Origin: Dechloromonas sp. TW-R-39-2
Lineage (GTDB): Bacteria; Pseudomonadota; Gammaproteobacteria; Burkholderiales; Rhodocyclaceae
DNA: 64,000 bases
NCBI RefSeq assembly: GCF_016864195.1
Contig: NZ_CP045202.1
Location: 496,001-560,000 of the forward strand
Direction of reading: 5' to 3'
The translations under genes and the position numbers were made by a program. Below are positions 1 to 64,000 of this stretch, piece after piece (position 1 is the stretch's first letter; each line of letters starts with the position of its first letter). A model generated the notes under the pieces. That model was not told where the DNA came from. It saw only the letters and a list, made by a program, of their open reading frames with translations, and searched no databases.

Positions 1-1065
<1,065 letters not shown>

Positions 1066-1130
1066 TTGCCCAAACAAATGGGCGGGGCCGATGGTGCCAT
1101 AATTACGGACTTTTTTCACATTTGGTCGCT

Positions 1131-2594
1131 ATGTCCTGCTTTTCACTGATGGTCCAGGGGACCACGTCGGATGCCGGTAAATCCACGCTGGTCGCGGCTT
1201 TGTGCCGGATTCTCAAGCGCCGCGGGATCAATGTCGCGCCGTTCAAGCCGCAGAACATGGCGCTCAATTCGGCGGTCACCGTCGACGGTGGTGAAATCGG
1301 CCGGGCCCAGGCGCTGCAGGCACTGGCCTGTGGCCTGTTGCCGCATACCGATTTCAACCCGGTGCTGCTCAAGCCGACGACCGACAAGAAGTCGCAGGTC
1401 ATCATCCACGGCAAAGTGGCGATGGACCTCAATGCGCGCGACTACCAGGAATACAAGCCACGGGCGATGCAGGCCGTTTTGGCCTCCTGGGGGCGGTTGA
1501 CCGCGCAATACGACGCAGTGATGGTCGAAGGGGCCGGATCGCCGGCCGAAATCAACCTGCGGGCGCGCGACATTGCCAACATGGGCTTTGCCGAGGCGGT
1601 CGATTGTCCGGTGATCATCGTTGCCGACATTGACCGGGGCGGCGTTTTCGCGCATCTGGTCGGTACGCTCGAATTGCTTTCGCCGTCCGAGCAGAACCGG
1701 GTCAAGGGTTTCGTGATCAACCGTTTTCGCGGCGATATTTCGTTGCTTGAATCCGGCCTGACCTGGCTCGAAGAACGCACCGGCAAGCCGGTGCTCGGCG
1801 TGCTGCCCTACCTGCACGGCCTGATGCTCGATGCTGAAGATGCGATTGCCACCGCTGCGGTCGACGGTAAAAAAACGGCCCGATTGAAAGTGGTCGCCCC
1901 GGCTTATCCGCGCGTTTCCAATCACAACGATCTCGATCCGCTGCGCCTGCATCCGGAGGTCGATTTCCAATGGATCGGCCCAGGCGAAACGCCGCCGGCC
2001 GCCGACCTGATCGTCCTGCCCGGCTCCAAGGCCGTGCGGGCCGACATCGATTGGCTGCGCCAGCAAGGCTGGGCGACGGCGATCCAGAAACATCTGCGTT
2101 ACGGTGGCAAGGTCGTCGGCCTGTGCGGCGGCTACCAGATGCTCGGGCGGATGATTCACGATCCGCTGGGTCTGGAAGGCCAGCCGGGCAGCACACCGGG
2201 GCTGGCGGCGCTCGATCTGGAAACGACGCTGGAAACCGAGAAACAGTTGCGCAATGTCAGCGGCCATCTTGCCTTGCCGGGCAATCCGGCGATGACCGGT
2301 TACGAAATTCACCTGGGTGTGACACGCGGCGATGGTCTGGGGCAGGCAGCGGTACAACTGGCCGATGGCCGGACGGACGGGGCGGTTTCAGCCGACAACC
2401 AGGTCTTTGCCACTTATTGTCATGGCGTTTTCGATCATCCCGAGGCGTTGACCGCGCTACTCGCCTGGGCCGGCTTGCAGGAAAGTGGGCAGGTCGATTT
2501 TGCCGCCCGGCGTGAAGCCGACCTCGACCGACTGGCCGATTCGGTCGAAACCGCGCTCGACTGGGAAAAAATGGCGACTTTCCTGCCGCTGTAA
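1131..2594 (+). CDS. cobQ: Cobyric acid synthase CobQ/CbiP
   Basis: A 487-residue, two-domain glutamine amidotransferase that amidates side chains of adenosylcobyrinic acid diamide to give cobyric acid. The N-terminal dethiobiotin-synthetase-like ATPase is visible as [13 protein letters not shown], with [12 protein letters not shown] and [12 protein letters not shown] following. The C-terminal class I amidotransferase has the nucleophile in [10 protein letters not shown] (about residue 332) and the histidine in [12 protein letters not shown]. The chosen ATG leaves six residues before the P-loop block; the frame is open further upstream into the opposite-strand riboswitch. It is divergent from bluB, with no obvious riboswitch on its own strand. 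Confidence 0.94.
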
Positions 2595-2616
2595 GGCGCG
2601 ATGGCCGGGCTTTGCC

Positions 2617-3969
2617 TCAGCCGGCCGGCTTGGGCTCTTCGTGGTGAATCCGCTTGAGCGCGACCTGGCGCTGGATCTCGCGGAAATCCATTTCCCGGCC
2701 GTGCAGTGCGTAATGTTTGCGGATGCTGCCGAACACCTTCTTGGCATCCGGGCTGCTCATCAGCTCTTCGGTATGGCGGTCGGCCAGTTCTCGATCGCCG
2801 ACCGAGAGCGCCGCACGCATCACATCGAGTCGTACCGTGGCGGTGAGTTCGGTGGCGAGCAAAGCCGGGCGCAGACCGGCAAAACGCTTCTTGCCGCGAT
2901 CCGGCGAAGCCAGCGCGAGCAGTGAAGCATAGCTGCCCTGTTCGTTGAGGCTCAGGTTCTGCAATTCCGATTCGCGAATGCCAACCAGCACTTTCTCGGC
3001 GGTGATCAGGTCGCCGGCATCGACATAGCTGCGCGCCAGGGTCAGTTGGTCGTCGGCTGAAACGGCGCCGGGCATGGTGTCGTTGGCGATGACATCGGCC
3101 ATCGCCGCCCGAGCCGCCTCGCTGTCGCCGTTGAGCGTTGCCGCCTCGGCCAGCAGGCGCTTGCGGACATAGTTGCGCGGGGTTTTTTTGGCCACCTCAT
3201 CGAGCACCTTCTGGGCTTCCTCGTGTTCGCCCTGGGCCATGCAGATGCTGGCCTTGATGTCCGAGGCATCGAAAAAATGCGGTGTACCGGCGACGACGCG
3301 ATCAATTTCCTCGCGCGCTTCGGTCAGCCGATTCTGTTGGTGCAGCGAGCGCGCCACGCCAGCTCTGGCCCAGGGGAAATCGTAATTTTCCAGAATACGG
3401 CGATAAGCCGTTTCGGCCGAGCTTGAATCACCGGTGGCGAGCAGCACTTCGGCTTGCTGGCGAAGAATTTCGAAACGGTAGGGGCGGCCAGCTTCGCTAT
3501 CGCGCTGCGCAGCCAGGATAGCCAGTGCTTTTTGGTATTCCTGCTGGCGTTTTTCCCGGTAATACGCGGCGAAAAAATCCTTTTTCTGAACAATTCGATT
3601 GAGCCGCAAGAGCAGTTTGTCGGGCGAAAAAGGTTTGATGATGTAGTCGTCGGGAACCAGTTCAACCGCAGAAACCACCTGCTCGTAGGATTGTTCGCCG
3701 GTCACCATCATGAAAATGGTTTCGTCCGGCAACAGGTTGAAGCGGCGCAATTCTTCGAGCAATTGCTGGCCGGAGCGTCCTTCGCCGAGGATGTAGTCGC
3801 AGAGGATGATGTCCGGTACGTTGTTGCGGATGCGGTAGATCGCATCCTGGTAATTCGAGGCGAATTCGACGGCAAAGGCACCGACCGTCTGGGCGATGCT
3901 GCGCAGCGCATCGCGGGCCAGCGGCTGGTCGTCGATGACGAGAAAACGCTTTTTGCTGTAATCGCTCAT
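2617..3969 (-). CDS. Response regulator: receiver domain plus TPR-like helical repeats
   Basis: 450 residues. The N-terminal CheY-like receiver (about 8-125) has the acidic pair D13/D14, phosphoacceptor D58 in ILCDYIL, T90 and K112 in IIKPF, so it should be phosphorylatable. The remaining roughly 300 residues are alpha-helical with TPR-like units and no DNA-binding domain, which suggests output by protein contact. The start codon directly follows the stop of the upstream kinase gene (TAG-ATG), so the two are cotranscribed. Partner and physiological role are unknown. The pair sits between cobQ and cobU without evident link to cobalamin. Confidence 0.82.
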   Translation of the reverse strand: MSDYSKKRFLVIDDQPLARDALRSIAQTVGAFAVEFASNYQDAIYRIRNNVPDIILCDYILGEGRSGQQLLEELRRFNLLPDETIFMMVTGEQSYEQVVSAVELVPDDYIIKPFSPDKLLLRLNRIVQKKDFFAAYYREKRQQEYQKALAILAAQRDSEAGRPYRFEILRQQAEVLLATGDSSSAETAYRRILENYDFPWARAGVARSLHQQNRLTEAREEIDRVVAGTPHFFDASDIKASICMAQGEHEEAQKVLDEVAKKTPRNYVRKRLLAEAATLNGDSEAARAAMADVIANDTMPGAVSADDQLTLARSYVDAGDLITAEKVLVGIRESELQNLSLNEQGSYASLLALASPDRGKKRFAGLRPALLATELTATVRLDVMRAALSVGDRELADRHTEELMSSPDAKKVFGSIRKHYALHGREMDFREIQRQVALKRIHHEEPKPAG

Positions 3970-4578
3970 CTACGGAATGAGCAACTCAAAACGTGCGCCG
4001 CCCAGCCTGCTGTCGTTGCTCAGGCGCAAGCTGCCATGCCGCTCCTGCCGGGCATGCAGCCGGGCCAGCCGTTCGGCCAGCAGCAGGCCGGTACCGCTGG
4101 AAGGTGGGAAATGGGCAAAGCCGGGGCCGTCGTCTTCGACCGAAAAGCGCAGGCCATCGCTGCATTCGCTGGCGGTCAGGCATACTTGGCTGCGGGCAAA
4201 GCGGCCGGCATTTTGCACTGCGTTGCCGAGCATGTCGGCGATCAGGTCACGGTCCAGCGGCCAGGCGTCTGGTGCCTGGCAATCGATGTTCAGGGTGATG
4301 CCGTTGGCGGCGAGGTGGGCTTTCTGGGCCAGCCCGACTTCGGCACAAAGATCGCCGATGATGGTCGGTACGATGGCCAGTTGGGCACCGTGGCGGAGCA
4401 GCCGGTAGCTGGCGAGTGTCCGCGACAGGCGCTCGGCGGCCGCTTCGATGGCGTAACGCGCCTCGCCGAGGTCGATGCGATGTTCGGCTTCGCGGGCGGC
4501 AATCAGCGCTTCGGCGACGAACAGCTGATTTTTGGTGTCGTGGATGCCGGAGGCCAGAATGTCGAGCAAGCGCTGCAT
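3970..4578 (-). CDS. Small soluble histidine-kinase-like protein
   Basis: 202 residues with no membrane segment or sensor domain. A short dimerisation/phosphoacceptor helix carries GIHDTKNQL (H13). It is followed by an HATPase_c fold with N-box DMLGNAVQNA, G1 motif VEDDGPGF and a G2-like SGTGLLLAERL. The N-terminus therefore acts as both H-box and start of the protein. A strong GGAGGAA ribosome binding site precedes the ATG at 4578. It is coupled to the receiver-TPR gene, its likely phosphotransfer partner. The input signal cannot be inferred. Confidence 0.78.
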   Translation of the reverse strand: MQRLLDILASGIHDTKNQLFVAEALIAAREAEHRIDLGEARYAIEAAAERLSRTLASYRLLRHGAQLAIVPTIIGDLCAEVGLAQKAHLAANGITLNIDCQAPDAWPLDRDLIADMLGNAVQNAGRFARSQVCLTASECSDGLRFSVEDDGPGFAHFPPSSGTGLLLAERLARLHARQERHGSLRLSNDSRLGGARFELLIP

Positions 4579-4613
4579 GGTTCCTCCGAAGCATCAAAGA
4601 GTGAAGAATAACC

Positions 4614-5159
4614 CTACTTTAGTGATAGTGGCAGTCCGGCTGCAACCAATGTGACGCGGTCGCAAACAGCGGCAACGCGTTGGTTGAGGCGTCCCTGTTC
4701 ATCGGCGAACAGTCGGGAAACCGGATGCATCGGCACGATGCCCCAGCCAACTTCGTTGGAGACGAGAATGATGCGCCCGGGCAGGTCCGGCAGGCATTCG
4801 ATCAGGCTGGCTGTTTCGCCATCGAACAGCGGACAGTCGATGGCCTGGCCGGCTTCGGCCTGAGTGCCAGCCTGGCCGGCAAAAAGCAGGTTGGAAAGCC
4901 ATAGTGTCAGGCAGTCGACCAGGATGCAGGTATCCGGTGCTGCCAGCTCGCGCAAACGGCTTGCCAGGTGAAGGGTTTCTTCGGCACAACCCCATTCGGC
5001 CGGGCGACGGGCGCGGTGATGGGCGATGCGGCGCGACATTTCACCGTCACGGGGTTCAGCCGTGGCCAGGTAGACGACCTTGAGGCCCGATTCGGCTGCC
5101 CGTTTTTCGGCGAGAATGCTTTTGCCCGAACGGGCGCCACCAAGAATGAGTTCTTTCAT
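4614..5159 (-). CDS. cobU: Adenosylcobinamide kinase / adenosylcobinamide-phosphate guanylyltransferase CobU/CobP
   Basis: 181 residues, usual for CobU, the bifunctional enzyme that makes AdoCbi-GDP for nucleotide-loop assembly. The P-loop GGARSGKS is at the very N-terminus, followed by VYLATAEPRDGEM, the conserved RIAHHRARRP, LVDCLTLWLSNLL and LVSNEVGWGIVP. The ATG at 5159 is the only start giving the correct N-terminus; the longer open frame runs antisense through the cobT riboswitch. It is divergent from cobT. Confidence 0.95.
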   Translation of the reverse strand: MKELILGGARSGKSILAEKRAAESGLKVVYLATAEPRDGEMSRRIAHHRARRPAEWGCAEETLHLASRLRELAAPDTCILVDCLTLWLSNLLFAGQAGTQAEAGQAIDCPLFDGETASLIECLPDLPGRIILVSNEVGWGIVPMHPVSRLFADEQGRLNQRVAAVCDRVTLVAAGLPLSLK

Positions 5160-5177
5160 GGTTGGCACTTTAGGTGA

Positions 5178-5206
5178 TTGCGCCGGGTCGCCGCAAGCCG
5201 GATAAT
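5178..5206 (+). promoter_or_regulatory. Candidate sigma70 promoter for the cobT riboswitch transcript
   Basis: TTGCGC (5178-5183), a 17-base spacer and GATAAT (5201-5206) would start transcription near 5213, exactly at the 5' edge of the cobalamin aptamer. The spacing and position support it; it is not experimentally known. Confidence 0.6.
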
Positions 5207-5210
5207 TCCG

Positions 5211-5363
5211 CCCGATTCGATGTAACGGAACACGGTGCAATTCCGTGGCGGGCCCGCCGCTGTAATCGGGGACGGATGTCGCGACAAACCACTGCCTATG
5301 GGGAAACAGACCCGGCGGGAAGGTGCGGCAAACGGCTGATCCGAGAGCCAGAAGACGTATCGA
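5211..5363 (+). promoter_or_regulatory. Cobalamin riboswitch upstream of cobT
   Basis: The plus strand shows ACGGTGCAATTCCGTGG, CGCCGCTGTAATCGGGGACG, a B12-box variant around 5288-5294 (ACCACTG), GGCGGGAAGGTGCGG and the terminal AGCCAGAAGACG in canonical aptamer order. About 100 bases separate it from the cobT ATG, enough for an expression platform. It probably controls cobT-cobS and perhaps the genes downstream. Confidence 0.92.
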
Positions 5364-5461
5364 GTCAGTTTGGGCTGGAAGCCTGTGGACAGGGCTTCGT
5401 GGCGACGTTTTTGCGAGCGTTGCCGCGAGGCCCTTTTGCTTTTTCGAACAGAAAGAATCGG

Positions 5462-6511
5462 ATGCATTCAAAATTCAATATCACTCGCCCCGACCAGGGG
5501 CTGGCCGTTACGCTGCAACACAAAATCGACCAGAAAACCAAGCCGCTTGGCGCGCTTGGCCAGCTTGAAACGCTTGCCAGGAAAATCGGGCTGATCCAGC
5601 ACAGTCTGACGCCGCAGCTCACGCAGCCGCAGATGCTGGTTTTTGCCGGCGACCATGGTGCGGCCAAGGCCGGTGTGTCGGCTTTCCCGCAGGAAGTGAC
5701 CTGGCAGATGGTCGAAAATTTCCTGGCCGGCGGTGCGGCGATCAATGTTTTTTCCCGCCAGAACGGTATGGCGCTTTCCGTGGTCGACGCGGGGGTGGCC
5801 CATGAATTCGGCCGTCGTCCGGGTCTGATCGACGCCAAGGTCGCCGCCGGAACGGCCAGCTACATCGATGAGCCGGCAATGACCCTGGCGCAATGCGAAG
5901 TGGCGATTGCCAGCGGCGCCGAGATCGTGCGCGGTCTGGCGGCGGGCGGCTGCAATGTTGTTGGCTTCGGCGAAATGGGGATCGGCAACACGGCATCGGC
6001 GTCGCTGATTACACATTGTCTGACCGGGGTTTCGCTGGCCGAGGCGGTTGGCCGTGGCACCGGGCTGGACGATGCCGGCCTGGTTCGTAAACAGGCTTTG
6101 CTGGACAAGGCGCTGAGTCGTTACCGGGCCACCGGAGGCAGCGACGAAGCGCTCGCCGTGCTGGCCGAATTCGGGGGTTTCGAGATCGCCATGATGGTTG
6201 GCGCCATGCTGGCGGCGGCGGAAGCCAAAATGGTGTTGCTGATCGACGGCTTTATTGTCAGTTCGGCCGCGTTGACCGCAGCAAAGCTTTTCCCGGCATT
6301 CACCGATTACTGCATTTTCTGCCATCGCTCGGCCGAGCCAGGGCATCAGGCCCAACTGCGCGCAATGCAGGCCGAGCCTCTGCTTGATCTCGGCTTGCGG
6401 CTCGGCGAAGGTACCGGAGCGGCGCTGGCTTATCCGCTGGTCCGTGCGGCGCTGGCTTTCCTCAATGAAATGGCCAGTTTCGAGTCGGCCGGCGTGTCCG
6501 AGCAGGAATAA
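5462..6511 (+). CDS. cobT: Nicotinate-nucleotide:dimethylbenzimidazole phosphoribosyltransferase CobT
   Basis: 349 residues. It transfers ribose phosphate from nicotinate mononucleotide to DMB, the product of BluB, giving alpha-ribazole phosphate. Visible are [61 protein letters not shown] and the C-terminal [12 protein letters not shown] segment. The ATG at 5462 follows the riboswitch leader; the longer upstream frame overlaps the aptamer and is not coding. cobS starts six bases after its stop. Confidence 0.95.
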
Positions 6512-6517
6512 GCCCCG

Positions 6518-7279
6518 ATGTTGAAGCGTGAGCTGGAATATTTTTTCGGGGCTATCCGTTTTTTCACCCGGCTGCCGGTACCCGGCTGGGTCGGGCATTC
6601 GGCGGAAGCACTGAATTCAGCAGCGCGCTATTTCCCTGCCGTCGGCCTGCTGGTCGGCGGCATCGGGGTGCTGGTTTATCTCGGGGCTGCCTTGTTCTGG
6701 CCCAAACCGGTGGCTGTCCTGCTGTCGATGGTGGCGACGATTTATGTGACCGGGGCTTTTCATGAGGATGGCCTGTCCGATACGGTCGATGGCCTGGGCG
6801 GCGGTTGGGAAAAGCAGCGCATTCTTGAAATCATGAAGGATTCGCGGGTCGGAAGTTATGGCGTGGTGGCGCTGGTTCTGGCCTTGTCTGGCAAATTCAC
6901 CCTGCTTGTCGCGCTGGACGATGCCCTGCTGCCTTGGGCTTTGCTGGCCGGGCATGCCATTTCACGCTTTTGCGCGACTTCCCTGCTGGCAAGCATGGAT
7001 TATGTCCGCGACGATGCGCTTTCCAAGGCCAGGCCGCTGGCAAATCGCCTTTCCTGGCCTATTTTGTTGATGGCCGCGGGGTTTGCCCTGCTGCCGTTGG
7101 CCGGGCTGCCGCCGGTCAAGGCGGTGGCCGGGTGTTTGCTCGCCGCGCTGGTGACGGCTTGGCTGTCACGGCTTTTCATGCGCTGGCTGGGCGGTTATAC
7201 CGGTGACTGTCTCGGTGCCACCCAGCAATTAAGTGAAATTGCGTTCTATCTTGGCTTGCTGGCGTTGTTGCCGGTCTGA
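6518..7279 (+). CDS. cobS: Adenosylcobinamide-GDP ribazoletransferase CobS
   Basis: 253-residue polytopic membrane protein that joins AdoCbi-GDP (from CobU) to alpha-ribazole. Family marks are the N-terminal FFGAIRFFTRLPVP, the GAFHEDGLSDTVDGLGGG acidic motif around residues 85-100, MKDSRVGSYG, and a late GYTGDCLGATQQ motif. Several hydrophobic helices alternate with these loops. It lies directly downstream of cobT. Confidence 0.95.
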   Translation: MLKRELEYFFGAIRFFTRLPVPGWVGHSAEALNSAARYFPAVGLLVGGIGVLVYLGAALFWPKPVAVLLSMVATIYVTGAFHEDGLSDTVDGLGGGWEKQRILEIMKDSRVGSYGVVALVLALSGKFTLLVALDDALLPWALLAGHAISRFCATSLLASMDYVRDDALSKARPLANRLSWPILLMAAGFALLPLAGLPPVKAVAGCLLAALVTAWLSRLFMRWLGGYTGDCLGATQQLSEIAFYLGLLALLPV

Positions 7280-7392
7280 GCGGAGGGTGATGTTTCATGC
7301 AATCGGCTTATGTCGTTCGGCTTTGCTGTTGTGCGACAATATGACGAAAGTTTTGTTAGTCGATCGTGATGTTCGGACAGGGCGGGTTTGGC

Positions 7393-7824
7393 ATGCATAA
7401 AAATTACGATGCGGTAGTGTGGGACCCTGCCATGAGCGTCGGGCAGCCGCGTCTGGATTACGACCACAAGCTGTTCATCGGTTTCTTCAATGAAATGATG
7501 GCGCACGCCGATGCCGACGTTCATTCAGAATTCATCTCCGGTTTTCTCGACAAATTCATGCGCTATGTAGGCGCTCATTTTGTTGAGGAAGAACGCTATA
7601 TGACCGATATTGCGTATCCCGGCGCCGAGGAGCATCGCCGTTTGCACAATGAAACGGTCGAGCAGCTGACGCATATTTTCGAACTGACCATTCTTGGCGA
7701 GCAGCGCGCCGTCAGCATGCTGGTCGACTTCATCGTGCAGGGTTACGAACATCATCTGCTGGTCGAGGACCGCAAACTGGCCGAGTTCGTTCGTCTTCGT
7801 TCGCAGCCGATCCGCTACGCCTGA
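7393..7824 (+). CDS. Bacteriohemerythrin
   Basis: 143-residue single-domain hemerythrin. The diiron ligand pattern is complete: the domain opens WDPAMSVGQPRLDYDHK, followed by HFVEEERYM (HxxxE), HRRLHN (HxxxH) and HHLLVED (HxxxxD). Such proteins bind O2 for storage, delivery or sensing. The frame is open nine codons further upstream with a GTG, but the domain fits a start at 7393. It lies between cobS and cobC, 113 bases after cobS, so it may have its own promoter. A role in O2 supply for nearby O2-dependent steps such as BluB would be speculation. Confidence 0.9.
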   Translation: MHKNYDAVVWDPAMSVGQPRLDYDHKLFIGFFNEMMAHADADVHSEFISGFLDKFMRYVGAHFVEEERYMTDIAYPGAEEHRRLHNETVEQLTHIFELTILGEQRAVSMLVDFIVQGYEHHLLVEDRKLAEFVRLRSQPIRYA

Positions 7825-7847
7825 ACCGTGAAGTTTGCGTTGCCGGG

Positions 7848-8360
7848 ATGATTCTTCACCTCGTTCGTCATCCGCGGCCACGGGTCGAGGCCGGCATTTG
7901 CTACGGTCAACTCGATCTGGTGGCCGAAAATGTCGAGGCGGCCGCTGACGCCTTGCGTCCCCGCCTGCCGCCCGGTTTGCCCGTCTGGAGTAGCCCCTTG
8001 CAGCGTTGCCGGCATTTGGCCGAGGCACTGCATCCCGCGCCCCGGCTTGATGCGCGGCTGGCCGAAATGAATTTCGGTGCCTGGGAAGGTCGACCGTGGG
8101 ATGCCATCCCGCGTCAGCAGATCGATGACTGGGCGAGTGATGTGGCGCACTATGCGCCGCCTGGCGGCGAGTCGCCGCAGGCGCTGCAGGACAGGGCGCT
8201 CGACTTTGTCGCCAGCCTGAGCGAGCCTGAGGCCGTGCTTGTCACGCATGCCGGCGTGATTCGGGTGTTGCTGGCGTATTGGCGGAATTTGCCGCCGGAA
8301 CGCTGGAGTGAACTGGTTTTTGACTACGGATCGCTGACGACGGTCGACGTCCCCCGGTAA
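7848..8360 (+). CDS. cobC: Histidine phosphatase, probable alpha-ribazole phosphatase CobC
   Basis: 170-residue phosphoglycerate-mutase-like enzyme with the N-terminal catalytic LVRHPRP (here RHP, as in many CobC proteins), SSPLQRCRHLA, EMNFGAWEGRPWDAI and the second histidine in VLVTHAGVIRVLL. CobC dephosphorylates alpha-ribazole phosphate or adenosylcobalamin phosphate. The assignment within the broad family rests on the cobT-cobS neighbourhood and on motif details. Confidence 0.85.
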   Translation: MILHLVRHPRPRVEAGICYGQLDLVAENVEAAADALRPRLPPGLPVWSSPLQRCRHLAEALHPAPRLDARLAEMNFGAWEGRPWDAIPRQQIDDWASDVAHYAPPGGESPQALQDRALDFVASLSEPEAVLVTHAGVIRVLLAYWRNLPPERWSELVFDYGSLTTVDVPR

Positions 8361-8369
8361 AATACCGGG

Positions 8370-9467
8370 ATGCAAATATTCAATCCTCTGGGCGATGCCG
8401 TGCCGCTCGGCGAAGTTCGTCGGGCACTGGTTATCAAGCTGCGCCATCACGGCGATGTGCTGGTCAGTTCGCCGGTATTTTCGGTGCTCAAGGCGCATGC
8501 GCCGCAGGTCGAGATCGATGCGCTGGTTTATGCCGATACGGCCGAGATGGTGACCTTGCATCCGGCAATCGCGCGAGTTCACACCATCGACCGCAAATGG
8601 AAGAAACTCGGCATCGTCGGTCAGAGCAAGGCCGAACTGGCGCTCTACAACGCGCTCAAATCCCGTGGTTACGACCTGATCATCCACCTGACCGAACATT
8701 GGCGCGGCGCCTGGCTGTGCCGCCTGCTCAAGCCGCGCTGGTCGGTCGGGCCGTCGGTCGGCGGGCGCAGCAAGCGCTGGAAGCAGAGTTTTACCCATCT
8801 CCAGACGGCACCGCGCAATGCTTTTCGCCATATGGTCGAGGCCAATCTCGACGCCCTGCGCCGGATCGGCATTCAGCCAGCCCCTGAAGAACGACGCATG
8901 TGCCTCATTCCGGGGCTGGCGGCTGAAGCCAGTGTGGCGGCGCATTTGCAGGGATTCGGCCTGAAGGGTGGCGATTTCATCCACATTCACCCGGCCTCGC
9001 GCTGGTTTTTCAAATGCTGGCCGGTTGACCGCATGGTTGCACTGATTACCCGTCTGCAGGTCGAGGGTCATGCGGTGGTGTTGACCGCAGCGCCGAGCAA
9101 GGATGAACAGACCATGCTCGATGCGATCCAGGCCGGGCTGGCGCAGCCGGCTTTCAGCCTGTCCGGCGTGCTTTCGCTCAAGGAGCTGGCGGCGCTGACC
9201 CAGGCTGCGAAGCTGTTCATCGGCGTCGATTCGGCGCCGATGCACATTGCCGCAGCCGTGGGCACACCAACCGTCGCGCTGTTTGGTCCTTCCGGCGACA
9301 AGCAGTGGGGGCCGTGGGGCATTCCCTTCCGTGTTGTCAGCAGCACCCAGCATCCCTGTCGGCCATGCGGTATCGATGGCTGTGGCGGCGGCAAGCTCAG
9401 CGATTGCCTGGTCAGCCTGGGGGCGGATGAAGTGCTGGCGGCAGCTCACGAATTGCTCGCGCTGTGA
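8370..9467 (+). CDS. GT9 lipopolysaccharide heptosyltransferase, WaaQ-like
   Basis: 365 residues, GT-B fold. The N-terminal VIKLRHHGDVLVSSPVFSVL and C-terminal GVDSAPMHIAAAVGTPTVALFGP blocks are typical of ADP-heptose:LPS heptosyltransferases, and the whole resembles the heptosyltransferase III (RfaQ/WaaQ) type. A cysteine-rich CRPCGIDGCGGG stretch near the end also occurs in this group. It starts nine bases after cobC and overlaps the next gene (GTG within its stop), opening the glycan operon. The acceptor sugar is unknown. Confidence 0.85.
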   Translation: MQIFNPLGDAVPLGEVRRALVIKLRHHGDVLVSSPVFSVLKAHAPQVEIDALVYADTAEMVTLHPAIARVHTIDRKWKKLGIVGQSKAELALYNALKSRGYDLIIHLTEHWRGAWLCRLLKPRWSVGPSVGGRSKRWKQSFTHLQTAPRNAFRHMVEANLDALRRIGIQPAPEERRMCLIPGLAAEASVAAHLQGFGLKGGDFIHIHPASRWFFKCWPVDRMVALITRLQVEGHAVVLTAAPSKDEQTMLDAIQAGLAQPAFSLSGVLSLKELAALTQAAKLFIGVDSAPMHIAAAVGTPTVALFGPSGDKQWGPWGIPFRVVSSTQHPCRPCGIDGCGGGKLSDCLVSLGADEVLAAAHELLAL

Positions 9468-10624
9468 AGATTGCCATCGTTCGTCAACGTTACAACCCGT
9501 TTGGCGGGGCCGAGCGCTTTGTCGAACGGGCCTTGGCGGCGCTGGCGGCCGAAGGGGCGGAAGTCACGCTGATCACGCGCAGTTGGGATGGCGCACCACG
9601 CGAAGGATTTCGCCAGGTGACCTGCGACCCGGCGTATTCCCGCTTGCTGGGCGGACGGGCGGCGCGCGACCGCAGTTTCGCAGCAGCGGCGCAGCGCGAG
9701 ATGGCGGCGGGGGGATTCGATATCACCCAGTCGCACGAGCGCGTTCCCGGCTGCATGATCTTTCGGGCCGGCGATGGCGTGCATGCCGCATGGCTGGTTC
9801 ATCGGGCGCGAATCCTCGGGCCACTGCAGCGCCTGATACAGCGTTTTTCGCCGTATCACCGTTATGTTTGCGCGACGGAACGGGCGATGTTCGAACATCC
9901 GGCCTTGCGCAGCGTGATCTGCAATTCGCAGATGGTGGCCGATGAAATCAGCCGTTTTTACGGCATCGACCGCAGCAAGCTCGCCGTGATCTACAACGGT
10001 GTCGATACCGCCGTCTTCCATCCCGGGCTGGCTGACGAATTCCGCAGCGCGACCCGCGCCGCAGCCGGCATTCCGCCGGATGCACCGGTTCTGCTTTTTG
10101 TCGGCAGCGGTTTTGAACGCAAGGGTGTGCCGCAACTGCTGCGCGCCTTCGCCGCGACGCGCAATCCGGCGGCGCATCTGGTCATCGTCGGTGCCGACCG
10201 CAAGCTCAAGGCCATGCGGGCGCTGGCCGCATCGCTCGGGCTGGGCGGTCGGGCCCACTTCACCGGGCCGCTCAAGGATGTTCGCCCGTGGTACGGCGCA
10301 GCCGACGGTTTTGTCCTGCCGACGCTGTACGACCCCTGTCCGAATGCGGCGCTTGAGGCGCTGGCCTGCGGCTTGCCGATTGTCACCTCGACAACCTGTG
10401 GCGCTCAGGAGTGGGTGCAGGCCGGCGTGAATGGCTGGGTGGTCGATGCCGTTGATCGGGCCGAACTGGCTGCCCGACTCGACGACCTGTGCGCATTGGC
10501 CGGCGATCAGGCAGCGCGTGCGGCGGCCCGAGCCAGTGTCGAGGCCCTGACATTGCCGGCGATGGCCGACCGGCTGCTCGCCCTTTACCGTTCGCTCAGT
10601 CCCGCTCCGGTCGGGCAGGTATAA
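9464..10624 (+). CDS. waaG: GT4 glycosyltransferase, WaaG-like (LPS core glucosyltransferase)
   Basis: 386 residues. The start VRQRYNPFGGAERFVERAL and the segment RAGDGVHAAWL are close to WaaG (UDP-glucose:heptose I alpha-1,3-glucosyltransferase). CNSQMVADEISRFYGI, the phosphate-binding VIYNGVDTAVF, FVGSGFERKGVPQLL and the C-terminal E-x7-E nucleotide-sugar motif in PNAALEALACGLPIV are all present. It starts with GTG, overlapping the previous stop by four bases. The sugar specificity is inferred from family resemblance. Confidence 0.8.
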   Translation: MKIAIVRQRYNPFGGAERFVERALAALAAEGAEVTLITRSWDGAPREGFRQVTCDPAYSRLLGGRAARDRSFAAAAQREMAAGGFDITQSHERVPGCMIFRAGDGVHAAWLVHRARILGPLQRLIQRFSPYHRYVCATERAMFEHPALRSVICNSQMVADEISRFYGIDRSKLAVIYNGVDTAVFHPGLADEFRSATRAAAGIPPDAPVLLFVGSGFERKGVPQLLRAFAATRNPAAHLVIVGADRKLKAMRALAASLGLGGRAHFTGPLKDVRPWYGAADGFVLPTLYDPCPNAALEALACGLPIVTSTTCGAQEWVQAGVNGWVVDAVDRAELAARLDDLCALAGDQAARAAARASVEALTLPAMADRLLALYRSLSPAPVGQV

Positions 10625-10625
10625 T
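10620..10625 (+). promoter_or_regulatory. Candidate -10 element upstream of msbA
   Basis: A perfect TATAAT lies 33 bases before the msbA ATG, in the only gap of this size inside the glycan operon. No convincing -35 hexamer is visible 16-18 bases upstream, so it could be a weak internal promoter for msbA and downstream genes. Confidence 0.35.
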
Positions 10626-10657
10626 CACGGGTTCTACTTTTCGCATCAGGGATTTGC

Positions 10658-12415
10658 ATGGCCAGTGACATGACCAGTCGTCAGCTTTACCTCCGGCTGT
10701 TGACCTATGTCCGCCCCTACTGGAAGGCGTTTGCCGCCGCGCTGGTAGCGATGGGTTTGTCGGCCCTGGCCGAGCCGGTGTTCCCGGCGATGATGAAAAA
10801 GCTGCTCGACGACGGTTTTTCCGCCGCCGCCGGGCCATGGGACTGGCTGCTCTTTCCAGCGGCGATCATGGGCATTTTCCTGGCCCGCGCTGTTTTCGGC
10901 TTCATCGGCGAATACGCCATGAGCTGGGTGTCGAACAATGTCATCACCGAACTGCGCCAGGCGATGTTCGCCCGCATGGTCCGCCTGCCGACCAAGTATT
11001 ACAGCGACAATCTCTCGGGCCGCCTGATGTCGCGCATTGCCTATGACGTGGCTGGTGTGGCCGGTGCGGCAACCAACGCGCTGACCTCGCTGATCAAGGA
11101 TTCGCTGGCCATCGTTGGCCTGATGGCCTGGCTGCTCTACCTGAACTGGCAGTTGACGCTGATCACGCTGTCGGTTGTCCCGTTCATTGCCTTCGTCGTG
11201 CGCTTCTTCAGCAAGCGCCTGCGCAGCGTAGCCAAGGGCCAGCAGGAATCGATGGGCAAGATTACCCAGGTGCTGCAGGAAACCATCGAAGGCCACAAGG
11301 TGGTCAAGATTTTTGGCGGCCAGACCTACGAGGAAGCCCGTTTCTACAAATCGGTCCGTGAGCAGCGCCGGCTGGCCATGCGGGCGACCATGGCGGTTGC
11401 CGCACAAAGTCCGATCGTCCAGTTCTTCGCTGCATCCGGCGTGGCAATCATCATGGGCGTTGCGCTCAAGCAGGCTTCCGGCGACCAGACGACGGTCGGC
11501 AGTTTCGTTTCCTTCATTACCGCGATGCTGATGATCCTGCCGCCGCTGCGCCGGATCACCGACGTCAATGCACCGATCCAGCGCGGCCTGGCCGCCGCCG
11601 AAAGCGTCTTTTCGCTGATCGACGAAGAGGCCGAGGAAGACAAGGGGCAGATTGATCTCGGGCGGGCTCAGGGGCTGGTCGAATTCGACAAGGTCAGCTT
11701 CACCTATCCTGGGGCCGAGCGTCCGGCGCTGGATGGCGTTTCACTGACAGTGCGGCCGGGCGAGTGCGTTGCGCTGGTCGGGCCTTCGGGCAGCGGCAAG
11801 ACGACAGCGGCCAACCTGCTGCCGCGTTTCTACCAGATTGATGCCGGTGAAATCCGCGTTGACGGCCACGCCATCCAGGACATCAAGCTCGATAGCTTGC
11901 GCGACAACATTGCGCTGGTCAGCCAGGATGTCGTGCTGTTCAACGACACGCTCGGCGCCAATATCGCCTATGGCGGCAAGCACGATGCGACGGTCGAGGA
12001 AATTCGCGCCGCAGCCAAGGCAGCGCATGCGCTGGAGTTTATCGACGCGCTGCCCGAGGGGTTGGAGACGATGATCGGCGAAAACGGCGTCAAGCTGTCT
12101 GGCGGTCAGCGCCAGCGTCTGGCCATTGCCCGCGCCATCCTGAAAGATGCGCCGATCCTGATTCTCGATGAAGCGACGTCGGCGCTCGATACCGAGTCCG
12201 AGCGCCATGTCCAGGCGGCCCTTGACGAGCTGATGCGGGGGCGCAGCACACTGGTCATCGCCCATCGTCTTTCTACCGTCGAGCGGGCCGACCGGATCGT
12301 TGCGCTGGCCCACGGCCACAAGCAGGAAGAGGGTTCGCACGCCGAATTGCTGGCTCATGATGGCCTGTATGCCCGTCTGTACCGGATGCAGAAAGCGGAA
12401 GAGAGCGCCGTCTGA
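10658..12415 (+). CDS. msbA: Lipid A / LPS-core exporter MsbA-type ABC transporter
   Basis: 585 residues: an N-terminal six-helix exporter domain (about 1-320) fused to an ABC ATPase with Walker A VGPSGSGKTTAANLL, Q-loop SQDVVLFNDT, signature LSGGQRQRLAIARAIL, Walker B ILILDEATSALD and H-loop IAHRLSTVE. Length and PTKYYSDNLSGRLMSRI match MsbA, which flips lipid A-core across the inner membrane. Its place among core glycosyltransferases supports that substrate. It ends in a TGATG overlap with the next gene. Confidence 0.92.
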   Translation: MASDMTSRQLYLRLLTYVRPYWKAFAAALVAMGLSALAEPVFPAMMKKLLDDGFSAAAGPWDWLLFPAAIMGIFLARAVFGFIGEYAMSWVSNNVITELRQAMFARMVRLPTKYYSDNLSGRLMSRIAYDVAGVAGAATNALTSLIKDSLAIVGLMAWLLYLNWQLTLITLSVVPFIAFVVRFFSKRLRSVAKGQQESMGKITQVLQETIEGHKVVKIFGGQTYEEARFYKSVREQRRLAMRATMAVAAQSPIVQFFAASGVAIIMGVALKQASGDQTTVGSFVSFITAMLMILPPLRRITDVNAPIQRGLAAAESVFSLIDEEAEEDKGQIDLGRAQGLVEFDKVSFTYPGAERPALDGVSLTVRPGECVALVGPSGSGKTTAANLLPRFYQIDAGEIRVDGHAIQDIKLDSLRDNIALVSQDVVLFNDTLGANIAYGGKHDATVEEIRAAAKAAHALEFIDALPEGLETMIGENGVKLSGGQRQRLAIARAILKDAPILILDEATSALDTESERHVQAALDELMRGRSTLVIAHRLSTVERADRIVALAHGHKQEEGSHAELLAHDGLYARLYRMQKAEESAV

Positions 12416-13500
12416 TGCGCATTCTTCATACCGAGTCGTCGAAGGGTTGGGGCGGTCAGGAAAACCGCACGATGAACGAGCTGGTCACGATGCGCGAGCG
12501 TGGCCACAAACTGGCCGTGGTCGGCCGGCCGGGCGCACGCATCCTGGATCGGGCGAAGGAGGCGGGATTCGCCACTTTCACGGTCGACATGCGTGGCGCA
12601 ATCGATTTGCCGGCGATCATCAAGCTGCGCCGGGTGATCCGCGAATTCGGCGCCGATGTGGTCAATACGCACAGCGGTCGCGATACCCAACTGGCTGGCA
12701 TGGCGGCAAAAACGCTGGGTCGGCGCCCACGCATTGTGCGTACGCGGCATCTGGCGCTGCCAATTACCTCGAAATTTACCTACAGTATCCTGCCCGACCA
12801 GGTTGTCACCGTTAGCCGCTTCGTCGAGCGTTACCTGGTCAGCGCCGGCGTGCCGCAAGCCAAGGTATGCACCATCGCCACCGGCGTCGATTTCGGCCGT
12901 TACCAGCCGTCGACCGCAGGCGGTACCTTGAAGGCCGAGCTGGGCTTGCCGCCCGAGACCTTGCTTGTTGGCACCGTGGCCATCCTGCGCGCCAAGAAGG
13001 GGCATGCCGAGATTCTCGATGCCGCGCCGGCCGTGCTTGCCCGTTTTCCCGAGGCGCATTTCGTTTTCGCCGGCGATGGTCCGCAGACTGATAATTTGAA
13101 GGCGCGCATTGCCGCCGAGGGCTTGTCCGGGCGCGTCCATTTGCTGGGTCTGCGCCGCGATGTGACCAATGTGCTCGAATCGCTCGATCTCTTCGTTCTG
13201 CCGACACATCAGGAGGCGCTGGGTACGGCCTTCATCGAAGCCGCTGCGCTCGGTGTGCCGGCGATTGGCACGAATATCGACGGCGTGCCGGAAATTGTCC
13301 AGGACGGTTCGACCGGCCTGCTCGTCCCGCCGCATGACGGCAAGGCGCTGGGCGAGGCGATCATCAGTCTGCTCGCTGCGCCGGAGCGACGCGCCGAGAT
13401 GAGCCGGACAGCCAGCGAATTCGTCCGTCGCCAATTCTCGCGCGAAAAAATGGCCGAAGGCATGGAAGCGCTGTACCAGCGCCTGCTGGACGCCCGATGA
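12415..13500 (+). CDS. GT4 family glycosyltransferase
   Basis: 361 residues, GT-B fold. The N-terminus KGWGGQENRTMNEL binds the acceptor side. TVSRFVERYLVSAGVP, ATGVDFGRYQP, GTVAILRAKKGHAEIL, FAGDGPQTDNLK and the donor-site motif PTHQEALGTAFIEAAALGVPAIG identify a GT4 enzyme. It is coupled at both ends (TGATG with msbA, ATGA with the deacetylase). The sugar is not predictable from sequence alone; a role in LPS core or surface polysaccharide follows from context. Confidence 0.85.
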   Translation: MRILHTESSKGWGGQENRTMNELVTMRERGHKLAVVGRPGARILDRAKEAGFATFTVDMRGAIDLPAIIKLRRVIREFGADVVNTHSGRDTQLAGMAAKTLGRRPRIVRTRHLALPITSKFTYSILPDQVVTVSRFVERYLVSAGVPQAKVCTIATGVDFGRYQPSTAGGTLKAELGLPPETLLVGTVAILRAKKGHAEILDAAPAVLARFPEAHFVFAGDGPQTDNLKARIAAEGLSGRVHLLGLRRDVTNVLESLDLFVLPTHQEALGTAFIEAAALGVPAIGTNIDGVPEIVQDGSTGLLVPPHDGKALGEAIISLLAAPERRAEMSRTASEFVRRQFSREKMAEGMEALYQRLLDAR

Positions 13501-14327
13501 GTTTCAGCCAGCCGTTGCCGGTGCTGATGTATCACCACATCAGTCCGAAGCCCGGACTGGTCACCTGCTCGCCGGAAAATTTCCGGGCGCAGATGCAGTG
13601 GCTGGCGAAAAATGGCTGGACGACGCTGTCGACCGCAGCATTTGCCGACGCCGTGGCCAGCGGCCGGGTGCCGAAGAAAAGCGTGTTGGTGACGTTTGAC
13701 GACGGCTATCTCGACAATTGGGTTTATGCCCATCCGGTGTTGCAGGAGTTTGGCCTGCAGGCAACGATCTTCCTGATCACCGGCTGGATCGGCGACGGGC
13801 CGCAACGTCCGCACGCTGGTCACCCCAATATTCCCGATGTGCCGACCCACAAGCAGGCGATGGCTGCGGCAGCCGAGGGTAAGCTCGATACGGCTTTCCT
13901 GCGCTGGTCCGAAGTCGAGGCCATGCGTGCTGCCGGCACAGTCGAGTTTCACTCGCATACCCATAGTCACACCCGCTGGGATCGCAAGATTGCCGATCAG
14001 GCCGAGCGCGATGCTGCATTGGCCGCGGATCTTGCCGTTTCACGTGAAACGCTGGCGGCGCGCTTGGGTGAGGCCAGCCCGCAGCTGTGCTGGCCGCAGG
14101 GCTATTACGATGCCGCCTACCAGCGCATTGCCCGGGCGGCCGGTTTTACGCATTTGTACACTACCGAACATGGTGTCGCGCGGCGTGACGTCGATCCGGC
14201 CCGGATTCCCCGTCTCGTCGCCAAGGACAAGCCGGCCGGCTGGTTTGGCCGGCGCATGATGATCTACGGCAATCCACTGCTCTCGGCCCTGTATCTCGGC
14301 CTCAAGTCGGACAAGAAGAGGCACTGA
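13497..14327 (+). CDS. Polysaccharide deacetylase (CE4 / NodB-like)
   Basis: 276 residues. It has the CE4 motifs PVLMYHHIS, TFDDGYLDN (catalytic and metal-binding aspartates) and EFHSHTHSHTRW (metal-binding histidines), and a later CWPQGYYDAAYQRIA block. These are metal-dependent N-deacetylases acting on hexosamines or polysaccharides. No clear signal peptide is visible, so it may act on a cytoplasmic lipid-linked intermediate, as CE4 proteins in LPS clusters often do. Coupled to its neighbours by four- and one-base overlaps. Confidence 0.85.
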   Translation: MSFSQPLPVLMYHHISPKPGLVTCSPENFRAQMQWLAKNGWTTLSTAAFADAVASGRVPKKSVLVTFDDGYLDNWVYAHPVLQEFGLQATIFLITGWIGDGPQRPHAGHPNIPDVPTHKQAMAAAAEGKLDTAFLRWSEVEAMRAAGTVEFHSHTHSHTRWDRKIADQAERDAALAADLAVSRETLAARLGEASPQLCWPQGYYDAAYQRIARAAGFTHLYTTEHGVARRDVDPARIPRLVAKDKPAGWFGRRMMIYGNPLLSALYLGLKSDKKRH

Positions 14328-15475
14328 TGCGCCTGCGTCTGCGCGAACCCCTGCTTTACCGCTGGCTGCGCCTCAAGCGCGCACTGGATCGACGGCCGCG
14401 TCCGGCAGAGGCGCTGGGAACGCCAGTCATCAAGCGCATCCTGGCTATTTCGTGCACGGCGCTGGGCGATACGCTGCTGTCCACGCCGGGCTTGCGTGCC
14501 CTGCGTCAGAGCTATCCGCACGCCCACATCACATTGCTCATTCATCCCGCTCTTCAAGGCTTGTTTGCCGGCTTGGCCGAGGTTGATGAACTGATTCCCT
14601 ACGATGGCAAATGGCGTGGTTTTGGCCGGGTGGCAAGACAGCTCAAGGATTACGATCTGGCGGCCATTTTCCACGGCAACGAACCGCAGGCGACACCGCT
14701 GGCCTACCTGTCGGGGGCCCGTTACATCTTCAAGCTGCCGAACAATAACCGTTGGAATTTCCTGCTCAGCAACCGCGAACCGGTCGTTGGCTGGGATGAT
14801 TTGGGGCATGGCATCGAACAACGTCTGGCGGTGGCCCGGCTGGCCGGTGCGCAAGGCGATTTTTCCCCGCGCATGACGGTGCCGCTGTCGCCGGCCGGCG
14901 ATCTGGCCCTGGCCGATGCCTTGGCCGAACGTGGCTGGCAGGCGGCGACCATCGTTGCCTTGCAGCCTGGCGCATCGACAATGAGCCGGCGCTGGCCGCG
15001 CTCGCGTTTCATCGCTGCGGCGGTGGCGCTGAGCCGGAAATATCCCGAATTGCGCTTTGTCGTGACCGGCTCGCCGGCCGAAGCGGCACTGTGCCAGGAA
15101 GTGGCAGCCGGCATCGAGGCAGCCGCGCCCTTGGCCGGTGGCGTACGTGCCTGGGCCTCAGCCGGACAGTTGCCGCTGATCGCCTTGCCGGCCCTGCTTA
15201 AACGGGCCAGCCTGCTGGTGACTGGCGATACCGGCCCGATGCATCTGGCGGTGACGGTCGATACGCCTGTCGTGGCCTTGTTTGCCGTGTCCGATCCGGC
15301 CCGCTCCGGTCCGGGCTACGATCCGGAAAAGCATCTGGTGATCCGCAAGTGGCGTACTTGCGATCCCTGTCAGTCCAAGAACTGTCCTTACGCCGAACCG
15401 CTGTGCATGGACAACATCTCGGTCGATGAGGTGATTGCCGCGGTCGACACGATTCTGAGCCGGAAATCCGCATGA
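14327..15475 (+). CDS. GT9 heptosyltransferase-family glycosyltransferase
   Basis: 382 residues. A short basic N-terminal helix precedes ILAISCTALGDTLLSTPGLRALR. The C-terminal LLVTGDTGPMHLAVTVDTPVVALFAVSDP block is the GT9 ADP-heptose site with the usual GDTGPMH signature. A cysteine cluster CDPCQSKNCPYAEPLC follows. It is one of four GT9 proteins in this operon; each presumably adds a different residue. Start overlaps the preceding stop (TGATG). Confidence 0.82.
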   Translation: MRLRLREPLLYRWLRLKRALDRRPRPAEALGTPVIKRILAISCTALGDTLLSTPGLRALRQSYPHAHITLLIHPALQGLFAGLAEVDELIPYDGKWRGFGRVARQLKDYDLAAIFHGNEPQATPLAYLSGARYIFKLPNNNRWNFLLSNREPVVGWDDLGHGIEQRLAVARLAGAQGDFSPRMTVPLSPAGDLALADALAERGWQAATIVALQPGASTMSRRWPRSRFIAAAVALSRKYPELRFVVTGSPAEAALCQEVAAGIEAAAPLAGGVRAWASAGQLPLIALPALLKRASLLVTGDTGPMHLAVTVDTPVVALFAVSDPARSGPGYDPEKHLVIRKWRTCDPCQSKNCPYAEPLCMDNISVDEVIAAVDTILSRKSA

Positions 15476-16668
15476 CCCATCCGAAAAAAATCCTTCTGCT
15501 TGATACCGGTAACGAATGGGGTGGCGGGACCAACAGCATGATCGAGCTGCTCAAGCGTCTCGACCGCGAGCAATTCGCCGTGACTTGCTGTTTCTACAAG
15601 GATTACCGCAAAGGTGGCGAAGGGCGGCTGTTGTCCGAGGAATTGGCGGATATCGGCATTCCGTTGATCATCCTGCCCACCCGCCCGCAGCCTCTGTGGG
15701 CCAAGTTGGGCAAGGAACTGATGCGGGGTTTGTTTTCCTGGTCGGCCCGGCTGAAAAAGCGCAGCGTACGGGCGATCGACCGGCGCTGGCGCATGGTGCC
15801 GCGCGGTGCGGCCTTGCGAAAAATCTTGCTGGAGGGTGGCTTCGACCTGCTCTACATGAACAACCAGCCGTCCACCAATCTTGAAGGTTACCTGGCGGCT
15901 GGGCCGATCGGCTTGCCGATTGTTCAGCACTGCCGGGTACAGCCGGAATTGCTGATCGAAGAGGCTGAGGTGGTCAATCGTCTGGTCAGTCGCATCATTT
16001 GCGTTTCGCACGGGTCGGCTGATGTGATGGCGGCCTGCGGCGTTGAACGCAAGCATATTACGGTGGTTCACAACGCGATCGATCATCGCCGGCCGATGCC
16101 CGCACCGATCGAGCCGGATTCGTCGTGGACCGGGCTGGTGATCGGAACGGTGGGTCGATTGACCCCGCTGAAGAGTATTCCGCATCTGATTGAAGCCGTT
16201 GCCCAGTTGAAGGCCGAGGGGCTGGAGGTGACTTGCCTGATTCTGGGGGAAGGGCCCCAGCAGGCCGCGTTGCAAGCTTTGGCCGCCGAGCGGCAGGTTG
16301 CCGGGCAGGTCAGGTTTGTTGGTTTCCAATCCTTGCCGCTGGCCTGGGTGCAACGCATGGACGTTTGTGTCCTGTGTTCGAGCAATGAGGGACTGCCGCG
16401 TGTCGTGCTCGAAGCGATGCTTTCCGGGAAGCCTGTCGTCGGTTCCGATGTCACTGGGACTCGCGAACTGGTGGTCAATGAACAAACCGGGCTGCTTTAT
16501 GGCTACGGCGACATACCGGCGCTGACCGCTGCCTTGCGTCGCTTGCTGTCCGATCCGGCCCTGCGCGAACGGATGGGGCAGGCCGGATATCAACGTGTCG
16601 TCGAACATTTTTCGATCGAAGCCTACGTGGCCGGTGTTACCCGCGTGTTGACCGAGGCGATCCGGTGA
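15472..16668 (+). CDS. GT4 family glycosyltransferase
   Basis: 398 residues. LLLDTGNEWGGGTNSMIELLKRL at the N-terminus, ICVSHGSADVMAACGV, VVHNAIDH, GTVGRLTPLKSIPHLIEAV, ILGEGPQQAALQAL and CSSNEGLPRVVLEAMLSGKPVVG are in the standard GT4 order. The last is the E-x7-E donor motif. It overlaps both neighbours by four bases. The specific sugar is unknown. Confidence 0.83.
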   Translation: MTHPKKILLLDTGNEWGGGTNSMIELLKRLDREQFAVTCCFYKDYRKGGEGRLLSEELADIGIPLIILPTRPQPLWAKLGKELMRGLFSWSARLKKRSVRAIDRRWRMVPRGAALRKILLEGGFDLLYMNNQPSTNLEGYLAAGPIGLPIVQHCRVQPELLIEEAEVVNRLVSRIICVSHGSADVMAACGVERKHITVVHNAIDHRRPMPAPIEPDSSWTGLVIGTVGRLTPLKSIPHLIEAVAQLKAEGLEVTCLILGEGPQQAALQALAAERQVAGQVRFVGFQSLPLAWVQRMDVCVLCSSNEGLPRVVLEAMLSGKPVVGSDVTGTRELVVNEQTGLLYGYGDIPALTAALRRLLSDPALRERMGQAGYQRVVEHFSIEAYVAGVTRVLTEAIR

Positions 16669-17780
16669 TTTACCTGCTGCTCACCTGGCTGGCTGCACCC
16701 TGGCTGTGGTGGCGTGCTTCGCGACGGAACAAAAATGAAATCCGGCGCGTGCTGGTCATCCAGACCGCCAAGATTGGGGATTTTGTCGCCACGACGCCGG
16801 TTTTCAGTGCCTTGCGCAGCCGTCTGCCGCAGGCGGAAATCGTCGCCTTGCTGCATTCGGTCAATGTGCCGCTGGCCGAAGGGCTGAACAGCATCGATCG
16901 AATTGTTACCCTGCCGCCTGGCGGCTACAAAGGTTGGGCCGGCAAGCGCTGGCTGTTGGGGGTGCTGGGCGAAGGCTACGATGCGGTGCTGGTGCTCAGT
17001 CCCAACCTGACCAACCTGCTGGTCCCCTTCTGGGCTGGCGTGCCGCGTCGGGTTGCGGTGCTGGCCGACCGGCGCCAGGGAAGTGCTCGTCTGGCCTGGC
17101 CATTCCTGACGCACGGCGAAGCTCATCGATCCGGCGCCCTGTTTCGGGAGACGGCAGTGCGGGCGTTGTCCGGTGTCGGGCTGGTCGTCGATGCTCCTTT
17201 GCTCAATCTGCCAAATAGTGTGGCCGTTTTGGCCGCTGGCGAAGTACGCCGGCAGGCGTTGTTCTCCGGGGTGCAGCAGCCTCTGGTCGGTCTGGGGCTG
17301 GGGGCGGGTAACCGAATGAAGGCACTTGAGGCGCCCCAGTTGCTGGAATTGGCACGGGGAATTGTCGAGCAGACGTCAGCCAGCCTTGTTTTAATCGGTA
17401 CTGCGGTCGACCAGCCGATTGCCGCTGAATTGACTGCGGCATTGCCGGCCGGCCGGATCATCGATACGACCGGGCAATGGAATCTGGCCGAACTTCCGGC
17501 GCTGTTGGCCGGACTGGATTGCTTTGCCGGGGTCGATTCGGGGGCAACTTACATGGCTGATGCCCTGGGCGTACCGGTGGTCGATTTCATGGGGCCGGCC
17601 GATGCCGATGATCAACGTCCGATCGGTGCTCGCGCCATTGTTATTTTGAGCGGCGAAGCCTGCGCCCCCTGTTCGCATGCCTTTGATGCGCCGTATCGCT
17701 GCCGGCTGGGTAGCCGGGCCTGTATCGTCAATGCACCGCTTGCCGCTATCATAGCGGCCGTTGTCAAAACCCTGCGGTGA
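16665..17780 (+). CDS. GT9 heptosyltransferase-family glycosyltransferase
   Basis: 371 residues. It has an N-terminal hydrophobic helix rich in tryptophan, then VLVIQTAKIGDFVATTPVFSALR (the GT9 acceptor-side start) and, near residue 285, CFAGVDSGATYMADALGVPVVDFMGP, a divergent form of the GT9 nucleotide site. A CAPCSHAFDAPYRC stretch follows. It begins with GTG inside the previous stop. The divergent donor motif may mean a nucleotide sugar other than ADP-heptose. Confidence 0.78.
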   Translation: MIYLLLTWLAAPWLWWRASRRNKNEIRRVLVIQTAKIGDFVATTPVFSALRSRLPQAEIVALLHSVNVPLAEGLNSIDRIVTLPPGGYKGWAGKRWLLGVLGEGYDAVLVLSPNLTNLLVPFWAGVPRRVAVLADRRQGSARLAWPFLTHGEAHRSGALFRETAVRALSGVGLVVDAPLLNLPNSVAVLAAGEVRRQALFSGVQQPLVGLGLGAGNRMKALEAPQLLELARGIVEQTSASLVLIGTAVDQPIAAELTAALPAGRIIDTTGQWNLAELPALLAGLDCFAGVDSGATYMADALGVPVVDFMGPADADDQRPIGARAIVILSGEACAPCSHAFDAPYRCRLGSRACIVNAPLAAIIAAVVKTLR

Positions 17781-18547
17781 CCGGTGTCATGAGCTGGCAT
17801 AAATACAAGAAATCCCTGCTGAAAATTTATCGCCGCCTGCGTTGTTCATTGCTCGGCGGCCACCGGATATTGATCCTGGGAGATTCGCATGCTGGCGTGT
17901 TCGAATATGTCTTCGATCACGATCTGCTGACGCCGCATCTGCTCAACTGCGAAATCGTCGGTGGCGCCACGGCGGGCGGCCTGAACAACGACCATTCGGT
18001 CACGGCAGCCTTTGCCAAATATCAGCAATCCCTGCGGCGCTTCGCTGAGTACGATGTCGTGGTGCTCATGCTGGGTGAAGTCGATTGCAGTTTTGCGTTG
18101 TGGAATCGTGCCAAGCAACGGAATGAATCGGTGTTCGAGCAAATCCCTCGCGCCATGCAGGGCATCGTGCGTTTGCTCGACTGGGCCGGAGAACATTATC
18201 CACAACGTCGCTTTGTCCTGGCCGGCACCATTCTCCCGACCATCAAGGATGATGAAATCGATCTGCAATACTATGAATTGCGGCGCAGTGTCCGGGCTAC
18301 CCAGCGTGAGCGGAGCGAACTGGTCCTGGCGTTCAACCAAGCCGTCCGGCAGCTGGCCGGGCAGCGCGGCCTGTCCTACATGGATATCAGCCAGCAGACG
18401 ATCGATGCCGAAAAAGGTGTCGTGCGCGATGAGTTCCTGGTTCATGAAAAACTCGATCATCACCAGTCTCAGGCAATGACGGCGCCTCTGTGGGTTGAAG
18501 AATTCAGGCGTGTGCTTGATGAGCCTGCCCAGGATGGCGCGCGATGA
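17777..18547 (+). CDS. SGNH-like hydrolase/acyltransferase-type protein
   Basis: 256 residues (252 if the ATG at 17789 is used). Block I is RILILGDSHAGVF with the putative nucleophilic serine in GDSH. A further conserved-looking segment is VVVLMLGEVDCSF, and a C-terminal DHH lies near residue 230 (EKLDHHQSQ), where SGNH proteins carry the catalytic Asp-x-x-His. No signal peptide is evident. In a glycan operon such a protein may add or remove O-acetyl or another acyl group. It was recognised only by these motifs. Confidence 0.6.
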   Translation: MTGVMSWHKYKKSLLKIYRRLRCSLLGGHRILILGDSHAGVFEYVFDHDLLTPHLLNCEIVGGATAGGLNNDHSVTAAFAKYQQSLRRFAEYDVVVLMLGEVDCSFALWNRAKQRNESVFEQIPRAMQGIVRLLDWAGEHYPQRRFVLAGTILPTIKDDEIDLQYYELRRSVRATQRERSELVLAFNQAVRQLAGQRGLSYMDISQQTIDAEKGVVRDEFLVHEKLDHHQSQAMTAPLWVEEFRRVLDEPAQDGAR

Positions 18548-19875
18548 CTGAGCAACCCGTCTTTTCCCTGCGCCATGGAGGTCTGCTCCTGCTGGTTTTC
18601 GGGCTCTTGCTGTTTGTCCTGCCGGTGCCGGGAACGATCGCCTTACGTCATTCGCTGCTTGCCGTTCTGCTGCTTGTTCTGGCGCTGCGCTACCGCGACC
18701 AGTGGCCTGTGGCTGCCCGCTCGGCGAGTGCTCCGCTGCTGGCGCTTGGCGCGTTGTCTGCCTGGTTGTTGATTCAGGCATTCTTCATCTCCCCCGAAAC
18801 AGCCTGGGCCTGGCGCGAAATGAAAAGCCAGTGGTGGCCGGCCATCCTGGCTTTTGTCGGCGGTATCGTGCTGGCTTGCACGGTGCGCAGCGCGAGCAAG
18901 CTGGTCGCTTTTTCGGTCCTCGCACTACTGGCCCAAACCATTTTTGCCCTGCTGGCCTGCTTCCCGGATTTTCTGGCACAAGGCCAATTTCCTCAGGCGG
19001 CAACCCGGTGGACCGCTGGGAAGCTCGAAATCAGCTATGCCAATAATCTGTTGCTGGCTTTTCTGGCGGTTGAGCTTGTTTTTCTTGCCTTGTACCGACG
19101 TGCCGTCAGTCACTTGCCGCTCTGGCTCTTGCTGAGCGGTGTTGCGCTGGTCATTGTTTCCAACCTCGCATTTGGTGCGCGCAACGGGATCATCGGCAGT
19201 GTCTTGATGCTTGTTTCCCTGTCTTTGGTGGTTTTCTGGCGTGAGCGTCGCTGTTTGTGTTCGCGCCGGGTTACGGCTGGCATACTGATTTGCGTTGCAC
19301 TGGTCGGGGTGATCGGCTGGATCAGCTACCGCTCTGATATGCGCTGGCAAAAGCTGGCTGAAACCGCTGCCGTTGGCTGGGATATCGATGGCAGCAAGGC
19401 CTGGCTGGACAGAACAAAGCACGAGTATCCGGTGTTGCAGAATGGCGAGCCGATAGATCCTTCCGCCTATGTTCGTATCGCCTGGATGCATGCCGGCTTG
19501 CGGCTGGCGATGGAAAATCCGCTCGGCGTTGGTTATGGGCGCAATGCTTTCGGCCACGCTCTCCGGCAACATGCCGAAACCCCGCTTGGACATGCGCATA
19601 GCGGTATTGTCGATCTGACCATCGCCGCCGGGATTCCAGGATTGATTCTCTGGCTGGCATTCATCGGGATCTGTTTGCGTACAGGATGGCGACGCTACCG
19701 GGATCAGCGCGACCCGCGCGGCCTGATCCTGTTTTTCGTGACAGCCGGCTTTCTCGGTCGCATGTTGCTCGACAGCATCAATCGAGATCACATGCTGGTG
19801 ATGTTCTTCCTGCTGCTTGGTACCCTGTTGCCTGTCCTGTCAGACAATGACCCAAAAGGAAAAGTGAATGAATGA
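18544..19875 (+). CDS. O-antigen ligase / Wzy_C-family membrane protein, WaaL-like
   Basis: 443 residues with about ten to twelve hydrophobic helices and a large periplasmic loop (roughly residues 260-340) ending in the conserved HAETPLGHAHSGIVDL, followed by AAGIPGLILWL. This matches the WaaL/Wzy_C (PF04932) arrangement. These proteins transfer undecaprenyl-linked glycan to lipid A-core or polymerise repeat units. Ligase is favoured because the surrounding genes are core glycosyltransferases and no Wzx/Wzz gene is seen. ATGA overlap with the SGNH gene. Confidence 0.78.
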   Translation: MTEQPVFSLRHGGLLLLVFGLLLFVLPVPGTIALRHSLLAVLLLVLALRYRDQWPVAARSASAPLLALGALSAWLLIQAFFISPETAWAWREMKSQWWPAILAFVGGIVLACTVRSASKLVAFSVLALLAQTIFALLACFPDFLAQGQFPQAATRWTAGKLEISYANNLLLAFLAVELVFLALYRRAVSHLPLWLLLSGVALVIVSNLAFGARNGIIGSVLMLVSLSLVVFWRERRCLCSRRVTAGILICVALVGVIGWISYRSDMRWQKLAETAAVGWDIDGSKAWLDRTKHEYPVLQNGEPIDPSAYVRIAWMHAGLRLAMENPLGVGYGRNAFGHALRQHAETPLGHAHSGIVDLTIAAGIPGLILWLAFIGICLRTGWRRYRDQRDPRGLILFFVTAGFLGRMLLDSINRDHMLVMFFLLLGTLLPVLSDNDPKGKVNE

Positions 19876-20929
19876 AGGGCCGAAGGCGGCGATGAAGATT
19901 CTCGTCATCCGGCGCGACAACATCGGCGACCTGATTTGCACGACGCCGTTGTTCGAAGCCATTCGCCGGCAGTACCCGCAGGCTTACATTGCCGCCCTGG
20001 TCAATAGCTACAACGCACCGGCGATCGAGGGCAATCCCCACCTCGATGCCATCTTTGCCTACACCAAGGGCAAGCACGCAGCCGGCGAATCGGTCTGGCA
20101 GGCTTATTTCCGGCGCGCCAAACTGCTCTGGCAACTGCGCCGGATGAAGTTCGATTACGTCGTGCTGGCAACCAGCGGGTTTGCCGTACGGGCGCTGAAA
20201 CTGGCCCGGATGCTGGCGCCGAAGCATATCGTCGGTTTCGTCACCGAACAGGCGTCTTCCGACTCGATTGATCAGGCCATTGCACATGCCGATGGTGCGC
20301 AATTGCATGAAACCCAGGACATGTTCCGCCTGCTGGCGCCGGTCGGCATTTCGGGTGAAATTCCCGGGTTGACCGTGGTGCCCGATCCCCGGCTCGCCAA
20401 CCATCTGCGCGAGCAGTTGCCGGAGGCGGTGCGCCAGGGGAGTGGGCCGCTGCTTGCCCTGCATATCAGCGCACGCAAGGAAAAACAGCGTTGGCCGGTC
20501 GAACATTTTGTCGAGTTGGCGCGTCAGCTGCATGCCCGGCATGCAGCACGGTTTCTGGTTTTCTGGTCGCCGGGTGACGAAAACAATCCCTTTCACCCCG
20601 GCGATGATGGCAAGGCGGCCAAACTGTTGGCCGCGCTGGCCGACTTGCCGGTGGCGCCCGTACATACAGCCCATCTTTCCGAGCTGATTGCCGGTTTATC
20701 CCTGTGCGATGCTGCCGTTCTTTCCGATGGCGGCGGGATGCATGTCGCCGCCGGCCTGGGCAAACCGCTGGTCTGCTTCTTCGGCAATTCGCCGGCCGCT
20801 CGCTGGCATCCCTGGGGTGTGCCTTACCAACTGCTGCAAAACGAGTCACGCGATGTGCGGACGATTACGCCGGATGAGGCGCTGATGGCTTTTGAACGAC
20901 TGCTGCCAGCCGTCGCCACTCATAAATAG
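19868..20929 (+). CDS. GT9 heptosyltransferase-family glycosyltransferase
   Basis: 353 residues. ILVIRRDNIGDLICTTPLFEAIRR is a textbook GT9 N-terminus. Around residue 285 it has AVLSDGGGMHVAAGLGKPLVCFFGNS, the GT9 donor-site block with GGGMH in place of DTGPMH. It overlaps the ligase gene by eight bases. Probably an LPS core heptosyltransferase; the position in the chain is not inferable. Confidence 0.82.
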   Translation: MNEGPKAAMKILVIRRDNIGDLICTTPLFEAIRRQYPQAYIAALVNSYNAPAIEGNPHLDAIFAYTKGKHAAGESVWQAYFRRAKLLWQLRRMKFDYVVLATSGFAVRALKLARMLAPKHIVGFVTEQASSDSIDQAIAHADGAQLHETQDMFRLLAPVGISGEIPGLTVVPDPRLANHLREQLPEAVRQGSGPLLALHISARKEKQRWPVEHFVELARQLHARHAARFLVFWSPGDENNPFHPGDDGKAAKLLAALADLPVAPVHTAHLSELIAGLSLCDAAVLSDGGGMHVAAGLGKPLVCFFGNSPAARWHPWGVPYQLLQNESRDVRTITPDEALMAFERLLPAVATHK

Positions 20930-20939
20930 AAAGAAATTC

Positions 20940-21653
20940 ATGGAAACCTTGCTTGTCGGCCTGCTCAAGTTGCCGGTCATCGGCCCCGTCGTCAATGCAC
21001 TGTGTGCCTGGCAATATCGCTTGGTTGCTGCCGCCATGCGGCGGGCCAGGCGTCATGAGGTGCGGCCACGTGAATGGTCGAATCGCGAGCTGGCCAAGAT
21101 TGCCGGTCAGTTTGAGGGGGCGGTGATCAATGTCAGCGGTTGGCGCGATGAAGACCAGCGTGGCGGTCATTATCGTGATTATTTTTCGCGTGCCTCGAGC
21201 TATGCGGTGTCCAATTTCAAGGGCACCAAGGGCATGGAAGACCAGTCGGGTGATGCGGTATTCATCGATCTTGAGGACGACCTGCCGACCGAATTGCGCG
21301 GCAAGTACCAGGTGGCCTACAACCACACGACGCTCGAACACGTTTTTGAAATCCACAAGGCGATCGAGAATATCTGTGCCTTGAGCCAGGACACGGTGAT
21401 CCTGGTGACGCCTTTCCTCCAGTCGGTGCATTTCGAGGAAGGTGCGTTTGGTGATTACTGGCGGCCGACGCCGATGTGTCTCAGCCGGATTCTCGAAACC
21501 AACGGCTTTACCACGGTCTACCAGTCGTCAAACGACAATCCGTGGCATTACGCCTACATCTTTACCGTGGCCGTGCGCGACCCGCAAACCACCGCCTGCA
21601 AGACCGGGCCGTTGACTGTGCCGCTGGTCGGTTCGGGACATTTTTCGGTGTGA
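20940..21653 (+). CDS. Methyltransferase-like protein of the glycan cluster
   Basis: 237 residues. The central part (VINVSGW, DAVFIDLEDDLPTELRGKYQVAYNHTTLEHVFEIHKAI) looks like a class I SAM methyltransferase, in which the TTLEHV helix follows the SAM-binding strand, but the glycine-rich motif I is not obvious. The N-terminus has one hydrophobic helix. An AGAAAG ribosome site precedes the ATG at 20940. It is the last gene of the operon and is followed by a strong terminator. The enzymatic function is tentative. Confidence 0.5.
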   Translation: METLLVGLLKLPVIGPVVNALCAWQYRLVAAAMRRARRHEVRPREWSNRELAKIAGQFEGAVINVSGWRDEDQRGGHYRDYFSRASSYAVSNFKGTKGMEDQSGDAVFIDLEDDLPTELRGKYQVAYNHTTLEHVFEIHKAIENICALSQDTVILVTPFLQSVHFEEGAFGDYWRPTPMCLSRILETNGFTTVYQSSNDNPWHYAYIFTVAVRDPQTTACKTGPLTVPLVGSGHFSV

Positions 21654-21655
21654 TA

Positions 21656-21685
21656 TTTTCAGCCGGACTGTGCTCCGGCTGAAAA
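21656..21685. terminator. Bidirectional rho-independent terminator
   Basis: A perfect 12-base inverted repeat (TTTTCAGCCGGA / TCCGGCTGAAAA) encloses a six-base loop. It has T-runs on both strands and lies between the convergent glycan operon and polA. Confidence 0.9.
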
Positions 21686-21689
21686 CCTC

Positions 21690-24416
21690 CTAGTGCGCGG
21701 CTTCCCAGTTCGGGCCGACACCCACTTCAACGATCAGCGGCACCTTCAGTTCAGCCACCTGGCCCATCAGACGCGGTAGCTGGAGGCGGATTTCGGCCAG
21801 TTCCTCGTCTGGCACTTCGAGCACCAGTTCATCGTGCACCTGCAGGACAAGACGCGACTTGCGCGCCGATTTTTCCAGCCAGTCCTGAACGGCGATCATC
21901 GACAGTTTGATCAGGTCGGCCGCCGTGCCTTGCATCGGCGCGTTGATCGCGGCGCGTTCCGCGCCCTGACGACGATTGCCGTTGCTTGAGCGAATGTCCG
22001 GGAACCACAGTCGACGGCCGAAAGCGGTTTCGACGTAGCCGGTCTGGCGGGCAGCTTCGCGGGCTTCTTCCATGTAACGGGCGACGCCCGGATAGCGGTT
22101 GAAGTAGCGGTCGATATAGGTCTGCGCCGCACTGCGCTCCAGTCCGAGCTGACGAGCCAGCCCGAAGGCGCTCATGCCGTAGATCAGGCCGAAGTTGATG
22201 CTCTTGGCGACGCGGCGCTGGTCGGGGCCGACTTCGAGTGGCGTGACGCCGAAAATCTCGCCGGCGGTGGCGCGGTGTACATCCTCGCCCAGCGAGAATG
22301 CTTCAAGCAGACGTTCGTCGCCCGACAGGTGCGCCATGATGCGCAGTTCGATCTGCGAATAGTCGGCCGAAACGATGTGATGGCCGGCCGGTGCAACGAA
22401 GGCGGTGCGGATGCGTCGGCCTTCCTCGGTGCGAACCGGAATGTTCTGCAGATTGGGGTCGCTTGAAGCGAGTCGGCCGGTGACCACCGAAGCCTGCGAA
22501 AAGTGTGTATGGACGCGGCCGGTCGCCGGATTGATCATGCGTGGCAGCTTGTCGGTGTAAGTCCCCTTGAGCTTGGCCAGGCTGCGGTGTTCGAGCAGCA
22601 ACTTGGGCAAGGGGTAATCGAGCGCCAGTTCGGAGAGCACTTCTTCGTCGGTCGACGGGCCGCCCGACGGTGTTTTTTTCTTGATCGGCAAACCCTGCTT
22701 TTCGAACAGGATCTCGGCCAGTTGCTTGGGCGATGCGAGGTTGAATGGCTGGCCGGCCAGTTCGTAAGCCTGGGCCTCAAGAGCCATGATCTTCTGGCCG
22801 ATTTCGTGGCTCTGGCGCGACAGGGTGCCGGCGTCGATCAGGATGCCGGTTCGCTCCATCTGCCAGATGACCTGGCGGGCCGGCATTTCGATCGCGCGGT
22901 AGATGTAATCGAGGCCTTTTTCGCCGCTGAACTGTGGATGCAGCATCTGATGGACGCGCAAGGTGACATCGGCATCTTCGGCGGCGTAGGTGGCGGCACG
23001 CTCGATATCGACCTGATCGAAGCCGATCTGCTTGGCGCCCTTGCCGCACAGGTCTTCGTAGGCGATGGTGGCGAGGCCGAGATGGCGGCTGCACAGTTGC
23101 CCGAGGTCGTGGCCCTTGTCGGATTCGATGACGTAGCTTTGCAGCATCGTGTCGTGGGCGATGCCGGCCAGCGCAATGCCGTGATTGGCAAAGACATGCT
23201 GGTCGTACTTGGCGTTCTGCAGCACTTTCTTGCGGTCGACTGCTTCCAGCCACGGTTTCAAGCGGGCCAGCACGGCGTCGAGCGGCAACTGGTCGGCGAC
23301 ACCGGGGGCGGTGTGGCCGAGCGGAATGTAGCAGGCCTCGCCCGGTGTGACCGAGAGCGAAATGCCGACAATGCGGGCGGCGAAGGAATCGAGGCTGGTC
23401 GTTTCGGTATCGAGTGCGGTCAGTTCGGCTGCTTCGATCTTGCTCAGCCAGGTTTCGAGTTGCGGCCAGCCAAAGACGGTTTCGTAACTGACTTCGACCG
23501 GTGCCGCAGCCGGGGCGGGGGTCTCTGCCAGGGCATTGGCTGGTGAATCGGCCGCCGGTTGGCCATTGCCCGGTGTATCGAGCTCTCGCCGCCAGGTGCG
23601 GAATTCGTAACGCTCGTAAAGCGTGCGCAGCGTGTCGCTGTCACGGGCTGTCGTGGTCAACGTGCCGGGGGCCGGTAAATTGGATAGATCGCAGGCGACG
23701 GTCACCAACTTCTTGCCGAGCGGCAGAAAGCCGAGGTGATCGCGCAGGTTCTGGCCGACCACGCCGCCGATTTCGTCGGCGTGGGCAACAATTTCATCGA
23801 GCGAGCCGTACTGGTTGAGCCATTTCAGCGCCGTCTTCGGGCCGCATTTGGCGACGCCCGGTACGCCATCGACGGTATCGCCGACCAGCGCCAGATAATC
23901 GACGATCTTGCCCGGTGGCACGCCAAACTTGGCTTCGACGCCGGCTTCGTCGAGCAATTCGTTGCTCATCGTGTTGTACCAGCGGGTCAGCGGATTGACC
24001 AGTTGGGTCAAATCCTTGTCGCCGGTCGAAATCAGTGTTTCGATGCCGTCGACCGCAGCATGCGTCGCCAGCGTGCCGATCACGTCATCGGCTTCGACGC
24101 CATCGACCATCAGCAGCGGCCAGCCGGCAGCGCGGATCGCCGCGTGCAGCGGTTCGATCTGGCTGACCATCTCGGGCGGCATCGGCGGGCGGTGCGCCTT
24201 GTATTCCGGATACCAGTCGTCGCGGAAAGTCTTGCCCTTGGCATCGAAGACAACGGCCTTGTAGTCTGCCTTGTGGTCGCTTTCCAGCCGGCGTAGCATG
24301 TTCAGGACGCCGTAGATGGCACCCGTCGGCTCGCCTGCCTTGTTGCGCAGGTCGGGCAGGGCGTGAAAAGCACGATAGAGATAGGACGAACCGTCCACCA
24401 ACAATAAGAGAGGCAT
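21690..24416 (-). CDS. polA: DNA polymerase I
   Basis: 908 residues, full length. The N-terminal 5'-3' exonuclease opens LLLVDGSSYLYRAFHALP, with DGVEADDVIGTLA and STGDKDLTQLV. The middle 3'-5' proofreading domain keeps ALDTETTSLD, the DxE pair lost in some polymerases. The polymerase domain has DYSQIELRIMAHLSGD, RRVAKSINFGLIYGMSAFGL and LQVHDELVLEVPDEE. The ATG at 24416 fits the family; the extra upstream codons overlap the divergent gene. Confidence 0.97.
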   Translation of the reverse strand: MPLLLLVDGSSYLYRAFHALPDLRNKAGEPTGAIYGVLNMLRRLESDHKADYKAVVFDAKGKTFRDDWYPEYKAHRPPMPPEMVSQIEPLHAAIRAAGWPLLMVDGVEADDVIGTLATHAAVDGIETLISTGDKDLTQLVNPLTRWYNTMSNELLDEAGVEAKFGVPPGKIVDYLALVGDTVDGVPGVAKCGPKTALKWLNQYGSLDEIVAHADEIGGVVGQNLRDHLGFLPLGKKLVTVACDLSNLPAPGTLTTTARDSDTLRTLYERYEFRTWRRELDTPGNGQPAADSPANALAETPAPAAAPVEVSYETVFGWPQLETWLSKIEAAELTALDTETTSLDSFAARIVGISLSVTPGEACYIPLGHTAPGVADQLPLDAVLARLKPWLEAVDRKKVLQNAKYDQHVFANHGIALAGIAHDTMLQSYVIESDKGHDLGQLCSRHLGLATIAYEDLCGKGAKQIGFDQVDIERAATYAAEDADVTLRVHQMLHPQFSGEKGLDYIYRAIEMPARQVIWQMERTGILIDAGTLSRQSHEIGQKIMALEAQAYELAGQPFNLASPKQLAEILFEKQGLPIKKKTPSGGPSTDEEVLSELALDYPLPKLLLEHRSLAKLKGTYTDKLPRMINPATGRVHTHFSQASVVTGRLASSDPNLQNIPVRTEEGRRIRTAFVAPAGHHIVSADYSQIELRIMAHLSGDERLLEAFSLGEDVHRATAGEIFGVTPLEVGPDQRRVAKSINFGLIYGMSAFGLARQLGLERSAAQTYIDRYFNRYPGVARYMEEAREAARQTGYVETAFGRRLWFPDIRSSNGNRRQGAERAAINAPMQGTAADLIKLSMIAVQDWLEKSARKSRLVLQVHDELVLEVPDEELAEIRLQLPRLMGQVAELKVPLIVEVGVGPNWEAAH

Positions 24417-24469
24417 GAGACGTGACTGAGAGCGATAAGCTGGTGATGGGGGTGGAATCCGAGGCCTTG

Positions 24470-25150
24470 ATGAATTCTGCATCGGCCCGCGAGTCCTGGC
24501 GGATTTTCGGCATTATGTCAGAGTTCGTCGAAGCGACGGAGCGGCTGGCCGCCATTCGTCCAGCCGTGACGATTTTCGGCAGCGCCCGCGTCAAGCCGGG
24601 TTCGCCGTATTACGAACTGACCGAAAACATTGCCCGTTTGCTGTCCGATTCGGGCTTTTCGGTCATTTCCGGCGGTGGACCGGGGATCATGGAAGCGGCC
24701 AACAAAGGGGCGTACTTCGGCAAGTCGCCCTCGGTCGGCCTCAATATTCAGTTGCCGCATGAGCAATCGTCGAACCCGTATCAGGACATTTCACAGACCT
24801 TCCGACACTTCTTTGCCCGGAAGTACATGTTCGTCCGCTTTGCCAGTGCTTATGTCGTGATGCCGGGTGGTTTCGGCACGCTCGACGAGTTGATGGAGGC
24901 GCTGACCCTGATCCAGACCGGCAAGGCGCGCAAGATTCCATTGATCCTGGTCTGCTCCGATTTCTGGAAAGGGCTGATCGACTGGTTCAAGCAGCGTCTG
25001 GTCGAGGAAAAAATGGTCGATCCGGAAGACATCGACTTGATCCAGCTGATCGATGAACCGTCGCAGGTGGTCGAGGCCATCTTCAAGCATTACGAGGCTC
25101 GTCCCTTCGCTCCCTTGCCAAGCGAACGCGAGATGATGCTCAACCTGTAA
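24470..25150 (+). CDS. LOG-family protein (TIGR00730; nucleotide 5'-monophosphate phosphoribohydrolase)
   Basis: 226 residues from the chosen ATG, which follows a GAGG five bases upstream. Starts at 24422 (GTG) or 24446 are possible, but would leave almost no room between the divergent polA and this gene. The core has TIFGSARVKPGSPYY, ISGGGPGIMEAANKGA and the diagnostic PGGFGTLDELMEALT. LOG proteins cleave the N-glycosidic bond of nucleoside 5'-monophosphates, some acting on cytokinin ribotides. The bacterial physiological substrate here is unknown. Confidence 0.88.
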   Translation: MNSASARESWRIFGIMSEFVEATERLAAIRPAVTIFGSARVKPGSPYYELTENIARLLSDSGFSVISGGGPGIMEAANKGAYFGKSPSVGLNIQLPHEQSSNPYQDISQTFRHFFARKYMFVRFASAYVVMPGGFGTLDELMEALTLIQTGKARKIPLILVCSDFWKGLIDWFKQRLVEEKMVDPEDIDLIQLIDEPSQVVEAIFKHYEARPFAPLPSEREMMLNL

Positions 25151-25183
25151 TAAAATCGGCTTCAGACAACCGAGGAAATTTTC

Positions 25184-25513
25184 ATGCGCCGCATTATTCC
25201 CCTTCTCATGCTTGCTGCCTTGCCGGTCTGGGCCCAGCAAGGCGATCTCCAGCCGTTGCCGGCCGTTCCGCCGCCGCCTCCCGGCATGGAGGCTTTCGAC
25301 GCCGCGCTTGAGCCGCAGGTCAATATCGTCAAGACCGAGAAGGAAACGCGCGAAGAGTTCCGCATTAAGGGCAAGCTTTACATGGTCAAGGTCACGCCGT
25401 CGATCGGCAAGACCTACTACCTGGTCGACCGTCAGGGCGACGGTAATTTCATCGAATCCGACACCTTCGGGCCGAACGTCAAGCCGCCGATGTGGATTCT
25501 GCATTCCTGGTAA
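25184..25513 (+). CDS. DUF2782 family periplasmic protein
   Basis: 109 residues with a clear signal peptide (RRIIPLLMLAALPVWAQ), a proline-rich linker and a short conserved domain (FRIKGKLYMVKVTPSIGKTYYLVD, DTFGPNVKPPMWILHSW). GAGGAAA lies before the ATG. Proteins of this family typically precede thrB in betaproteobacteria and lack a known function; the thrB start follows three bases after the stop. Confidence 0.85.
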   Translation: MRRIIPLLMLAALPVWAQQGDLQPLPAVPPPPPGMEAFDAALEPQVNIVKTEKETREEFRIKGKLYMVKVTPSIGKTYYLVDRQGDGNFIESDTFGPNVKPPMWILHSW

Positions 25514-25516
25514 AAC

Positions 25517-26443
25517 TTGTCCGTCTATACCACCGTTGGGCGCGACGAACTTTCCGCCTGGCTCCAGCCGCTCGGGCTGGGTGAGTTGATCAGCCATGCC
25601 GGCATCGCTGCCGGCATGCAGAATTCCAACTATTTCGTGACGACGGCCAGCGGTCGCTATGTGCTGACGCTGTTCGAACGCATCGAGCCGCAGGCGCTCG
25701 ACTTCTACCTGATGCTGATGGCCCGGCTGTCCGGGCGCGGCATTCCGTGCCCGCAGCCATTGGCCGATGCGGCGGGTCAATTGTGGCGGCCGCTGTCCGG
25801 CAAGCCGGCCGCGCTGCTCAGCTGTCTGCCCGGAACGGCCGATGAAGCGCCGACGCCGGCGCGTTGCCGGCTGCTCGGTGCAACCCTGGCCGACATGCAT
25901 GCAGCCGGCGCCGATCTACCGAATCCGCTGCCCAACCCCTGCGGCGCTGCCTGGCGCCAGGCGGTCGGTACGGCTTTGCTGCCTCTGCTGGATCGCGACG
26001 AGCAAAGCTTGCTGGCTGATGAACTGGCTTTCCAGCAGGCGCAGGATTACTCGGCCTTGCCGCGCGGCATCATCCATGCCGATCTGTTCCGCGACAACGT
26101 ATTGTGGGATTCCCACGGTCAACTCGGTGGGGTGCTCGATTTCTATTTTGCCGGCGAAGATGTCCTGCTCTTCGATCTGGCGGTGGTTGCCAACGACTGG
26201 TGCTTTGATGCCCCAGCCCTGGCCGCCCTGATCGAGGGCTATACCAGCCGGCGTCGTCTGTCCGATGCCGAAGTGGCTGCCTGGCCGGCCATCCGGCGGG
26301 CTGCGGCCTTGCGTTTCTGGCTGCTGCGGCTTGAAGTCCGTCATCAACCGCGCCATGGCGATGTGGTGACAATCAAGGACCCGGACCATTTTCGGCGCAT
26401 GTTGCAAGGTTTTCGCCTTGCTCCCGAAGCGCTGTCCCGTTAG
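25517..26443 (+). CDS. thrB: Homoserine kinase, ThrB type of the aminoglycoside-phosphotransferase fold
   Basis: 308 residues. It starts with TTG, giving the family N-terminus SVYTTVGRDELSAWL; no ATG or GTG fits. Kinase motifs are GMQNSNYFVTT, GRYVLTLFER, the catalytic IIHADLFRDNVLW and the DFYFAGEDVLLFDLAVVAND metal-binding region. It phosphorylates homoserine in threonine synthesis. The protein is unrelated to the GHMP-type E. coli ThrB, but this form is normal in betaproteobacteria. Confidence 0.92.
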   Translation: MSVYTTVGRDELSAWLQPLGLGELISHAGIAAGMQNSNYFVTTASGRYVLTLFERIEPQALDFYLMLMARLSGRGIPCPQPLADAAGQLWRPLSGKPAALLSCLPGTADEAPTPARCRLLGATLADMHAAGADLPNPLPNPCGAAWRQAVGTALLPLLDRDEQSLLADELAFQQAQDYSALPRGIIHADLFRDNVLWDSHGQLGGVLDFYFAGEDVLLFDLAVVANDWCFDAPALAALIEGYTSRRRLSDAEVAAWPAIRRAAALRFWLLRLEVRHQPRHGDVVTIKDPDHFRRMLQGFRLAPEALSR

Positions 26444-26452
26444 CATCCGCGC

Positions 26453-27199
26453 ATGAACGAATCCACTGCATTCCCGATGGCCCCGGCCCCGTTTACCGGC
26501 GCCAGCCGCGAAGTCGATCCCGGTGCCTGCTTTGACTGGCTGCGCCAGGGCTGGGCCATGTTCCTGGCGAATCCCGGCTTGTGGATCGGCAGTGCCGTCT
26601 TGCTGCTCATCATGCTGATGGCGATTTCCATCGTGCCATTTTTCGGCCAGATTGCTGCCCACTTGCTGGTGCCGCTGTTTGGTGCCGGTATGGTGCAGAT
26701 CTGCCGCCATCTGGCGGAAGAAAAGCCGGCCGAAATCGCCGATCTGTTCGCCGGTTTTCGCCATGGCGCCGGAGAACTGGTCATGGTCGGCGTGTTCTTT
26801 GCCGCCGGTATCTTCGGCATCGCCTTCCTTGCCTTCCTGCTCGTCAGCGGCGGCATTCTCGGCGGCGTCGTGACCGGCCGCGTCGGTGGTTTCGGAATCG
26901 CGCTGGGCGGCGTCATGCTGGCCGGCCTGCTGGTCATGGTGCTGTCGATACCGGTCATCATGGCCACATGGTTTGCCCCGGCACTGGTTTTCTTCCACGA
27001 CATGAAGCCGCTCGATGCGATGAAGGCGAGCTTTGCCGCAGGTGCGAAAAACTGGCTGGCGATGACCATCTTCGGGGTCTTCCTCGTTGTCGCGCTGTTT
27101 TTCGCGATGTTGCCGCTCGGTCTGGGCCTGCTGCTGTTCCTGCCGGTCTTCTCCGGCGCGGTCTACGCCTCCTACCGCGATATTTTCGAGGGCGTCTGA
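26453..27199 (+). CDS. BPSS1780-family integral membrane protein
   Basis: 248 residues with five to six hydrophobic helices. The N-terminal PGACFDWLRQGWAMFLANPGLWIG and the C-terminal FSGAVYASYRDIF are characteristic of the BPSS1780/DUF family found in proteobacteria. No catalytic motif is visible. A paralogue-like gene starts two bases after it, suggesting the two act together at the membrane; function unknown. Confidence 0.75.
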   Translation: MNESTAFPMAPAPFTGASREVDPGACFDWLRQGWAMFLANPGLWIGSAVLLLIMLMAISIVPFFGQIAAHLLVPLFGAGMVQICRHLAEEKPAEIADLFAGFRHGAGELVMVGVFFAAGIFGIAFLAFLLVSGGILGGVVTGRVGGFGIALGGVMLAGLLVMVLSIPVIMATWFAPALVFFHDMKPLDAMKASFAAGAKNWLAMTIFGVFLVVALFFAMLPLGLGLLLFLPVFSGAVYASYRDIFEGV

Positions 27200-27200
27200 A

Positions 27201-27974
27201 ATGCGCGCCCTGACTCTTCCGGCCAATGCCGGCTGGCGCTGGATCGCCGCCGGGTTCGCCATTTTCCGGCGCAATCCGCCGATGTTGTCGATGCTGGTGA
27301 TGACCTACTGGTTCGTCATGATCTTCCTCAACATCGTGCCGCTGATCGGTGCGCTGGCGGCTTCGATGGCCATTCCCGGCCTCTCGGTCGGCCTGATGCA
27401 GGCGGCGCGCAATCTGGAACGTGGTCAGCCGGTTGGTATCCAGACGTTGTTCGGCGGTTTTCGTGAAAACGCCCGGACGCTGGTCTTGCTCGGCGCTCTG
27501 TACCTTTGTTGCACGCTCGGCGTGCTCGGTATTTCTGCGCTGTTCGATGGCGGCGACCTGCTGCGTTACATGCTCTCGGGTAGCAAGGCAGAGCGTGCGG
27601 CACTTGAAGAGGCTGATTTTCTGCTGCCGTCGCTGGTCGTCGTTCTCTTGCTGCTGCCGGTCATGATGGCCTGGTGGTTTGCCCCGGTACTCGCTGCCTG
27701 GCATCGTCTGTCGCTCGCCAAGTCGCTGTTCTTCAGCTTCGTTGCCTGCTGGATGAACTGGCGCCCCTTCCTGACCTACGGTCTTGGCCTGTTGCTGGTC
27801 TGCGGCGTTGCGCCGGGTGTGTTGCTCGGCTTGCTGCTGGTGATTTTTCCGGAAGGGCAGTCGTTCATGACGGCGCTGGTCACCGTACCGATGGCCCTGA
27901 TCATCGCGCCGGCTGTCTTTGCCAGCTTCTACGCCTGCTATCGCGACATCTTCGGCATTTCGGAAATTGTCTGA
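27201..27974 (+). CDS. BPSS1780-like integral membrane protein, second copy
   Basis: 257 residues with about six membrane helices. WRWIAAGFAIFRRNPPMLSMLV at the N-terminus and FASFYACYRDIFGI at the C-terminus mirror the preceding protein, indicating tandem paralogues. The ATG lies one base after the neighbour's stop. The 3' end overlaps the start of nadD by eight bases. Function unknown. Confidence 0.72.
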   Translation: MRALTLPANAGWRWIAAGFAIFRRNPPMLSMLVMTYWFVMIFLNIVPLIGALAASMAIPGLSVGLMQAARNLERGQPVGIQTLFGGFRENARTLVLLGALYLCCTLGVLGISALFDGGDLLRYMLSGSKAERAALEEADFLLPSLVVVLLLLPVMMAWWFAPVLAAWHRLSLAKSLFFSFVACWMNWRPFLTYGLGLLLVCGVAPGVLLGLLLVIFPEGQSFMTALVTVPMALIIAPAVFASFYACYRDIFGISEIV

Positions 27975-28620
27975 ACCGCTAGGCCTGTTCGGCGGGACTT
28001 TTGATCCCGTCCATTTCGGCCATCTTCGTCTGGCTGAAGAATCCATCGCCCATCTTGGCCTGGCCGGCGTGCGCTGGATTCCGGCCGGGCATCCGCCGCA
28101 TCGGGGTACACCGCAGGTTACGCCGGCCCAGCGGCTTGAGATGGTGCTGCGCTCGACGGCCGGAAATGAGCAATTTTCAGTCGATCCCGGCGAAGTCGAA
28201 GCGACCGCGCCCAGTTACACCGTGCTGACGCTCGAACGTTTGCGCCGCGAACTGGGCAGCGAACAGTCGCTCGTCCTGCTGGTCGGGGCCGATGCTTTTG
28301 CCGGTCTGGCCACCTGGCATCGCTGGCGCGACATATTTTCGCTGGCGCATGTAGCCGTCTCGCACCGGCCTGGTTTTCCGGTCGAAGTTGCCAGTTTGCC
28401 GGAAGAACTGGCGGCCGAATTCAGCACTCGCCGATTGCTCGATGCTGCTGCACTGAAAGCCAGACCAGCCGGCGGAATCGTGACTTTTGCGATGACCCAG
28501 CTGGCGATTTCGGCAACCCAGATCCGTACCTTGCTGAGCAACGGAAAATCGGCGCGCTATTTGCTGCCGGATACCGTTCTCGACTATATTCGGACCCATT
28601 CTCTCTACAGAAACGCCTAA
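27967..28620 (+). CDS. nadD: Nicotinate-nucleotide adenylyltransferase NadD
   Basis: 217 residues. It has GLFGGTFDPVHFGHL, the nucleotidyltransferase HxGH motif, WIPAGHPPHR, LLVGADAFAGLATWHRW and the C-terminal ISATQIRTLL (the SxTxxR signature). It adenylates nicotinate mononucleotide in NAD synthesis. The best start is TTG at 27967, inside the end of the preceding gene; no in-frame ATG exists close to the motif. Its stop overlaps rsfS (TAATG). Confidence 0.94.
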   Translation: MSEPLGLFGGTFDPVHFGHLRLAEESIAHLGLAGVRWIPAGHPPHRGTPQVTPAQRLEMVLRSTAGNEQFSVDPGEVEATAPSYTVLTLERLRRELGSEQSLVLLVGADAFAGLATWHRWRDIFSLAHVAVSHRPGFPVEVASLPEELAAEFSTRRLLDAAALKARPAGGIVTFAMTQLAISATQIRTLLSNGKSARYLLPDTVLDYIRTHSLYRNA

Positions 28621-28985
28621 TGGACATCCCAAAGCTGCAAAAAATCGTCGTCGCCGCCCTTGAAGACATCAAAGGCAAGGATATCGAAGTTCTCAACACC
28701 AGCAAGCTGACCTCGATGTTCGATCGTCTGGTCATCGCGACCGGTGACTCGAATCGCCAAGTCAAGGCACTGGCTCGCAATGTTTCCGAAAAAGTGCGTG
28801 AAGCCGGTGGCGAAGTGCTCTCGATGGAAGGTGAAGACACCGGTGAATGGGTGCTGGTCGACCTCGGCGACATCGTCGTGCACGTCATGCAACCGACCAT
28901 CCGCACCTATTACAACCTTGAGGAACTGTGGAAGGCCACGCCTGCCCAGCGCCGCAAGGCAGCGGAGCCGGCTGCCGGCGAATGA
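28620..28985 (+). CDS. rsfS: Ribosomal silencing factor RsfS
   Basis: 121 residues, normal size. RsfS binds uL14 and blocks subunit joining in stationary phase. Motifs include VVAALEDIKGKDIEVLN, FDRLVIATGDSNRQVKALA, GEDTGEWVLVDLGDIVVHVM and YYNLEELW. It sits in the conserved nadD-rsfS-rlmH order and overlaps both neighbours. Confidence 0.96.
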   Translation: MDIPKLQKIVVAALEDIKGKDIEVLNTSKLTSMFDRLVIATGDSNRQVKALARNVSEKVREAGGEVLSMEGEDTGEWVLVDLGDIVVHVMQPTIRTYYNLEELWKATPAQRRKAAEPAAGE

Positions 28986-29452
28986 AGCTGAGCGTACTCG
29001 CCGTCGGCCATCGCCAGCCCGACTGGGTGAGCGCCGGTTGTGCCGAGTACCTCAAGCGCATGCCGCGCGAACTGCCGGCCAGCGTCACCGAAATCAAGCC
29101 TGAACCGCGCGGCTCCAAGACCCGCGAGCAATTGCTGTCAGCTGAAAAGGGCCGCATCCGCGAAGCCCTGGCCAGCGGCAGCCGCATTGTCGTGCTTGAT
29201 GAAAAGGGTGACGACCTGACCACGCTCAAGCTGGCCAAACGCCTTGAAGCCTGGATGCTCGACGGGCGCGACGTGGTGCTGCTGATCGGCGGGGCCGATG
29301 GTCTCGATGAAGAGTTCAAGCAACAGGCCGACGATCGTCTGCGCCTTTCCAGCCTGACCTTACCGCATGGCATGGCCCGGCTGCTGCTCTGCGAACAGCT
29401 TTATCGCGCGGTCAGCGTCCTGAAAAACCACCCTTACCACCGGGAGGGATGA
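28982..29452 (+). CDS. rlmH: 23S rRNA pseudouridine(1915) N3-methyltransferase RlmH
   Basis: 156 residues of the SPOUT class. It has AVGHRQPDWVSAGCAEYLKRMP, VVLDEKGDDLTTLKLA, the SAM-binding knot VVLLIGGADGLDEEF and LRLSSLTLPHGMARLLLCEQLYRA. The C-terminal NHPYHREG is the family's terminal tail. ATGA overlap with rsfS. Confidence 0.96.
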   Translation: MKLSVLAVGHRQPDWVSAGCAEYLKRMPRELPASVTEIKPEPRGSKTREQLLSAEKGRIREALASGSRIVVLDEKGDDLTTLKLAKRLEAWMLDGRDVVLLIGGADGLDEEFKQQADDRLRLSSLTLPHGMARLLLCEQLYRAVSVLKNHPYHREG

Positions 29453-30057
29453 TGCGTATTTATCTCGCTTCGCGCAGTCCACGCCGTCGTGAATTGCTGA
29501 CCCAGATCGGCGTCGATTTCGATACCGTGATTTTCCGCACCGGCGAGCGCAGCGATCCGCAGACCGATGAAACCCCCTTGCCGGGTGAGGCTGCGCTCGA
29601 CTATGTCGAGCGTGTTGCACGCGCCAAGGCCGAACATGGTGCCCGTCTGCTTGCCTGGCGCAAGTTGCCGTTGCGTCCGGTTTTGTCGGCCGATACGACG
29701 CTGGAGTTCGAAGGGCAGATTATCGGCAAACCGCTCGATGAACACGATGCAGTGGCCATCCTGCGTCGCTTGTCCGGCCAGACGCATCGCGTGCTGACCG
29801 GTGTCGCCGTGGCTTTTGACGGGCGTGTCGACTATGTTTTGTCGCGCAGCGAAGTGACTTTCCGGGTCATCGAAGAGGCTGAAATCCAGCATTACGTGCG
29901 TAGCGGCGAGCCGATGGACAAGGCCGGTGCCTACGGCATCCAGGGCCGTGCCGGGATGTTTGTCGAGCATCTTTCCGGCAGCTACACCGGCGTCATGGGC
30001 CTGCCGCTTTGTGCGACCGGCGAATTGCTCAAGCGAGTCGGGCTCAAGCCTGACTGA
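29449..30057 (+). CDS. maf: Maf-family nucleoside triphosphate pyrophosphatase (YhdE-type)
   Basis: 202 residues. It has YLASRSPRRRELLTQIG, LSADTTLEFEG, ILRRLSGQTHRVLTGVAV and MDKAGAYGIQGRAGMFVEHL, as in YhdE-type Maf proteins that hydrolyse dTTP/UTP and modified nucleotides. A GGGAGG site precedes ATGATG, so the start is 29449 or 29452. It overlaps rlmH. Confidence 0.92.
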   Translation: MMRIYLASRSPRRRELLTQIGVDFDTVIFRTGERSDPQTDETPLPGEAALDYVERVARAKAEHGARLLAWRKLPLRPVLSADTTLEFEGQIIGKPLDEHDAVAILRRLSGQTHRVLTGVAVAFDGRVDYVLSRSEVTFRVIEEAEIQHYVRSGEPMDKAGAYGIQGRAGMFVEHLSGSYTGVMGLPLCATGELLKRVGLKPD

Positions 30058-30090
30058 ACGGTCTGCGCCCGTCGCGATCCGGCGCAGTAC

Positions 30091-30669
30091 TCAAGCCCGC
30101 ATCCAGGCTGGCCTGACGCACAGCGTACCGACGTGGCTGGCCGGCAACGCCAGCTGCATGCAGTGACATTGAGCGAGCCTTTCCGCCAGCGCCGGGGTCC
30201 ATTCTTCTAACGCCAGACCCAGGCATTTCAGGCTGGCCTCATGCGCCGTCCAGGTGGCTGCAAAAGCCTGCGGATCGGCCAGCAGCCGTTGCGCCATGCC
30301 GGGACCCAGATAGTCGCTGGCCAATTGCCGGATTTCCGTCGTGTCGGGCAAGCCGGCATCAAGCCGCATCAGATCGATGCCGACCGGTCCGTTGAAATGA
30401 ATGGCAACCAGCGAAAGTCCGGGCTCGTGCGTGCACGACAGGCCGATTTCAGGATGCCGTTCGAGGCGCAGGGGGCGGCCTGCTTCCGCGATCAGACGAT
30501 GGTCGATGCCTTGTTCGGCCAGAACTTCGCTCAGGGCCTGTCGCAGCCGTTGGCGAGCCGTATCGCGAATCGGCGTTTCGGGCGTGTCGACCGCGATAAC
30601 GATCAGGCCCTCGTGCCGAATTGCCTGCCCGGCGCATGCCGGCCAGTGATGGATGGGCGGAGCGCGCAC
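30091..30669 (-). CDS. 4'-phosphopantetheinyl transferase (Sfp-like) of the NRPS operon
   Basis: 192 residues. The paired PPTase motifs are present: GIDLMRL (Mg-binding aspartate; the more usual form is GxDxE) and WTAHEASLKCLGL, the WxxxEAxxK signature. SCTHEPGLSLVAI is the upstream substrate block. It starts nine bases after the NRPS stop on the same strand, so it very probably primes the carrier domain of that NRPS. Convergent with maf. Confidence 0.82.
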   Translation of the reverse strand: MRAPPIHHWPACAGQAIRHEGLIVIAVDTPETPIRDTARQRLRQALSEVLAEQGIDHRLIAEAGRPLRLERHPEIGLSCTHEPGLSLVAIHFNGPVGIDLMRLDAGLPDTTEIRQLASDYLGPGMAQRLLADPQAFAATWTAHEASLKCLGLALEEWTPALAERLAQCHCMQLALPASHVGTLCVRPAWMRA

Positions 30670-30678
30670 CCGCGGCGA

Positions 30679-33600
30679 TCAGTTGCGGGCCGGTGCCGCA
30701 GGACAACCGCGCCAGCTTGATCCGGCCGGCAGGCTTTCACCCTTCATGACCAGCGTCAGCGGTCCGAGGCGAACATTGTCGGCGACCGCCGCACCGTAGA
30801 GCACGGTGCTGCGCGGCCCCATGTAAACCCGTTTGCCGATGACCACTTCGTCGATTTTCATGACGCGATCTTCAAACAAATGGGTTTGCGGGCAGGCCAG
30901 GGCGTTGATCTCGCTGTGTTCGCCAATGCGGACGCAATCGAATTCGGTGACATCGGTGGTGTCGATATAAACCCCGCGTCCGATACGGCAACCCAGCATG
31001 TTGAGTGCGATCGGCAACCACGGCGTCCCGCGCAGGTAGCGCATGAAGTTGGGGACAGCGATGCCTTCGTACAGGCTGGTGACGGCTTCCGACAGCCAGA
31101 CAAACGGCGTCCACATCGGGGCCGAAGCTTTGCGGTAATTGCCGATGAACAGCCACTTGAAAAGGACGACAAAGAAAAATGCGCCGATCCCGAACAGTAG
31201 CCCGGCCAGGGTCAGGGCCGTAAAGGCCGCGCGCCACTCACCGGTTTCGGCCAGCGGCATGACGTTGAGTACGACGGTGTAGCCGACGGCAATGACCAGC
31301 GCGTGTGGCGAGATGATGCGGAAAGCTTCGACCAGGGCGCGCCCCAGGCGGCGGGCGCGTGACGGGCGGAAAGTCAGGGCTTCGGGGAAGCCGGCGGTTT
31401 GTTCGCGGGCCGGCAGGTTGATCGGTGGTGAGCCGAGCCAGGTATCGCCTGGTTGCATCCGGGCGTTGTCTGGTGCGCGTGAATGAACGCCGATCAGCAC
31501 GTTTTCCGGCAGGATGGTGCCGTCCGGAATGAAGGCACCGTTGCCGACGAAACTGCGCCGGGAAACCACGGTGGGCTGGATCGACATCCAGCCGCCATCA
31601 ATATCTTCATCGCCGAGCATGACGGCATCGGCGATGAAGGTTTCGTCGCCGAGCGTCAGCAGGTCGGGTACCAGACCTTGAGCGGTCGAGATTTCGGCAT
31701 CGCGCCCGACCTTGGCGCCGAGCAATCTGTACCAGAATGGGGCGTAGACCGTGGCATAGATGCCGTGCAGGATATTCAGGCTGGACTCCTGGATCTGGTT
31801 GACCAGCCAGCGGCTGCAATAGACCCGGCTGTGAATTGCCCAGCGCCCGGCTTTCAGGCGGGGGAGCAGCGTCCAGCGGAAAAGTGCCGAACCGAGGAGG
31901 GTGCCGATGATCAGGACGGCGGTGCCCGGAAAGGCGAAGCCGAAATATTTGATCAGTTGCCAGGGGATGCCCGGCACCGGCTGTCCCGGGTCGCTGTCCA
32001 GCCAGTCGACCAACATGAAGCTGGGGAACACCGGCATGAAAAACAGGATTGCCGTGGTCAACACGCCGCAGACATAAAAAATGGCTTCCCCGGTAATTCG
32101 CCAGCCGGAAACCTGTGGCCGGGGAGGCAACGTATCTGCCTCGAAGGGGCCGATGTCACGAGCCGGTGAGCCGCTCCAGATACGGCGAGCCGGTATTTCC
32201 TGGCCATCGCTCAGGGCAGATTGTCCTTCGAGATGACCTGCCTGACGAATGCAGGTATTGCCTTCCAGGACGGAATAGGAGCCGATGTTGGCATCATCTT
32301 CCAGAGTGATGCGGCCAAGGTGCAGCTGGCCGCGCTCGACCCGTGCATTTTCCAGATTCACGGCATTGCCGATGCTCACGCCGTGGCCGATTTCAAGCAG
32401 GTCGTGGGCGCGCAGCGTGATGTTGCCGATCACGGCCTCGCGGCCGATCCGGGCGCCCAGGGCGCGCAGCCACCAGACCATCAGGGGAGAGCCGCTGAGC
32501 ATGTAGGCCGGTGCGCCTTCTATCATCCGGTCGGCCAGCCACCAGCGGAAATAGGTCATTCCCCAGAGTGGGTAACTGCCGGCTTTTAGACGGCCGGCGA
32601 TCAGCCACTTGCCAGCAATGGCCAGGGCGAAACCGAGCAGGGTTGCGAACAGGAAAACCCCGACCGAAACTGCGACAGCGCGGGCAATCGAGTCGCCGGG
32701 GTCGCCAGTGAAGAAATGGTAGGTGAAGAACGGGGCCAGCCACTGGCCCATGCGCAGGCCGACCAGCAAGGGCAGGATGCAGGCCTGGGCAATGCCGCAT
32801 AGCCAGCGTTTCAGCGGTGACGGGGTGACCCAGCTTGCCGCACTGCTGTCGCTGGTCAGCTCCGTGGTGGCGTCGAGTGCTTCGACAATCCTGCCGATTT
32901 GTCGGTTGAGGTAAATGTCGCGGACCGAAAATCCGGCGAAGCGCGTTTCTGTCCGCAGACTGGAGGCCAGACGGGCGGCGAGCAGCGAATGGCCGCCGAG
33001 ATCGCTGAAAAAATCGGCGGCCCGCTGGATCGGCTGGCCGGGAAACAAACGGGCGAGGGCGGCGAACAGGATTTCCTCGGTCGGCGTTTGTGGCTCATCC
33101 GACTCGCCGGTCAGTCCGGCTGGCATGTCGAGCGGTCGGGCGCGCAGGGCCTTGCGGTCGATCTTGCCGGAAGTCAGGCGCGGCATGCTGTCGAGCATTT
33201 CGAAATGGGCCGGCACCATGTAGGGCGGCAAGGTCTCGCTCAGTGCGCTGCGCAACGTGCCGGCGCTGGCCGTACTGTTTTCCTCAAGCACGAGGTAGGC
33301 GACCAGGCGCTCGATCTCCTCGTCCTGGCGCAGGATGACCGCCGCCGTGCCGACACCGGCCTGGCGGGTCAGGGTGGCTTCGATTTCACCAAGTTCGACA
33401 CGGAAACCACGAATCTTGACCTGATCATCGGTTCGCCCGAGGCAGTGGATCTGGCCATTCTCATCAATGCGTGCCAGATCGCCGGTGCGGTAGAGCCGGC
33501 TTTCGTGCGGCGTGCCGGCCCACGGATTGGCGAGGAATTTCTCGGCGGTCAGATCGGGGCGGCCGAGATAGCCTGCCGCGACCCCCGGCCCGGTGATACA

Positions 33601-34671
33601 TAGTTCCCCGGTTTCGCCTTGGGAAAGCAGGCGCAAAGGCTGGTCGACCGCGGCATCGACGATCAGCAGGCCGTAATTCGGCAAAGGCCGGCCGATGGTC
33701 ACCGGCTGGCCGGGATGCAGTTCGGCCAGACTGGCCGAGACGGTCGCCTCGGTCGGGCCGTAGGTGTTGAATACCTGGCGACCGGCGTTGGCCCAGCGTT
33801 CGACGATGGCTTGCGGACAGGCTTCGCCGCCCAGGTTGATCAGCCGCAGGCCGGGTACGTCGCAATTGAACAGCGCCAGCAAGGTCGGGACGGCATGCAG
33901 GACGCTGACCTGGTTTTTGATCAGCGCCAGCGGCAGGGCTTCGGGATCGGTCGCCACTTCCTTCGGGGCGAGCCAGAGCGTCGCACCGACCAGGTAACTG
34001 ATCCAGATTTCCTCGAAAGACATGTCGAAGGCGACCGAAAAGCCCTGATAGACTCGGTCGCTTTCCCGGATGCCGAGAATGGCATTCTCGCTGCGCAGGA
34101 AATGGCAGATGGCGCCCTGGTTGATCAGGATGCCTTTCGGTTTGCCGGTCGAGCCGGAGGTATAGATGACGTAAGCCGGATCTTCCGGCCGGGCATCATG
34201 GCGATGATTGAGCGGCCCCGGGTGAGCTGCCTGCAGTTCGCTGCTCAGCCAGCTGCGGCAAGCCAGCGGGCTGACCGGTGTGTGGCTGACCAAGCCGGCA
34301 GCGCAGGCATCATCGAGACAGACATTGATGCGGTCGACCGGCGTATCGGCATCAAAAGGCAGCCAGGCGGCACCGGTCTTGGCAATGCCCAGTTGCATGA
34401 CAAGCAGGTCGATGCCGCGCGGCAGCCACAGCCCGACAATCTGGCCAGGACGAACGCCATCGGCGATCAGGCGCGAGGCAACCCGGTCGGCCGCCGCATT
34501 CAACTCGCCGTAGCTGAGTTGGCGACCGGCAAAGATCAGGGCCGTTTTGTCCGCCAGACGCGCTGCCGTTGCTTCAAAAAGATCGGCCAGTACTTCATGG
34601 CGGATCAGGTCTGGGGCATCGGGGCCGGCAAGACGGCCGGGCTGGTCGGGAACGGAGCAATTTTCGAGCAT
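30679..34671 (-). CDS. Pls/PosA-type membrane NRPS (A-PCP-TM-beta-helix)
   Basis: 1330 residues from ATG 34671 (a TTG lies five codons upstream). The adenylation domain spans about 20-520: VIYTSGSTGKPKGI, FDMSFEEIW, NTYGPTEATVSA, YRTGDLARI, DQVKIRGFRVELGEIEATL and SGKIDRKALRA. A carrier domain with the pantetheine serine in DLGGHSLLAA (about 561) follows. The remaining roughly 700 residues alternate membrane helices with three hexapeptide-repeat beta-helix blocks (near 740-830, 980-1090, 1220-1310). There is no condensation or thioesterase domain. The same layout occurs in epsilon-poly-lysine synthetase, which builds cationic homopolymers. My hand-aligned specificity code is D-M-E-H-I-L-T-V-S-K; substrate unproven. 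Confidence 0.88.
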   Translation of the reverse strand: MLENCSVPDQPGRLAGPDAPDLIRHEVLADLFEATAARLADKTALIFAGRQLSYGELNAAADRVASRLIADGVRPGQIVGLWLPRGIDLLVMQLGIAKTGAAWLPFDADTPVDRINVCLDDACAAGLVSHTPVSPLACRSWLSSELQAAHPGPLNHRHDARPEDPAYVIYTSGSTGKPKGILINQGAICHFLRSENAILGIRESDRVYQGFSVAFDMSFEEIWISYLVGATLWLAPKEVATDPEALPLALIKNQVSVLHAVPTLLALFNCDVPGLRLINLGGEACPQAIVERWANAGRQVFNTYGPTEATVSASLAELHPGQPVTIGRPLPNYGLLIVDAAVDQPLRLLSQGETGELCITGPGVAAGYLGRPDLTAEKFLANPWAGTPHESRLYRTGDLARIDENGQIHCLGRTDDQVKIRGFRVELGEIEATLTRQAGVGTAAVILRQDEEIERLVAYLVLEENSTASAGTLRSALSETLPPYMVPAHFEMLDSMPRLTSGKIDRKALRARPLDMPAGLTGESDEPQTPTEEILFAALARLFPGQPIQRAADFFSDLGGHSLLAARLASSLRTETRFAGFSVRDIYLNRQIGRIVEALDATTELTSDSSAASWVTPSPLKRWLCGIAQACILPLLVGLRMGQWLAPFFTYHFFTGDPGDSIARAVAVSVGVFLFATLLGFALAIAGKWLIAGRLKAGSYPLWGMTYFRWWLADRMIEGAPAYMLSGSPLMVWWLRALGARIGREAVIGNITLRAHDLLEIGHGVSIGNAVNLENARVERGQLHLGRITLEDDANIGSYSVLEGNTCIRQAGHLEGQSALSDGQEIPARRIWSGSPARDIGPFEADTLPPRPQVSGWRITGEAIFYVCGVLTTAILFFMPVFPSFMLVDWLDSDPGQPVPGIPWQLIKYFGFAFPGTAVLIIGTLLGSALFRWTLLPRLKAGRWAIHSRVYCSRWLVNQIQESSLNILHGIYATVYAPFWYRLLGAKVGRDAEISTAQGLVPDLLTLGDETFIADAVMLGDEDIDGGWMSIQPTVVSRRSFVGNGAFIPDGTILPENVLIGVHSRAPDNARMQPGDTWLGSPPINLPAREQTAGFPEALTFRPSRARRLGRALVEAFRIISPHALVIAVGYTVVLNVMPLAETGEWRAAFTALTLAGLLFGIGAFFFVVLFKWLFIGNYRKASAPMWTPFVWLSEAVTSLYEGIAVPNFMRYLRGTPWLPIALNMLGCRIGRGVYIDTTDVTEFDCVRIGEHSEINALACPQTHLFEDRVMKIDEVVIGKRVYMGPRSTVLYGAAVADNVRLGPLTLVMKGESLPAGSSWRGCPAAPARN

Positions 34672-34733
34672 GCCGGATTGTGCCAAATCCTGCGCCCAAG
34701 CGGGGGCGAAGGGGGTGGATCGGGTAAAAATTA

Positions 34734-35783
34734 TTATCGGATGAGCATGGCCAGTTGCCGGGCAGCTTGCTCGATGCCATCGGGCAAAGGCAAGCCCGGC
34801 ATCGCCTGGCGGTCGACTTGTTCGAGTGCGGCCGCCAGATCGCCGTCAACGAGTTGCCGGGCGTCGATTTCATGGCAGCGACCATGGCTGGCCAGCCAGG
34901 CAATCAGGCAGTCCTGTTCGGGCCAGTCATCGCGCCGCTGGTAGAGCACCGGCGTGCCGTTGCAGGCGGCCTCGGTGAATGTGCCATAGCCGGGCTTGGT
35001 GATCACCGCATCGACGGAACAGAGCAAATCGGTAAACGACAGCTTGAAATGTTCGATGACGATCGCATCCGGGTGCCGGCATTGCCAGTTTCCCGGTACC
35101 AGCCAGCGCACGCCGGGCAGGCGCGGCCACTGTTCGACGGGCAGATGATGGGCAATGCCGCCCATGGCCACGAGTACGCCTTTGTCTGCCCCCAGGCCGA
35201 GATCATGGGCGTGACCGCGGGCGGCAATCGGCGCAACGGGCTGAAGATTGTTCAATGTCGGCATCGGCATGCCGGGGGTGACGCGCAAAAAGACCTGTGC
35301 GGCGTTGTAGGCAGCCAGCATCTCGCGGTGTATCGGCCCAGCCCAACTTTGATCGCTGAAAAAATGGGCAAAAAGATCGGCCCAGTTGAGCGAACACAGG
35401 CTGGCTGAGGGAATTCCGGCATTGGCTGCCGCTGCTAGCGGCAGATAGCTGACGTTGGTCAGGACCAGATCGGGTTTGAGCTTCGCCAGAAATTCGCTTT
35501 CGGCTGCGATGCGTCCCGGCCAGTCGGCATGTGCCTGGCGATAGGCCGCGGCACTGGCCTTCAGATCGACGCGGGTCGAGTCGAGCATGACGTAGCCGAA
35601 ATCGCTGCTTCCTTCGATCAGACGGTAAGGCGACTGGATGCGTTGCGCCAGTTTGCGGGCCGGCAAGCCGCTGCGCACGGTCAACTGTAAATCGGGCTGC
35701 ATTTTGCCCAGCGCGTTGAGGACCGGTGCGGTAATCGCCAGATGGCCGAAGCCGTGGCTTGAAATGTCGACAAATAAATGCAT
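34734..35783 (-). CDS. GT-B glycosyltransferase-like protein upstream of the NRPS
   Basis: 349 residues. The N-terminus LFVDISSHGFGHLAITAPVLNAL resembles MurG/UDP-glycosyltransferase-like proteins that carry a GxGH motif, and a C-terminal AVITKPGYGTFTEAACNGTPVLYQRR resembles the GT28/GT1 donor site. It precedes the NRPS by 62 bases and is likely its operon partner. Either a sugar is attached to the product or the protein is a kinase-like GT-B relative; not decidable here. Confidence 0.65.
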   Translation of the reverse strand: MHLFVDISSHGFGHLAITAPVLNALGKMQPDLQLTVRSGLPARKLAQRIQSPYRLIEGSSDFGYVMLDSTRVDLKASAAAYRQAHADWPGRIAAESEFLAKLKPDLVLTNVSYLPLAAAANAGIPSASLCSLNWADLFAHFFSDQSWAGPIHREMLAAYNAAQVFLRVTPGMPMPTLNNLQPVAPIAARGHAHDLGLGADKGVLVAMGGIAHHLPVEQWPRLPGVRWLVPGNWQCRHPDAIVIEHFKLSFTDLLCSVDAVITKPGYGTFTEAACNGTPVLYQRRDDWPEQDCLIAWLASHGRCHEIDARQLVDGDLAAALEQVDRQAMPGLPLPDGIEQAARQLAMLIR

Positions 35784-35825
35784 GGCGCATTTTAGCGCGA
35801 GACGGCTGCCGCACCGGCCATTGAA

Positions 35826-35848
35826 AAAGGCAGCACGAAGCTGCCTTT
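35826..35848. terminator. Bidirectional stem-loop terminator
   Basis: AAAGGCAGC / GCTGCCTTT form a perfect nine-base stem with a five-base loop, flanked by an A-run on the left (35824-35828) and a TTT-C-T run on the right. It separates the 3' end of paaF from the NRPS-operon glycosyltransferase; both genes are on the minus strand. Confidence 0.78.
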
Positions 35849-35871
35849 CTGATCCAACCCTGTCGTGCGGC

Positions 35872-36645
35872 TTAGCGGTTCTTGAACACCGGCTTGCGTT
35901 TCTCGACGAAGGCGGCCATGCCTTCCTTCTGGTCTTCCAGCGCGAAGGCCGAGTGGAAGACGCGGCGTTCGAACAGCAGGCCTTCGTTGAGCGAGCTTTC
36001 GTAGGCGCGGTTGACCGTTTCCTTGATCATCATCGCCACCGGCAGCGAGAAGCCGGCGATGGTCTGGGCGGCTTTCAGGGTTTCTTCGAGCAACTGTTCG
36101 GCCGGGATGATGCGGGCGACCAGACCGGCCTTTTCGGCTTCGGCGGCGTCCATCATGCGCCCGGTCAGGCACATGTCCATGGCTTTGGCCTTGCCGATGG
36201 CGCGCGGCAGGCGCTGCGTGCCGCCAGCGCCGGGCATGGTGCCGAGCTTGATTTCCGGCTGGCCGAACTTGGCGGTGTCGGCGGCATAGATCATGTCGCA
36301 CATCATCGCCATTTCGCAGCCGCCGCCCAGCGCGAAGCCCGCCACTGCGGCGATCACCGGCTTGCGGGCGGTTTTGACGCGCTCCCAGTTGCGGGTGATG
36401 AAATCAGTCTTGTAGGCGTGCATGTAATCGAAGTCCTTCATGAAGCCGATGTCGGCTCCAGCGGCGAAGGCTTTCTCATTACCGGTGATGACGATACAGC
36501 CGATGTTTTCGTCGGCTTCGAAGGCGTCGACCGCGGCACCGATGCCGTCGACCACGTCATTGTTCAGCGCATTCATCGCCTCCGGGCGGTTGATGCGGAT
36601 CAGACCCACTTTGCCGTGGATTTCGGTCAGAACTACTTGTGTCAT
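35872..36645 (-). CDS. paaF: Enoyl-CoA hydratase PaaF (2,3-dehydroadipyl-CoA hydratase)
   Basis: 257-residue crotonase. It has [16 protein letters not shown], the oxyanion-hole [37 protein letters not shown] and [19 protein letters not shown] with both catalytic glutamates of a true hydratase. GGAGAG precedes ATG 36645. In phenylacetate catabolism this step hydrates 2,3-dehydroadipyl-CoA. It is separated from the rest of the cluster by a terminator, so it may be transcribed separately. The role as PaaF is by context; the crotonase class is certain. Confidence 0.85.
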
Positions 36646-36663
36646 TGCTGCTCTCCAGAGTGC

Positions 36664-36699
36664 AAAAAAATGGCCGCCAAGGGCATGCCCCGGGCGGCC
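36664..36699 (-). terminator. Rho-independent terminator after the binding-protein gene
   Basis: On the minus strand GGCCGCC and GGCGGCC pair around a GC-rich loop that is itself self-complementary (GGGCATGCCC), followed by ATTTTTTT. It lies immediately after the ABC binding-protein stop and before the paaF ribosome site, so it should end most transcripts from the upstream paa genes. Confidence 0.85.
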
Positions 36700-36717
36700 C
36701 AAGTCGAATGAATCTTG

Positions 36718-37863
36718 TTATTGAACGAGCGACCAGTCGCCGTTCTTGATCTCAAGCAGGCGGAAAGCCGAGAGATCGAGGCCCATGTGGTCGGTCGCAG
36801 ACATATTAACCACGCCGCCGGTTCCGACATAGCCCTTGGTCGCTTCGATGGCATCGCGTACGGCGGCCTTGTCGGTCGATTTGGCCCGTTTGATGGCGTC
36901 GACCGCAATCATCAGACCGTCATAGGCGTGACCGCCGAAGGAGGAAACGTCGTTCTTCCACTTGTCGTTGTAAGCCTTGGTGTAGGCCGTGACCACCGGC
37001 TTTTGCGGGTCCTTGGCATCGAGCTTGTCGGCAACGAGCAGTGCCGCTGCCGGCAAACGAACCCCTTCGGCCGCCGGTCCGGCGAGCTTGATGAACTCTT
37101 CGGAAGCGACGCCGTGAGCGTGATAGAGCGGCAGGCTGATGCCCAGTTGCTTGTAGTTCTTGGTGACGATGGCCGGACCCTGGCCGAGACCGAAGACAAA
37201 CACGGCCTGGACGCCGGCGGTGTTCTTGATCTTGGTCAGCTGCGGGCTCATGTCGGTGTCTTTCGGACCGTAGGTCTCGTTGGCCACCAGGGTGACGCCG
37301 TATTTGGCGGCAACGCCTTCGGTTTCCTTCTTGCCGGAATTACCGAAGCCGCTGGTTTCGGAGAGCAGGGCAACCTTGGTCAGGCCGCGCTTCTTCATGT
37401 CCTCGAAGACCTTTTCAGCCGCCATGCGGTCGGTGTGCGGGGTTTTGAAAATCCATTTCTTGACCGGCTCGACAATGACCACGGCACCGGCCAGCGAAAT
37501 GAAAGGAATACCGGCTTTTTCAACCAGTGGGGCCATCGACATGGTGGCGCCGGTGGTTGTGCCGCCGACCAGGATGTCGACCTTGTCGTCGTCGATCAGG
37601 CGCTTGGCAAAGCCGTTGGCCTTGTTGGCATCGCTGCCGTCGTCGTAATGTACCAGCTGGAGCGGACGACCGAGCACGCCGCCCTTCTTGTTGATGTCTT
37701 CGACGTACATCTGGATCGTTTTCAGTTCCGGATCGCCGAGGAAGGCGGCCGGGCCGGTGACCGAGAGTACCGAGCCGATCTTGATCGGTTCGGCGGCGAT
37801 GGCGCCAAAGGCACCGAGGACCAGCGCAGCACCGGCAACCAGCTTCTTGATGGTTTGTTTCAT
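36718..37863 (-). CDS. ABC transporter substrate-binding protein, Leu/Ile/Val-type (Peripla_BP_6)
   Basis: 381 residues with a signal peptide (KKLVAGAALVLGAFGAIAAEP). The mature domain has IKIGSVLSVTGPAAFLGDPELKTIQMYVEDINKKGG and later VDILVGGTTTGATMSMAPLVEKAGIPFIS, typical of the LivK/AmiC type I fold. No permease or ATPase gene is in the window, so it is an orphan receptor. Its position within the paa genes suggests phenylacetate or another aromatic acid as ligand (inference). GAGGAG precedes the ATG. Confidence 0.88.
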   Translation of the reverse strand: MKQTIKKLVAGAALVLGAFGAIAAEPIKIGSVLSVTGPAAFLGDPELKTIQMYVEDINKKGGVLGRPLQLVHYDDGSDANKANGFAKRLIDDDKVDILVGGTTTGATMSMAPLVEKAGIPFISLAGAVVIVEPVKKWIFKTPHTDRMAAEKVFEDMKKRGLTKVALLSETSGFGNSGKKETEGVAAKYGVTLVANETYGPKDTDMSPQLTKIKNTAGVQAVFVFGLGQGPAIVTKNYKQLGISLPLYHAHGVASEEFIKLAGPAAEGVRLPAAALLVADKLDAKDPQKPVVTAYTKAYNDKWKNDVSSFGGHAYDGLMIAVDAIKRAKSTDKAAVRDAIEATKGYVGTGGVVNMSATDHMGLDLSAFRLLEIKNGDWSLVQ

Positions 37864-37899
37864 GGTTTGTCTCCTCTGTTTTAATCGTTACGAATTATG

Positions 37900-37909
37900 G
37901 AATACATTC
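37900..37909. promoter_or_regulatory. Candidate operator upstream of the binding-protein gene
   Basis: GAATACATTC is a short palindrome in the AT-rich 70-base gap between paaJ and the binding-protein gene. Its minus-strand core AATGTAT also occurs twice in the paaN/diiron intergenic region, so both could be PaaX-type sites. No clear sigma70 promoter could be fixed around it. Confidence 0.35.
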
Positions 37910-37933
37910 TACTAAAAGAAAACACAGCAAAGA

Positions 37934-39139
37934 TCAGACGCGCTCGATCACCATCGCGATGCCTTGCCCGACACCGATACACATGGTGCACAGGGCGTAG
38001 CGGCCGCCACGGCGTTTAAGTTCATAGGCGGCGGTGGTGACCAGCCGGGCGCCGCTCATGCCGAGCGGGTGGCCGAGGGCAATTGCCCCGCCGTTCGGAT
38101 TGACATGCGCCGCATCGTCGGCCAGGCCGAGGTCGCGCAGAACGGCCAGCCCCTGGGCGGCGAAAGCTTCGTTGAGTTCGATGACATCCATCTGGTCGAG
38201 GCGCAGGCCGGTCTTGGCGAGCACCTTGCGCACCGCCGGCGCCGGGCCGAAACCCATGATGCGCGGCAGCAGGCCGGCCGTCGCCATGCCGACGACGCGA
38301 ACCAGCGGCGTCAGACCGTACTGGCTGGCGGCAGCGCCGGAAGCGAGCAGCAGGGCGCAGGCACCGTCATTGACGCCGGAAGCGTTGCCGGCCGTAACCG
38401 ACAGCTCAGGACCATTGACGCCCTTCAGCTTGGCCAGCATTTCCAGCGTTGTTTCGGGCCGTGGATGTTCGTCGACCGCGACAATCACCGGGTCGCCCTT
38501 TTTCTTCGGGATGCTGACCGGGACGATTTCGTCGGCGAAGCGTCCGGCTGCCTGGGCGGCGGCCCAGCGCTGCTGCGAACGGACGGCGAAGGCATCCTGG
38601 TCGGCGCGGTTGATGGCAAAGTCGGCGGCGACGTTGTCGGCCGTCTGTGGCATCGAATGCGTGTCGTACAGCTTCTTCATCAACGGATTGGCGAAGCGCC
38701 AGCCGATGGTCGTATCGTAGATCGCCGCGTTGCGTGAAAAAGCCGATTCGGCCTTGCCCATGACGAAGGGGGCGCGCGACATGCTTTCGACGCCGCCGGC
38801 GATCATCAACTCGGTTTCACCCGACTTGATCGAACGGGCCGCCAGGCCGATGGCATCCATGCCTGAGCCGCACAGGCGGTTGACCGTGGTACCCGGCACC
38901 TCGACCGGCAGGCCGGCGAGCAGGCCGGACATGCGGGCGACGTTGCGGTTGTCTTCGCCGGCCTGGTTGGCGCAGCCGTAGATGATGTCCTCGACGGCTG
39001 TCCAGTCGACTTGCGGATTGCGTTCCATCAGCGCCTTGAGCGGGATGGCGCCGAGGTCGTCGGCGCGCACGCCGGAGAGGGCGCCGCCGTAGCGGCCGAT
39101 CGGGGTGCGGATGGCGTCGCAGATAAAGGCTTCGTTCAT
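37934..39139 (-). CDS. paaJ: 3-oxoadipyl-CoA / 3-oxo-5,6-dehydrosuberyl-CoA thiolase PaaJ
   Basis: 401 residues (403 if ATG 39145 is used; the GAGG spacing favours 39139). The thiolase nucleophile is in [12 protein letters not shown], the histidine in [19 protein letters not shown] and the second cysteine in [13 protein letters not shown]. The N-terminal [20 protein letters not shown] is characteristic of the PcaF/PaaJ thiolases. It performs the two thiolytic steps that release acetyl-CoA and succinyl-CoA. Ten bases downstream of paaK. Confidence 0.93.
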
Positions 39140-39149
39140 CGTCATGTCC

Positions 39150-40475
39150 TCAGTTCTGCTTCGGGCGTTCGTCGAGCACGCGGCGGGCCTTGCCGACCTG
39201 GGTGCGTGGAATGGAGTCGAATTCCATGACCGTGACCTTGGTCGAGATGCCGATGATGGTCTTGATCCGGTGCTGCAGTTCCTTGGTCATGGTCTGGATG
39301 TCGGCCGTACTCAGCTTGCCGGCCAGTTCGTGCTGGGTTTCGCAGCGCACTTCGACATTGTCGAGGTGGCCGTCGCGGGTCACCACAACCTGGTAATTGC
39401 CGGACAGGCGCTGGTCGCGCAGGATCTGTTCCTCGATCTGGGTCGGGAAGACATTGACGCCGCGGATGATCAGCATGTCGTCCGAACGGCCGGTGATCTT
39501 GCCGATCCGGCGGAAGGAGCGGGCGGTCGGCGGCAGCAGGCGGGTCAGGTCGCGGGTGCGGTAGCGGATGACCGGGAAGGCTTCCTTGGTCAGCGAGGTG
39601 AAGACGAGTTCGCCTTCTTCGCCATCGGCCACCGGCTCGCCGGTTTCCGGGTTGATGATTTCGGGATAGAAATGGTCTTCCCAGATCACCGGACCATCCT
39701 TGGTTTCAATACATTCGCAGGCCACGCCGGGGCCCATGACTTCGGTCAGGCCGTAAATATCGATCGCGTCGATGCCCAGTTTGCGCTCGATTTCGGCGCG
39801 CATGCCTTCACCCCACGGCTCGGCGCCGAATATGCCGACCTTGAGCGAAATGTCTTCCGGCTTGATGCCCTGACGCTCGAATTCCTCGGCGATGACCAGC
39901 GAGTAGGACGGCGTGACCATGATGATGTCTGGCTGGAAATCGACGATCTGCTGAACCTGTTTCTCGGTCTGGCCGCCCGACATCGGGACGACGGTACAGC
40001 CGAGGCGCTCGGCGCCGGCGTGGGCGCCCAGGCCGCCGGTGAACATGCCGTAGCCGTAGGCGTTGTGCAGCATGTCGCCAGCCCGGCCACCGGCCGCACG
40101 GATAGAGCGCGCCACCAGGTTGGCCCAGTTGTCGAGGTCGTTCTTGGTGTAGCCGACGACGACCGATTTGCCGGTCGTGCCGCTCGAGGCGTGCAGACGG
40201 GCGACTTTTTCGCGCGGTACGGCGAACAGGCCGAAGGGATAGTTGTCGCGCAGGTCGGTCTTGGTCATGAACGGGAACTTGGCGATATCGGCCAACGTTT
40301 GCAGTTCATCCGGATGCACGCCCTTGTCCAGGCACTTCTTGCGATAAGCCTCGACGTTGTCGTAGGTGTGGCGCACCGACCATTTCAGGCGTTCGAGCTG
40401 GAGCGCCGAGATTTCTTCGCGGCTGGCGGTTTCAATCGGCTCAAGCTCGCCGGGCAGCGGTTTTTTTGCAGTCAT
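39150..40475 (-). CDS. paaK: Phenylacetate-CoA ligase PaaK
   Basis: 441 residues, normal for PaaK. The AMP-binding P-loop is LHASSGTTGKSVVVGYT; AYGYGMFTGGLGAHAGAERLG, YGLTEVMGPGVACEC and TRDLTRLLPP (acceptor side) are strongly conserved in the family. It activates phenylacetate to phenylacetyl-CoA, committing the pathway. GGAGAGAG lies before the ATG. The presence of this enzyme fixes phenylacetyl-CoA as the pathway entry compound. Confidence 0.96.
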   Translation of the reverse strand: MTAKKPLPGELEPIETASREEISALQLERLKWSVRHTYDNVEAYRKKCLDKGVHPDELQTLADIAKFPFMTKTDLRDNYPFGLFAVPREKVARLHASSGTTGKSVVVGYTKNDLDNWANLVARSIRAAGGRAGDMLHNAYGYGMFTGGLGAHAGAERLGCTVVPMSGGQTEKQVQQIVDFQPDIIMVTPSYSLVIAEEFERQGIKPEDISLKVGIFGAEPWGEGMRAEIERKLGIDAIDIYGLTEVMGPGVACECIETKDGPVIWEDHFYPEIINPETGEPVADGEEGELVFTSLTKEAFPVIRYRTRDLTRLLPPTARSFRRIGKITGRSDDMLIIRGVNVFPTQIEEQILRDQRLSGNYQVVVTRDGHLDNVEVRCETQHELAGKLSTADIQTMTKELQHRIKTIIGISTKVTVMEFDSIPRTQVGKARRVLDERPKQN

Positions 40476-40498
40476 GATGTCTCTCTCCGTTGTTTTGG

Positions 40499-40966
40499 TC
40501 AGGCGGCCTGGTCGGCCTGTTGTAATCCGGCGATGACTTCGCCGGCGATGCGGTAGCTCTTGCCCCGGAACAGGGCGATGGTCTGGCCGTTTTCACCGCG
40601 CACGGTGATGTCGTACACACCGGTCCGGCCGGCCAGCGAACGTTCGACGGCTTCGGCTTCCAGCGTTTCGCCTTCCTTGCCGGGGGCGAGAAAGTCGATG
40701 TGGCAGGCCGAGGCGACGGTGTTGCGGTTGTAGCTGTTGCAAGCGAAGGCGAAGGTGCTGTCGGCCAGCGTGAAGATGAAGCCGCCGTGACAGATGTGGT
40801 GCCCGTTGACCATGTCGCCGCGGACTTTCATCGCAATCCGGGCGTAACCCGGTCGCACTTCGCGGATTTCCATGCCCATGCCCTGGCTGGCGCGGTCGCG
40901 CGACCACATGGCCTGCGTGACTTGTTCGGCCAGCACCTGGGCAGCGTTGTCGTGTGGATCAGCCAT
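40499..40966 (-). CDS. paaI: Hydroxyphenylacetyl-CoA thioesterase PaaI
   Basis: 155-residue hotdog thioesterase. It has NGHHICHGGFIFTLADSTFAFACNSYN with the catalytic aspartate, and CHIDFLAPGKEGETLEAEA. PaaI removes dead-end CoA esters during phenylacetate degradation. ATG 40966 follows GGAAGGAAG; a start six codons earlier would overlap paaH further. It overlaps the paaH stop by eight bases. Confidence 0.93.
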   Translation of the reverse strand: MADPHDNAAQVLAEQVTQAMWSRDRASQGMGMEIREVRPGYARIAMKVRGDMVNGHHICHGGFIFTLADSTFAFACNSYNRNTVASACHIDFLAPGKEGETLEAEAVERSLAGRTGVYDITVRGENGQTIALFRGKSYRIAGEVIAGLQQADQAA

Positions 40967-42488
40967 GAATCTTCCTTCCGGCAAAAACGGCGCGCTGGAT
41001 CAGCGGCGAAATGCGATAGCGGTCCTCGCCGTAGCTGGTGCCGAGGTAGGCCAGCACGTCGCGGATCGTTTCAACGCCGACCTGATCGGCCCAGGCGAGC
41101 GGCCCTTGCGGATAATTGACTCCGAGTCGCATCGCGGCATCGGCGGCGGTTTCCGAGCAAACGCCCTGGTTGACCGCGTCAGCCGCTTCGTTGGCCAGCA
41201 TGGCGACGGTGCGCATGACAGCCAGGCCGGGAATGTCGAGAAAGCGGCTGATGGCGAAACCGGCAGCTTGCAGCAGCCCGGTGGCGGCGGCGATTGCCGA
41301 TGGCTCGCATTGTTCGGCAGCGGCCATCGCCAGTCGGGTGGCCTTGTCGTAGTCGAGCGCCAGATCGATCAGCACGGTGTTGTCTACGCCGGATTCGGCG
41401 GCGCGCTGGGTGGCGCTGCGGCCGTCGGTGACGTAGATCACGGCGCGGCCGATTTCGGCGATCCGGCCGTCACTGTCGGGGGCGCGGCTGAACGACAGGC
41501 CGGAGTGGGTCAGGCGATCGGCCAGCGCTTCGGCGGCGATCGATTCGCCACAAATGACGATCATCCCGGCTGGCACCTGGGCTGCCTCGGTTTGTGCCGC
41601 CGGGTGGCTGGCGCCGTCGCGGTAGTCGTAGAAACCGCGGCCGGTCTTCTTGCCGAAGAAGCCGGCGTCGACCAGTTCCTGCTGGATCAGTGAAGGCAGG
41701 AAACGCTGGTCGTTGTAGAAGGCGCGCCAGACCGAGTTGGTCACTGCGAAATTGACGTCGTGGCCGATCATGTCCATCAGCTCGAACGGTCCCATGCGGA
41801 AACCGCCGGCCTCACGGCAGCAGGCGTCGATCGTTGCGTAATCGGCCGCGCCTTCCTGGGCCAGGCGCAGAGCCTCGGCGTAGTAGGGACGGGCGACGCG
41901 ATTGACGATGAAACCGGGCGTCGATTTGGCATGCACCGGCGTCTTTCCCCAGGCGGCGGCGCTGGCGAACAAGGTGTCGGCGACGGCCTTGTCGGTGGCC
42001 AGGCCGGAAACGATCTCAACCAGCGCCATCAGCGGTGCCGGGTTGAAGAAATGCAGGCCGGCCAGACGTTCCGGGTGTTTCAGTGCCGCGCCGATGGCGG
42101 TGACCGAAATCGACGAGGTGTTGGTCCCGAAAATGCAGTCAGGGCCGACGATGGCTTCGAGATCGCGGTACAGCGTCTGCTTGGCTTCAAGGCTTTCGAC
42201 AATCGCTTCGACGATCAGGCCGGCATCGGCCAGGTCGGCCAGTTCATGCACGGCACTCAGTCGGGCGCTGGCGGCGGCTGCGGCTTCCGCGGTCAACTTG
42301 CCTTTTTCGGCCATTTTGGCGAATTGGGCGCGAATGCCTTCAACCGCACGGGCGGCGGCATCCGGCCGGTTGTCGAGCAGCTTGACCGGGTGGCCGGCCG
42401 CGGCCGCCACCTGGGCAATGCCGGCGCCCATCGCGCCGGTGCCGACAACGGCAATGATGGTCTGCTGGGGCAGGGGTGTGTGGCTCAC
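40959..42488 (-). CDS. paaH: 3-hydroxyacyl-CoA dehydrogenase PaaH
   Basis: 509 residues. The start is taken as GTG 42488, with GGAGAG eight bases upstream, directly after the paaG stop; an ATG at 42518 would lie inside paaG. The Rossmann motif is IIAVVGTGAMGAGIAQVAAAAGH, followed by FGTNTSSISVTAI, LHFFNPAPLMALVEIV and MGPFELMDMIGHDVN. A second, C-terminal dehydrogenase-type helical domain is present, as in other PaaH proteins. It oxidises 3-hydroxyadipyl-CoA with NAD. Confidence 0.94.
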   Translation of the reverse strand: MSHTPLPQQTIIAVVGTGAMGAGIAQVAAAAGHPVKLLDNRPDAAARAVEGIRAQFAKMAEKGKLTAEAAAAASARLSAVHELADLADAGLIVEAIVESLEAKQTLYRDLEAIVGPDCIFGTNTSSISVTAIGAALKHPERLAGLHFFNPAPLMALVEIVSGLATDKAVADTLFASAAAWGKTPVHAKSTPGFIVNRVARPYYAEALRLAQEGAADYATIDACCREAGGFRMGPFELMDMIGHDVNFAVTNSVWRAFYNDQRFLPSLIQQELVDAGFFGKKTGRGFYDYRDGASHPAAQTEAAQVPAGMIVICGESIAAEALADRLTHSGLSFSRAPDSDGRIAEIGRAVIYVTDGRSATQRAAESGVDNTVLIDLALDYDKATRLAMAAAEQCEPSAIAAATGLLQAAGFAISRFLDIPGLAVMRTVAMLANEAADAVNQGVCSETAADAAMRLGVNYPQGPLAWADQVGVETIRDVLAYLGTSYGEDRYRISPLIQRAVFAGRKIHG

Positions 42489-42492
42489 GCTT

Positions 42493-43287
42493 TCACTCTC
42501 CGGTGAAATTCGGCGCACGCTTTTCGGTGAAGGCCTTGACGCCCTCGGCGTAGTCCGGCGACCAGCCGAGTTCGCGCATCATGCCGCCTTCGAAGGACAG
42601 CTGTTGTTCGAGCGTGTGGCCGGGTGCGGCGTGCATCGCCTGACGGGTGCGGACCAGGGCCTTGGTTGGCGCGGTCGACAGTTGTTTGGCCAGCGAATCG
42701 ATGCGTGCGGCAAACTCGGCATCCTCGACACATTCCCAGATCAGGCCCCATTCGGCAGCCTTTTCAGCCGGCATCTTTTCAGCCAGCAGGGCGAGGCCCA
42801 TGGCGCGGGCCATGCCAACGCGCTGCGGCAGGAACCAGGTGCCGCCGGTATCCGGAATCAGGCCGATCTTGCTGAAGGCCTGCAGGAAAGAGGCAGACTT
42901 GGTGGCGATCACCAGATCGCAGGCCAGCGCCACCGAAGCGCCGGCGCCGGCGGCGATGCCGTTGACCGCGGCAATGGTCGGCACGCGCAGGTTCTGCAGG
43001 CGCAGCACGAGCGGCTTGTAATTGCGTTCGACGGTGTTGCCGATGTCCGGCATCTTGCCGGCCTGGATCTGCATCGCACGGTCGCCGAGATCCTGCCCGG
43101 CCGAGAAGCCGCGACCGGCGCCGGTCAGCACCAGCACGCGGATCGAGGTGTCGGCCTGAACCTGGTCGAGCGCGACGCGCAGTTCGGCATGCATGTCGTC
43201 GGTGAAGCTGTTGAGCTTGTCCGGACGGTTCAGGGTCAGGCGGGCGATGCCGTCCTGGACTTCAAACTTGATGTTCTCGAAATTCAT
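42493..43287 (-). CDS. paaG: 1,2-epoxyphenylacetyl-CoA isomerase PaaG
   Basis: 264-residue crotonase. The active-site aspartate lies in FSKIGLIPDTGGTWFLP, as in isomerases of this group rather than hydratases. GAGRGFSAGQDLGDR is the oxyanion hole. PaaG turns ring 1,2-epoxyphenylacetyl-CoA into the oxepin. Its presence implies that an epoxide is made upstream, although paaABCDE is not in the window. Its ATG abuts the paaN stop (TAA-ATG). Confidence 0.94.
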   Translation of the reverse strand: MNFENIKFEVQDGIARLTLNRPDKLNSFTDDMHAELRVALDQVQADTSIRVLVLTGAGRGFSAGQDLGDRAMQIQAGKMPDIGNTVERNYKPLVLRLQNLRVPTIAAVNGIAAGAGASVALACDLVIATKSASFLQAFSKIGLIPDTGGTWFLPQRVGMARAMGLALLAEKMPAEKAAEWGLIWECVEDAEFAARIDSLAKQLSTAPTKALVRTRQAMHAAPGHTLEQQLSFEGGMMRELGWSPDYAEGVKAFTEKRAPNFTGE

Positions 43288-44967
43288 TTAGTTCTCCTGG
43301 GCAACGTGATAGCGGCGCTGGACGACCCGGAAACGATTGGCGACGAAGGCCGAATCGGCGTAGGACGCATTGGCTGCCGGGTTGCCGCCGGTCCCATGGT
43401 AGTCGGAGAAAGCGGCCGACTGATTGACGAAGACGCCGCCGGTCAGGTTGATCGACAGGGCGACCTTGGAACGCATCGTGGCGGCGGTCATCGCGTCGAT
43501 GACTTCCGCCTTGGTCGAATAGACGCCGGCGGTCAGGGCGCCGTGGGTGCTGACGATGCGTTCGGACAGGGCGATGGCGGCTGCCGTGTCGGCCACCTTG
43601 ACAATGAAGCTGATCGGGCCGAAACGCTCTTCCATATAAGCCTTTTCGTCGGCGGCATCGCAGGCGAGCAGCACCGGGGTGCGGACTTCGGCCTTCGGGA
43701 ATTCCGGGTTTTCCAGCTTCTGCGAGGCGAGGATGACCTTGCCGAGCGAACCGCTGTCGGCTTCGGCAACGCGCTTGATGGTGTCGGCCGATTGCATGGC
43801 GCCGAGCACGGCGTGCGCCACTTCCGGCTTGGACAGGAAGCCGGAGACAGCCTTGGCCAGATCGGCGCAGACGTCGTCGTAGGACTTGTGGCCATCTTCG
43901 GTTTCGATGCCGCCGGCCGGCACGAACAGCGCCTGCGAGGTGGTGCACATCTGGCCGGAATAGAGCGACAGCGTGAAGGCCAGGTTGCGCAGCATCGGCT
44001 TGTAGGCGTCGGTCGAGTCGATGACGATGTTGTTCACGCCAGCCAGCTCGGCATAGACCTGAGCCTGGCGGCAGTGGTCGATCAGCCACTGGCCGAAAAC
44101 GTTGCCGCCGGTGAAGTCGATCGACTTGACGGCCGGATCGGTCACCAGCTTTTGCGTCGTTTCGCGCTGGTCGGTGACGCATAGCGTGACGAGATTCGGA
44201 TCGATACCGTTTTCGGCGAGCACGGCGCGGATCGTGCGCACGGTGATGGCGGCCGGCAGGATGGCCTGGCTGTGCGGCTTGACGATGACGGCGTTGCCGG
44301 TGGCCAGCGCAGCGAAAACGCCGGGGTAGGTATTCCAGGTCGGGAAGGTGCCGCAGCCGACCACGACGCCGACGCCGCGGCCGACGATTTCAAAATGCTT
44401 CTTCAGAATCAGCGAGGGATTCTTGCCCTGCGGCTTTTCCCAGATGGTTTCAGCCGGGACGAAAGACTGTTCGCGCCAGGCGTAGGCGACGGCTTCGAGG
44501 CCGCGATCCTGAGCATGCGGGGCGCCGGCCTGGAAGGCCATCATCCAGCCCTGGCCGGTGGTCAGCATCACGGCATGGGCCAGTTCGAAACTTTGCTTGT
44601 TCAGGCGGTCGAGGATTTCGACGCAGATGCCGGTGCGGCCTTCGGCACCGACCTTCTGCCAGCCGTCCATGGCCTTTTCGCCGGCAGCAATCAACGCGGC
44701 GTGATCGCACACCGGGTATTGCACATTCAGTTCGACGCCGTAGGGCGACTTTTCGCCGCCGGTCCAGCCGCTCTGGCCGGGCTGGCCCAGTTCGAATTGC
44801 TGGCCGAGATGGGCTTCGAAAGCCTTCTTGCCGTCTTCCGGGGCGGTTTCGCCGTAAGCGCGCGGGCTTGGCATTTCGTTGAAGGCTGCCCAGTAGCCGC
44901 GCGTGGCGATGGCATTCAGGGCGCTGTCGATGGTGGCGCGGTGCTTCTCGAACATGGGATGGGACAT
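43288..44967 (-). CDS. paaN: PaaN-type ring-opening aldehyde dehydrogenase
   Basis: 559 residues from ATG 44967, preceded by AGGAGA. It is an aldehyde dehydrogenase with VVVGCGTFPTWNTYPG, AVIVKPHSQAIL, the catalytic glutamate in YAELAGVNNIVI and the catalytic cysteine in LYSGQMCTTSQALFVP. The length matches the PaaN (TIGR02288) branch. It lacks the C-terminal MaoC-like oxepin-CoA hydratase domain carried by E. coli PaaZ (about 680 residues), so the hydrolytic ring-opening activity must be encoded elsewhere. First gene of the minus-strand paa operon. Confidence 0.9.
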   Translation of the reverse strand: MSHPMFEKHRATIDSALNAIATRGYWAAFNEMPSPRAYGETAPEDGKKAFEAHLGQQFELGQPGQSGWTGGEKSPYGVELNVQYPVCDHAALIAAGEKAMDGWQKVGAEGRTGICVEILDRLNKQSFELAHAVMLTTGQGWMMAFQAGAPHAQDRGLEAVAYAWREQSFVPAETIWEKPQGKNPSLILKKHFEIVGRGVGVVVGCGTFPTWNTYPGVFAALATGNAVIVKPHSQAILPAAITVRTIRAVLAENGIDPNLVTLCVTDQRETTQKLVTDPAVKSIDFTGGNVFGQWLIDHCRQAQVYAELAGVNNIVIDSTDAYKPMLRNLAFTLSLYSGQMCTTSQALFVPAGGIETEDGHKSYDDVCADLAKAVSGFLSKPEVAHAVLGAMQSADTIKRVAEADSGSLGKVILASQKLENPEFPKAEVRTPVLLACDAADEKAYMEERFGPISFIVKVADTAAAIALSERIVSTHGALTAGVYSTKAEVIDAMTAATMRSKVALSINLTGGVFVNQSAAFSDYHGTGGNPAANASYADSAFVANRFRVVQRRYHVAQEN

Positions 44968-45041
44968 CTTTTTCTCCTGGGATGAGCGTTTTCTGGTCAG
45001 GCACAGCACTTTATCGATGGCTGAAATGGCTGTTGCGTTAC

Positions 45042-45094
45042 CAATGTATCGATCTGTTGTTGATGCAATGTATCACATTGGAGGGCAATGTAAA
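45042..45094. promoter_or_regulatory. Repeated operator-like motif between paaN and the diiron gene
   Basis: CAATGTATC occurs at 45042-45050 and 45066-45074, and CAATGTAAA at 45086-45094. The middle copy forms a perfect 15-base inverted repeat, CAATGT-ATC-ACATTG (45066-45080). The sites lie 75-125 bases upstream of paaN, a good place for a local repressor such as PaaX encoded nearby. The binding protein is inferred, not shown. Confidence 0.5.
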
Positions 45095-45099
45095 CCAGT

Positions 45100-45339
45100 T
45101 TTGAATAACGTAATTGGTTCCACTGCATTCTAAAAATAATAATTAAAACAACAAATGTTTCTTGTTTTTGAAAGGATTTTTAGGTGTTGAATTGCGGCTT
45201 TTTGGATTGGTTCTATAAATAATTTCCTGAACGTGATACAAAAAGCGTTGACAAGATGGTTTGCTGTGTAACATGATGTTTCCACGGCAGCCAGTGATTG
45301 GCCCGGCCCCCAACCTGAAGACATGAATTAGGAGGAGAT
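45100..45339. promoter_or_regulatory. AT-rich leader with candidate promoter for the diiron gene
   Basis: No gene is seen in this part of the divergent gap. It is unusually A+T-rich for the window. A plus-strand promoter candidate is TTGACA (45249-45254) with CATGAT 18 bases on (45273-45278), or TAACAT at a 15-base spacing. A very strong AGGAGG site (45330-45335) precedes the ATG at 45340, implying high expression of the diiron protein. Confidence 0.5.
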
Positions 45340-46365
45340 ATGGCAAGTAAAGAAAAATTCGCGGACAAAATGGAATTCCCGCCGGCAATCGAGCAGCCGA
45401 ACATCTATCCGCTGTCCTGGAACAGCAAGACCAAGAAGTTGCAGGAAGTCTGGGAAGCCGCCCGTCGTGAAGACTGGGATCCGGAAAAGCTGCCTTGGGA
45501 TACGCTGGACGTCGATAGCTACACTTGGGAAGAGCGCGAATCCATCGCCTACTGGTGGAGCCTGCTTTCCGTGTTCGACGCATCGGCCCCGCCGGTGTTT
45601 GCCGAAGCCCTGATCAAGACCTACGAAGTGCACGAGGAAGATCCGGTTCGCAAGTGCTTCTTCTCGGTCACCCGTGACGAGCAGAACCACGAAATCATGT
45701 GCGGCCTGGCGATCACCAAGCTGCTCGGCCATCCGGACCCGATCACCTACGTGCCGAAGACCGACCTCGGCCGCCGCCTGCAGAAGAACGTGCAGTGGCT
45801 GTACTTCAACGGTGCGCGTTACTGGAACGGCTACAAGCAAGCCGTGCCGAAGTACGACCTGGCCGTGCTGTTCAGCTCTTTCCTGATGGGCGAAATCGCT
45901 GCCGCCACCATCTTCAAGCAGATGTTCGACAACTCCCGCGAAGCCGTCTTCAAGGAAGGTTTCAAGAACATCGGTCGCGACGAAGGCCGTCACATGGCGA
46001 TCTGCATGGCGGTGATGGAGCGTGATTACCCGGGCCTCAAGGAAGAGACCAAGGCCGTCGTCACCAAGCAGATCCGCGCCGGTTACCTGTTCCTGTCGGC
46101 CGTGCTGTTCGAGCCGCCGATGGAATTCTGGGACCTGCCGGCCGACTTCATCGCCAACCAGCGTGAAGGTGAAGAAGTGGCGCGTGGCGCCGGCTTCGGT
46201 ATCCCGACCTACGAGGCCAAGAAGGAAAACTGGAAGAATGCGATGATCAACCTGAAGGGTGTTCTGGATCGCTACAACATTCCATTCCCGGCCATCCCGG
46301 AAGTCGGCATCACCGGCCAGGAAGTCAGCGATGTGGATCTGGACGACATCATTCCGGTCTTCTGA
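45340..46365 (+). CDS. Ferritin-like diiron oxygenase, putative phenylacetyl-CoA ring epoxidase component
   Basis: 341 soluble residues. A four-helix diiron pattern is visible: D113-E114-x-x-H117 (RDEQNH) and E185 (MGEIA), then E215-x-x-H218 (RDEGRH). E185 and E215 are 30 residues apart as in R2-like oxygenases. The first ligand is probably E89 (FAEAL) or D80. It does not read like PaaA, PaaC or BoxB as I know them. It is divergent from paaN-G-H-I-K-J and followed by a flavin reductase and paaX. I infer an O2-activating oxygenase for phenylacetyl-CoA; the closest family could not be settled. Confidence 0.72.
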   Translation: MASKEKFADKMEFPPAIEQPNIYPLSWNSKTKKLQEVWEAARREDWDPEKLPWDTLDVDSYTWEERESIAYWWSLLSVFDASAPPVFAEALIKTYEVHEEDPVRKCFFSVTRDEQNHEIMCGLAITKLLGHPDPITYVPKTDLGRRLQKNVQWLYFNGARYWNGYKQAVPKYDLAVLFSSFLMGEIAAATIFKQMFDNSREAVFKEGFKNIGRDEGRHMAICMAVMERDYPGLKEETKAVVTKQIRAGYLFLSAVLFEPPMEFWDLPADFIANQREGEEVARGAGFGIPTYEAKKENWKNAMINLKGVLDRYNIPFPAIPEVGITGQEVSDVDLDDIIPVF

Positions 46366-46389
46366 TCGACGCCGTTCAGTCAATCACTC

Positions 46390-46470
46390 GTTCCGGTGAT
46401 GAATTTCACCTGGAACGGGCGGTAGACCGCAGTATTTGCTCCGGCCGGTGCCCTGAAAAGGGTGCCGGCC
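46390..46470 (+). promoter_or_regulatory. Two intergenic RNA hairpins between diiron and reductase genes
   Basis: The first is GTTCCGGTGA (46390-46399) with TCACC-T-GGAAC (46406-46416), ten pairs with one bulge. The second is a 12-pair stem (46443-46454 with 46459-46470, two G-T wobbles) closed by a GAAA tetraloop. Neither is followed by a T-run, so RNA processing or stability control fits better than termination and may set unequal expression of the two proteins. Confidence 0.55.
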
Positions 46471-46510
46471 TTGCCGCAACAGAGAAACCAATAAAACTAG
46501 GGGAAGAAAA

Positions 46511-47560
46511 ATGGCTCGCATCATCATGCAACCCTCGGGCAAGTCGGTCGAATGCGCTTATGGCGACACCGTGCTGATGGCCCTTGAAAAGGCTGGCTAC
46601 GCGCTGCCCAACAACTGCCGCGCCGGTGCTTGCGGCGAATGCAAGGTCAAGGTCACGACCGGCCAGTTCGATCAGGGCATGGTGCTCGACATGGCGCTGT
46701 CGCAGGATGAGCGCAAGCAAGGCTACGGCCTGATGTGTATGGCCAAGCCGATTTCCGAAGAACTGGTGATCGAGTGGGGTACCGAAGATGCCAAGCCGAA
46801 ACTCTTCCCGCCGCGCGAAGATGCGCTGTTCGTGGTCACCGACAAGCGGCCGATTGCCGCCCGTGTCGTTGAACTGCGCTTGCGTCCGGTCGGCCAGCCG
46901 ATCCGCTACTGGCCGGGCCAGTACGTGACCGTCGGCAATCCCCGCGCCGAAGTGCCGTCGCGTGCCTATTCGATCTCGAATGCTCCGCGTCCGGACGGCG
47001 AACTGGTGCTGCAGGTTGCCCGGGCCGAAGGCGGCGTGACCAGCAACTGGATTCACGACAGCCTGAACATCGGCGAAAACGTGAAGATTTCCGGTGCCTA
47101 CGGGACTTTCATCGGCGATCCGTCGGTCGATACGCCGGTGCTCTGCCTGGCGGCAGGAACCGGCCTGGCTCCGGTGCTGGCACTGGCCGAAGCGGCGCTG
47201 CGCCGTGGCTTCAAGAAGCCGGTGACGATGGTTTTCTCGGCCCGCACCAAGGAAGACGTTTACAGCCAGGGGATGATGGCCTGGTGGCGCACCAAGCACC
47301 GCAATTTCGACTACAAGGTGACGCTGACCCGCGAAGAAACCGAGGGTTATCTCAATGGCCGGGTCGATGCCGTGTTGCCGAAACTCTTCCCCGATCTCTC
47401 CAAACACACCATCTTTGCCGCCGGCAGCCCTGAATTTGTCGAGACCTGCGTCGCGACCGTCAAGGCGCTCGGTGCCCGCGAAGAACTGATCCACACCGAA
47501 GGTTTCTTCGCCCAGCAGCAACCCGTCGTGGCGGATGCCGACCACCTGCTGCCGCTGTGA
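46511..47560 (+). CDS. NAD(P)H:flavin/[2Fe-2S] reductase component of the diiron oxygenase
   Basis: 349 residues. An N-terminal plant-type ferredoxin has C36, C41, C44 and C76 (NNCRAGACGECK ... GLMCMA). A flavin domain carries the RAYSIS motif (R151-S156), and a nucleotide-binding domain has CLAAGTGLAPVLALAEAAL (near 210-228). This layout (ferredoxin first) matches the reductases of phenol, toluene and benzoate oxygenases (DmpP/BenC), not PaaE, whose ferredoxin is C-terminal. It should pass electrons from NAD(P)H to the diiron protein encoded just upstream. Confidence 0.88.
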   Translation: MARIIMQPSGKSVECAYGDTVLMALEKAGYALPNNCRAGACGECKVKVTTGQFDQGMVLDMALSQDERKQGYGLMCMAKPISEELVIEWGTEDAKPKLFPPREDALFVVTDKRPIAARVVELRLRPVGQPIRYWPGQYVTVGNPRAEVPSRAYSISNAPRPDGELVLQVARAEGGVTSNWIHDSLNIGENVKISGAYGTFIGDPSVDTPVLCLAAGTGLAPVLALAEAALRRGFKKPVTMVFSARTKEDVYSQGMMAWWRTKHRNFDYKVTLTREETEGYLNGRVDAVLPKLFPDLSKHTIFAAGSPEFVETCVATVKALGAREELIHTEGFFAQQQPVVADADHLLPL

Positions 47561-47601
47561 TTACCTGATTATCCTGTTCAGGCGGGTGCGGAGCCGTTAA
47601 C

Positions 47602-48597
47602 ATGCGCAAGTTATCCGCCCCGCCCGTTCAGGTCATTTCCGTGATTCAACCGATCCACAGTCGTCTCGAAGACTTTCGGCAGCAACGCCGGGTGCAGGCC
47701 GGCTCGCTCATCATTTCCGTCTTCGGCGACGCCGTCCTGCCACGCGGCGGCCGTATCTGGCTCGGCAGCCTGATCCGCCTGCTCGAACCGCTCGAACTCA
47801 ACGAACGCTTGATTCGCACCTCCGTTTTTCGGCTGGCCAAGGAAGAGTGGCTGCGCACCGAAACGGTCGGTCGGCGTGCCGACTATGTCCTGACCAACTC
47901 CGGACGGCGACGTTTCGAAGAGGCTTCGCGGCACATCTACGCGGCCCACGCACCGCTCTGGGATCGCCGCTGGCGCCTGATTCTGGCAGTCGGCGATTTT
48001 GACCCGAAAGAGCGCGAACGCCTGCGTCGAGCGCTGTTCTGGCAAGGCTTCGGCGTGCTCGGGGCCGACTGCTTCGTGCATCCCTCAGCCGATCTGACGG
48101 CGGCTTTCGACGCCCTGGTGGCCGAAGGCCTGTCCGATTTGCTCGACCGGCTGATGCCGCTGCTTGCTGCGGATTCGCGTTCCGGCCTGTCGGCCAATGA
48201 CGCCGATCTGGTGCGCCGGGCCTGGAATCTTGATGAACTCGGTACGGCTTATGCCGGGTTTGTCAGTACCTACCTGCCTATCCTGGCCGAACTGCGCCGC
48301 GACCGGCAGGTCGAGGTCGATCCGGAAGATGCCTTTCTGCTGCGCACCTTGCTGATTCACGACTATCGTCGCCTGCTGCTGCGCGACCCGGAACTGCCCG
48401 ACGTGCTGCTGACGGCCGACTGGCCGGGCCAGAAGGCGCGGCTGTTGTGCAAGGAACTCTATCGTCGCCTGGCGCTGGCTTCCGAGCGGCACCTCGACAA
48501 GTTCCTGACGCTGGCGGATGGCAGTGCACCGGCCAGCGATCCGGCCTATGCCGAACGTTTCCCGCTCGACGACCCGCTCAACTCGATGGTGCTGTAA
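47602..48597 (+). CDS. paaX: Phenylacetate pathway transcriptional repressor PaaX
   Basis: 331 residues. The N-terminal winged helix contains GSLIISVFGDAVLPRGGRIWLGSLI and LIRTSVFRLAKEEWL. The central WDRRWRLILAVGDF and FGVLGADCFVHPS, and the C-terminal LLRTLLIHDYRRLLLRDPELPDVLLTADWPG, are family blocks. PaaX represses phenylacetate genes until phenylacetyl-CoA binds. Its presence next to the diiron/reductase pair ties that pair to phenylacetate control. It begins 41 bases after the reductase, probably cotranscribed. Confidence 0.93.
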   Translation: MRKLSAPPVQVISVIQPIHSRLEDFRQQRRVQAGSLIISVFGDAVLPRGGRIWLGSLIRLLEPLELNERLIRTSVFRLAKEEWLRTETVGRRADYVLTNSGRRRFEEASRHIYAAHAPLWDRRWRLILAVGDFDPKERERLRRALFWQGFGVLGADCFVHPSADLTAAFDALVAEGLSDLLDRLMPLLAADSRSGLSANDADLVRRAWNLDELGTAYAGFVSTYLPILAELRRDRQVEVDPEDAFLLRTLLIHDYRRLLLRDPELPDVLLTADWPGQKARLLCKELYRRLALASERHLDKFLTLADGSAPASDPAYAERFPLDDPLNSMVL

Positions 48598-48788
48598 GCC
48601 GAAGGCCGCGCCGGCCAGTTTCGGCGCATCCCGATTTCCCCCGATTTTCGCGGTCGACCGCAGCATCCGGCAAAAATACGGCCCTTGATCCAAGCGACAT
48701 GAAGCCAGCGAAGCTGCCGTTTTTCTGTCATTGAACCGCAACAATGGCTTCATAAGATGAGCGCCCACTCGTGCTCTTCCTGGTTGCC

Positions 48789-51596
48789 ATGAAACTTTTC
48801 GAACCTGCGGTTCGCCTGGTCGGACATCTCTCCTTTCGCAACAAGCTGCGTGCCACCGCCATCGTCTTCGGCCTGCCGCTCCTGCTGGCCGCCGGTTTGC
48901 TGGTGTACGAATTGCAGGCCCGCGTTGCCACCTTGCAAAATGAGCGGGCAGAACTGAGCCTGCAAGTGCCGGCGCTGGCCTTGCTCGGTCATCTGCACCA
49001 GATCGTCGCGGCCGGGCAGGCCTTGCAGGAGGGCGACGTATCAAGCGAGGCCCTGCTGGCCAATAGCCGGAAACAAGCCAGGAATGCCCTGGATACGCTG
49101 GATGCCGGGTTTTCTGCAACGAAGCTGCAAGCGGTGGCCGGGGCCGACGGCAATCCGGCATGGTTGTCGCGTCGCGCCGCGCTGGCCGAACAGATCGAAC
49201 ACGCCGGTGCCGACGATATTGCCGCGCTGATTCCCTTGCTGCGCAGCGAACTTGAACGGATGAACGAAAAAGCCGGTTTGCTGATCGACGGCGATACGGC
49301 GAGCAGCCGTCTGCTCGATATCATCACGGCCCATTTGCCGGGCCTGATCGAAACCAATGGGCAGGCTGCACGGCTGGGGACGAATGTGCTGCTCAAGAAA
49401 AGCGTGCGCGGCAGTCGGCGGACCGATCTGACCTTGCAGCGCGGCAATTTCGACGCGCTGGTGCTGTGGAGCATGGATGGCCTGCAGAAGGTGGCCAGCG
49501 AGCATCCGGAACGTTCGGCTGCACTGAATCAGGCCGGTGCGCAGATGAACACCGCGTACCTGGCCGTCCAGGAAGCGATCACGATCAAGATGCTGGATAC
49601 GACCGATTACGACATGACGCCGGCGGCCTACCTTGATCTGACGGCCAAGGCGATGGATGAAACGCTGGCCGTCGCCGGCATCCTGATTGCCCAGGCCGAT
49701 GTGCTGCTGAATGAGCGGTTGAGTGTGCTGCAGACCCAGCGCAATATCGTGGTTGCCGTGATGGCGATCATCCTGGCGATTGTCGCGGCCGGCTTCATCG
49801 CTGCCTACATTTCGATCATGCGCGGCCTGAACGGCCTGGCTGACGCGGTCAACACCATGGCCGAGGGCAATCTCGAAGCGCGTGTCGATGTCACCAGCCG
49901 CGACGAAATCGGGGCGGTCGGCACGCAGTTCAACAACATGGCGGAAAGCCTGGCCGAGCGGACCTCGCAGTTGCGTGAAAAGACCAAGGATATTCACGGC
50001 ATGCTGCAGAACATGACGCAGGGCATCCTGACGATCATGGCCGACGGCAAGGTGCACCACGAGTACTCGGCTTATCTCGAAACAATTTTCGAAACCCGCG
50101 AGATCGCCCGGCGTCCGGCACTGGATTTCCTGTTTTCCAGCAGCGATGTCGGGGCGGATGCCCTGTCGCAGATCGAGGCAACGGTGGCTTCCTGCATCGG
50201 CGAAGAACGGATGAATTTCGATTTCAACGCCCATCTGCTGGTCAACGAAGTGCGCCAGACCTGGCCGGACGGCCGCGAGAAATATCTCGATCTGGTCTGG
50301 TCGCCGATTTGCGATGAAAATGATGTGGTCGAGAAACTGATGGTTTGCGTCCGCGATGTCACCGAGCTGCGTCAGCTGGTCGCCGAGGCAGAGCATCAGA
50401 AGCGCGAGCTGGACATGATCGGCCAGATTCTCAAGGTGACGCACGAGAAATTCCACGACTTCATCGACAGTTCGCGCCGCTTCATTGTTGATAACGAAGC
50501 CTTGCTCCAGTCGGCGGTCAGTCTGTCGCCCGATCTGGTGACGCAGTTGTTCCGCAACATGCATACGATCAAGGGCAACGCGCGCACATACGGGCTGTTG
50601 CACATGACCAATGTCGTGCATCTGGCCGAACAATCCTACGAAGCCTTGCGTCAGGGGCGCGCGGCCTTTGTGCCGGATGTCCTGCTCGTCGAGCTGGATG
50701 CGGTGCGCTGCAGCCTGGAGGAATACGCCCACCTCAACGATGTGACGCTGGGCCGCAAGGGGCCGGGCCGGCGCGGTAGTGCCGAGAAGTACGCCATGGT
50801 CGAACACGGCCATCTGGCCAGCATGCGTGCGGCACTCGATGCCTACGATCTGTCGGCTTGCCACCACGATACGCTGGTCGCGCTGGTTCGCCAGATCAAG
50901 CTGGATCTCGATTTGATCGGGACGGAGTCGATCAACACGATTCTCGCCCCAGTGTTCGATTCGCTGCCTTCGCTGGCCGCCGAACTGGGCAAGGAAGCGC
51001 CTCGGCTGGTCGTCAGCGATCATGGCATCCGCCTGCGCAACCAGGTGTCCGACCTGCTGCGCAACGTTTTCATGCACCTCTACCGCAATGCGATGGATCA
51101 CGGTGTCGAAGTCGCGGTCGACCGGCTGGCCAAAGGCAAAACGGCCAGCGGCACGATCGGCTTGCGCCTGAGCATGAATGGTGGATTACTCAAATTCCAT
51201 CTCGGCGACGATGGCAAGGGCCTGGCGCTCGGTCACATTCGGCGCAAGGCAATCGCTCAGGGACTGATTGCCGAAGGGGTTGAGGTGGCCGATGAAACCG
51301 TCGCCAACCTGATTTTTGCCGCCGGTTTCTCGACCGCCGCAGCCGTCACCGAAGTTTCCGGGCGTGGGGTCGGCATGGATGCGGTGCAGGACTTCATCAA
51401 GCGCGAAGGCGGCAAGATCGCCTTGCACTTTGTCGATCAGCGGATCGGCGAGGATTTCCGGGCGTTTGAAACGGTGATCGAATTGCCGGCCAGGTTTGCT
51501 GTCCTCAGTGCGCTGGCACCCGACACATCGGTCCCGAAACCGTCTGCCGTACAGGGGCTGTCGCCATTGTTGCCAGTCCGTCTGGCCGAGGCGTGA
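48789..51596 (+). CDS. Membrane CheA-like histidine kinase (HAMP-PAS-HPt-HATPase)
   Basis: 935 residues from ATG 48789 (GTG 48771 possible). TM1 is near 20-40; a large helical periplasmic region runs to about 315; TM2 is near 319-343; HAMP follows ([17 protein letters not shown]), then a PAS-like domain (about 400-530). An HPt domain has the phosphoacceptor in [13 protein letters not shown] (about H592). A CheA-type ATPase has N-box [21 protein letters not shown] and [12 protein letters not shown]. It ends about 30 residues after the ATPase, so the CheW-binding P5 domain is missing. It combines receptor and kinase in one chain. Confidence 0.85.
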
Positions 51597-52363
51597 TCTT
51601 GAGTCTCGATCAGATCGTCGTTGCATTGGTCCTGGCGCTGTCGTGCGGGCTGCTGGCCGCCTGGTGGGTCCGCCGTCACTATCAGGCTGTCCTGCTCAGC
51701 CAGCATGTCCGCCAGGCGGGCCTGGTTCAGAGCGTCGAAAGTGAGCAGGCGCGGCTTGCCGATCAACTGGCATCGATCCAGGGCGAACTGGCCGTCAGCC
51801 AGGGCGGATTGCTTGCCGCCCATGCGGACCGTGAGGTCTTGCAAGCCGAGCTGGCTCGATGCTCGGCCGATTTTGAGGCTGCCCAGGCGGTCGACCGCGA
51901 CATGCAGGCCGCGTTGAATGCAGCGCACGCCCGCTTCAAGGACGATGTGTTGCGCGATGCAGCGGCGCTGGCCCGTGAGGTGGCCGAGCTGCGCAATGTG
52001 GCGGTGACTTTCGAGCACTGGCATGAGCAGATGGATGCGCTGATGGCGCAGAACCAGGAAATGCACCGGCAGAATCGCGAGTTCGGCGACATCGTCAAGC
52101 ACGTCATCATCCTGTCGCTGAACGCTGCGATCGAGGCGGCGCGGGCCGGCGATTCGGGCCGCGGCTTCGCTGTCGTGGCCGACGAGGTGCGCAATCTGGC
52201 GGCCCGTTCCGAAATGTTGTCGAAGGATTTCAGCAAGAGCCTGCACAAGAACGACCTGACAACGACGGCGACCTTCCAGGAAATCCAGGCCGACGGGAAA
52301 ATGATTTCAGCCGCGATCAGCAGCCTGGAGTCGCGCATCAACCTGTTGCAGGCAGCAGTCTGA
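51593..52363 (+). CDS. Methyl-accepting-protein tip domain with one membrane helix
   Basis: 256 residues. An N-terminal membrane helix ([19 protein letters not shown]) and a coiled coil (about 45-125) lead to the highly conserved chemoreceptor hairpin tip [35 protein letters not shown] (about 175-210, shown in parts here). There is no ligand domain or HAMP. It starts with GTG overlapping the kinase stop, so stoichiometric production with the kinase is likely; the tip could hold the CheA-like protein without CheW. Confidence 0.82.
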
Positions 52364-52902
52364 TGGTCAGCGAGCAAGCCCGGCGCAGCATCGAGACACT
52401 GTTCGGCAAGGCGGTTCGGGCCAATCTCGCGGTCGACCGCGAGACGGATGTGATTGATGTCTCGGTCAATTACTCGGCCAGCGCCGACCGGCCCGGCACC
52501 TGCCTGCACGTGCTGACCATCGCTTCCTACCTGTTTCGTCTGACGACGGTCTTTCATCTGCCGCAAGACCCGGCGGTCAGTGCCTATTTCACCCGCCAGG
52601 GCGAAGCGGGCAGCCTGACCGAGGTTTTCGGTGAAATGGCCAATATGTGCTGCGGCGCGATGAATCGCGAACTCGGCCACCATTTCATGCATCTCGGCAT
52701 GTCGACTCCGAATGTGCTGGACAGCGCCTGCGTCCCCTTTTTCGACGAGCTGAAGGCCAATTACATCGCCCGTCAGCGGATCAGCATCAATCACGCCATC
52801 GCCATCGATGCCACTCTTTTTCTCAAGGCTTACGCGCCGATCGATTTCCGGATCGATGCCGGCGCGCCGGTTGAGGAAACGGGAACGATCGAACTGTTCT
52901 GA
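52363..52902 (+). CDS. CheX/CheC-like protein
   Basis: 179 residues. The segment EVFGEMANMCCGAMNREL carries the E-x2-N-x3-G-x2-N pattern of CheC/CheX/FliY phosphatases that dephosphorylate CheY. The rest is an alpha/beta fold with FLPQ-type strands and no membrane segment. TGATG overlap with the MCP-tip gene. Probable phosphatase or adaptor for the CheY encoded downstream; activity is unproven. Confidence 0.68.
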   Translation: MVSEQARRSIETLFGKAVRANLAVDRETDVIDVSVNYSASADRPGTCLHVLTIASYLFRLTTVFHLPQDPAVSAYFTRQGEAGSLTEVFGEMANMCCGAMNRELGHHFMHLGMSTPNVLDSACVPFFDELKANYIARQRISINHAIAIDATLFLKAYAPIDFRIDAGAPVEETGTIELF

Positions 52903-52936
52903 ACGGCGGCCCGGTCTCAAAATCCATGGAGCAAAC

Positions 52937-53878
52937 ATGACGCAAAAGCTGGTCAGCAAGGTGCTGGTGCTCGACAACAGCCCGGCCCATTCCGAACGCA
53001 TCAAACAGTTTTGCGACGAAAACAGTCTCGTTGCCCTGAAGGTGCGCAAAAACCGCCTGATGTCGGTGTTGCGCTCGAATATCGATCTCGGGGCCATTCT
53101 CTATGCCGACAATTACGGCACTTCGCCGGAAGAGAATGCCGAAATCGCGCTGCGCATCCACACCATTCGTCCGGAGCTGCCGATCATCCTGCGGCGCGAA
53201 TCCGGGGCCAGTCTGGACGGTATTGGCGAAGCGCTGCGCCATGTTTTCTGCGCTGCCTGGAATGCCGAAGAGATCGGCCGACTGAAGGACATCGTCGATG
53301 AATACATTTTCAGCCTGTATTTCCCCTGTGCGCTGGTACGCGGCATTTCCGAGATCACCGAGAACATCCTGTCGGCCCAGTTCAAGGAATTGACGACGCG
53401 CTGGGATACGCCCTGCATCGTGCGCGACAAGGTGATTTTCGGCGAAGTGTTCAGCCTGATTCCGCTTGAAAGCAACTGGTGCCGCGGCTACATGATGTTG
53501 CAGACCGAGGAGGGGCCGCTGCTCGATCTGCTGGGGGGCGCCGAGGCGGAGCGTAATTTCCGTCAGGTCAATAACCTGCTCAGCGAAATCACCAACCTGA
53601 TCTGGGGTGCCTTCAAGAATCGCTATATCGGCGATGCCGCCGCCGGCAGCAGCATCCAGGTGCCGCTGGTGATCAATCACAAGCACAAGTTCATTTCGTT
53701 CGGCACGGAAAACCCACAGTTGTGCTTTCTCTACACCTTGAGCGATGAAAGCGGTGAGAAGACCATCCGCCTTTACCAGCGCTTCATTTTCAATCTCAGC
53801 TGGTCACCCGAGGATTTCAGCGAAATCGTCCATGACACGGCAGAACTCGTCGAATCCGGCGAGCTTGAACTTTTCTGA
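52937..53878 (+). CDS. Receiver-like plus CheX-like two-domain protein
   Basis: 313 residues. The N-terminus KVLVLDNSPAHSERIKQFC looks like a receiver domain (about 5-130), but only a single acidic residue is seen in the first loop and the later LGAILYADNY and PIILRRESG positions are atypical, so phosphorylation may be lost. The C-terminal part has NLLSEITNLIWGAFKNRY, again CheX-like (E-x2-N). GGAG precedes ATG 52937. Possibly a divergent adaptor between kinase and CheY; assignment uncertain. Confidence 0.6.
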   Translation: MTQKLVSKVLVLDNSPAHSERIKQFCDENSLVALKVRKNRLMSVLRSNIDLGAILYADNYGTSPEENAEIALRIHTIRPELPIILRRESGASLDGIGEALRHVFCAAWNAEEIGRLKDIVDEYIFSLYFPCALVRGISEITENILSAQFKELTTRWDTPCIVRDKVIFGEVFSLIPLESNWCRGYMMLQTEEGPLLDLLGGAEAERNFRQVNNLLSEITNLIWGAFKNRYIGDAAAGSSIQVPLVINHKHKFISFGTENPQLCFLYTLSDESGEKTIRLYQRFIFNLSWSPEDFSEIVHDTAELVESGELELF

Positions 53879-53908
53879 TTCACCATCCTGTTCTGGAAGG
53901 ACATCAAC

Positions 53909-54274
53909 ATGGCAAAAATTCTCGTGGTAGACGATTCAAGCACCGTGCGCGACGAAGTCGGCGGTTTTCTGAAAAAGGCCGGCCTGGACGTGTCGACCGC
54001 GGTAGACGGCAAGGACGGCCTGGCCAAGATGAAGGCCGATCCGGCCATCCGCCTGGTTGTCACCGACGTCAACATGCCGAACATGGACGGCCTGACGATG
54101 GCTGAAAAGATCCGCGGCGAGCTGGGCAACGCCAGCGTGAACATCATCATGCTGACTACCGAAAGCAGCCCAAGCATGAAGGAACGCGGCAAGGCGGCCG
54201 GGATCAAGGGCTGGATCGTCAAACCCTTCAACGGCGCCGCCGTGCTCGAAACTTTCAAGAAGCTGGCGGCCTGA
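53909..54274 (+). CDS. CheY-like single-domain response regulator
   Basis: 121 residues, receiver only. Acidic residues are D8/D9, the phosphoacceptor is D53 (VVTDVNMPNMDGL), switch residue T83 or T84, and K105 in WIVKPF. It is the obvious phosphoryl acceptor of the membrane CheA-like kinase and the target of the CheX-like proteins. No output domain, so it must act by binding another protein, such as the flagellar motor or another switch. Confidence 0.92.
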   Translation: MAKILVVDDSSTVRDEVGGFLKKAGLDVSTAVDGKDGLAKMKADPAIRLVVTDVNMPNMDGLTMAEKIRGELGNASVNIIMLTTESSPSMKERGKAAGIKGWIVKPFNGAAVLETFKKLAA

Positions 54275-54285
54275 GTCTGGGCGTC

Positions 54286-55059
54286 TCAGTAAGGGTAGTG
54301 GTCGAAGCTGACGACGCTGTAGCCGGCGGCTTCGATGCCTTGCCGGATATGGCGGGCGGTGGCGACGGCTTCTGGATTGTCGCCGTGCACGCAGATGCTT
54401 TCAATCTTGGTTGGCAGCTGCTTGCCGGACTGGCTGATGATCGCCTGGGCATCGAGCATGCGTCGGACGTGTTCCAGTGAGGCGTCGGCCCCGTGGATCA
54501 GCGCACCCGGCTGGCTGCGCGGGACCAGTTGGCCGTCGTCCTGATAAGCCCGGTCGGCAAAGACTTCGAGAATCACGGTCAGGCCGTGCTGTCGGCCGGT
54601 GGCGGCGAGTACCGAATGGGCCGGGGCGAGCAGGATCAGCTCGGGATTGACGGCCAGCATGGCGCGGACTATCGTTTCGGCCACCTCGCGGTTGGCGCAG
54701 GCGATGTTGTTGAGCGCACCGTGCGGCTTGACGTGGCTGACGTGGCCGCCTTCGGCCACGGCCAGCGCCTGCAGCGCTCCGATCTGGTAAATGATGCCGG
54801 CTTCGAGCTCGGCCGGCGGAATGTCCATGCGCCGGCGACCGAAACCCTGCAGATCGGGAAAGGCCGGGTGGGCGCCCAAGCTGACGCCGCGTTGCAGCGC
54901 AGCGCGGATGGTTCGGCGCATGACCAGCGGGTCGCCAGCGTGAAAGCCGCAGGCAATGTTGGCGCTGCTGACGATGTCGAGCAAGGCGGCGTCGGCCCCC
55001 ATCTGCCAGGCGCCGAAGCTTTCGCCGAGATCGGCATTCAGGTTGATCAAATTGGCCAT
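54286..55059 (-). CDS. pxpA: 5-oxoprolinase subunit PxpA (LamB/YcsF family)
   Basis: 257 residues. It has NLNADLGESFGAWQMGADAALL, SSANIACGFHAGDP, GVSLGAHPAFPDLQGFGRR, HVKPHGALNN and EVFADRAYQDDGQLVPR, all hallmarks of the YcsF/PxpA family. With PxpB and PxpC it hydrolyses 5-oxoproline to glutamate using ATP. GGAG precedes ATG 55059. Last gene of the operon, 20 bases after pxpC. Confidence 0.95.
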   Translation of the reverse strand: MANLINLNADLGESFGAWQMGADAALLDIVSSANIACGFHAGDPLVMRRTIRAALQRGVSLGAHPAFPDLQGFGRRRMDIPPAELEAGIIYQIGALQALAVAEGGHVSHVKPHGALNNIACANREVAETIVRAMLAVNPELILLAPAHSVLAATGRQHGLTVILEVFADRAYQDDGQLVPRSQPGALIHGADASLEHVRRMLDAQAIISQSGKQLPTKIESICVHGDNPEAVATARHIRQGIEAAGYSVVSFDHYPY

Positions 55060-55079
55060 GGCACGGCTCCTGTCGGCAA

Positions 55080-56114
55080 TCAAGGTTCGGCGCGGACCAT
55101 GCCGCTGACCAGGTTGAGGTTGTACAAAGCGGATTCGTCGAGGCTGCCCGGCGGCAGGAAGGCTTGCAGGCTATTTTGCCAGGCCGCCAGTTGCTGCATT
55201 TGCGCGGCGAGCAATTTGCTGGCTTGCGGCAGGTCGACCGCAGCAAAGCGGACTTCCTGCCCCGGCTGCCAGTGCGCCAGGCGCGGCAGGTCGGCGGTGA
55301 TCACCGTGGCGATCTTGGGGTAGCCGCCAACCGTTTGGCAATCGGCCAGCAGGATGATCGGCTGGCCGTTGGCCGGCACCTGGATGGCGCCGGGTGTCAC
55401 GCCGTCGGAAACGATATCGGCGGCTTCCGGCGTGATGTGGCCGAGTTTCGGGCCGCTCAGGCGCATGCCCATGCGGTCCATTTCCGGGGTGGCGACGAAG
55501 CGGCCGTTCAGGAAGTCGAACCACGCTGTCGTGCTGAAATGCTGGTCCTGCGGGCCGGGGATGACGCGGATCGGCCCTTCGTCATGGCGTAATGGTTCGG
55601 CCCGCCATTCACGCAAATCGCGTTGCATCGGCTGGCTGCACGGCAATGTGTCGCCGGTTTGCACGGCCCGGCCGTTGATGCCGCCGATGGCTGCCCGTTG
55701 GTAGGTGGCGCGGCTGCCCAACTCGGGCGCAACGCGAATCCCGCCGGAAACTGCCAGATAGGCCACGCCATCGGCAATGGCGCCGATCTTGACGACATCG
55801 CCGTCATCCAGCGTCGTGCTGCACCATGCGGTCAGTGGCTGGGTGTTGCCATTGGCCCGGATCAAGGTGGCGCGGGTTTGCCCGGCAATCGCGATGCGCA
55901 CAGGCCCGTGCTGCACCTTGAGGGTTGGGCCGATGCCGCGCATTTCGAGGCTGGCGGCATCGGGATGATTGCCGGCCAGCAGGTTGGCGCAAGCGGCCAT
56001 CGGGCGATCCAGTGTGCCGGAAACGGCGACGCCGATGTGCCGATAACCGCGGCGACCGGGGTCCTGGATGCTGTTGCCCAGGCCACCGTCGATCAGTTCG
56101 ATCAGGCCGTCCAT
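55080..56114 (-). CDS. pxpC: 5-oxoprolinase subunit PxpC (KipA/AHS2 family)
   Basis: 344 residues. The N-terminal LIELIDGGLGNSIQDPGRRGYRHIGVAVSG and the later NQPIILLADCQTVGGYPKIATVI-type segment near the C-terminus (NGQPIILLADCQTVGGYP) define the AHS2/PxpC family, also related to urea-amidolyase subunit 2. The start overlaps the end of pxpB by 13 bases. Confidence 0.93.
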   Translation of the reverse strand: MDGLIELIDGGLGNSIQDPGRRGYRHIGVAVSGTLDRPMAACANLLAGNHPDAASLEMRGIGPTLKVQHGPVRIAIAGQTRATLIRANGNTQPLTAWCSTTLDDGDVVKIGAIADGVAYLAVSGGIRVAPELGSRATYQRAAIGGINGRAVQTGDTLPCSQPMQRDLREWRAEPLRHDEGPIRVIPGPQDQHFSTTAWFDFLNGRFVATPEMDRMGMRLSGPKLGHITPEAADIVSDGVTPGAIQVPANGQPIILLADCQTVGGYPKIATVITADLPRLAHWQPGQEVRFAAVDLPQASKLLAAQMQQLAAWQNSLQAFLPPGSLDESALYNLNLVSGMVRAEP

Positions 56115-56887
56115 GCGGCCTCCGGGGCGAGCAGGAAGCTGTCGCGGGCCAGTGTCCGGCTGGCCAGGGCGGCTTCCTGCGCCTGGTACGTGTTGCGGTC
56201 GACGGCCAGCCAGCGGACTTCGTCGCCGGAGGCGAGCAGGGCAGGGTTGTCGCGGTCGACGGTGTCAAACAGTGAAATTGGCGTGCGGCCGAGCAAATGC
56301 CAGCCGCCCGGACTTTCCCAAGGGTAGACCGCGCACATTTCGCCGGCGATGGCCAGCGAGCGGGCTGGCACCGCCTTGCGCGGCGAGGCCAGGCGCGGCG
56401 TGTTGAGTTCGTCCGGCAAGCCGCCCATGTACGGAAAACCGGGCATGAAACCAATCATGTAAACGTGGAAGGTGGTGCCGGTCAGGCGTTCGATGACTGT
56501 TTCCCGGCTCAGCCCTTTGCTGGCGGCCAGCGCGTCGAGATCGGGCGCCAGGTCGGCATCGAAACAGACCGGCAGTTGCCAGCGCCGGCCGCTGGCGGCG
56601 GCTTGTCCGGCTTTTTCGGCCAGTTCGAGTAACTGCTTGCCGAGTGTTTCGCCGGTGCCCTGCAAGGGGTCGTAGTGCACGGTCAGTGAGCGGAAAGTCG
56701 GCACGACGTCGACAATGCTGGCCAGCAGCGGGTTGTTGCCGGCTGTCCGGGCGTGGCGCAGTTGTTCGGCCAGCCCCATCACCCGGCCATGCAGGGCCGG
56801 GTCGATGCTGGTACCGAACTCGATTGTCCAGGCCGCATCGCCCAGCGGCAGCAGCCGGGGCGATGGGTGGTGAGCGTCGTGGTTCAT
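56102..56887 (-). CDS. pxpB: 5-oxoprolinase subunit PxpB (KipI/AHS1 family)
   Basis: 261 residues. It has LLPLGDAAWTIEFGTSIDP, VVPTFRSLTVHYDPLQ, YMIGFMPGFPYMGGLPDEL and RKAVPARSLAIAGEMCAVYPWESPGGWHLLGRTP, the AHS1/PxpB signature. Partner of PxpC, with which it overlaps. It starts ten bases after the TRAP permease stop, which places transport and hydrolysis in one transcript. Confidence 0.94.
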   Translation of the reverse strand: MNHDAHHPSPRLLPLGDAAWTIEFGTSIDPALHGRVMGLAEQLRHARTAGNNPLLASIVDVVPTFRSLTVHYDPLQGTGETLGKQLLELAEKAGQAAASGRRWQLPVCFDADLAPDLDALAASKGLSRETVIERLTGTTFHVYMIGFMPGFPYMGGLPDELNTPRLASPRKAVPARSLAIAGEMCAVYPWESPGGWHLLGRTPISLFDTVDRDNPALLASGDEVRWLAVDRNTYQAQEAALASRTLARDSFLLAPEAAWTA

Positions 56888-56897
56888 GCGTGGAGAT

Positions 56898-58196
56898 TTA
56901 GCCGGCCATCTGCTGCGGCAGCCAGGTGATGATGCCGGGGAAGAAGTAAATCAGCAGCACGGCGGCAACCATCAGGAAGAACATCGGCATCGAGTGCTTG
57001 GCCAGCCAGGTGATTTCTTTCTTGGTCATGCCTTGCAGCACGAACAGGTTGAAGCCGACTGGCGGTGTGATTTGTGCCATTTCGACGACGAGCACGACAA
57101 AAATACCGAACCAGACCAGGTCAATGCCGGCTTTTTCGATGGTCGGCAGCAGGACGCCCATGGTCAGCACGACGATGGAAATGCCGTCGAGGAAGCAGCC
57201 GAGCACGATGAAGAAGACCATCAACGCCAGGACCAGGGCGAACGGCGAGAGGTGCAGCGAGCTGATCCACTCGGCCAGGTGGCGCGGCAGGCCGATATAG
57301 CCCATGGCCAGCGTCAGGAAAGCGGCGCCGGCCAGAATCAACGCGATCATGCAGTACAGGCGGGTGGCACCGATCAGGCTGTCGCTGAAATTCTTCCACG
57401 ACAACTCGCCCTGCAATGCGGCGATGATCAGCGATCCGACAACGCCCAGCCCGGCCGCCTCGGTGGCGGTGGCCAGCCCGGTGTAAATCGAGCCAAGCAC
57501 GGCGGCGATCAGCGAGACAACGGGAATCAGGTTGCGCGAGGCGTTGAGCTTTTCGAGGAAGCTCATGTTCTGGTCGGCCGGCGGAATCTGGTCCGGATGA
57601 ATCAGCGCCCAGACGATGGTGTAAGCCATGAACAAGCCGGCCAGCAGCAGGCCGGGAATGACGCCGGCGATGAACAGCTGGGCAATCGAGACATTGGCCG
57701 TGACGCCGTAGACGATCATGATGATCGACGGTGGAATCAGCAGGCCGAGCGTGCCGGCGCCGGCCAGCGTGCCAATCGCGATGTGTTCCGGATAGCCGCG
57801 GCGTTTCAGTTCGGGCAAGGTCATCTTGCCGATCGTGGCGCAGGTGGCTGCCGAGGAGCCGGAGACGGCGGCGAAGATGGTGCAGCCGATGATGTTGGTG
57901 TGGAGCAGGCGACCCGGCAGCTTTTCGAGCCATGGGGCGAGGCCCTTGAACATGTCTTCGGAGAGCTTGGTGCGGAAGAGAATTTCGCCCATCCAGATAA
58001 ACAGCGGCAGCGCGGTCAACGTCCAGGAAGAGGCCGATCCCCAGATGGTGACGGCCATGCTGTCGCCAACCGGGCGGCTGGTGAACAGTTCCATCCCGAT
58101 CCAGGCGACGCCGGCCAGTGAAAGGCCGATCCAGACGCCGCTGCCGAGAATGATGAACAGCGTGACGATGAGCAGCAGGGTGATGTAGATATCCAT
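56898..58196 (-). CDS. dctM: TRAP transporter large permease DctM
   Basis: 432 residues with about twelve membrane helices, standard for DctM. Family blocks include WTLTALPLFIWMGEILFRT, GCTIFAAVSGSSAATCATIGKMTLPEL, AGTLGLLIPPSIIMIVYG and GCFLDGISIVVLTMGVLLPTI. It forms the sodium-coupled translocation channel with DctQ. Between dctQ (16 bases upstream) and pxpB. Confidence 0.95.
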   Translation of the reverse strand: MDIYITLLLIVTLFIILGSGVWIGLSLAGVAWIGMELFTSRPVGDSMAVTIWGSASSWTLTALPLFIWMGEILFRTKLSEDMFKGLAPWLEKLPGRLLHTNIIGCTIFAAVSGSSAATCATIGKMTLPELKRRGYPEHIAIGTLAGAGTLGLLIPPSIIMIVYGVTANVSIAQLFIAGVIPGLLLAGLFMAYTIVWALIHPDQIPPADQNMSFLEKLNASRNLIPVVSLIAAVLGSIYTGLATATEAAGLGVVGSLIIAALQGELSWKNFSDSLIGATRLYCMIALILAGAAFLTLAMGYIGLPRHLAEWISSLHLSPFALVLALMVFFIVLGCFLDGISIVVLTMGVLLPTIEKAGIDLVWFGIFVVLVVEMAQITPPVGFNLFVLQGMTKKEITWLAKHSMPMFFLMVAAVLLIYFFPGIITWLPQQMAG

Positions 58197-58211
58197 GATG
58201 TCGCTTCCGGC

Positions 58212-58730
58212 TTATTCGATGTGGGCGGGTTCGCCGTCGAGCGACTCTTCGCGCAATTGCTTGCCGGCGAGAAGCAGGACGAGATCCATGGCGAAAGCCA
58301 GGACAAACAGGCTGGTACCGACGGCCATGCCGAGCTGGGGAATCCACAGCGGCGTCGCGTCGAGGCCGGTTGAAATATCGACAAACTCGCGCGATTGCAT
58401 GACCAGTCGAATCGAGAACCAGGCCAGCGCGCCGGACATGATCAAGGCGACGAGGTGGCAGAAAATATCCAGCCAGCGGTGGGCTGCGGTGGGTAGTTGA
58501 TTGAGGATCAGCGTGACGCGGATGTGTTCACCGCGACGCAGCGTCGGGGCCAGCGCCAGGAAGGCGGCAGTCGCCATGCAGTAACCGGCATAGGCATCGG
58601 CGCCGGGCAAGTCGATGGCCGGGATCAGGCGGCCAAAGATGCTGGCTAATACAGCGAGCAGGGTGCCCACCATGAACAGGCCGGCGAGATAGCCTGCGCC
58701 GGTAAAAAGACGATCCAGCATGGTGCGCAT
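58212..58730 (-). CDS. dctQ: TRAP transporter small permease DctQ
   Basis: 172 residues with four membrane helices and family marks such as GADAYAGYCMATAAFLALAPTLRRGEHIRV (read here in parts) and the LGMAVGTSLFVLAFAMDLVLLL end. It anchors DctM. AGGA precedes the ATG. Separated from dctP by a stem-loop that probably lowers its expression relative to the binding protein. Confidence 0.93.
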   Translation of the reverse strand: MRTMLDRLFTGAGYLAGLFMVGTLLAVLASIFGRLIPAIDLPGADAYAGYCMATAAFLALAPTLRRGEHIRVTLILNQLPTAAHRWLDIFCHLVALIMSGALAWFSIRLVMQSREFVDISTGLDATPLWIPQLGMAVGTSLFVLAFAMDLVLLLAGKQLREESLDGEPAHIE

Positions 58731-58752
58731 GGGCGTTCCTTCTAGTCAGAAA

Positions 58753-58774
58753 ACGGGCTGCCGCAGCAGCCCGT
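58753..58774 (-). terminator. Attenuating stem-loop between dctP and dctQ
   Basis: A perfect nine-base stem ACGGGCTGC / GCAGCCCGT with a four-base loop is followed on the minus strand by only TTTT-C. It follows the dctP stop and should partially terminate or protect the dctP message, giving excess binding protein. Confidence 0.7.
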
Positions 58775-58784
58775 GATGATGAAA

Positions 58785-59759
58785 TTACTTGCGGTAGGCG
58801 TCGAGAATGGCCTGGCCGTCTGCGCCGGCCTGCTTGGTCCAGTCGGCGACCATCGTTTCGCCCACTTTCTTGAGATCGGCGCGCAACTGGGCCGAACCAG
58901 CGTCTACCGTCATGCCATTCTTCTTCAGTTGCTCGATGTACCAGGTGTTTTTCTCCTGGCTGACCTTCCAACCGCGTGTTTCGGCAGCCGCGGCAGCCTT
59001 CAGCACGGCTTCCTGGCTCGGCTTGTCGAGGCCGTCGAAAGCTTTCTGGGAAACGATGACCAGATTTTTCGGCAGCCAGGCGCTGACGTCGTAGTAATAC
59101 TTGACCTGTTCCCAGACCTTGCTGTCGTAGCCGGTGGCGCCGGAGGTCATGAAGGTGTTGACCGCGCCGGTGGCCAGCGCCTGCGTCAGTTCGGCGGCCT
59201 GCACGGTGACCGGCTGGGCACCGACCAGTTGGGCGATGCGGCTGGTGTTCGGGTTGTAGGCGCGCCACTTGGCACCCTTCAGATCAGCCGCGCTATTGAT
59301 CGGCTTGCTGCTGAAAATGCCTTGCGGTGGCCATGGCACCGAGTACAGCACCTTCATGCCCTGCTTGGCGAGACGCGCTTCGGTCGCCGGGCGGGAGGCT
59401 TGCCAGAGTTTTTGCGATTCCTGATAGCTGGTCGCCAGGAAAGGAATCGAATCAACGCCATAGACCGGATCTTCATTGGAATAACCGGAGATGATGATTT
59501 CGCCTAACTGCGCCTGGCCGCCTTGCACGGCACGTTTGACTTCGTTGGCCTTGAACAGCGAACCGCCGTCATGCACGGTGATCTTCAGTTTGCCGGCGGT
59601 GGCTTTATCGATGTCGCCAGCGAACTGCTGGATGTTTTCGGTGTGAAAGTTCGAAGCCGGGTAGCCGGTCGGCATGTCCCATTTCTGCTGGGCCTGAGCG
59701 GCGGACCCGATGAAGCACAGGGCCGAGGTGGCGCCGATGGCGGCGAGAGTCTTCAACAT
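58785..59759 (-). CDS. dctP: TRAP transporter substrate-binding protein DctP
   Basis: 324 residues with a signal peptide (LKTLAAIGATSALCFIGSAAQAQ). The mature protein opens WDMPTGYPASNFHTENIQQFAGDI and contains LKGAKWRAYNPNTSRIAQLVGAQPVTV, the arginine-bearing carboxylate-binding region of DctP proteins. Start 59759 has AGGAG six bases upstream; ATG 59765 abuts it. First gene of dctPQM-pxpBCA, so the probable ligand is 5-oxoproline or a related carboxylate (inference from operon). Confidence 0.93.
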   Translation of the reverse strand: MLKTLAAIGATSALCFIGSAAQAQQKWDMPTGYPASNFHTENIQQFAGDIDKATAGKLKITVHDGGSLFKANEVKRAVQGGQAQLGEIIISGYSNEDPVYGVDSIPFLATSYQESQKLWQASRPATEARLAKQGMKVLYSVPWPPQGIFSSKPINSAADLKGAKWRAYNPNTSRIAQLVGAQPVTVQAAELTQALATGAVNTFMTSGATGYDSKVWEQVKYYYDVSAWLPKNLVIVSQKAFDGLDKPSQEAVLKAAAAAETRGWKVSQEKNTWYIEQLKKNGMTVDAGSAQLRADLKKVGETMVADWTKQAGADGQAILDAYRK

Positions 59760-59874
59760 GTACATCTCCTGGTAGGTAGCTGGGTCCGGCGGGCCGGCTT
59801 GAATCGACTTCCGTTTCAGGGGCTGGCTTGAAGCCCGAACTTCTCCAGTTTGAATCGAAACGGTAACGACAATG

Positions 59875-59922
59875 TAACGTTAAGAAAACGTCGATAAAAA
59901 GTCAACGTGATTTTGCTATAAT
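59875..59922 (+). promoter_or_regulatory. Divergent promoter/operator region of the TRAP operon and marR-like gene
   Basis: An extended -10, TGCTATAAT (59914-59922), lies 27 bases before the regulator ATG. Upstream lie the palindrome TAACGTTA (59875-59882) and further AACGT copies at 59887 and 59904, a possible operator for the divergently encoded regulator. The region is markedly A+T-rich. Confidence 0.5.
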
Positions 59923-59949
59923 GAAATTCTTCCGTTTAGTGGAAAAGTC

Positions 59950-60507
59950 ATGAAGTCCAAGGCAAAAACACCCGCTGTCGAACCCCGTCCGGCGCTTGCC
60001 CAGCCGGGGCAGCGCATCGTTTCCTCGTCACACCTGGTTTCGGAAAAATCCCCGGAGCTGTCGGAATTCGAGTTTGGTCTGATCATCGCTGCGCACGCCT
60101 TCAACCGCTGGCTGATCCGCTGCATGGGCGCCGCCGGGGTCAAGGACATGGCGCCGGTCGACGTGCTGGTGCTGCATCACATCAACCACCGACGCAGTGA
60201 AAAACGCCTGGCCGACATCTGCTTCGTGCTGAATATCGAAGACACCCACGTCGTTACCTACTCGGTCAAGAAACTGGTCGGTATGGGGCTGGTCAGCAGC
60301 ACCAAGCGTGGAAAGGAAGCCTTCTTCTCGACGACCGAAGAAGGCGCCGAACTGTGCATGCAATACCGTGAAGTGCGCGAAGCCTGCCTGATGCCCGGCT
60401 TCTCCGGCGCAGAAGAGGAAAACCAGCGCCTCGGCGAAGTCGCCCGCCTGTTGCGCACCGTTTCCGGTCGTTACGACCAGGCAGCGAGGGCTGCGACTTC
60501 GTATTGA
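59950..60507 (+). CDS. MarR-like winged-helix regulator
   Basis: 185 residues. After a charged 35-residue N-terminal extension, a winged-helix core is visible: EFGLIIAAHAFNRWLIRCM, PVDVLVLHHINHR, LADICFVLNIEDTHVVTYSVKKLVGMGLV and STKRGKEAFFSTTEEGAEL (wing and following helix). This type often lies beside TRAP/PxpA operons. Divergent from dctP with a shared control region, so it probably regulates the transport and 5-oxoprolinase genes. Confidence 0.78.
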   Translation: MKSKAKTPAVEPRPALAQPGQRIVSSSHLVSEKSPELSEFEFGLIIAAHAFNRWLIRCMGAAGVKDMAPVDVLVLHHINHRRSEKRLADICFVLNIEDTHVVTYSVKKLVGMGLVSSTKRGKEAFFSTTEEGAELCMQYREVREACLMPGFSGAEEENQRLGEVARLLRTVSGRYDQAARAATSY

Positions 60508-60653
60508 GTTGGGGGGAGGATGGTTTTTCGGCCTTAGCTGACTTTCACCTTCACGTAAGAGTCCGGCTGCTGTCTACTAATGCGATGTACTGAGCAAGAT
60601 TTTCATGGTTCCAAGACGAAAATAGACATAAATTATCAGCACATCTTTTGGGC
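60508..60653. other. Gene-free spacer before the Sel1-like gene
   Basis: A short stretch with no credible coding frame, hairpin or promoter that I can support. It marks the change from GC-rich operon DNA to less GC-rich accessory DNA. Confidence 0.4.
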
Positions 60654-61631
60654 CTACTCTCGCCAATCGGAAAATATCTCGCGGCCATCTATAAATGCCC
60701 TGCAACCAGCCCCTTCGACAGCTATGCACATTGATATTTTCTGCTTGTAGTCAGCAGTCACCTCCGGCCGGCGATTAAAAAATCCATGCCACCGATTGAT
60801 GACCGCATCCCTCAGCGAGAATGAGGGAGGTGCATCGATCGCTACTCGTATCTCGTCTGCGCAGTTCGCCGGTACGCAACCAATGGGGCAAGCAAACTCT
60901 TTGAGTGTTCGAAGGTTCGGTAGCCCATTTTTAGGGACACCAAAATCGGTCAGAGGTATACATGCCCGATGCAATTGCCCCTCCCAGCCCAGCGAAAGCT
61001 CCAGATGAGTAATGCATTGATCGCCTACCAATGCGCCAGTGGCACAGAATCCGTTCATCGGGGCTAGCGGCAGTGTCCTTGGGTTAAAGCTTGATTTTCC
61101 CGGATTTCGTTTGTATAGCTTTTTCTGGATTTCTATGACCTTACGCTTAGCCGCCAAGCGCCAGTCGTTGATTTGTTTCAGAACAGTCGTGGTAGCAGTG
61201 TAGGAAACCCCGTTCATCGATATTGCAAAGCTACGGAAAAATTCCCGCTCAGTCAGTCCGACCTCCCCGAGACGCACTTGATTTTGCGCATAAATAACAG
61301 CCTCGCCCCCTAAGCGAGTCTCCTCTTCTTGCCGCCAGTCAAAATACGCTTTGTAATAGTTCGCTGCGCGCTCAAAGTCAGCCTCCGACTTAGCGTTGGC
61401 GTGGTAATACGCACCTATAGAGACAAGTGCTGGAGGATGATTTAGTGCAATCGCACTTTCAAACAGCAGGAGCGCCCCAAGCACATCTCTTTCTACCAAC
61501 AGGCCATCCCACAAAACCTGACCTAACAAGTGCATGGCTGCCGGATCGTTATTTTCCGCCATACTACGAAGCGCCGTGAGGGCGCCTTCTAACTCATCTA
61601 ATGGGATGGTCGCCCCTACTTGAAACGGCAT
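60654..61631 (-). CDS. Sel1-like repeat protein, possibly cut at its 5' end by the IS element
   Basis: 325 residues from ATG 61631. The N-terminal part is helical, with Sel1/TPR-like units (NDPAAMHLLGQVLWDGLLVERDVLGALLLFESAIALNHPPALVSIGAYYH, read in parts). The C-terminal 200 residues show no motif I know. The frame stays open for 175 more codons through the IS, but that part is antisense to the transposase and not real. Because the first codons fall at the presumed IS edge, the original N-terminus may be lost. Function unknown. Confidence 0.55.
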   Translation of the reverse strand: MPFQVGATIPLDELEGALTALRSMAENNDPAAMHLLGQVLWDGLLVERDVLGALLLFESAIALNHPPALVSIGAYYHANAKSEADFERAANYYKAYFDWRQEEETRLGGEAVIYAQNQVRLGEVGLTEREFFRSFAISMNGVSYTATTTVLKQINDWRLAAKRKVIEIQKKLYKRNPGKSSFNPRTLPLAPMNGFCATGALVGDQCITHLELSLGWEGQLHRACIPLTDFGVPKNGLPNLRTLKEFACPIGCVPANCADEIRVAIDAPPSFSLRDAVINRWHGFFNRRPEVTADYKQKISMCIAVEGAGCRAFIDGREIFSDWRE

Positions 61632-61688
61632 CAGAAGTGCCAAAGTGTGGCGAATGGAAATTCCCACCCAGCAAGAGAGGCGACCGAA

Positions 61689-62717
61689 ATGAAGCTTACG
61701 ACGATTGGCATCGATCTGGCAAAAAACGTATTCCAGGTTCATGGCGTGGATGAACGGGGCAAAGCCGTCCTGAAGAAACAACTGAAGCGGGAGCAGATGG
61801 CAGCGTTCTTCGCCAACCTGGCGCCGTGCCTGATCGGCATGGAAGCCTGCGGCAGCGCACATTTTTGGGCGAACAAGCTGCAAGCGATGGGGCATACCGT
61901 CAAATTGATGGCGCCGCAATTTGTGAAGCCCTACGTCAAGACGAACAAAAATGATGCAGCGGATGCGGAGGCGATCTGTGAAGCGGTGAGCCGGCCAAAC
62001 ATGCGTTTTGTGCCGATCAAGCAGGCCGAGCAGCAGGCTGTACTGGCGCTGCATCGGGCTCGCCAAGGCTTCGTCAAAGCGAGGACAGCCCAGGCAAATC
62101 AGATTCGCGGCCTGCTGGCCGAGTACGGCATCATCATTCCCCAGGGCATTGCGCACATCGGCAAGCGTCTGCCGGAGATCCTCGAAGACGGCGAGAATGG
62201 CTTGCCCGGCGTCTTTCGTCAGCTAATTGCCCGTCTGGGAGACCACCTCAAGGAACTGGATCGGCAGGCCCAGGAGCTGGAAGGTCAAATCCAGGTCTGG
62301 CATAGCGAGAATGCCGCCAGTCGAAAGCTCGCGCAGATACCAGGGATTGGTCCGATTACAGCCAGTGCGCTGGTGGCATCCATCGGCAATGCCCGGAACT
62401 TCGAAAATGGCCGACAACTGGCAGCCTGGCTCGGGTTGGTGCCACGGCAGAACTCCAGCGGCGGCAAGCAGACCCTGCTGGGGATCAGCAAACGGGGCGA
62501 TACCTATATGCGGACACTCTTGATCCACGGAGCGCGCGCCGTCATTCGGGTAGCCGAACGCAAGGCAGCCCACGCCGGGAGCTGGCTGGCAGGAGTGATG
62601 GGGCGACGCAACAAGAATGTGGCTGCTGTGGCCCTGGCGAACAAGAATGCCCGGATTGTCTGGGCGCTCCTGGCCCAGGATCGGGACTACAAAGCGGATT
62701 ACGGATTGACGGCATAA
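61689..62717 (+). CDS. IS110-family (IS1111-group) DEDD transposase
   Basis: 342 residues. The RuvC-like N-terminal DEDD domain shows D in TTIGIDLAKNVFQVHG, E in LIGMEACGSAHFW, and the paired aspartates in KTNKNDAADAEAICEAV. The C-terminal transposase_20 domain has IPGIGPITASALVASIG (helix-hairpin), AAWLGLVPRQNSSGGK and the serine-bearing GISKRGDTYMRTLLIHGARA. The frame is intact, so the element may be active. ATG 61689 matches the family start. Confidence 0.95.
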   Translation: MKLTTIGIDLAKNVFQVHGVDERGKAVLKKQLKREQMAAFFANLAPCLIGMEACGSAHFWANKLQAMGHTVKLMAPQFVKPYVKTNKNDAADAEAICEAVSRPNMRFVPIKQAEQQAVLALHRARQGFVKARTAQANQIRGLLAEYGIIIPQGIAHIGKRLPEILEDGENGLPGVFRQLIARLGDHLKELDRQAQELEGQIQVWHSENAASRKLAQIPGIGPITASALVASIGNARNFENGRQLAAWLGLVPRQNSSGGKQTLLGISKRGDTYMRTLLIHGARAVIRVAERKAAHAGSWLAGVMGRRNKNVAAVALANKNARIVWALLAQDRDYKADYGLTA

Positions 62718-62721
62718 ACAC

Positions 62722-62789
62722 GGGTTATCCCCCGTGCCGCAGGCCTACGGTCTAAAGGGACCTTCGGCCCACGGCCCCGTGGATAACCC
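62722..62789 (+). ncRNA. Candidate guide RNA (seekRNA/bridge RNA) hairpin of the IS
   Basis: GGGTTATCC (62722-62730) pairs with GGATAACCC (62781-62789), enclosing a structured GC-rich interior, immediately after the transposase stop. IS1111-group elements encode their targeting RNA in this 3' position. The RNA limits and guide loops cannot be fixed by eye. Confidence 0.5.
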
Positions 62790-62950
62790 TGCCACTGAGC
62801 AAGACAGCAGCACACTTCAAGGAGAACCACCGATTGCACAGGCAATCATGACGTGATGGCGAGATAGGTCAGACCGGGGTTGGACAAGCCTGAACTTTAC
62901 AAGGCGCCTCACAGCGCGACCATCTGTTAAGGCTCCAACCAGCGTATTCC

Positions 62951-63353
62951 ATCAGGGACGGAGGCTGTGGCCTCGATCAAAGTCCGGATCTATGGCTGCA
63001 ATCTCCACCTTACTTACCATCATCGATTGAGGGCTTGGCAAACCGGGGGCGACCATCTATGTAGAGCAGGCGTCAGGCCTTGAATAGAGCACCATCCGAA
63101 CTCTATTTAGCGCCTCGGAATCACCAATCACTCGAGAACAATAAGCGGTCATTTCTTGGTCCTGATGCGGTCGATAGCTATTCTGGCGTCACCGCATAAA
63201 TGGTCGCTGCAATATTGTGTAAAGCCTAACAAGGGCTGAATTACGACACGAGCAAAGCTTAGACCTTTATGGGCTCATTGGGTGGGCCAACCTCAGTGCC
63301 GGGATATCGGAGTAGTTCAGATGTCTGCTTTACTGCGTTGAGCAGCCTATCGT
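62951..63353. other. Gene-free stretch between IS and GIY-YIG-like gene
   Basis: No reading frame with convincing features on either strand, no strong hairpin, and base composition closer to accessory DNA. It may hold the outer flank of the IS and remnants of the disrupted locus. Confidence 0.4.
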
Positions 63354-63887
63354 TCAAACATGGGTGTATTTTGTACATTCACCGGCCAGTCGCTGACTTG
63401 CGAACCCTTCGAATACGGGCTGGAGCTTGCAATGCAAAAATGCTTCAAGCAAACCAATCGGAAAAGGCCCATGGCTTGCCTTGAGCAGAAAGTTAATCCG
63501 GGATGTGTTTTTGCATATCCATTCTCTCGTTTGATTAGCCTGTACCGTAGGTAACCAAGGGATCTCATGCTTGAGGAGCGAACCGGCCAGTGTGCTTTTT
63601 GCGGATCCCGTGTAATGCTGTGACCTATAACGCGCATTACTATTTTCTCCGGCACGCCCAACCTTTAAGCATCGATCTCCAAAGAGAAATACATAAACAG
63701 CCGCATGCCCCTTTAGCAACCTTGTTGGCGTGTGTGACGCACACAGTTTCTCAATATGAAAATCAGCGTGTGTAAGCTGAAGTCCGGCTAGTGTCGCGGC
63801 CGCCAAAAAATCTGTGAGCCAAGCATTAGTAAGCGAGTCAAGATTAGGCATTTCACTGTTTGAATGCAACGGAAGGGTATTTGTCAT
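63354..63887 (-). CDS. GIY-YIG-like nuclease-fold protein
   Basis: 177 residues from ATG 63887 (the frame stays open 35 codons upstream). The central AAVYVFLFGDRCLKVGRAG gives the paired GIY-YIG strands (VYVF 64-67, LKVG 74-77). R86/R88 in SNARYRSQHY and E148 in GLLEAFLHCKL occupy the places of the catalytic Arg and Glu. The N-terminus is helical. Low GC and a position beside an IS suggest transfer. It could be a repair, defence or mobile-element nuclease; function unknown. Confidence 0.55.
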   Translation of the reverse strand: MTNTLPLHSNSEMPNLDSLTNAWLTDFLAAATLAGLQLTHADFHIEKLCASHTPTRLLKGHAAVYVFLFGDRCLKVGRAGENSNARYRSQHYTGSAKSTLAGSLLKHEIPWLPTVQANQTREWICKNTSRINFLLKASHGPFPIGLLEAFLHCKLQPVFEGFASQRLAGECTKYTHV

Positions 63888-64000
63888 GGCGGTGTCTCGT
63901 TTATGTTGCTTACGGCTTCTTTGTCGTTTAATTCCACCACAACTTGGGGCGTGCAAAGGCATTTCGGATGACAGTAACAAACGGCGCAGCAATCATTTGA

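Follow-up and report, generated by a model that had tools for sequence, protein, structure and literature searches.

Gene content of the locus

Which enzyme could epoxidise the ring of phenylacetyl-CoA in a genome that carries downstream genes of phenylacetate degradation and no PaaA or PaaC? The question is raised by the window analysed here, a 64-kb stretch of the Dechloromonas sp. TW-R-39-2 genome, in which genes for a diiron protein and a reductase are divergent from a paa operon, with paaX then downstream on the strand of the pair. The diiron gene (45340..46365, plus strand) encodes 341 residues and is a candidate for the oxygenase subunit of a phenylacetyl-CoA epoxidase, as suggested by its conservation and R2-like fold. 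Its predicted metal ligands are D80, E114, H117, E185, E215 and H218. The first-pass annotation had placed this reading frame and the last five residues exactly; D80, invariant across all 42 alignment rows with the window protein among them, is by its conservation the likely sixth ligand missing from that list. The reductase (46511..47560, plus strand) has a BenC-type layout for NAD(P)H oxidation, with an N-terminal [2Fe-2S] ferredoxin domain ahead of FAD and NAD domains (Pfam: Fer2 7-80, FAD 118-200, NAD 213-313), in agreement with the earlier description, as are the divergent arrangement and the adjacent paaX. The two genes are neighbours in 79 of the 79 loci with room to test this. Behind the reductase lies the gene for PaaX (47602..48597, plus strand; TIGR02277 272.3 bits, cut-off 264.55), the phenylacetyl-CoA-responsive repressor.

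The operon on the minus strand comprises paaN (43288..45009; TIGR02288 906.3 bits, cut-off 578.75), paaG for 1,2-epoxyphenylacetyl-CoA isomerase (42493..43287; TIGR02280 382.9, cut-off 345.15), paaH for 3-hydroxyacyl-CoA dehydrogenase (40959..42518; TIGR02279 678.4, cut-off 669.4), the thioesterase gene paaI (40499..40984; TIGR02286 166.2, cut-off 118.9), paaK for phenylacetate-CoA ligase (39150..40475; TIGR02155 704.4, cut-off 646.3) and a PaaJ/PcaF-type 3-oxoadipyl-CoA thiolase gene (37934..39145; TIGR02430 728.5, cut-off 597). A further gene (36718..37863, minus strand) recurs in the paa operon of relatives, and we read its product as a branched-chain-amino-acid-type ABC transporter substrate-binding protein, at 26-30% identity to annotated ABC substrate-binding proteins of Variovorax. 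The last member encodes an enoyl-CoA hydratase (35872..36702, minus strand; NF004517 449.1 bits, cut-off 396); it scores 273 bits against the PaaF model, below the cut-off of 371, and a PaaF role is plausible, not proven. This downstream set had been called complete, which is borne out for PaaX, PaaN, PaaG, PaaH, PaaI, PaaK and the 3-oxoadipyl-CoA thiolase, all above their NCBIfam cut-offs, and not for paaF. The word is too strong also because Pfam finds an aldehyde dehydrogenase domain alone in the window PaaN, with no ring-hydrolase domain, and no ring hydrolase was located. A second paaK of the genome (G000:C1:3085769) adjoins a succinate-CoA ligase gene and a MATE pump gene, with no oxygenase among its six scanned neighbours.

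Distribution of the diiron gene, PaaG and PaaA/PaaC

The first-pass annotation described the cluster as lacking paaABCDE. A genome-wide search with PF05138, which among the PaaABCDE components covers PaaA and PaaC alone, agreed with zero matches in the window's genome (a single contig of 3.46 Mb, 99.99% complete). Applied to a family sample of 199 genomes, this search found strong matches in 54, strong being defined as E < 1e-80 there and as a best match of E < 1e-90 in two further sets of 30 and five genomes. Weaker rows were left uncounted; they concern 22 of the 76 family-sample genomes with any match. In 17 of these 22 the best PF05138 E-value is about 3e-7 to 6e-5 and the ORFs, where shown, have about 480-520 residues; two ORFs of this kind (L100, L102) score above the BoxB cut-off. 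The remaining five (G006, G026, G059, G063, G154) have divergent matches at 1e-19 to 1e-27. Two genomes of the 30-genome set (G443, G455) likewise have weaker rows that were not counted.

In the family sample the diiron gene was found in 40 genomes, two of them with fragments (G036, G192), and PaaG scored above its cut-off in all 40. PaaG is present in 85 of the 199 genomes, and the overlap has a hypergeometric probability of 1.8e-18 when kinship is ignored. PaaA/PaaC are missing from 18 of the 40 genomes, one of which (G036) carries a diiron gene fragment only; the 18 are spread over 10 of 17 genera. Within the window's genus, the diiron gene and PaaG occur together in five genomes, and two (G151, G185) lack both, and PaaA/PaaC as well. 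Among 30 genomes hand-picked from 80 loci, PaaG occurs in all and PaaA/PaaC are missing in 15, some of which absences may be gaps, since several of these genomes are MAGs and completeness values are not given. Five further genomes all have PaaG, and two lack PaaA/PaaC. Seven of the picked genomes, recognised by identical coordinates, are also in the family sample and were counted once, which leaves a pool of 68 diiron-bearing genomes: PaaG is present in 68, and PaaA/PaaC are missing in 32 and kept in 36. Among the diiron-only genomes are those of Brachymonas denitrificans, Castellaniella caeni, C. defragrans, the type strain Dechloromonas denitrificans ATCC BAA-841 (L014, which matches G056 by coordinates) and Insolitispirillum peregrinum, the last an alphaproteobacterium; Zoogloea offers an example of a strain with both systems.

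These counts bear differently on two parts of the original proposal. A two-component phenylacetyl-CoA oxygenase distinct from PaaABCE gains from the empty PF05138 search in the window's genome (the genomic part of the refutation test set for it), the constant presence of PaaG, the 32 genomes without PaaA/PaaC and the operator described below. Its casting as a replacement of PaaABCDE suffers from the 36 genomes with both systems, which make the pair an isoenzyme in many cases and no general substitute for PaaABCDE. Where 9 kb or more of upstream sequence is available (55 loci), paaA lies in the same stretch at 19. In favour of the proposed function, the diiron gene of one genome with paaA-D (L095) has lost its middle part, as expected from redundancy.

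Coexistence in 36 genomes also favours an alternative in which the substrate of the pair is another arylacetyl-CoA or a similar CoA ester, such as phenylacetyl-CoA substituted on the ring, or in which the reaction is hydroxylation instead of epoxidation. The product would join the same downstream enzymes, and the two systems would divide the substrates where PaaABCDE is kept. A second group of the family, found in a different aryl-CoA cluster with its own ligase, points the same way. We regard this reading as unlikely, as PaaG is retained above its curated cut-off in the 32 genomes that lack PaaA/PaaC, the known PaaG substrate is the unsubstituted epoxide, and the operator is similar to that of PaaX, a repressor that responds to phenylacetyl-CoA. 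It is far less probable still that the pair is a pathway accessory, for instance for epoxide deoxygenation or O2 consumption, in PaaABCDE-less genomes that no longer degrade phenylacetate aerobically. PaaABCE itself, as Teufel reportedly described in 2012, both forms and deoxygenates the epoxide; yet PaaG is above cut-off in 32 of 32 genomes without PaaA/PaaC, the window has paaK, G, N, H, I, J and X, and an accessory without an epoxidase would have no substrate. Against the proposed function itself, 14 of the 85 PaaG-positive family genomes have neither system in full form, so that the presence of PaaG does not by itself require either. In one PaaG-positive genome with neither epoxidase (G008) an IS1595-type transposase gene lies between the paa genes.

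PaaX-type operators

The E. coli PaaX site is given as TGATTC(N27)GAATCA, and PaaX as answering to phenylacetyl-CoA, in one publication (PMC9493321). In the E. coli paaA promoter the site reads TGATTC-N27-GAATCG. Of 81 diiron genes, 69 are preceded within 200 bp by a new pattern, TGATAC-N27/28-GTATCA, with no more than two mismatches. Dinucleotide shuffling gave a mean of 1.02 and a maximum of 3 matching regions, a control that overstates independence because the hexamer was picked after inspecting the same 81 regions, which are related to one another. Neighbouring spacing pairs matched 0 to 4 regions. In 350-bp regions at up to two mismatches we counted 35 instances at spacing 27, 79 at 28 and 16 at 33. 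In a separate count, 69 of the 81 regions have at least one half-site, against a plain-shuffle mean of 26.7.

Upstream of the window's diiron gene lies TGATAC-N28-GTAACA (45234..45273, plus strand), with one mismatch and a contained TTGACA box; it differs from the E. coli site in the hexamer and in one base of the spacing. A second copy with two mismatches stands in front of paaN (45036..45075, minus strand). Both fall between paaN and the diiron gene and are the only matches in the 64-kb window at up to two mismatches and spacing 27-28. The copy at the diiron promoter is a predicted PaaX site, of the type that marks the PaaX regulon. Mismatch-free operators also occur with no other paa genes nearby (Achromobacter L063, L069 and L071; also L118, from a genome of the same class) or with paaX as the only one (Paraburkholderia L051).

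At these limits of spacing, mismatch and distance, 12 of the 81 regions lack the operator, including those of the diiron-only Brachymonas and Insolitispirillum. The best site near the Brachymonas gene (L046) has two mismatches at spacing 26, Insolitispirillum (L078) has a mismatch-free operator at -203, just beyond the 200-bp limit, and L042 has one at spacing 29. No match was found in the other nine regions (L053, L056, L064, L067, L074, L076, L077, L079, L080).

Proposed function

From the computed genome content (genes, domains, conservation, absence of PaaA/PaaC and the tie to PaaG) and the operator pattern, we infer that the pair converts phenylacetyl-CoA to 1,2-epoxyphenylacetyl-CoA. That it is a two-component monooxygenase for this step, with PaaX repressing both the pair and the paaN operon, seems to us quite probable. 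Electrons from NAD(P)H would travel by way of FAD and the N-terminal [2Fe-2S] domain to the R2-like diiron site, which would activate O2, and epoxidation of the ring would yield the substrate of PaaG. PaaX, with phenylacetyl-CoA as inducer, may use the matching operators to repress the pair and the paaN operon that diverges from it. The pair would act as an isoenzyme in PaaABCDE-bearing lineages and as the sole epoxidase in the window's genome. The diiron chemistry, electron route, substrate, regiochemistry and PaaX binding are thus predictions. The original interpretation is supported in part, since its chemical side is predicted, both systems occur together in 36 of 68 genomes, and the fold is common to BoxB and PaaA.

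The wider family

We detected 1038 relatives of the diiron protein; among the 120 listed, the names are at best hypothetical, rubrerythrin, ferritin-like, AurF or diiron oxygenase. Groups within the family are identity classes. Members of a second group, at about 50-52% identity and named as Variovorax, other Proteobacteria, Myxococcota and cyanobacteria-related genomes, have PaaK-, PaaG- and MaoC-like genes around them in a different cluster, and PaaN at one copy. This cluster is near an indolepyruvate ferredoxin oxidoreductase gene, in L106 also with a CoA transferase gene, and PaaABCDE was not seen in the stretch read around these copies. The wider family is thus probably not limited to phenylacetyl-CoA. 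We give even chances to the window protein belonging to a new enzyme family, in which aryl-CoA rings are epoxidised by two components. One group would have replaced PaaABCDE several times in phenylacetyl-CoA epoxidation, and the second would drive parallel hybrid pathways for other arylacetyl-CoAs. As several carriers of the diiron gene bear denitrifier names, a role at low oxygen may be guessed at.

A different substrate was also sought among the neighbours of stand-alone copies (L079, L076, L063, L071, L044, L082), and no one other pathway emerged from the genes scanned. Most of these have housekeeping or unconnected roles (argG, ornithine carbamoyltransferase, argD, yajQ, murJ, pilin, ProQ, CobD, KfrA). 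Two genes stand apart, though with no clear link: one for a PhyH protein in L071 and, in L063, one for an aldehyde dehydrogenase, roughly 5 kb away from the pair.

Implications for pathway annotation

Within the open PMC literature covered by our searches, we found no description of the diiron protein or of an alternative phenylacetyl-CoA epoxidase. Papers in this literature report an alternative oxepin-CoA hydrolase (PMC9007349), mention a "ubiquitous" phenylacetic acid cluster of D. aromatica (PMC2907700) and propose, as late as a 2026 survey, PaaA and PaaC as genomic markers of the pathway (PMC13186573). The pair is conserved and uncharacterised, and most likely does the job of PaaABCDE, apparently under the same regulator. 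If it performs the PaaABCE step, genomes like the window's are wrongly scored as lacking the phenylacetate pathway, a family of about a thousand detected relatives gains a function, and ring epoxidation of a CoA ester becomes accessible in an enzyme of far simpler make-up than PaaABCE, which would lend itself better to study and use.

Comparison with known oxygenases

PaaA has a ferritin-like diiron fold, and R2lox proper a Val-Tyr crosslink. In a Pfam scan of the diiron protein to E 10 only AurF and Rubrerythrin appeared, the AurF match (PF11583) being weak at 20.6 bits with a gathering cut-off of 29.6; many homologues bear a precomputed PF11583 label. PF00268, a label of some relatives, was not matched by the window protein. 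Sequence search against solved structures was of no use (best E 0.61 for the protein, 1.4 for the profile). The best structural matches of the predicted model are R2lox and R2, at 11-12% identity in those alignments; solved structures of PaaA and PaaC are not among the rows shown, which excludes nothing. With the R2 helical fold, two ExxH motifs and two further carboxylates, the protein is predicted to be of the R2/R2lox-superfamily type. In hhalign its profile reached 0.6% probability with PaaA and 0.2% with PaaC, in a test of kinship that narrow profiles make blunt, as PaaA against BoxB gave just 11% (PaaA against PaaC, 56%).

The diiron protein matches neither PF05138 nor the BoxB model TIGR03225. 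The view that the pair is unrelated in architecture to PaaABCE stands for family models and subunit layout, and fails for the ferritin-like/R2 fold, which BoxB and PaaA have too. The weak AurF match and the R2lox and R2 structural matches could suggest an AurF-like N-oxygenase or R2lox-like oxidase that lies beside paa genes by chance, but the constant reductase partner (79/79), the constant PaaG (68/68) and the operator pattern common to diiron genes make this the least credible reading, at a very small probability.

The pair and PaaABC(D)E are alike in the proposed reaction, a CoA-ester substrate, an NAD(P)H reductase and PaaX-type control. PaaA works with PaaB and PaaC, whereas the window pair has one catalytic polypeptide, and the ferredoxin domain is C-terminal in PaaE and N-terminal in the window reductase, which scores 127.6 bits against the PaaE model's 420.8. 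BoxB shares the ferritin-like/R2 fold but has about 473 residues, and the BoxA model (TIGR03224) gives the window reductase 28.7 bits against a cut-off of 459.2. From R2lox and R2 the diiron protein differs by its own reductase and catabolic operon, and from the N-oxygenases AurF, CmlI and VlmB by its sub-threshold Pfam score, its catabolic aryl-CoA context and its dedicated ferredoxin reductase.

The diiron protein and its reductase

The reading frames given in the first-pass annotation for a 341-residue diiron protein (45340-46365, forward strand) and a reductase (46511-47560, forward strand) agree with those found here, and the residues it had listed for the former, E114xxH117, E185 and E215xxH218, are present. 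E114, H117, E185, E215 and H218 are all invariant, as is D80, in an alignment of 42 rows that includes the window's protein and reaches down to ~50% identity. By sequence, the six positions fit a four-carboxylate, two-histidine site of the R2 type with these residues as putative ligands. In Pfam the diiron protein has an AurF match under threshold, a weak Rubrerythrin match and nothing else, and a sequence search of solved structures returned no match. The N-terminal ferredoxin claimed for the reductase was borne out by the domain order Fer2, FAD, NAD. Its first, third and fourth NCBIfam models all score far under their cut-offs: BenC (153.6 bits vs 430), PaaE (127.6 vs 420.8) and MmoC (123.9 vs 500).

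Phenylacetate genes in the genome

The cluster had been described as a complete downstream gene set without paaABCDE, which encodes the multisubunit phenylacetyl-CoA epoxidase. The absence holds for PaaA and PaaC: a search for PF05138, the domain of both, over the whole single-contig genome of 3.46 Mb gave 0 matches, and the same method finds strong matches (E < 1e-80) in 54 of 199 genomes sampled from the family. Completeness stands in part, as PaaX, PaaN, PaaG, PaaH, PaaI, PaaK and the 3-oxoadipyl-CoA thiolase pass their NCBIfam cut-offs, but the enoyl-CoA hydratase scores under that of PaaF, and no MaoC-type ring hydrolase (oxepin-CoA hydrolase) was found among the genes scanned. PaaN (43288-45009) is an aldehyde dehydrogenase alone, lacking the ring-hydrolase domain, a form that an excerpt of PMC9493321 also reports from other phenylacetate degraders. 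Downstream of paaX lies a large sensor-like protein (48771-51596) that looks HAMP/CheA-like by translation alone.

Distribution among genomes

The diiron gene occurs in 40 of the 199 family genomes (two as fragments) and PaaG over cut-off in 85. All 40 carriers fall within these 85 (hypergeometric 1.8e-18, kinship ignored); 22 also have PaaA/PaaC, and the 18 that lack it are spread over 10 of 17 genera. Of the 85 PaaG genomes, 53 have PaaA/PaaC, 18 carry just the diiron gene, and the other 14 lack a full version of either. A further set of 30 genomes was hand-picked from 80 loci; it comes with no completeness figures, includes several MAGs and shares seven genomes with the family set. All 30 carry PaaG, and PaaA/PaaC is missing from 15. 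The phylum and order samples yielded five carriers that do not belong to the family; all five have PaaG, and two lack PaaA/PaaC. Pooled, PaaG accompanies the diiron gene in 68 of 68 genomes, and PaaA/PaaC is missing from 32. The gene is rare beyond the family: counting the window's own genome each time, it was found in 1 of 232 genomes of the class sample (alignment A1 as query), 3 of 397 of the phylum sample (alignment A5) and 6 of 250 of the order sample (A5), three of these six in the window's genus. One genome of that genus, G056, is Dechloromonas denitrificans ATCC BAA-841 (L014), as judged from its coordinates.

Two PaaG-positive family genomes, G124 (locus L096, 6968-7759) and G008 (L093), have neither epoxidase; in G008 an IS1595-type transposase sits inside the paa cluster. 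In G063 (L094, 7123-7941) a divergent PaaA/PaaC-domain protein, 25% identical to E. coli PaaA, lies directly upstream of paaG, as do PF05138 matches in G006, G026 and G154. In none of these four genomes is there a full PaaABCDE or the diiron gene, and the divergent protein may represent a third way to make the epoxide.

PaaX-type operators

According to an excerpt of PMC9493321, E. coli PaaX binds TGATTC(N27)GAATCA and is induced by phenylacetyl-CoA. Upstream of the diiron genes, TGATAC-N-GTATCA shows a spacing peak at 27-28. The regions compared came from 80 loci plus the window, 81 in all; within 200 bp, the pattern occurs in 69 of them at up to two mismatches and in 51 at up to one, against means of 1.02 (maximum 3) and 0.03 (maximum 1) in 100 dinucleotide shuffles, counts that are not each independent evidence because the hexamer was picked after viewing the same, related sequences. 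Neighbouring spacing pairs score only 0 to 4. The mismatch-free copies that matter most as evidence are those of L118 and three Achromobacter loci, with no other paa gene close by, and that of Paraburkholderia L051, where paaX is the sole paa gene near. The only matches in the 64 kb window at up to two mismatches are two putative sites, one facing paaN (45036-45075) and one facing the diiron gene (45234-45273).

Twelve regions fall outside the count at two mismatches. Nine of these have nothing, including L076, L077, L079 and L080, whose records are of Azoarcus and Pseudothauera. The others hold a mismatch-free copy at -203 (L078), a mismatch-free copy with spacing 29 (L042), or weak or distant copies (L046; two mismatches at spacing 26, -106, and one mismatch at -303). 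Among seven further loci, L118 is mismatch-free, L120 has one mismatch and L117 two; the pattern was not found in L119, L108, L105 and L106.

Gene order and losses

Of the 80 loci, 79 have room for a reductase gene behind the diiron gene, and all of these carry it there. Where 9 kb or more of upstream sequence is available (55 loci), 43 have paaN as the divergent neighbour, 49 contain at least one paa gene and 19 give a PaaA match. Where paaA starts at the operon's far end, as in L006, L012, L019 and L031, loss of paaABCDE would need only removal of that end. The reverse loss is seen in G192, which keeps paaA-D and has a diiron gene (L095, 3860-4502) without its middle, reduced to residues 2-125 and 242-341, with reductase and paaX adjoining. 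Part of the diiron copies stand alone among neighbours with no evident link. On Vitreoscilla filiformis plasmid pVF1 (L108, NZ_CP022424.1, 1744-14063), paaABCDE and the diiron/reductase pair share one cluster.

A second group of relatives

Relatives of ~52% identity are plasmid-borne in Variovorax. Their diiron/reductase pair sits in a self-contained aryl-CoA cluster (L105, NZ_LR594663.1, 5598-21017; L106, CP063167.1, 767-17017) with a PaaK-like ligase (282.6 bits vs a cut-off of 646.3), a thiolase, an ABC transporter, a stand-alone MaoC domain that matches the C-terminus of PaaZ, and a crotonase whose nearest model is that of the alternative oxepin-CoA hydrolase and which also resembles PaaG, with both scores under cut-off. 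An indolepyruvate ferredoxin oxidoreductase gene adjoins, and L106 alone adds PaaN over cut-off and a CoA transferase. PaaABCDE was not found in the stretch read around either pair. From its gene content the cluster is probably a parallel arylacetyl-CoA pathway, which suggests that oxygenation of aryl-CoA rings is the function of the entire diiron family.

Proposed role

The PaaG-bound distribution, the PaaX-type operator and the downstream genes kept without PaaA/PaaC are most simply explained if the pair supplies the substrate of PaaG, with substrate, product and electron route all deduced. In genomes that also have PaaABCDE the pair would be an isoenzyme; speculatively, the two may differ in oxygen range. 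The observation in the first-pass annotation was confirmed, and its interpretation as a two-component phenylacetyl-CoA epoxidase is likely right in substance, within the limits of inferred chemistry and coexistence with PaaA/PaaC. Searches of open PMC papers yielded no description of such an enzyme type for this known step.
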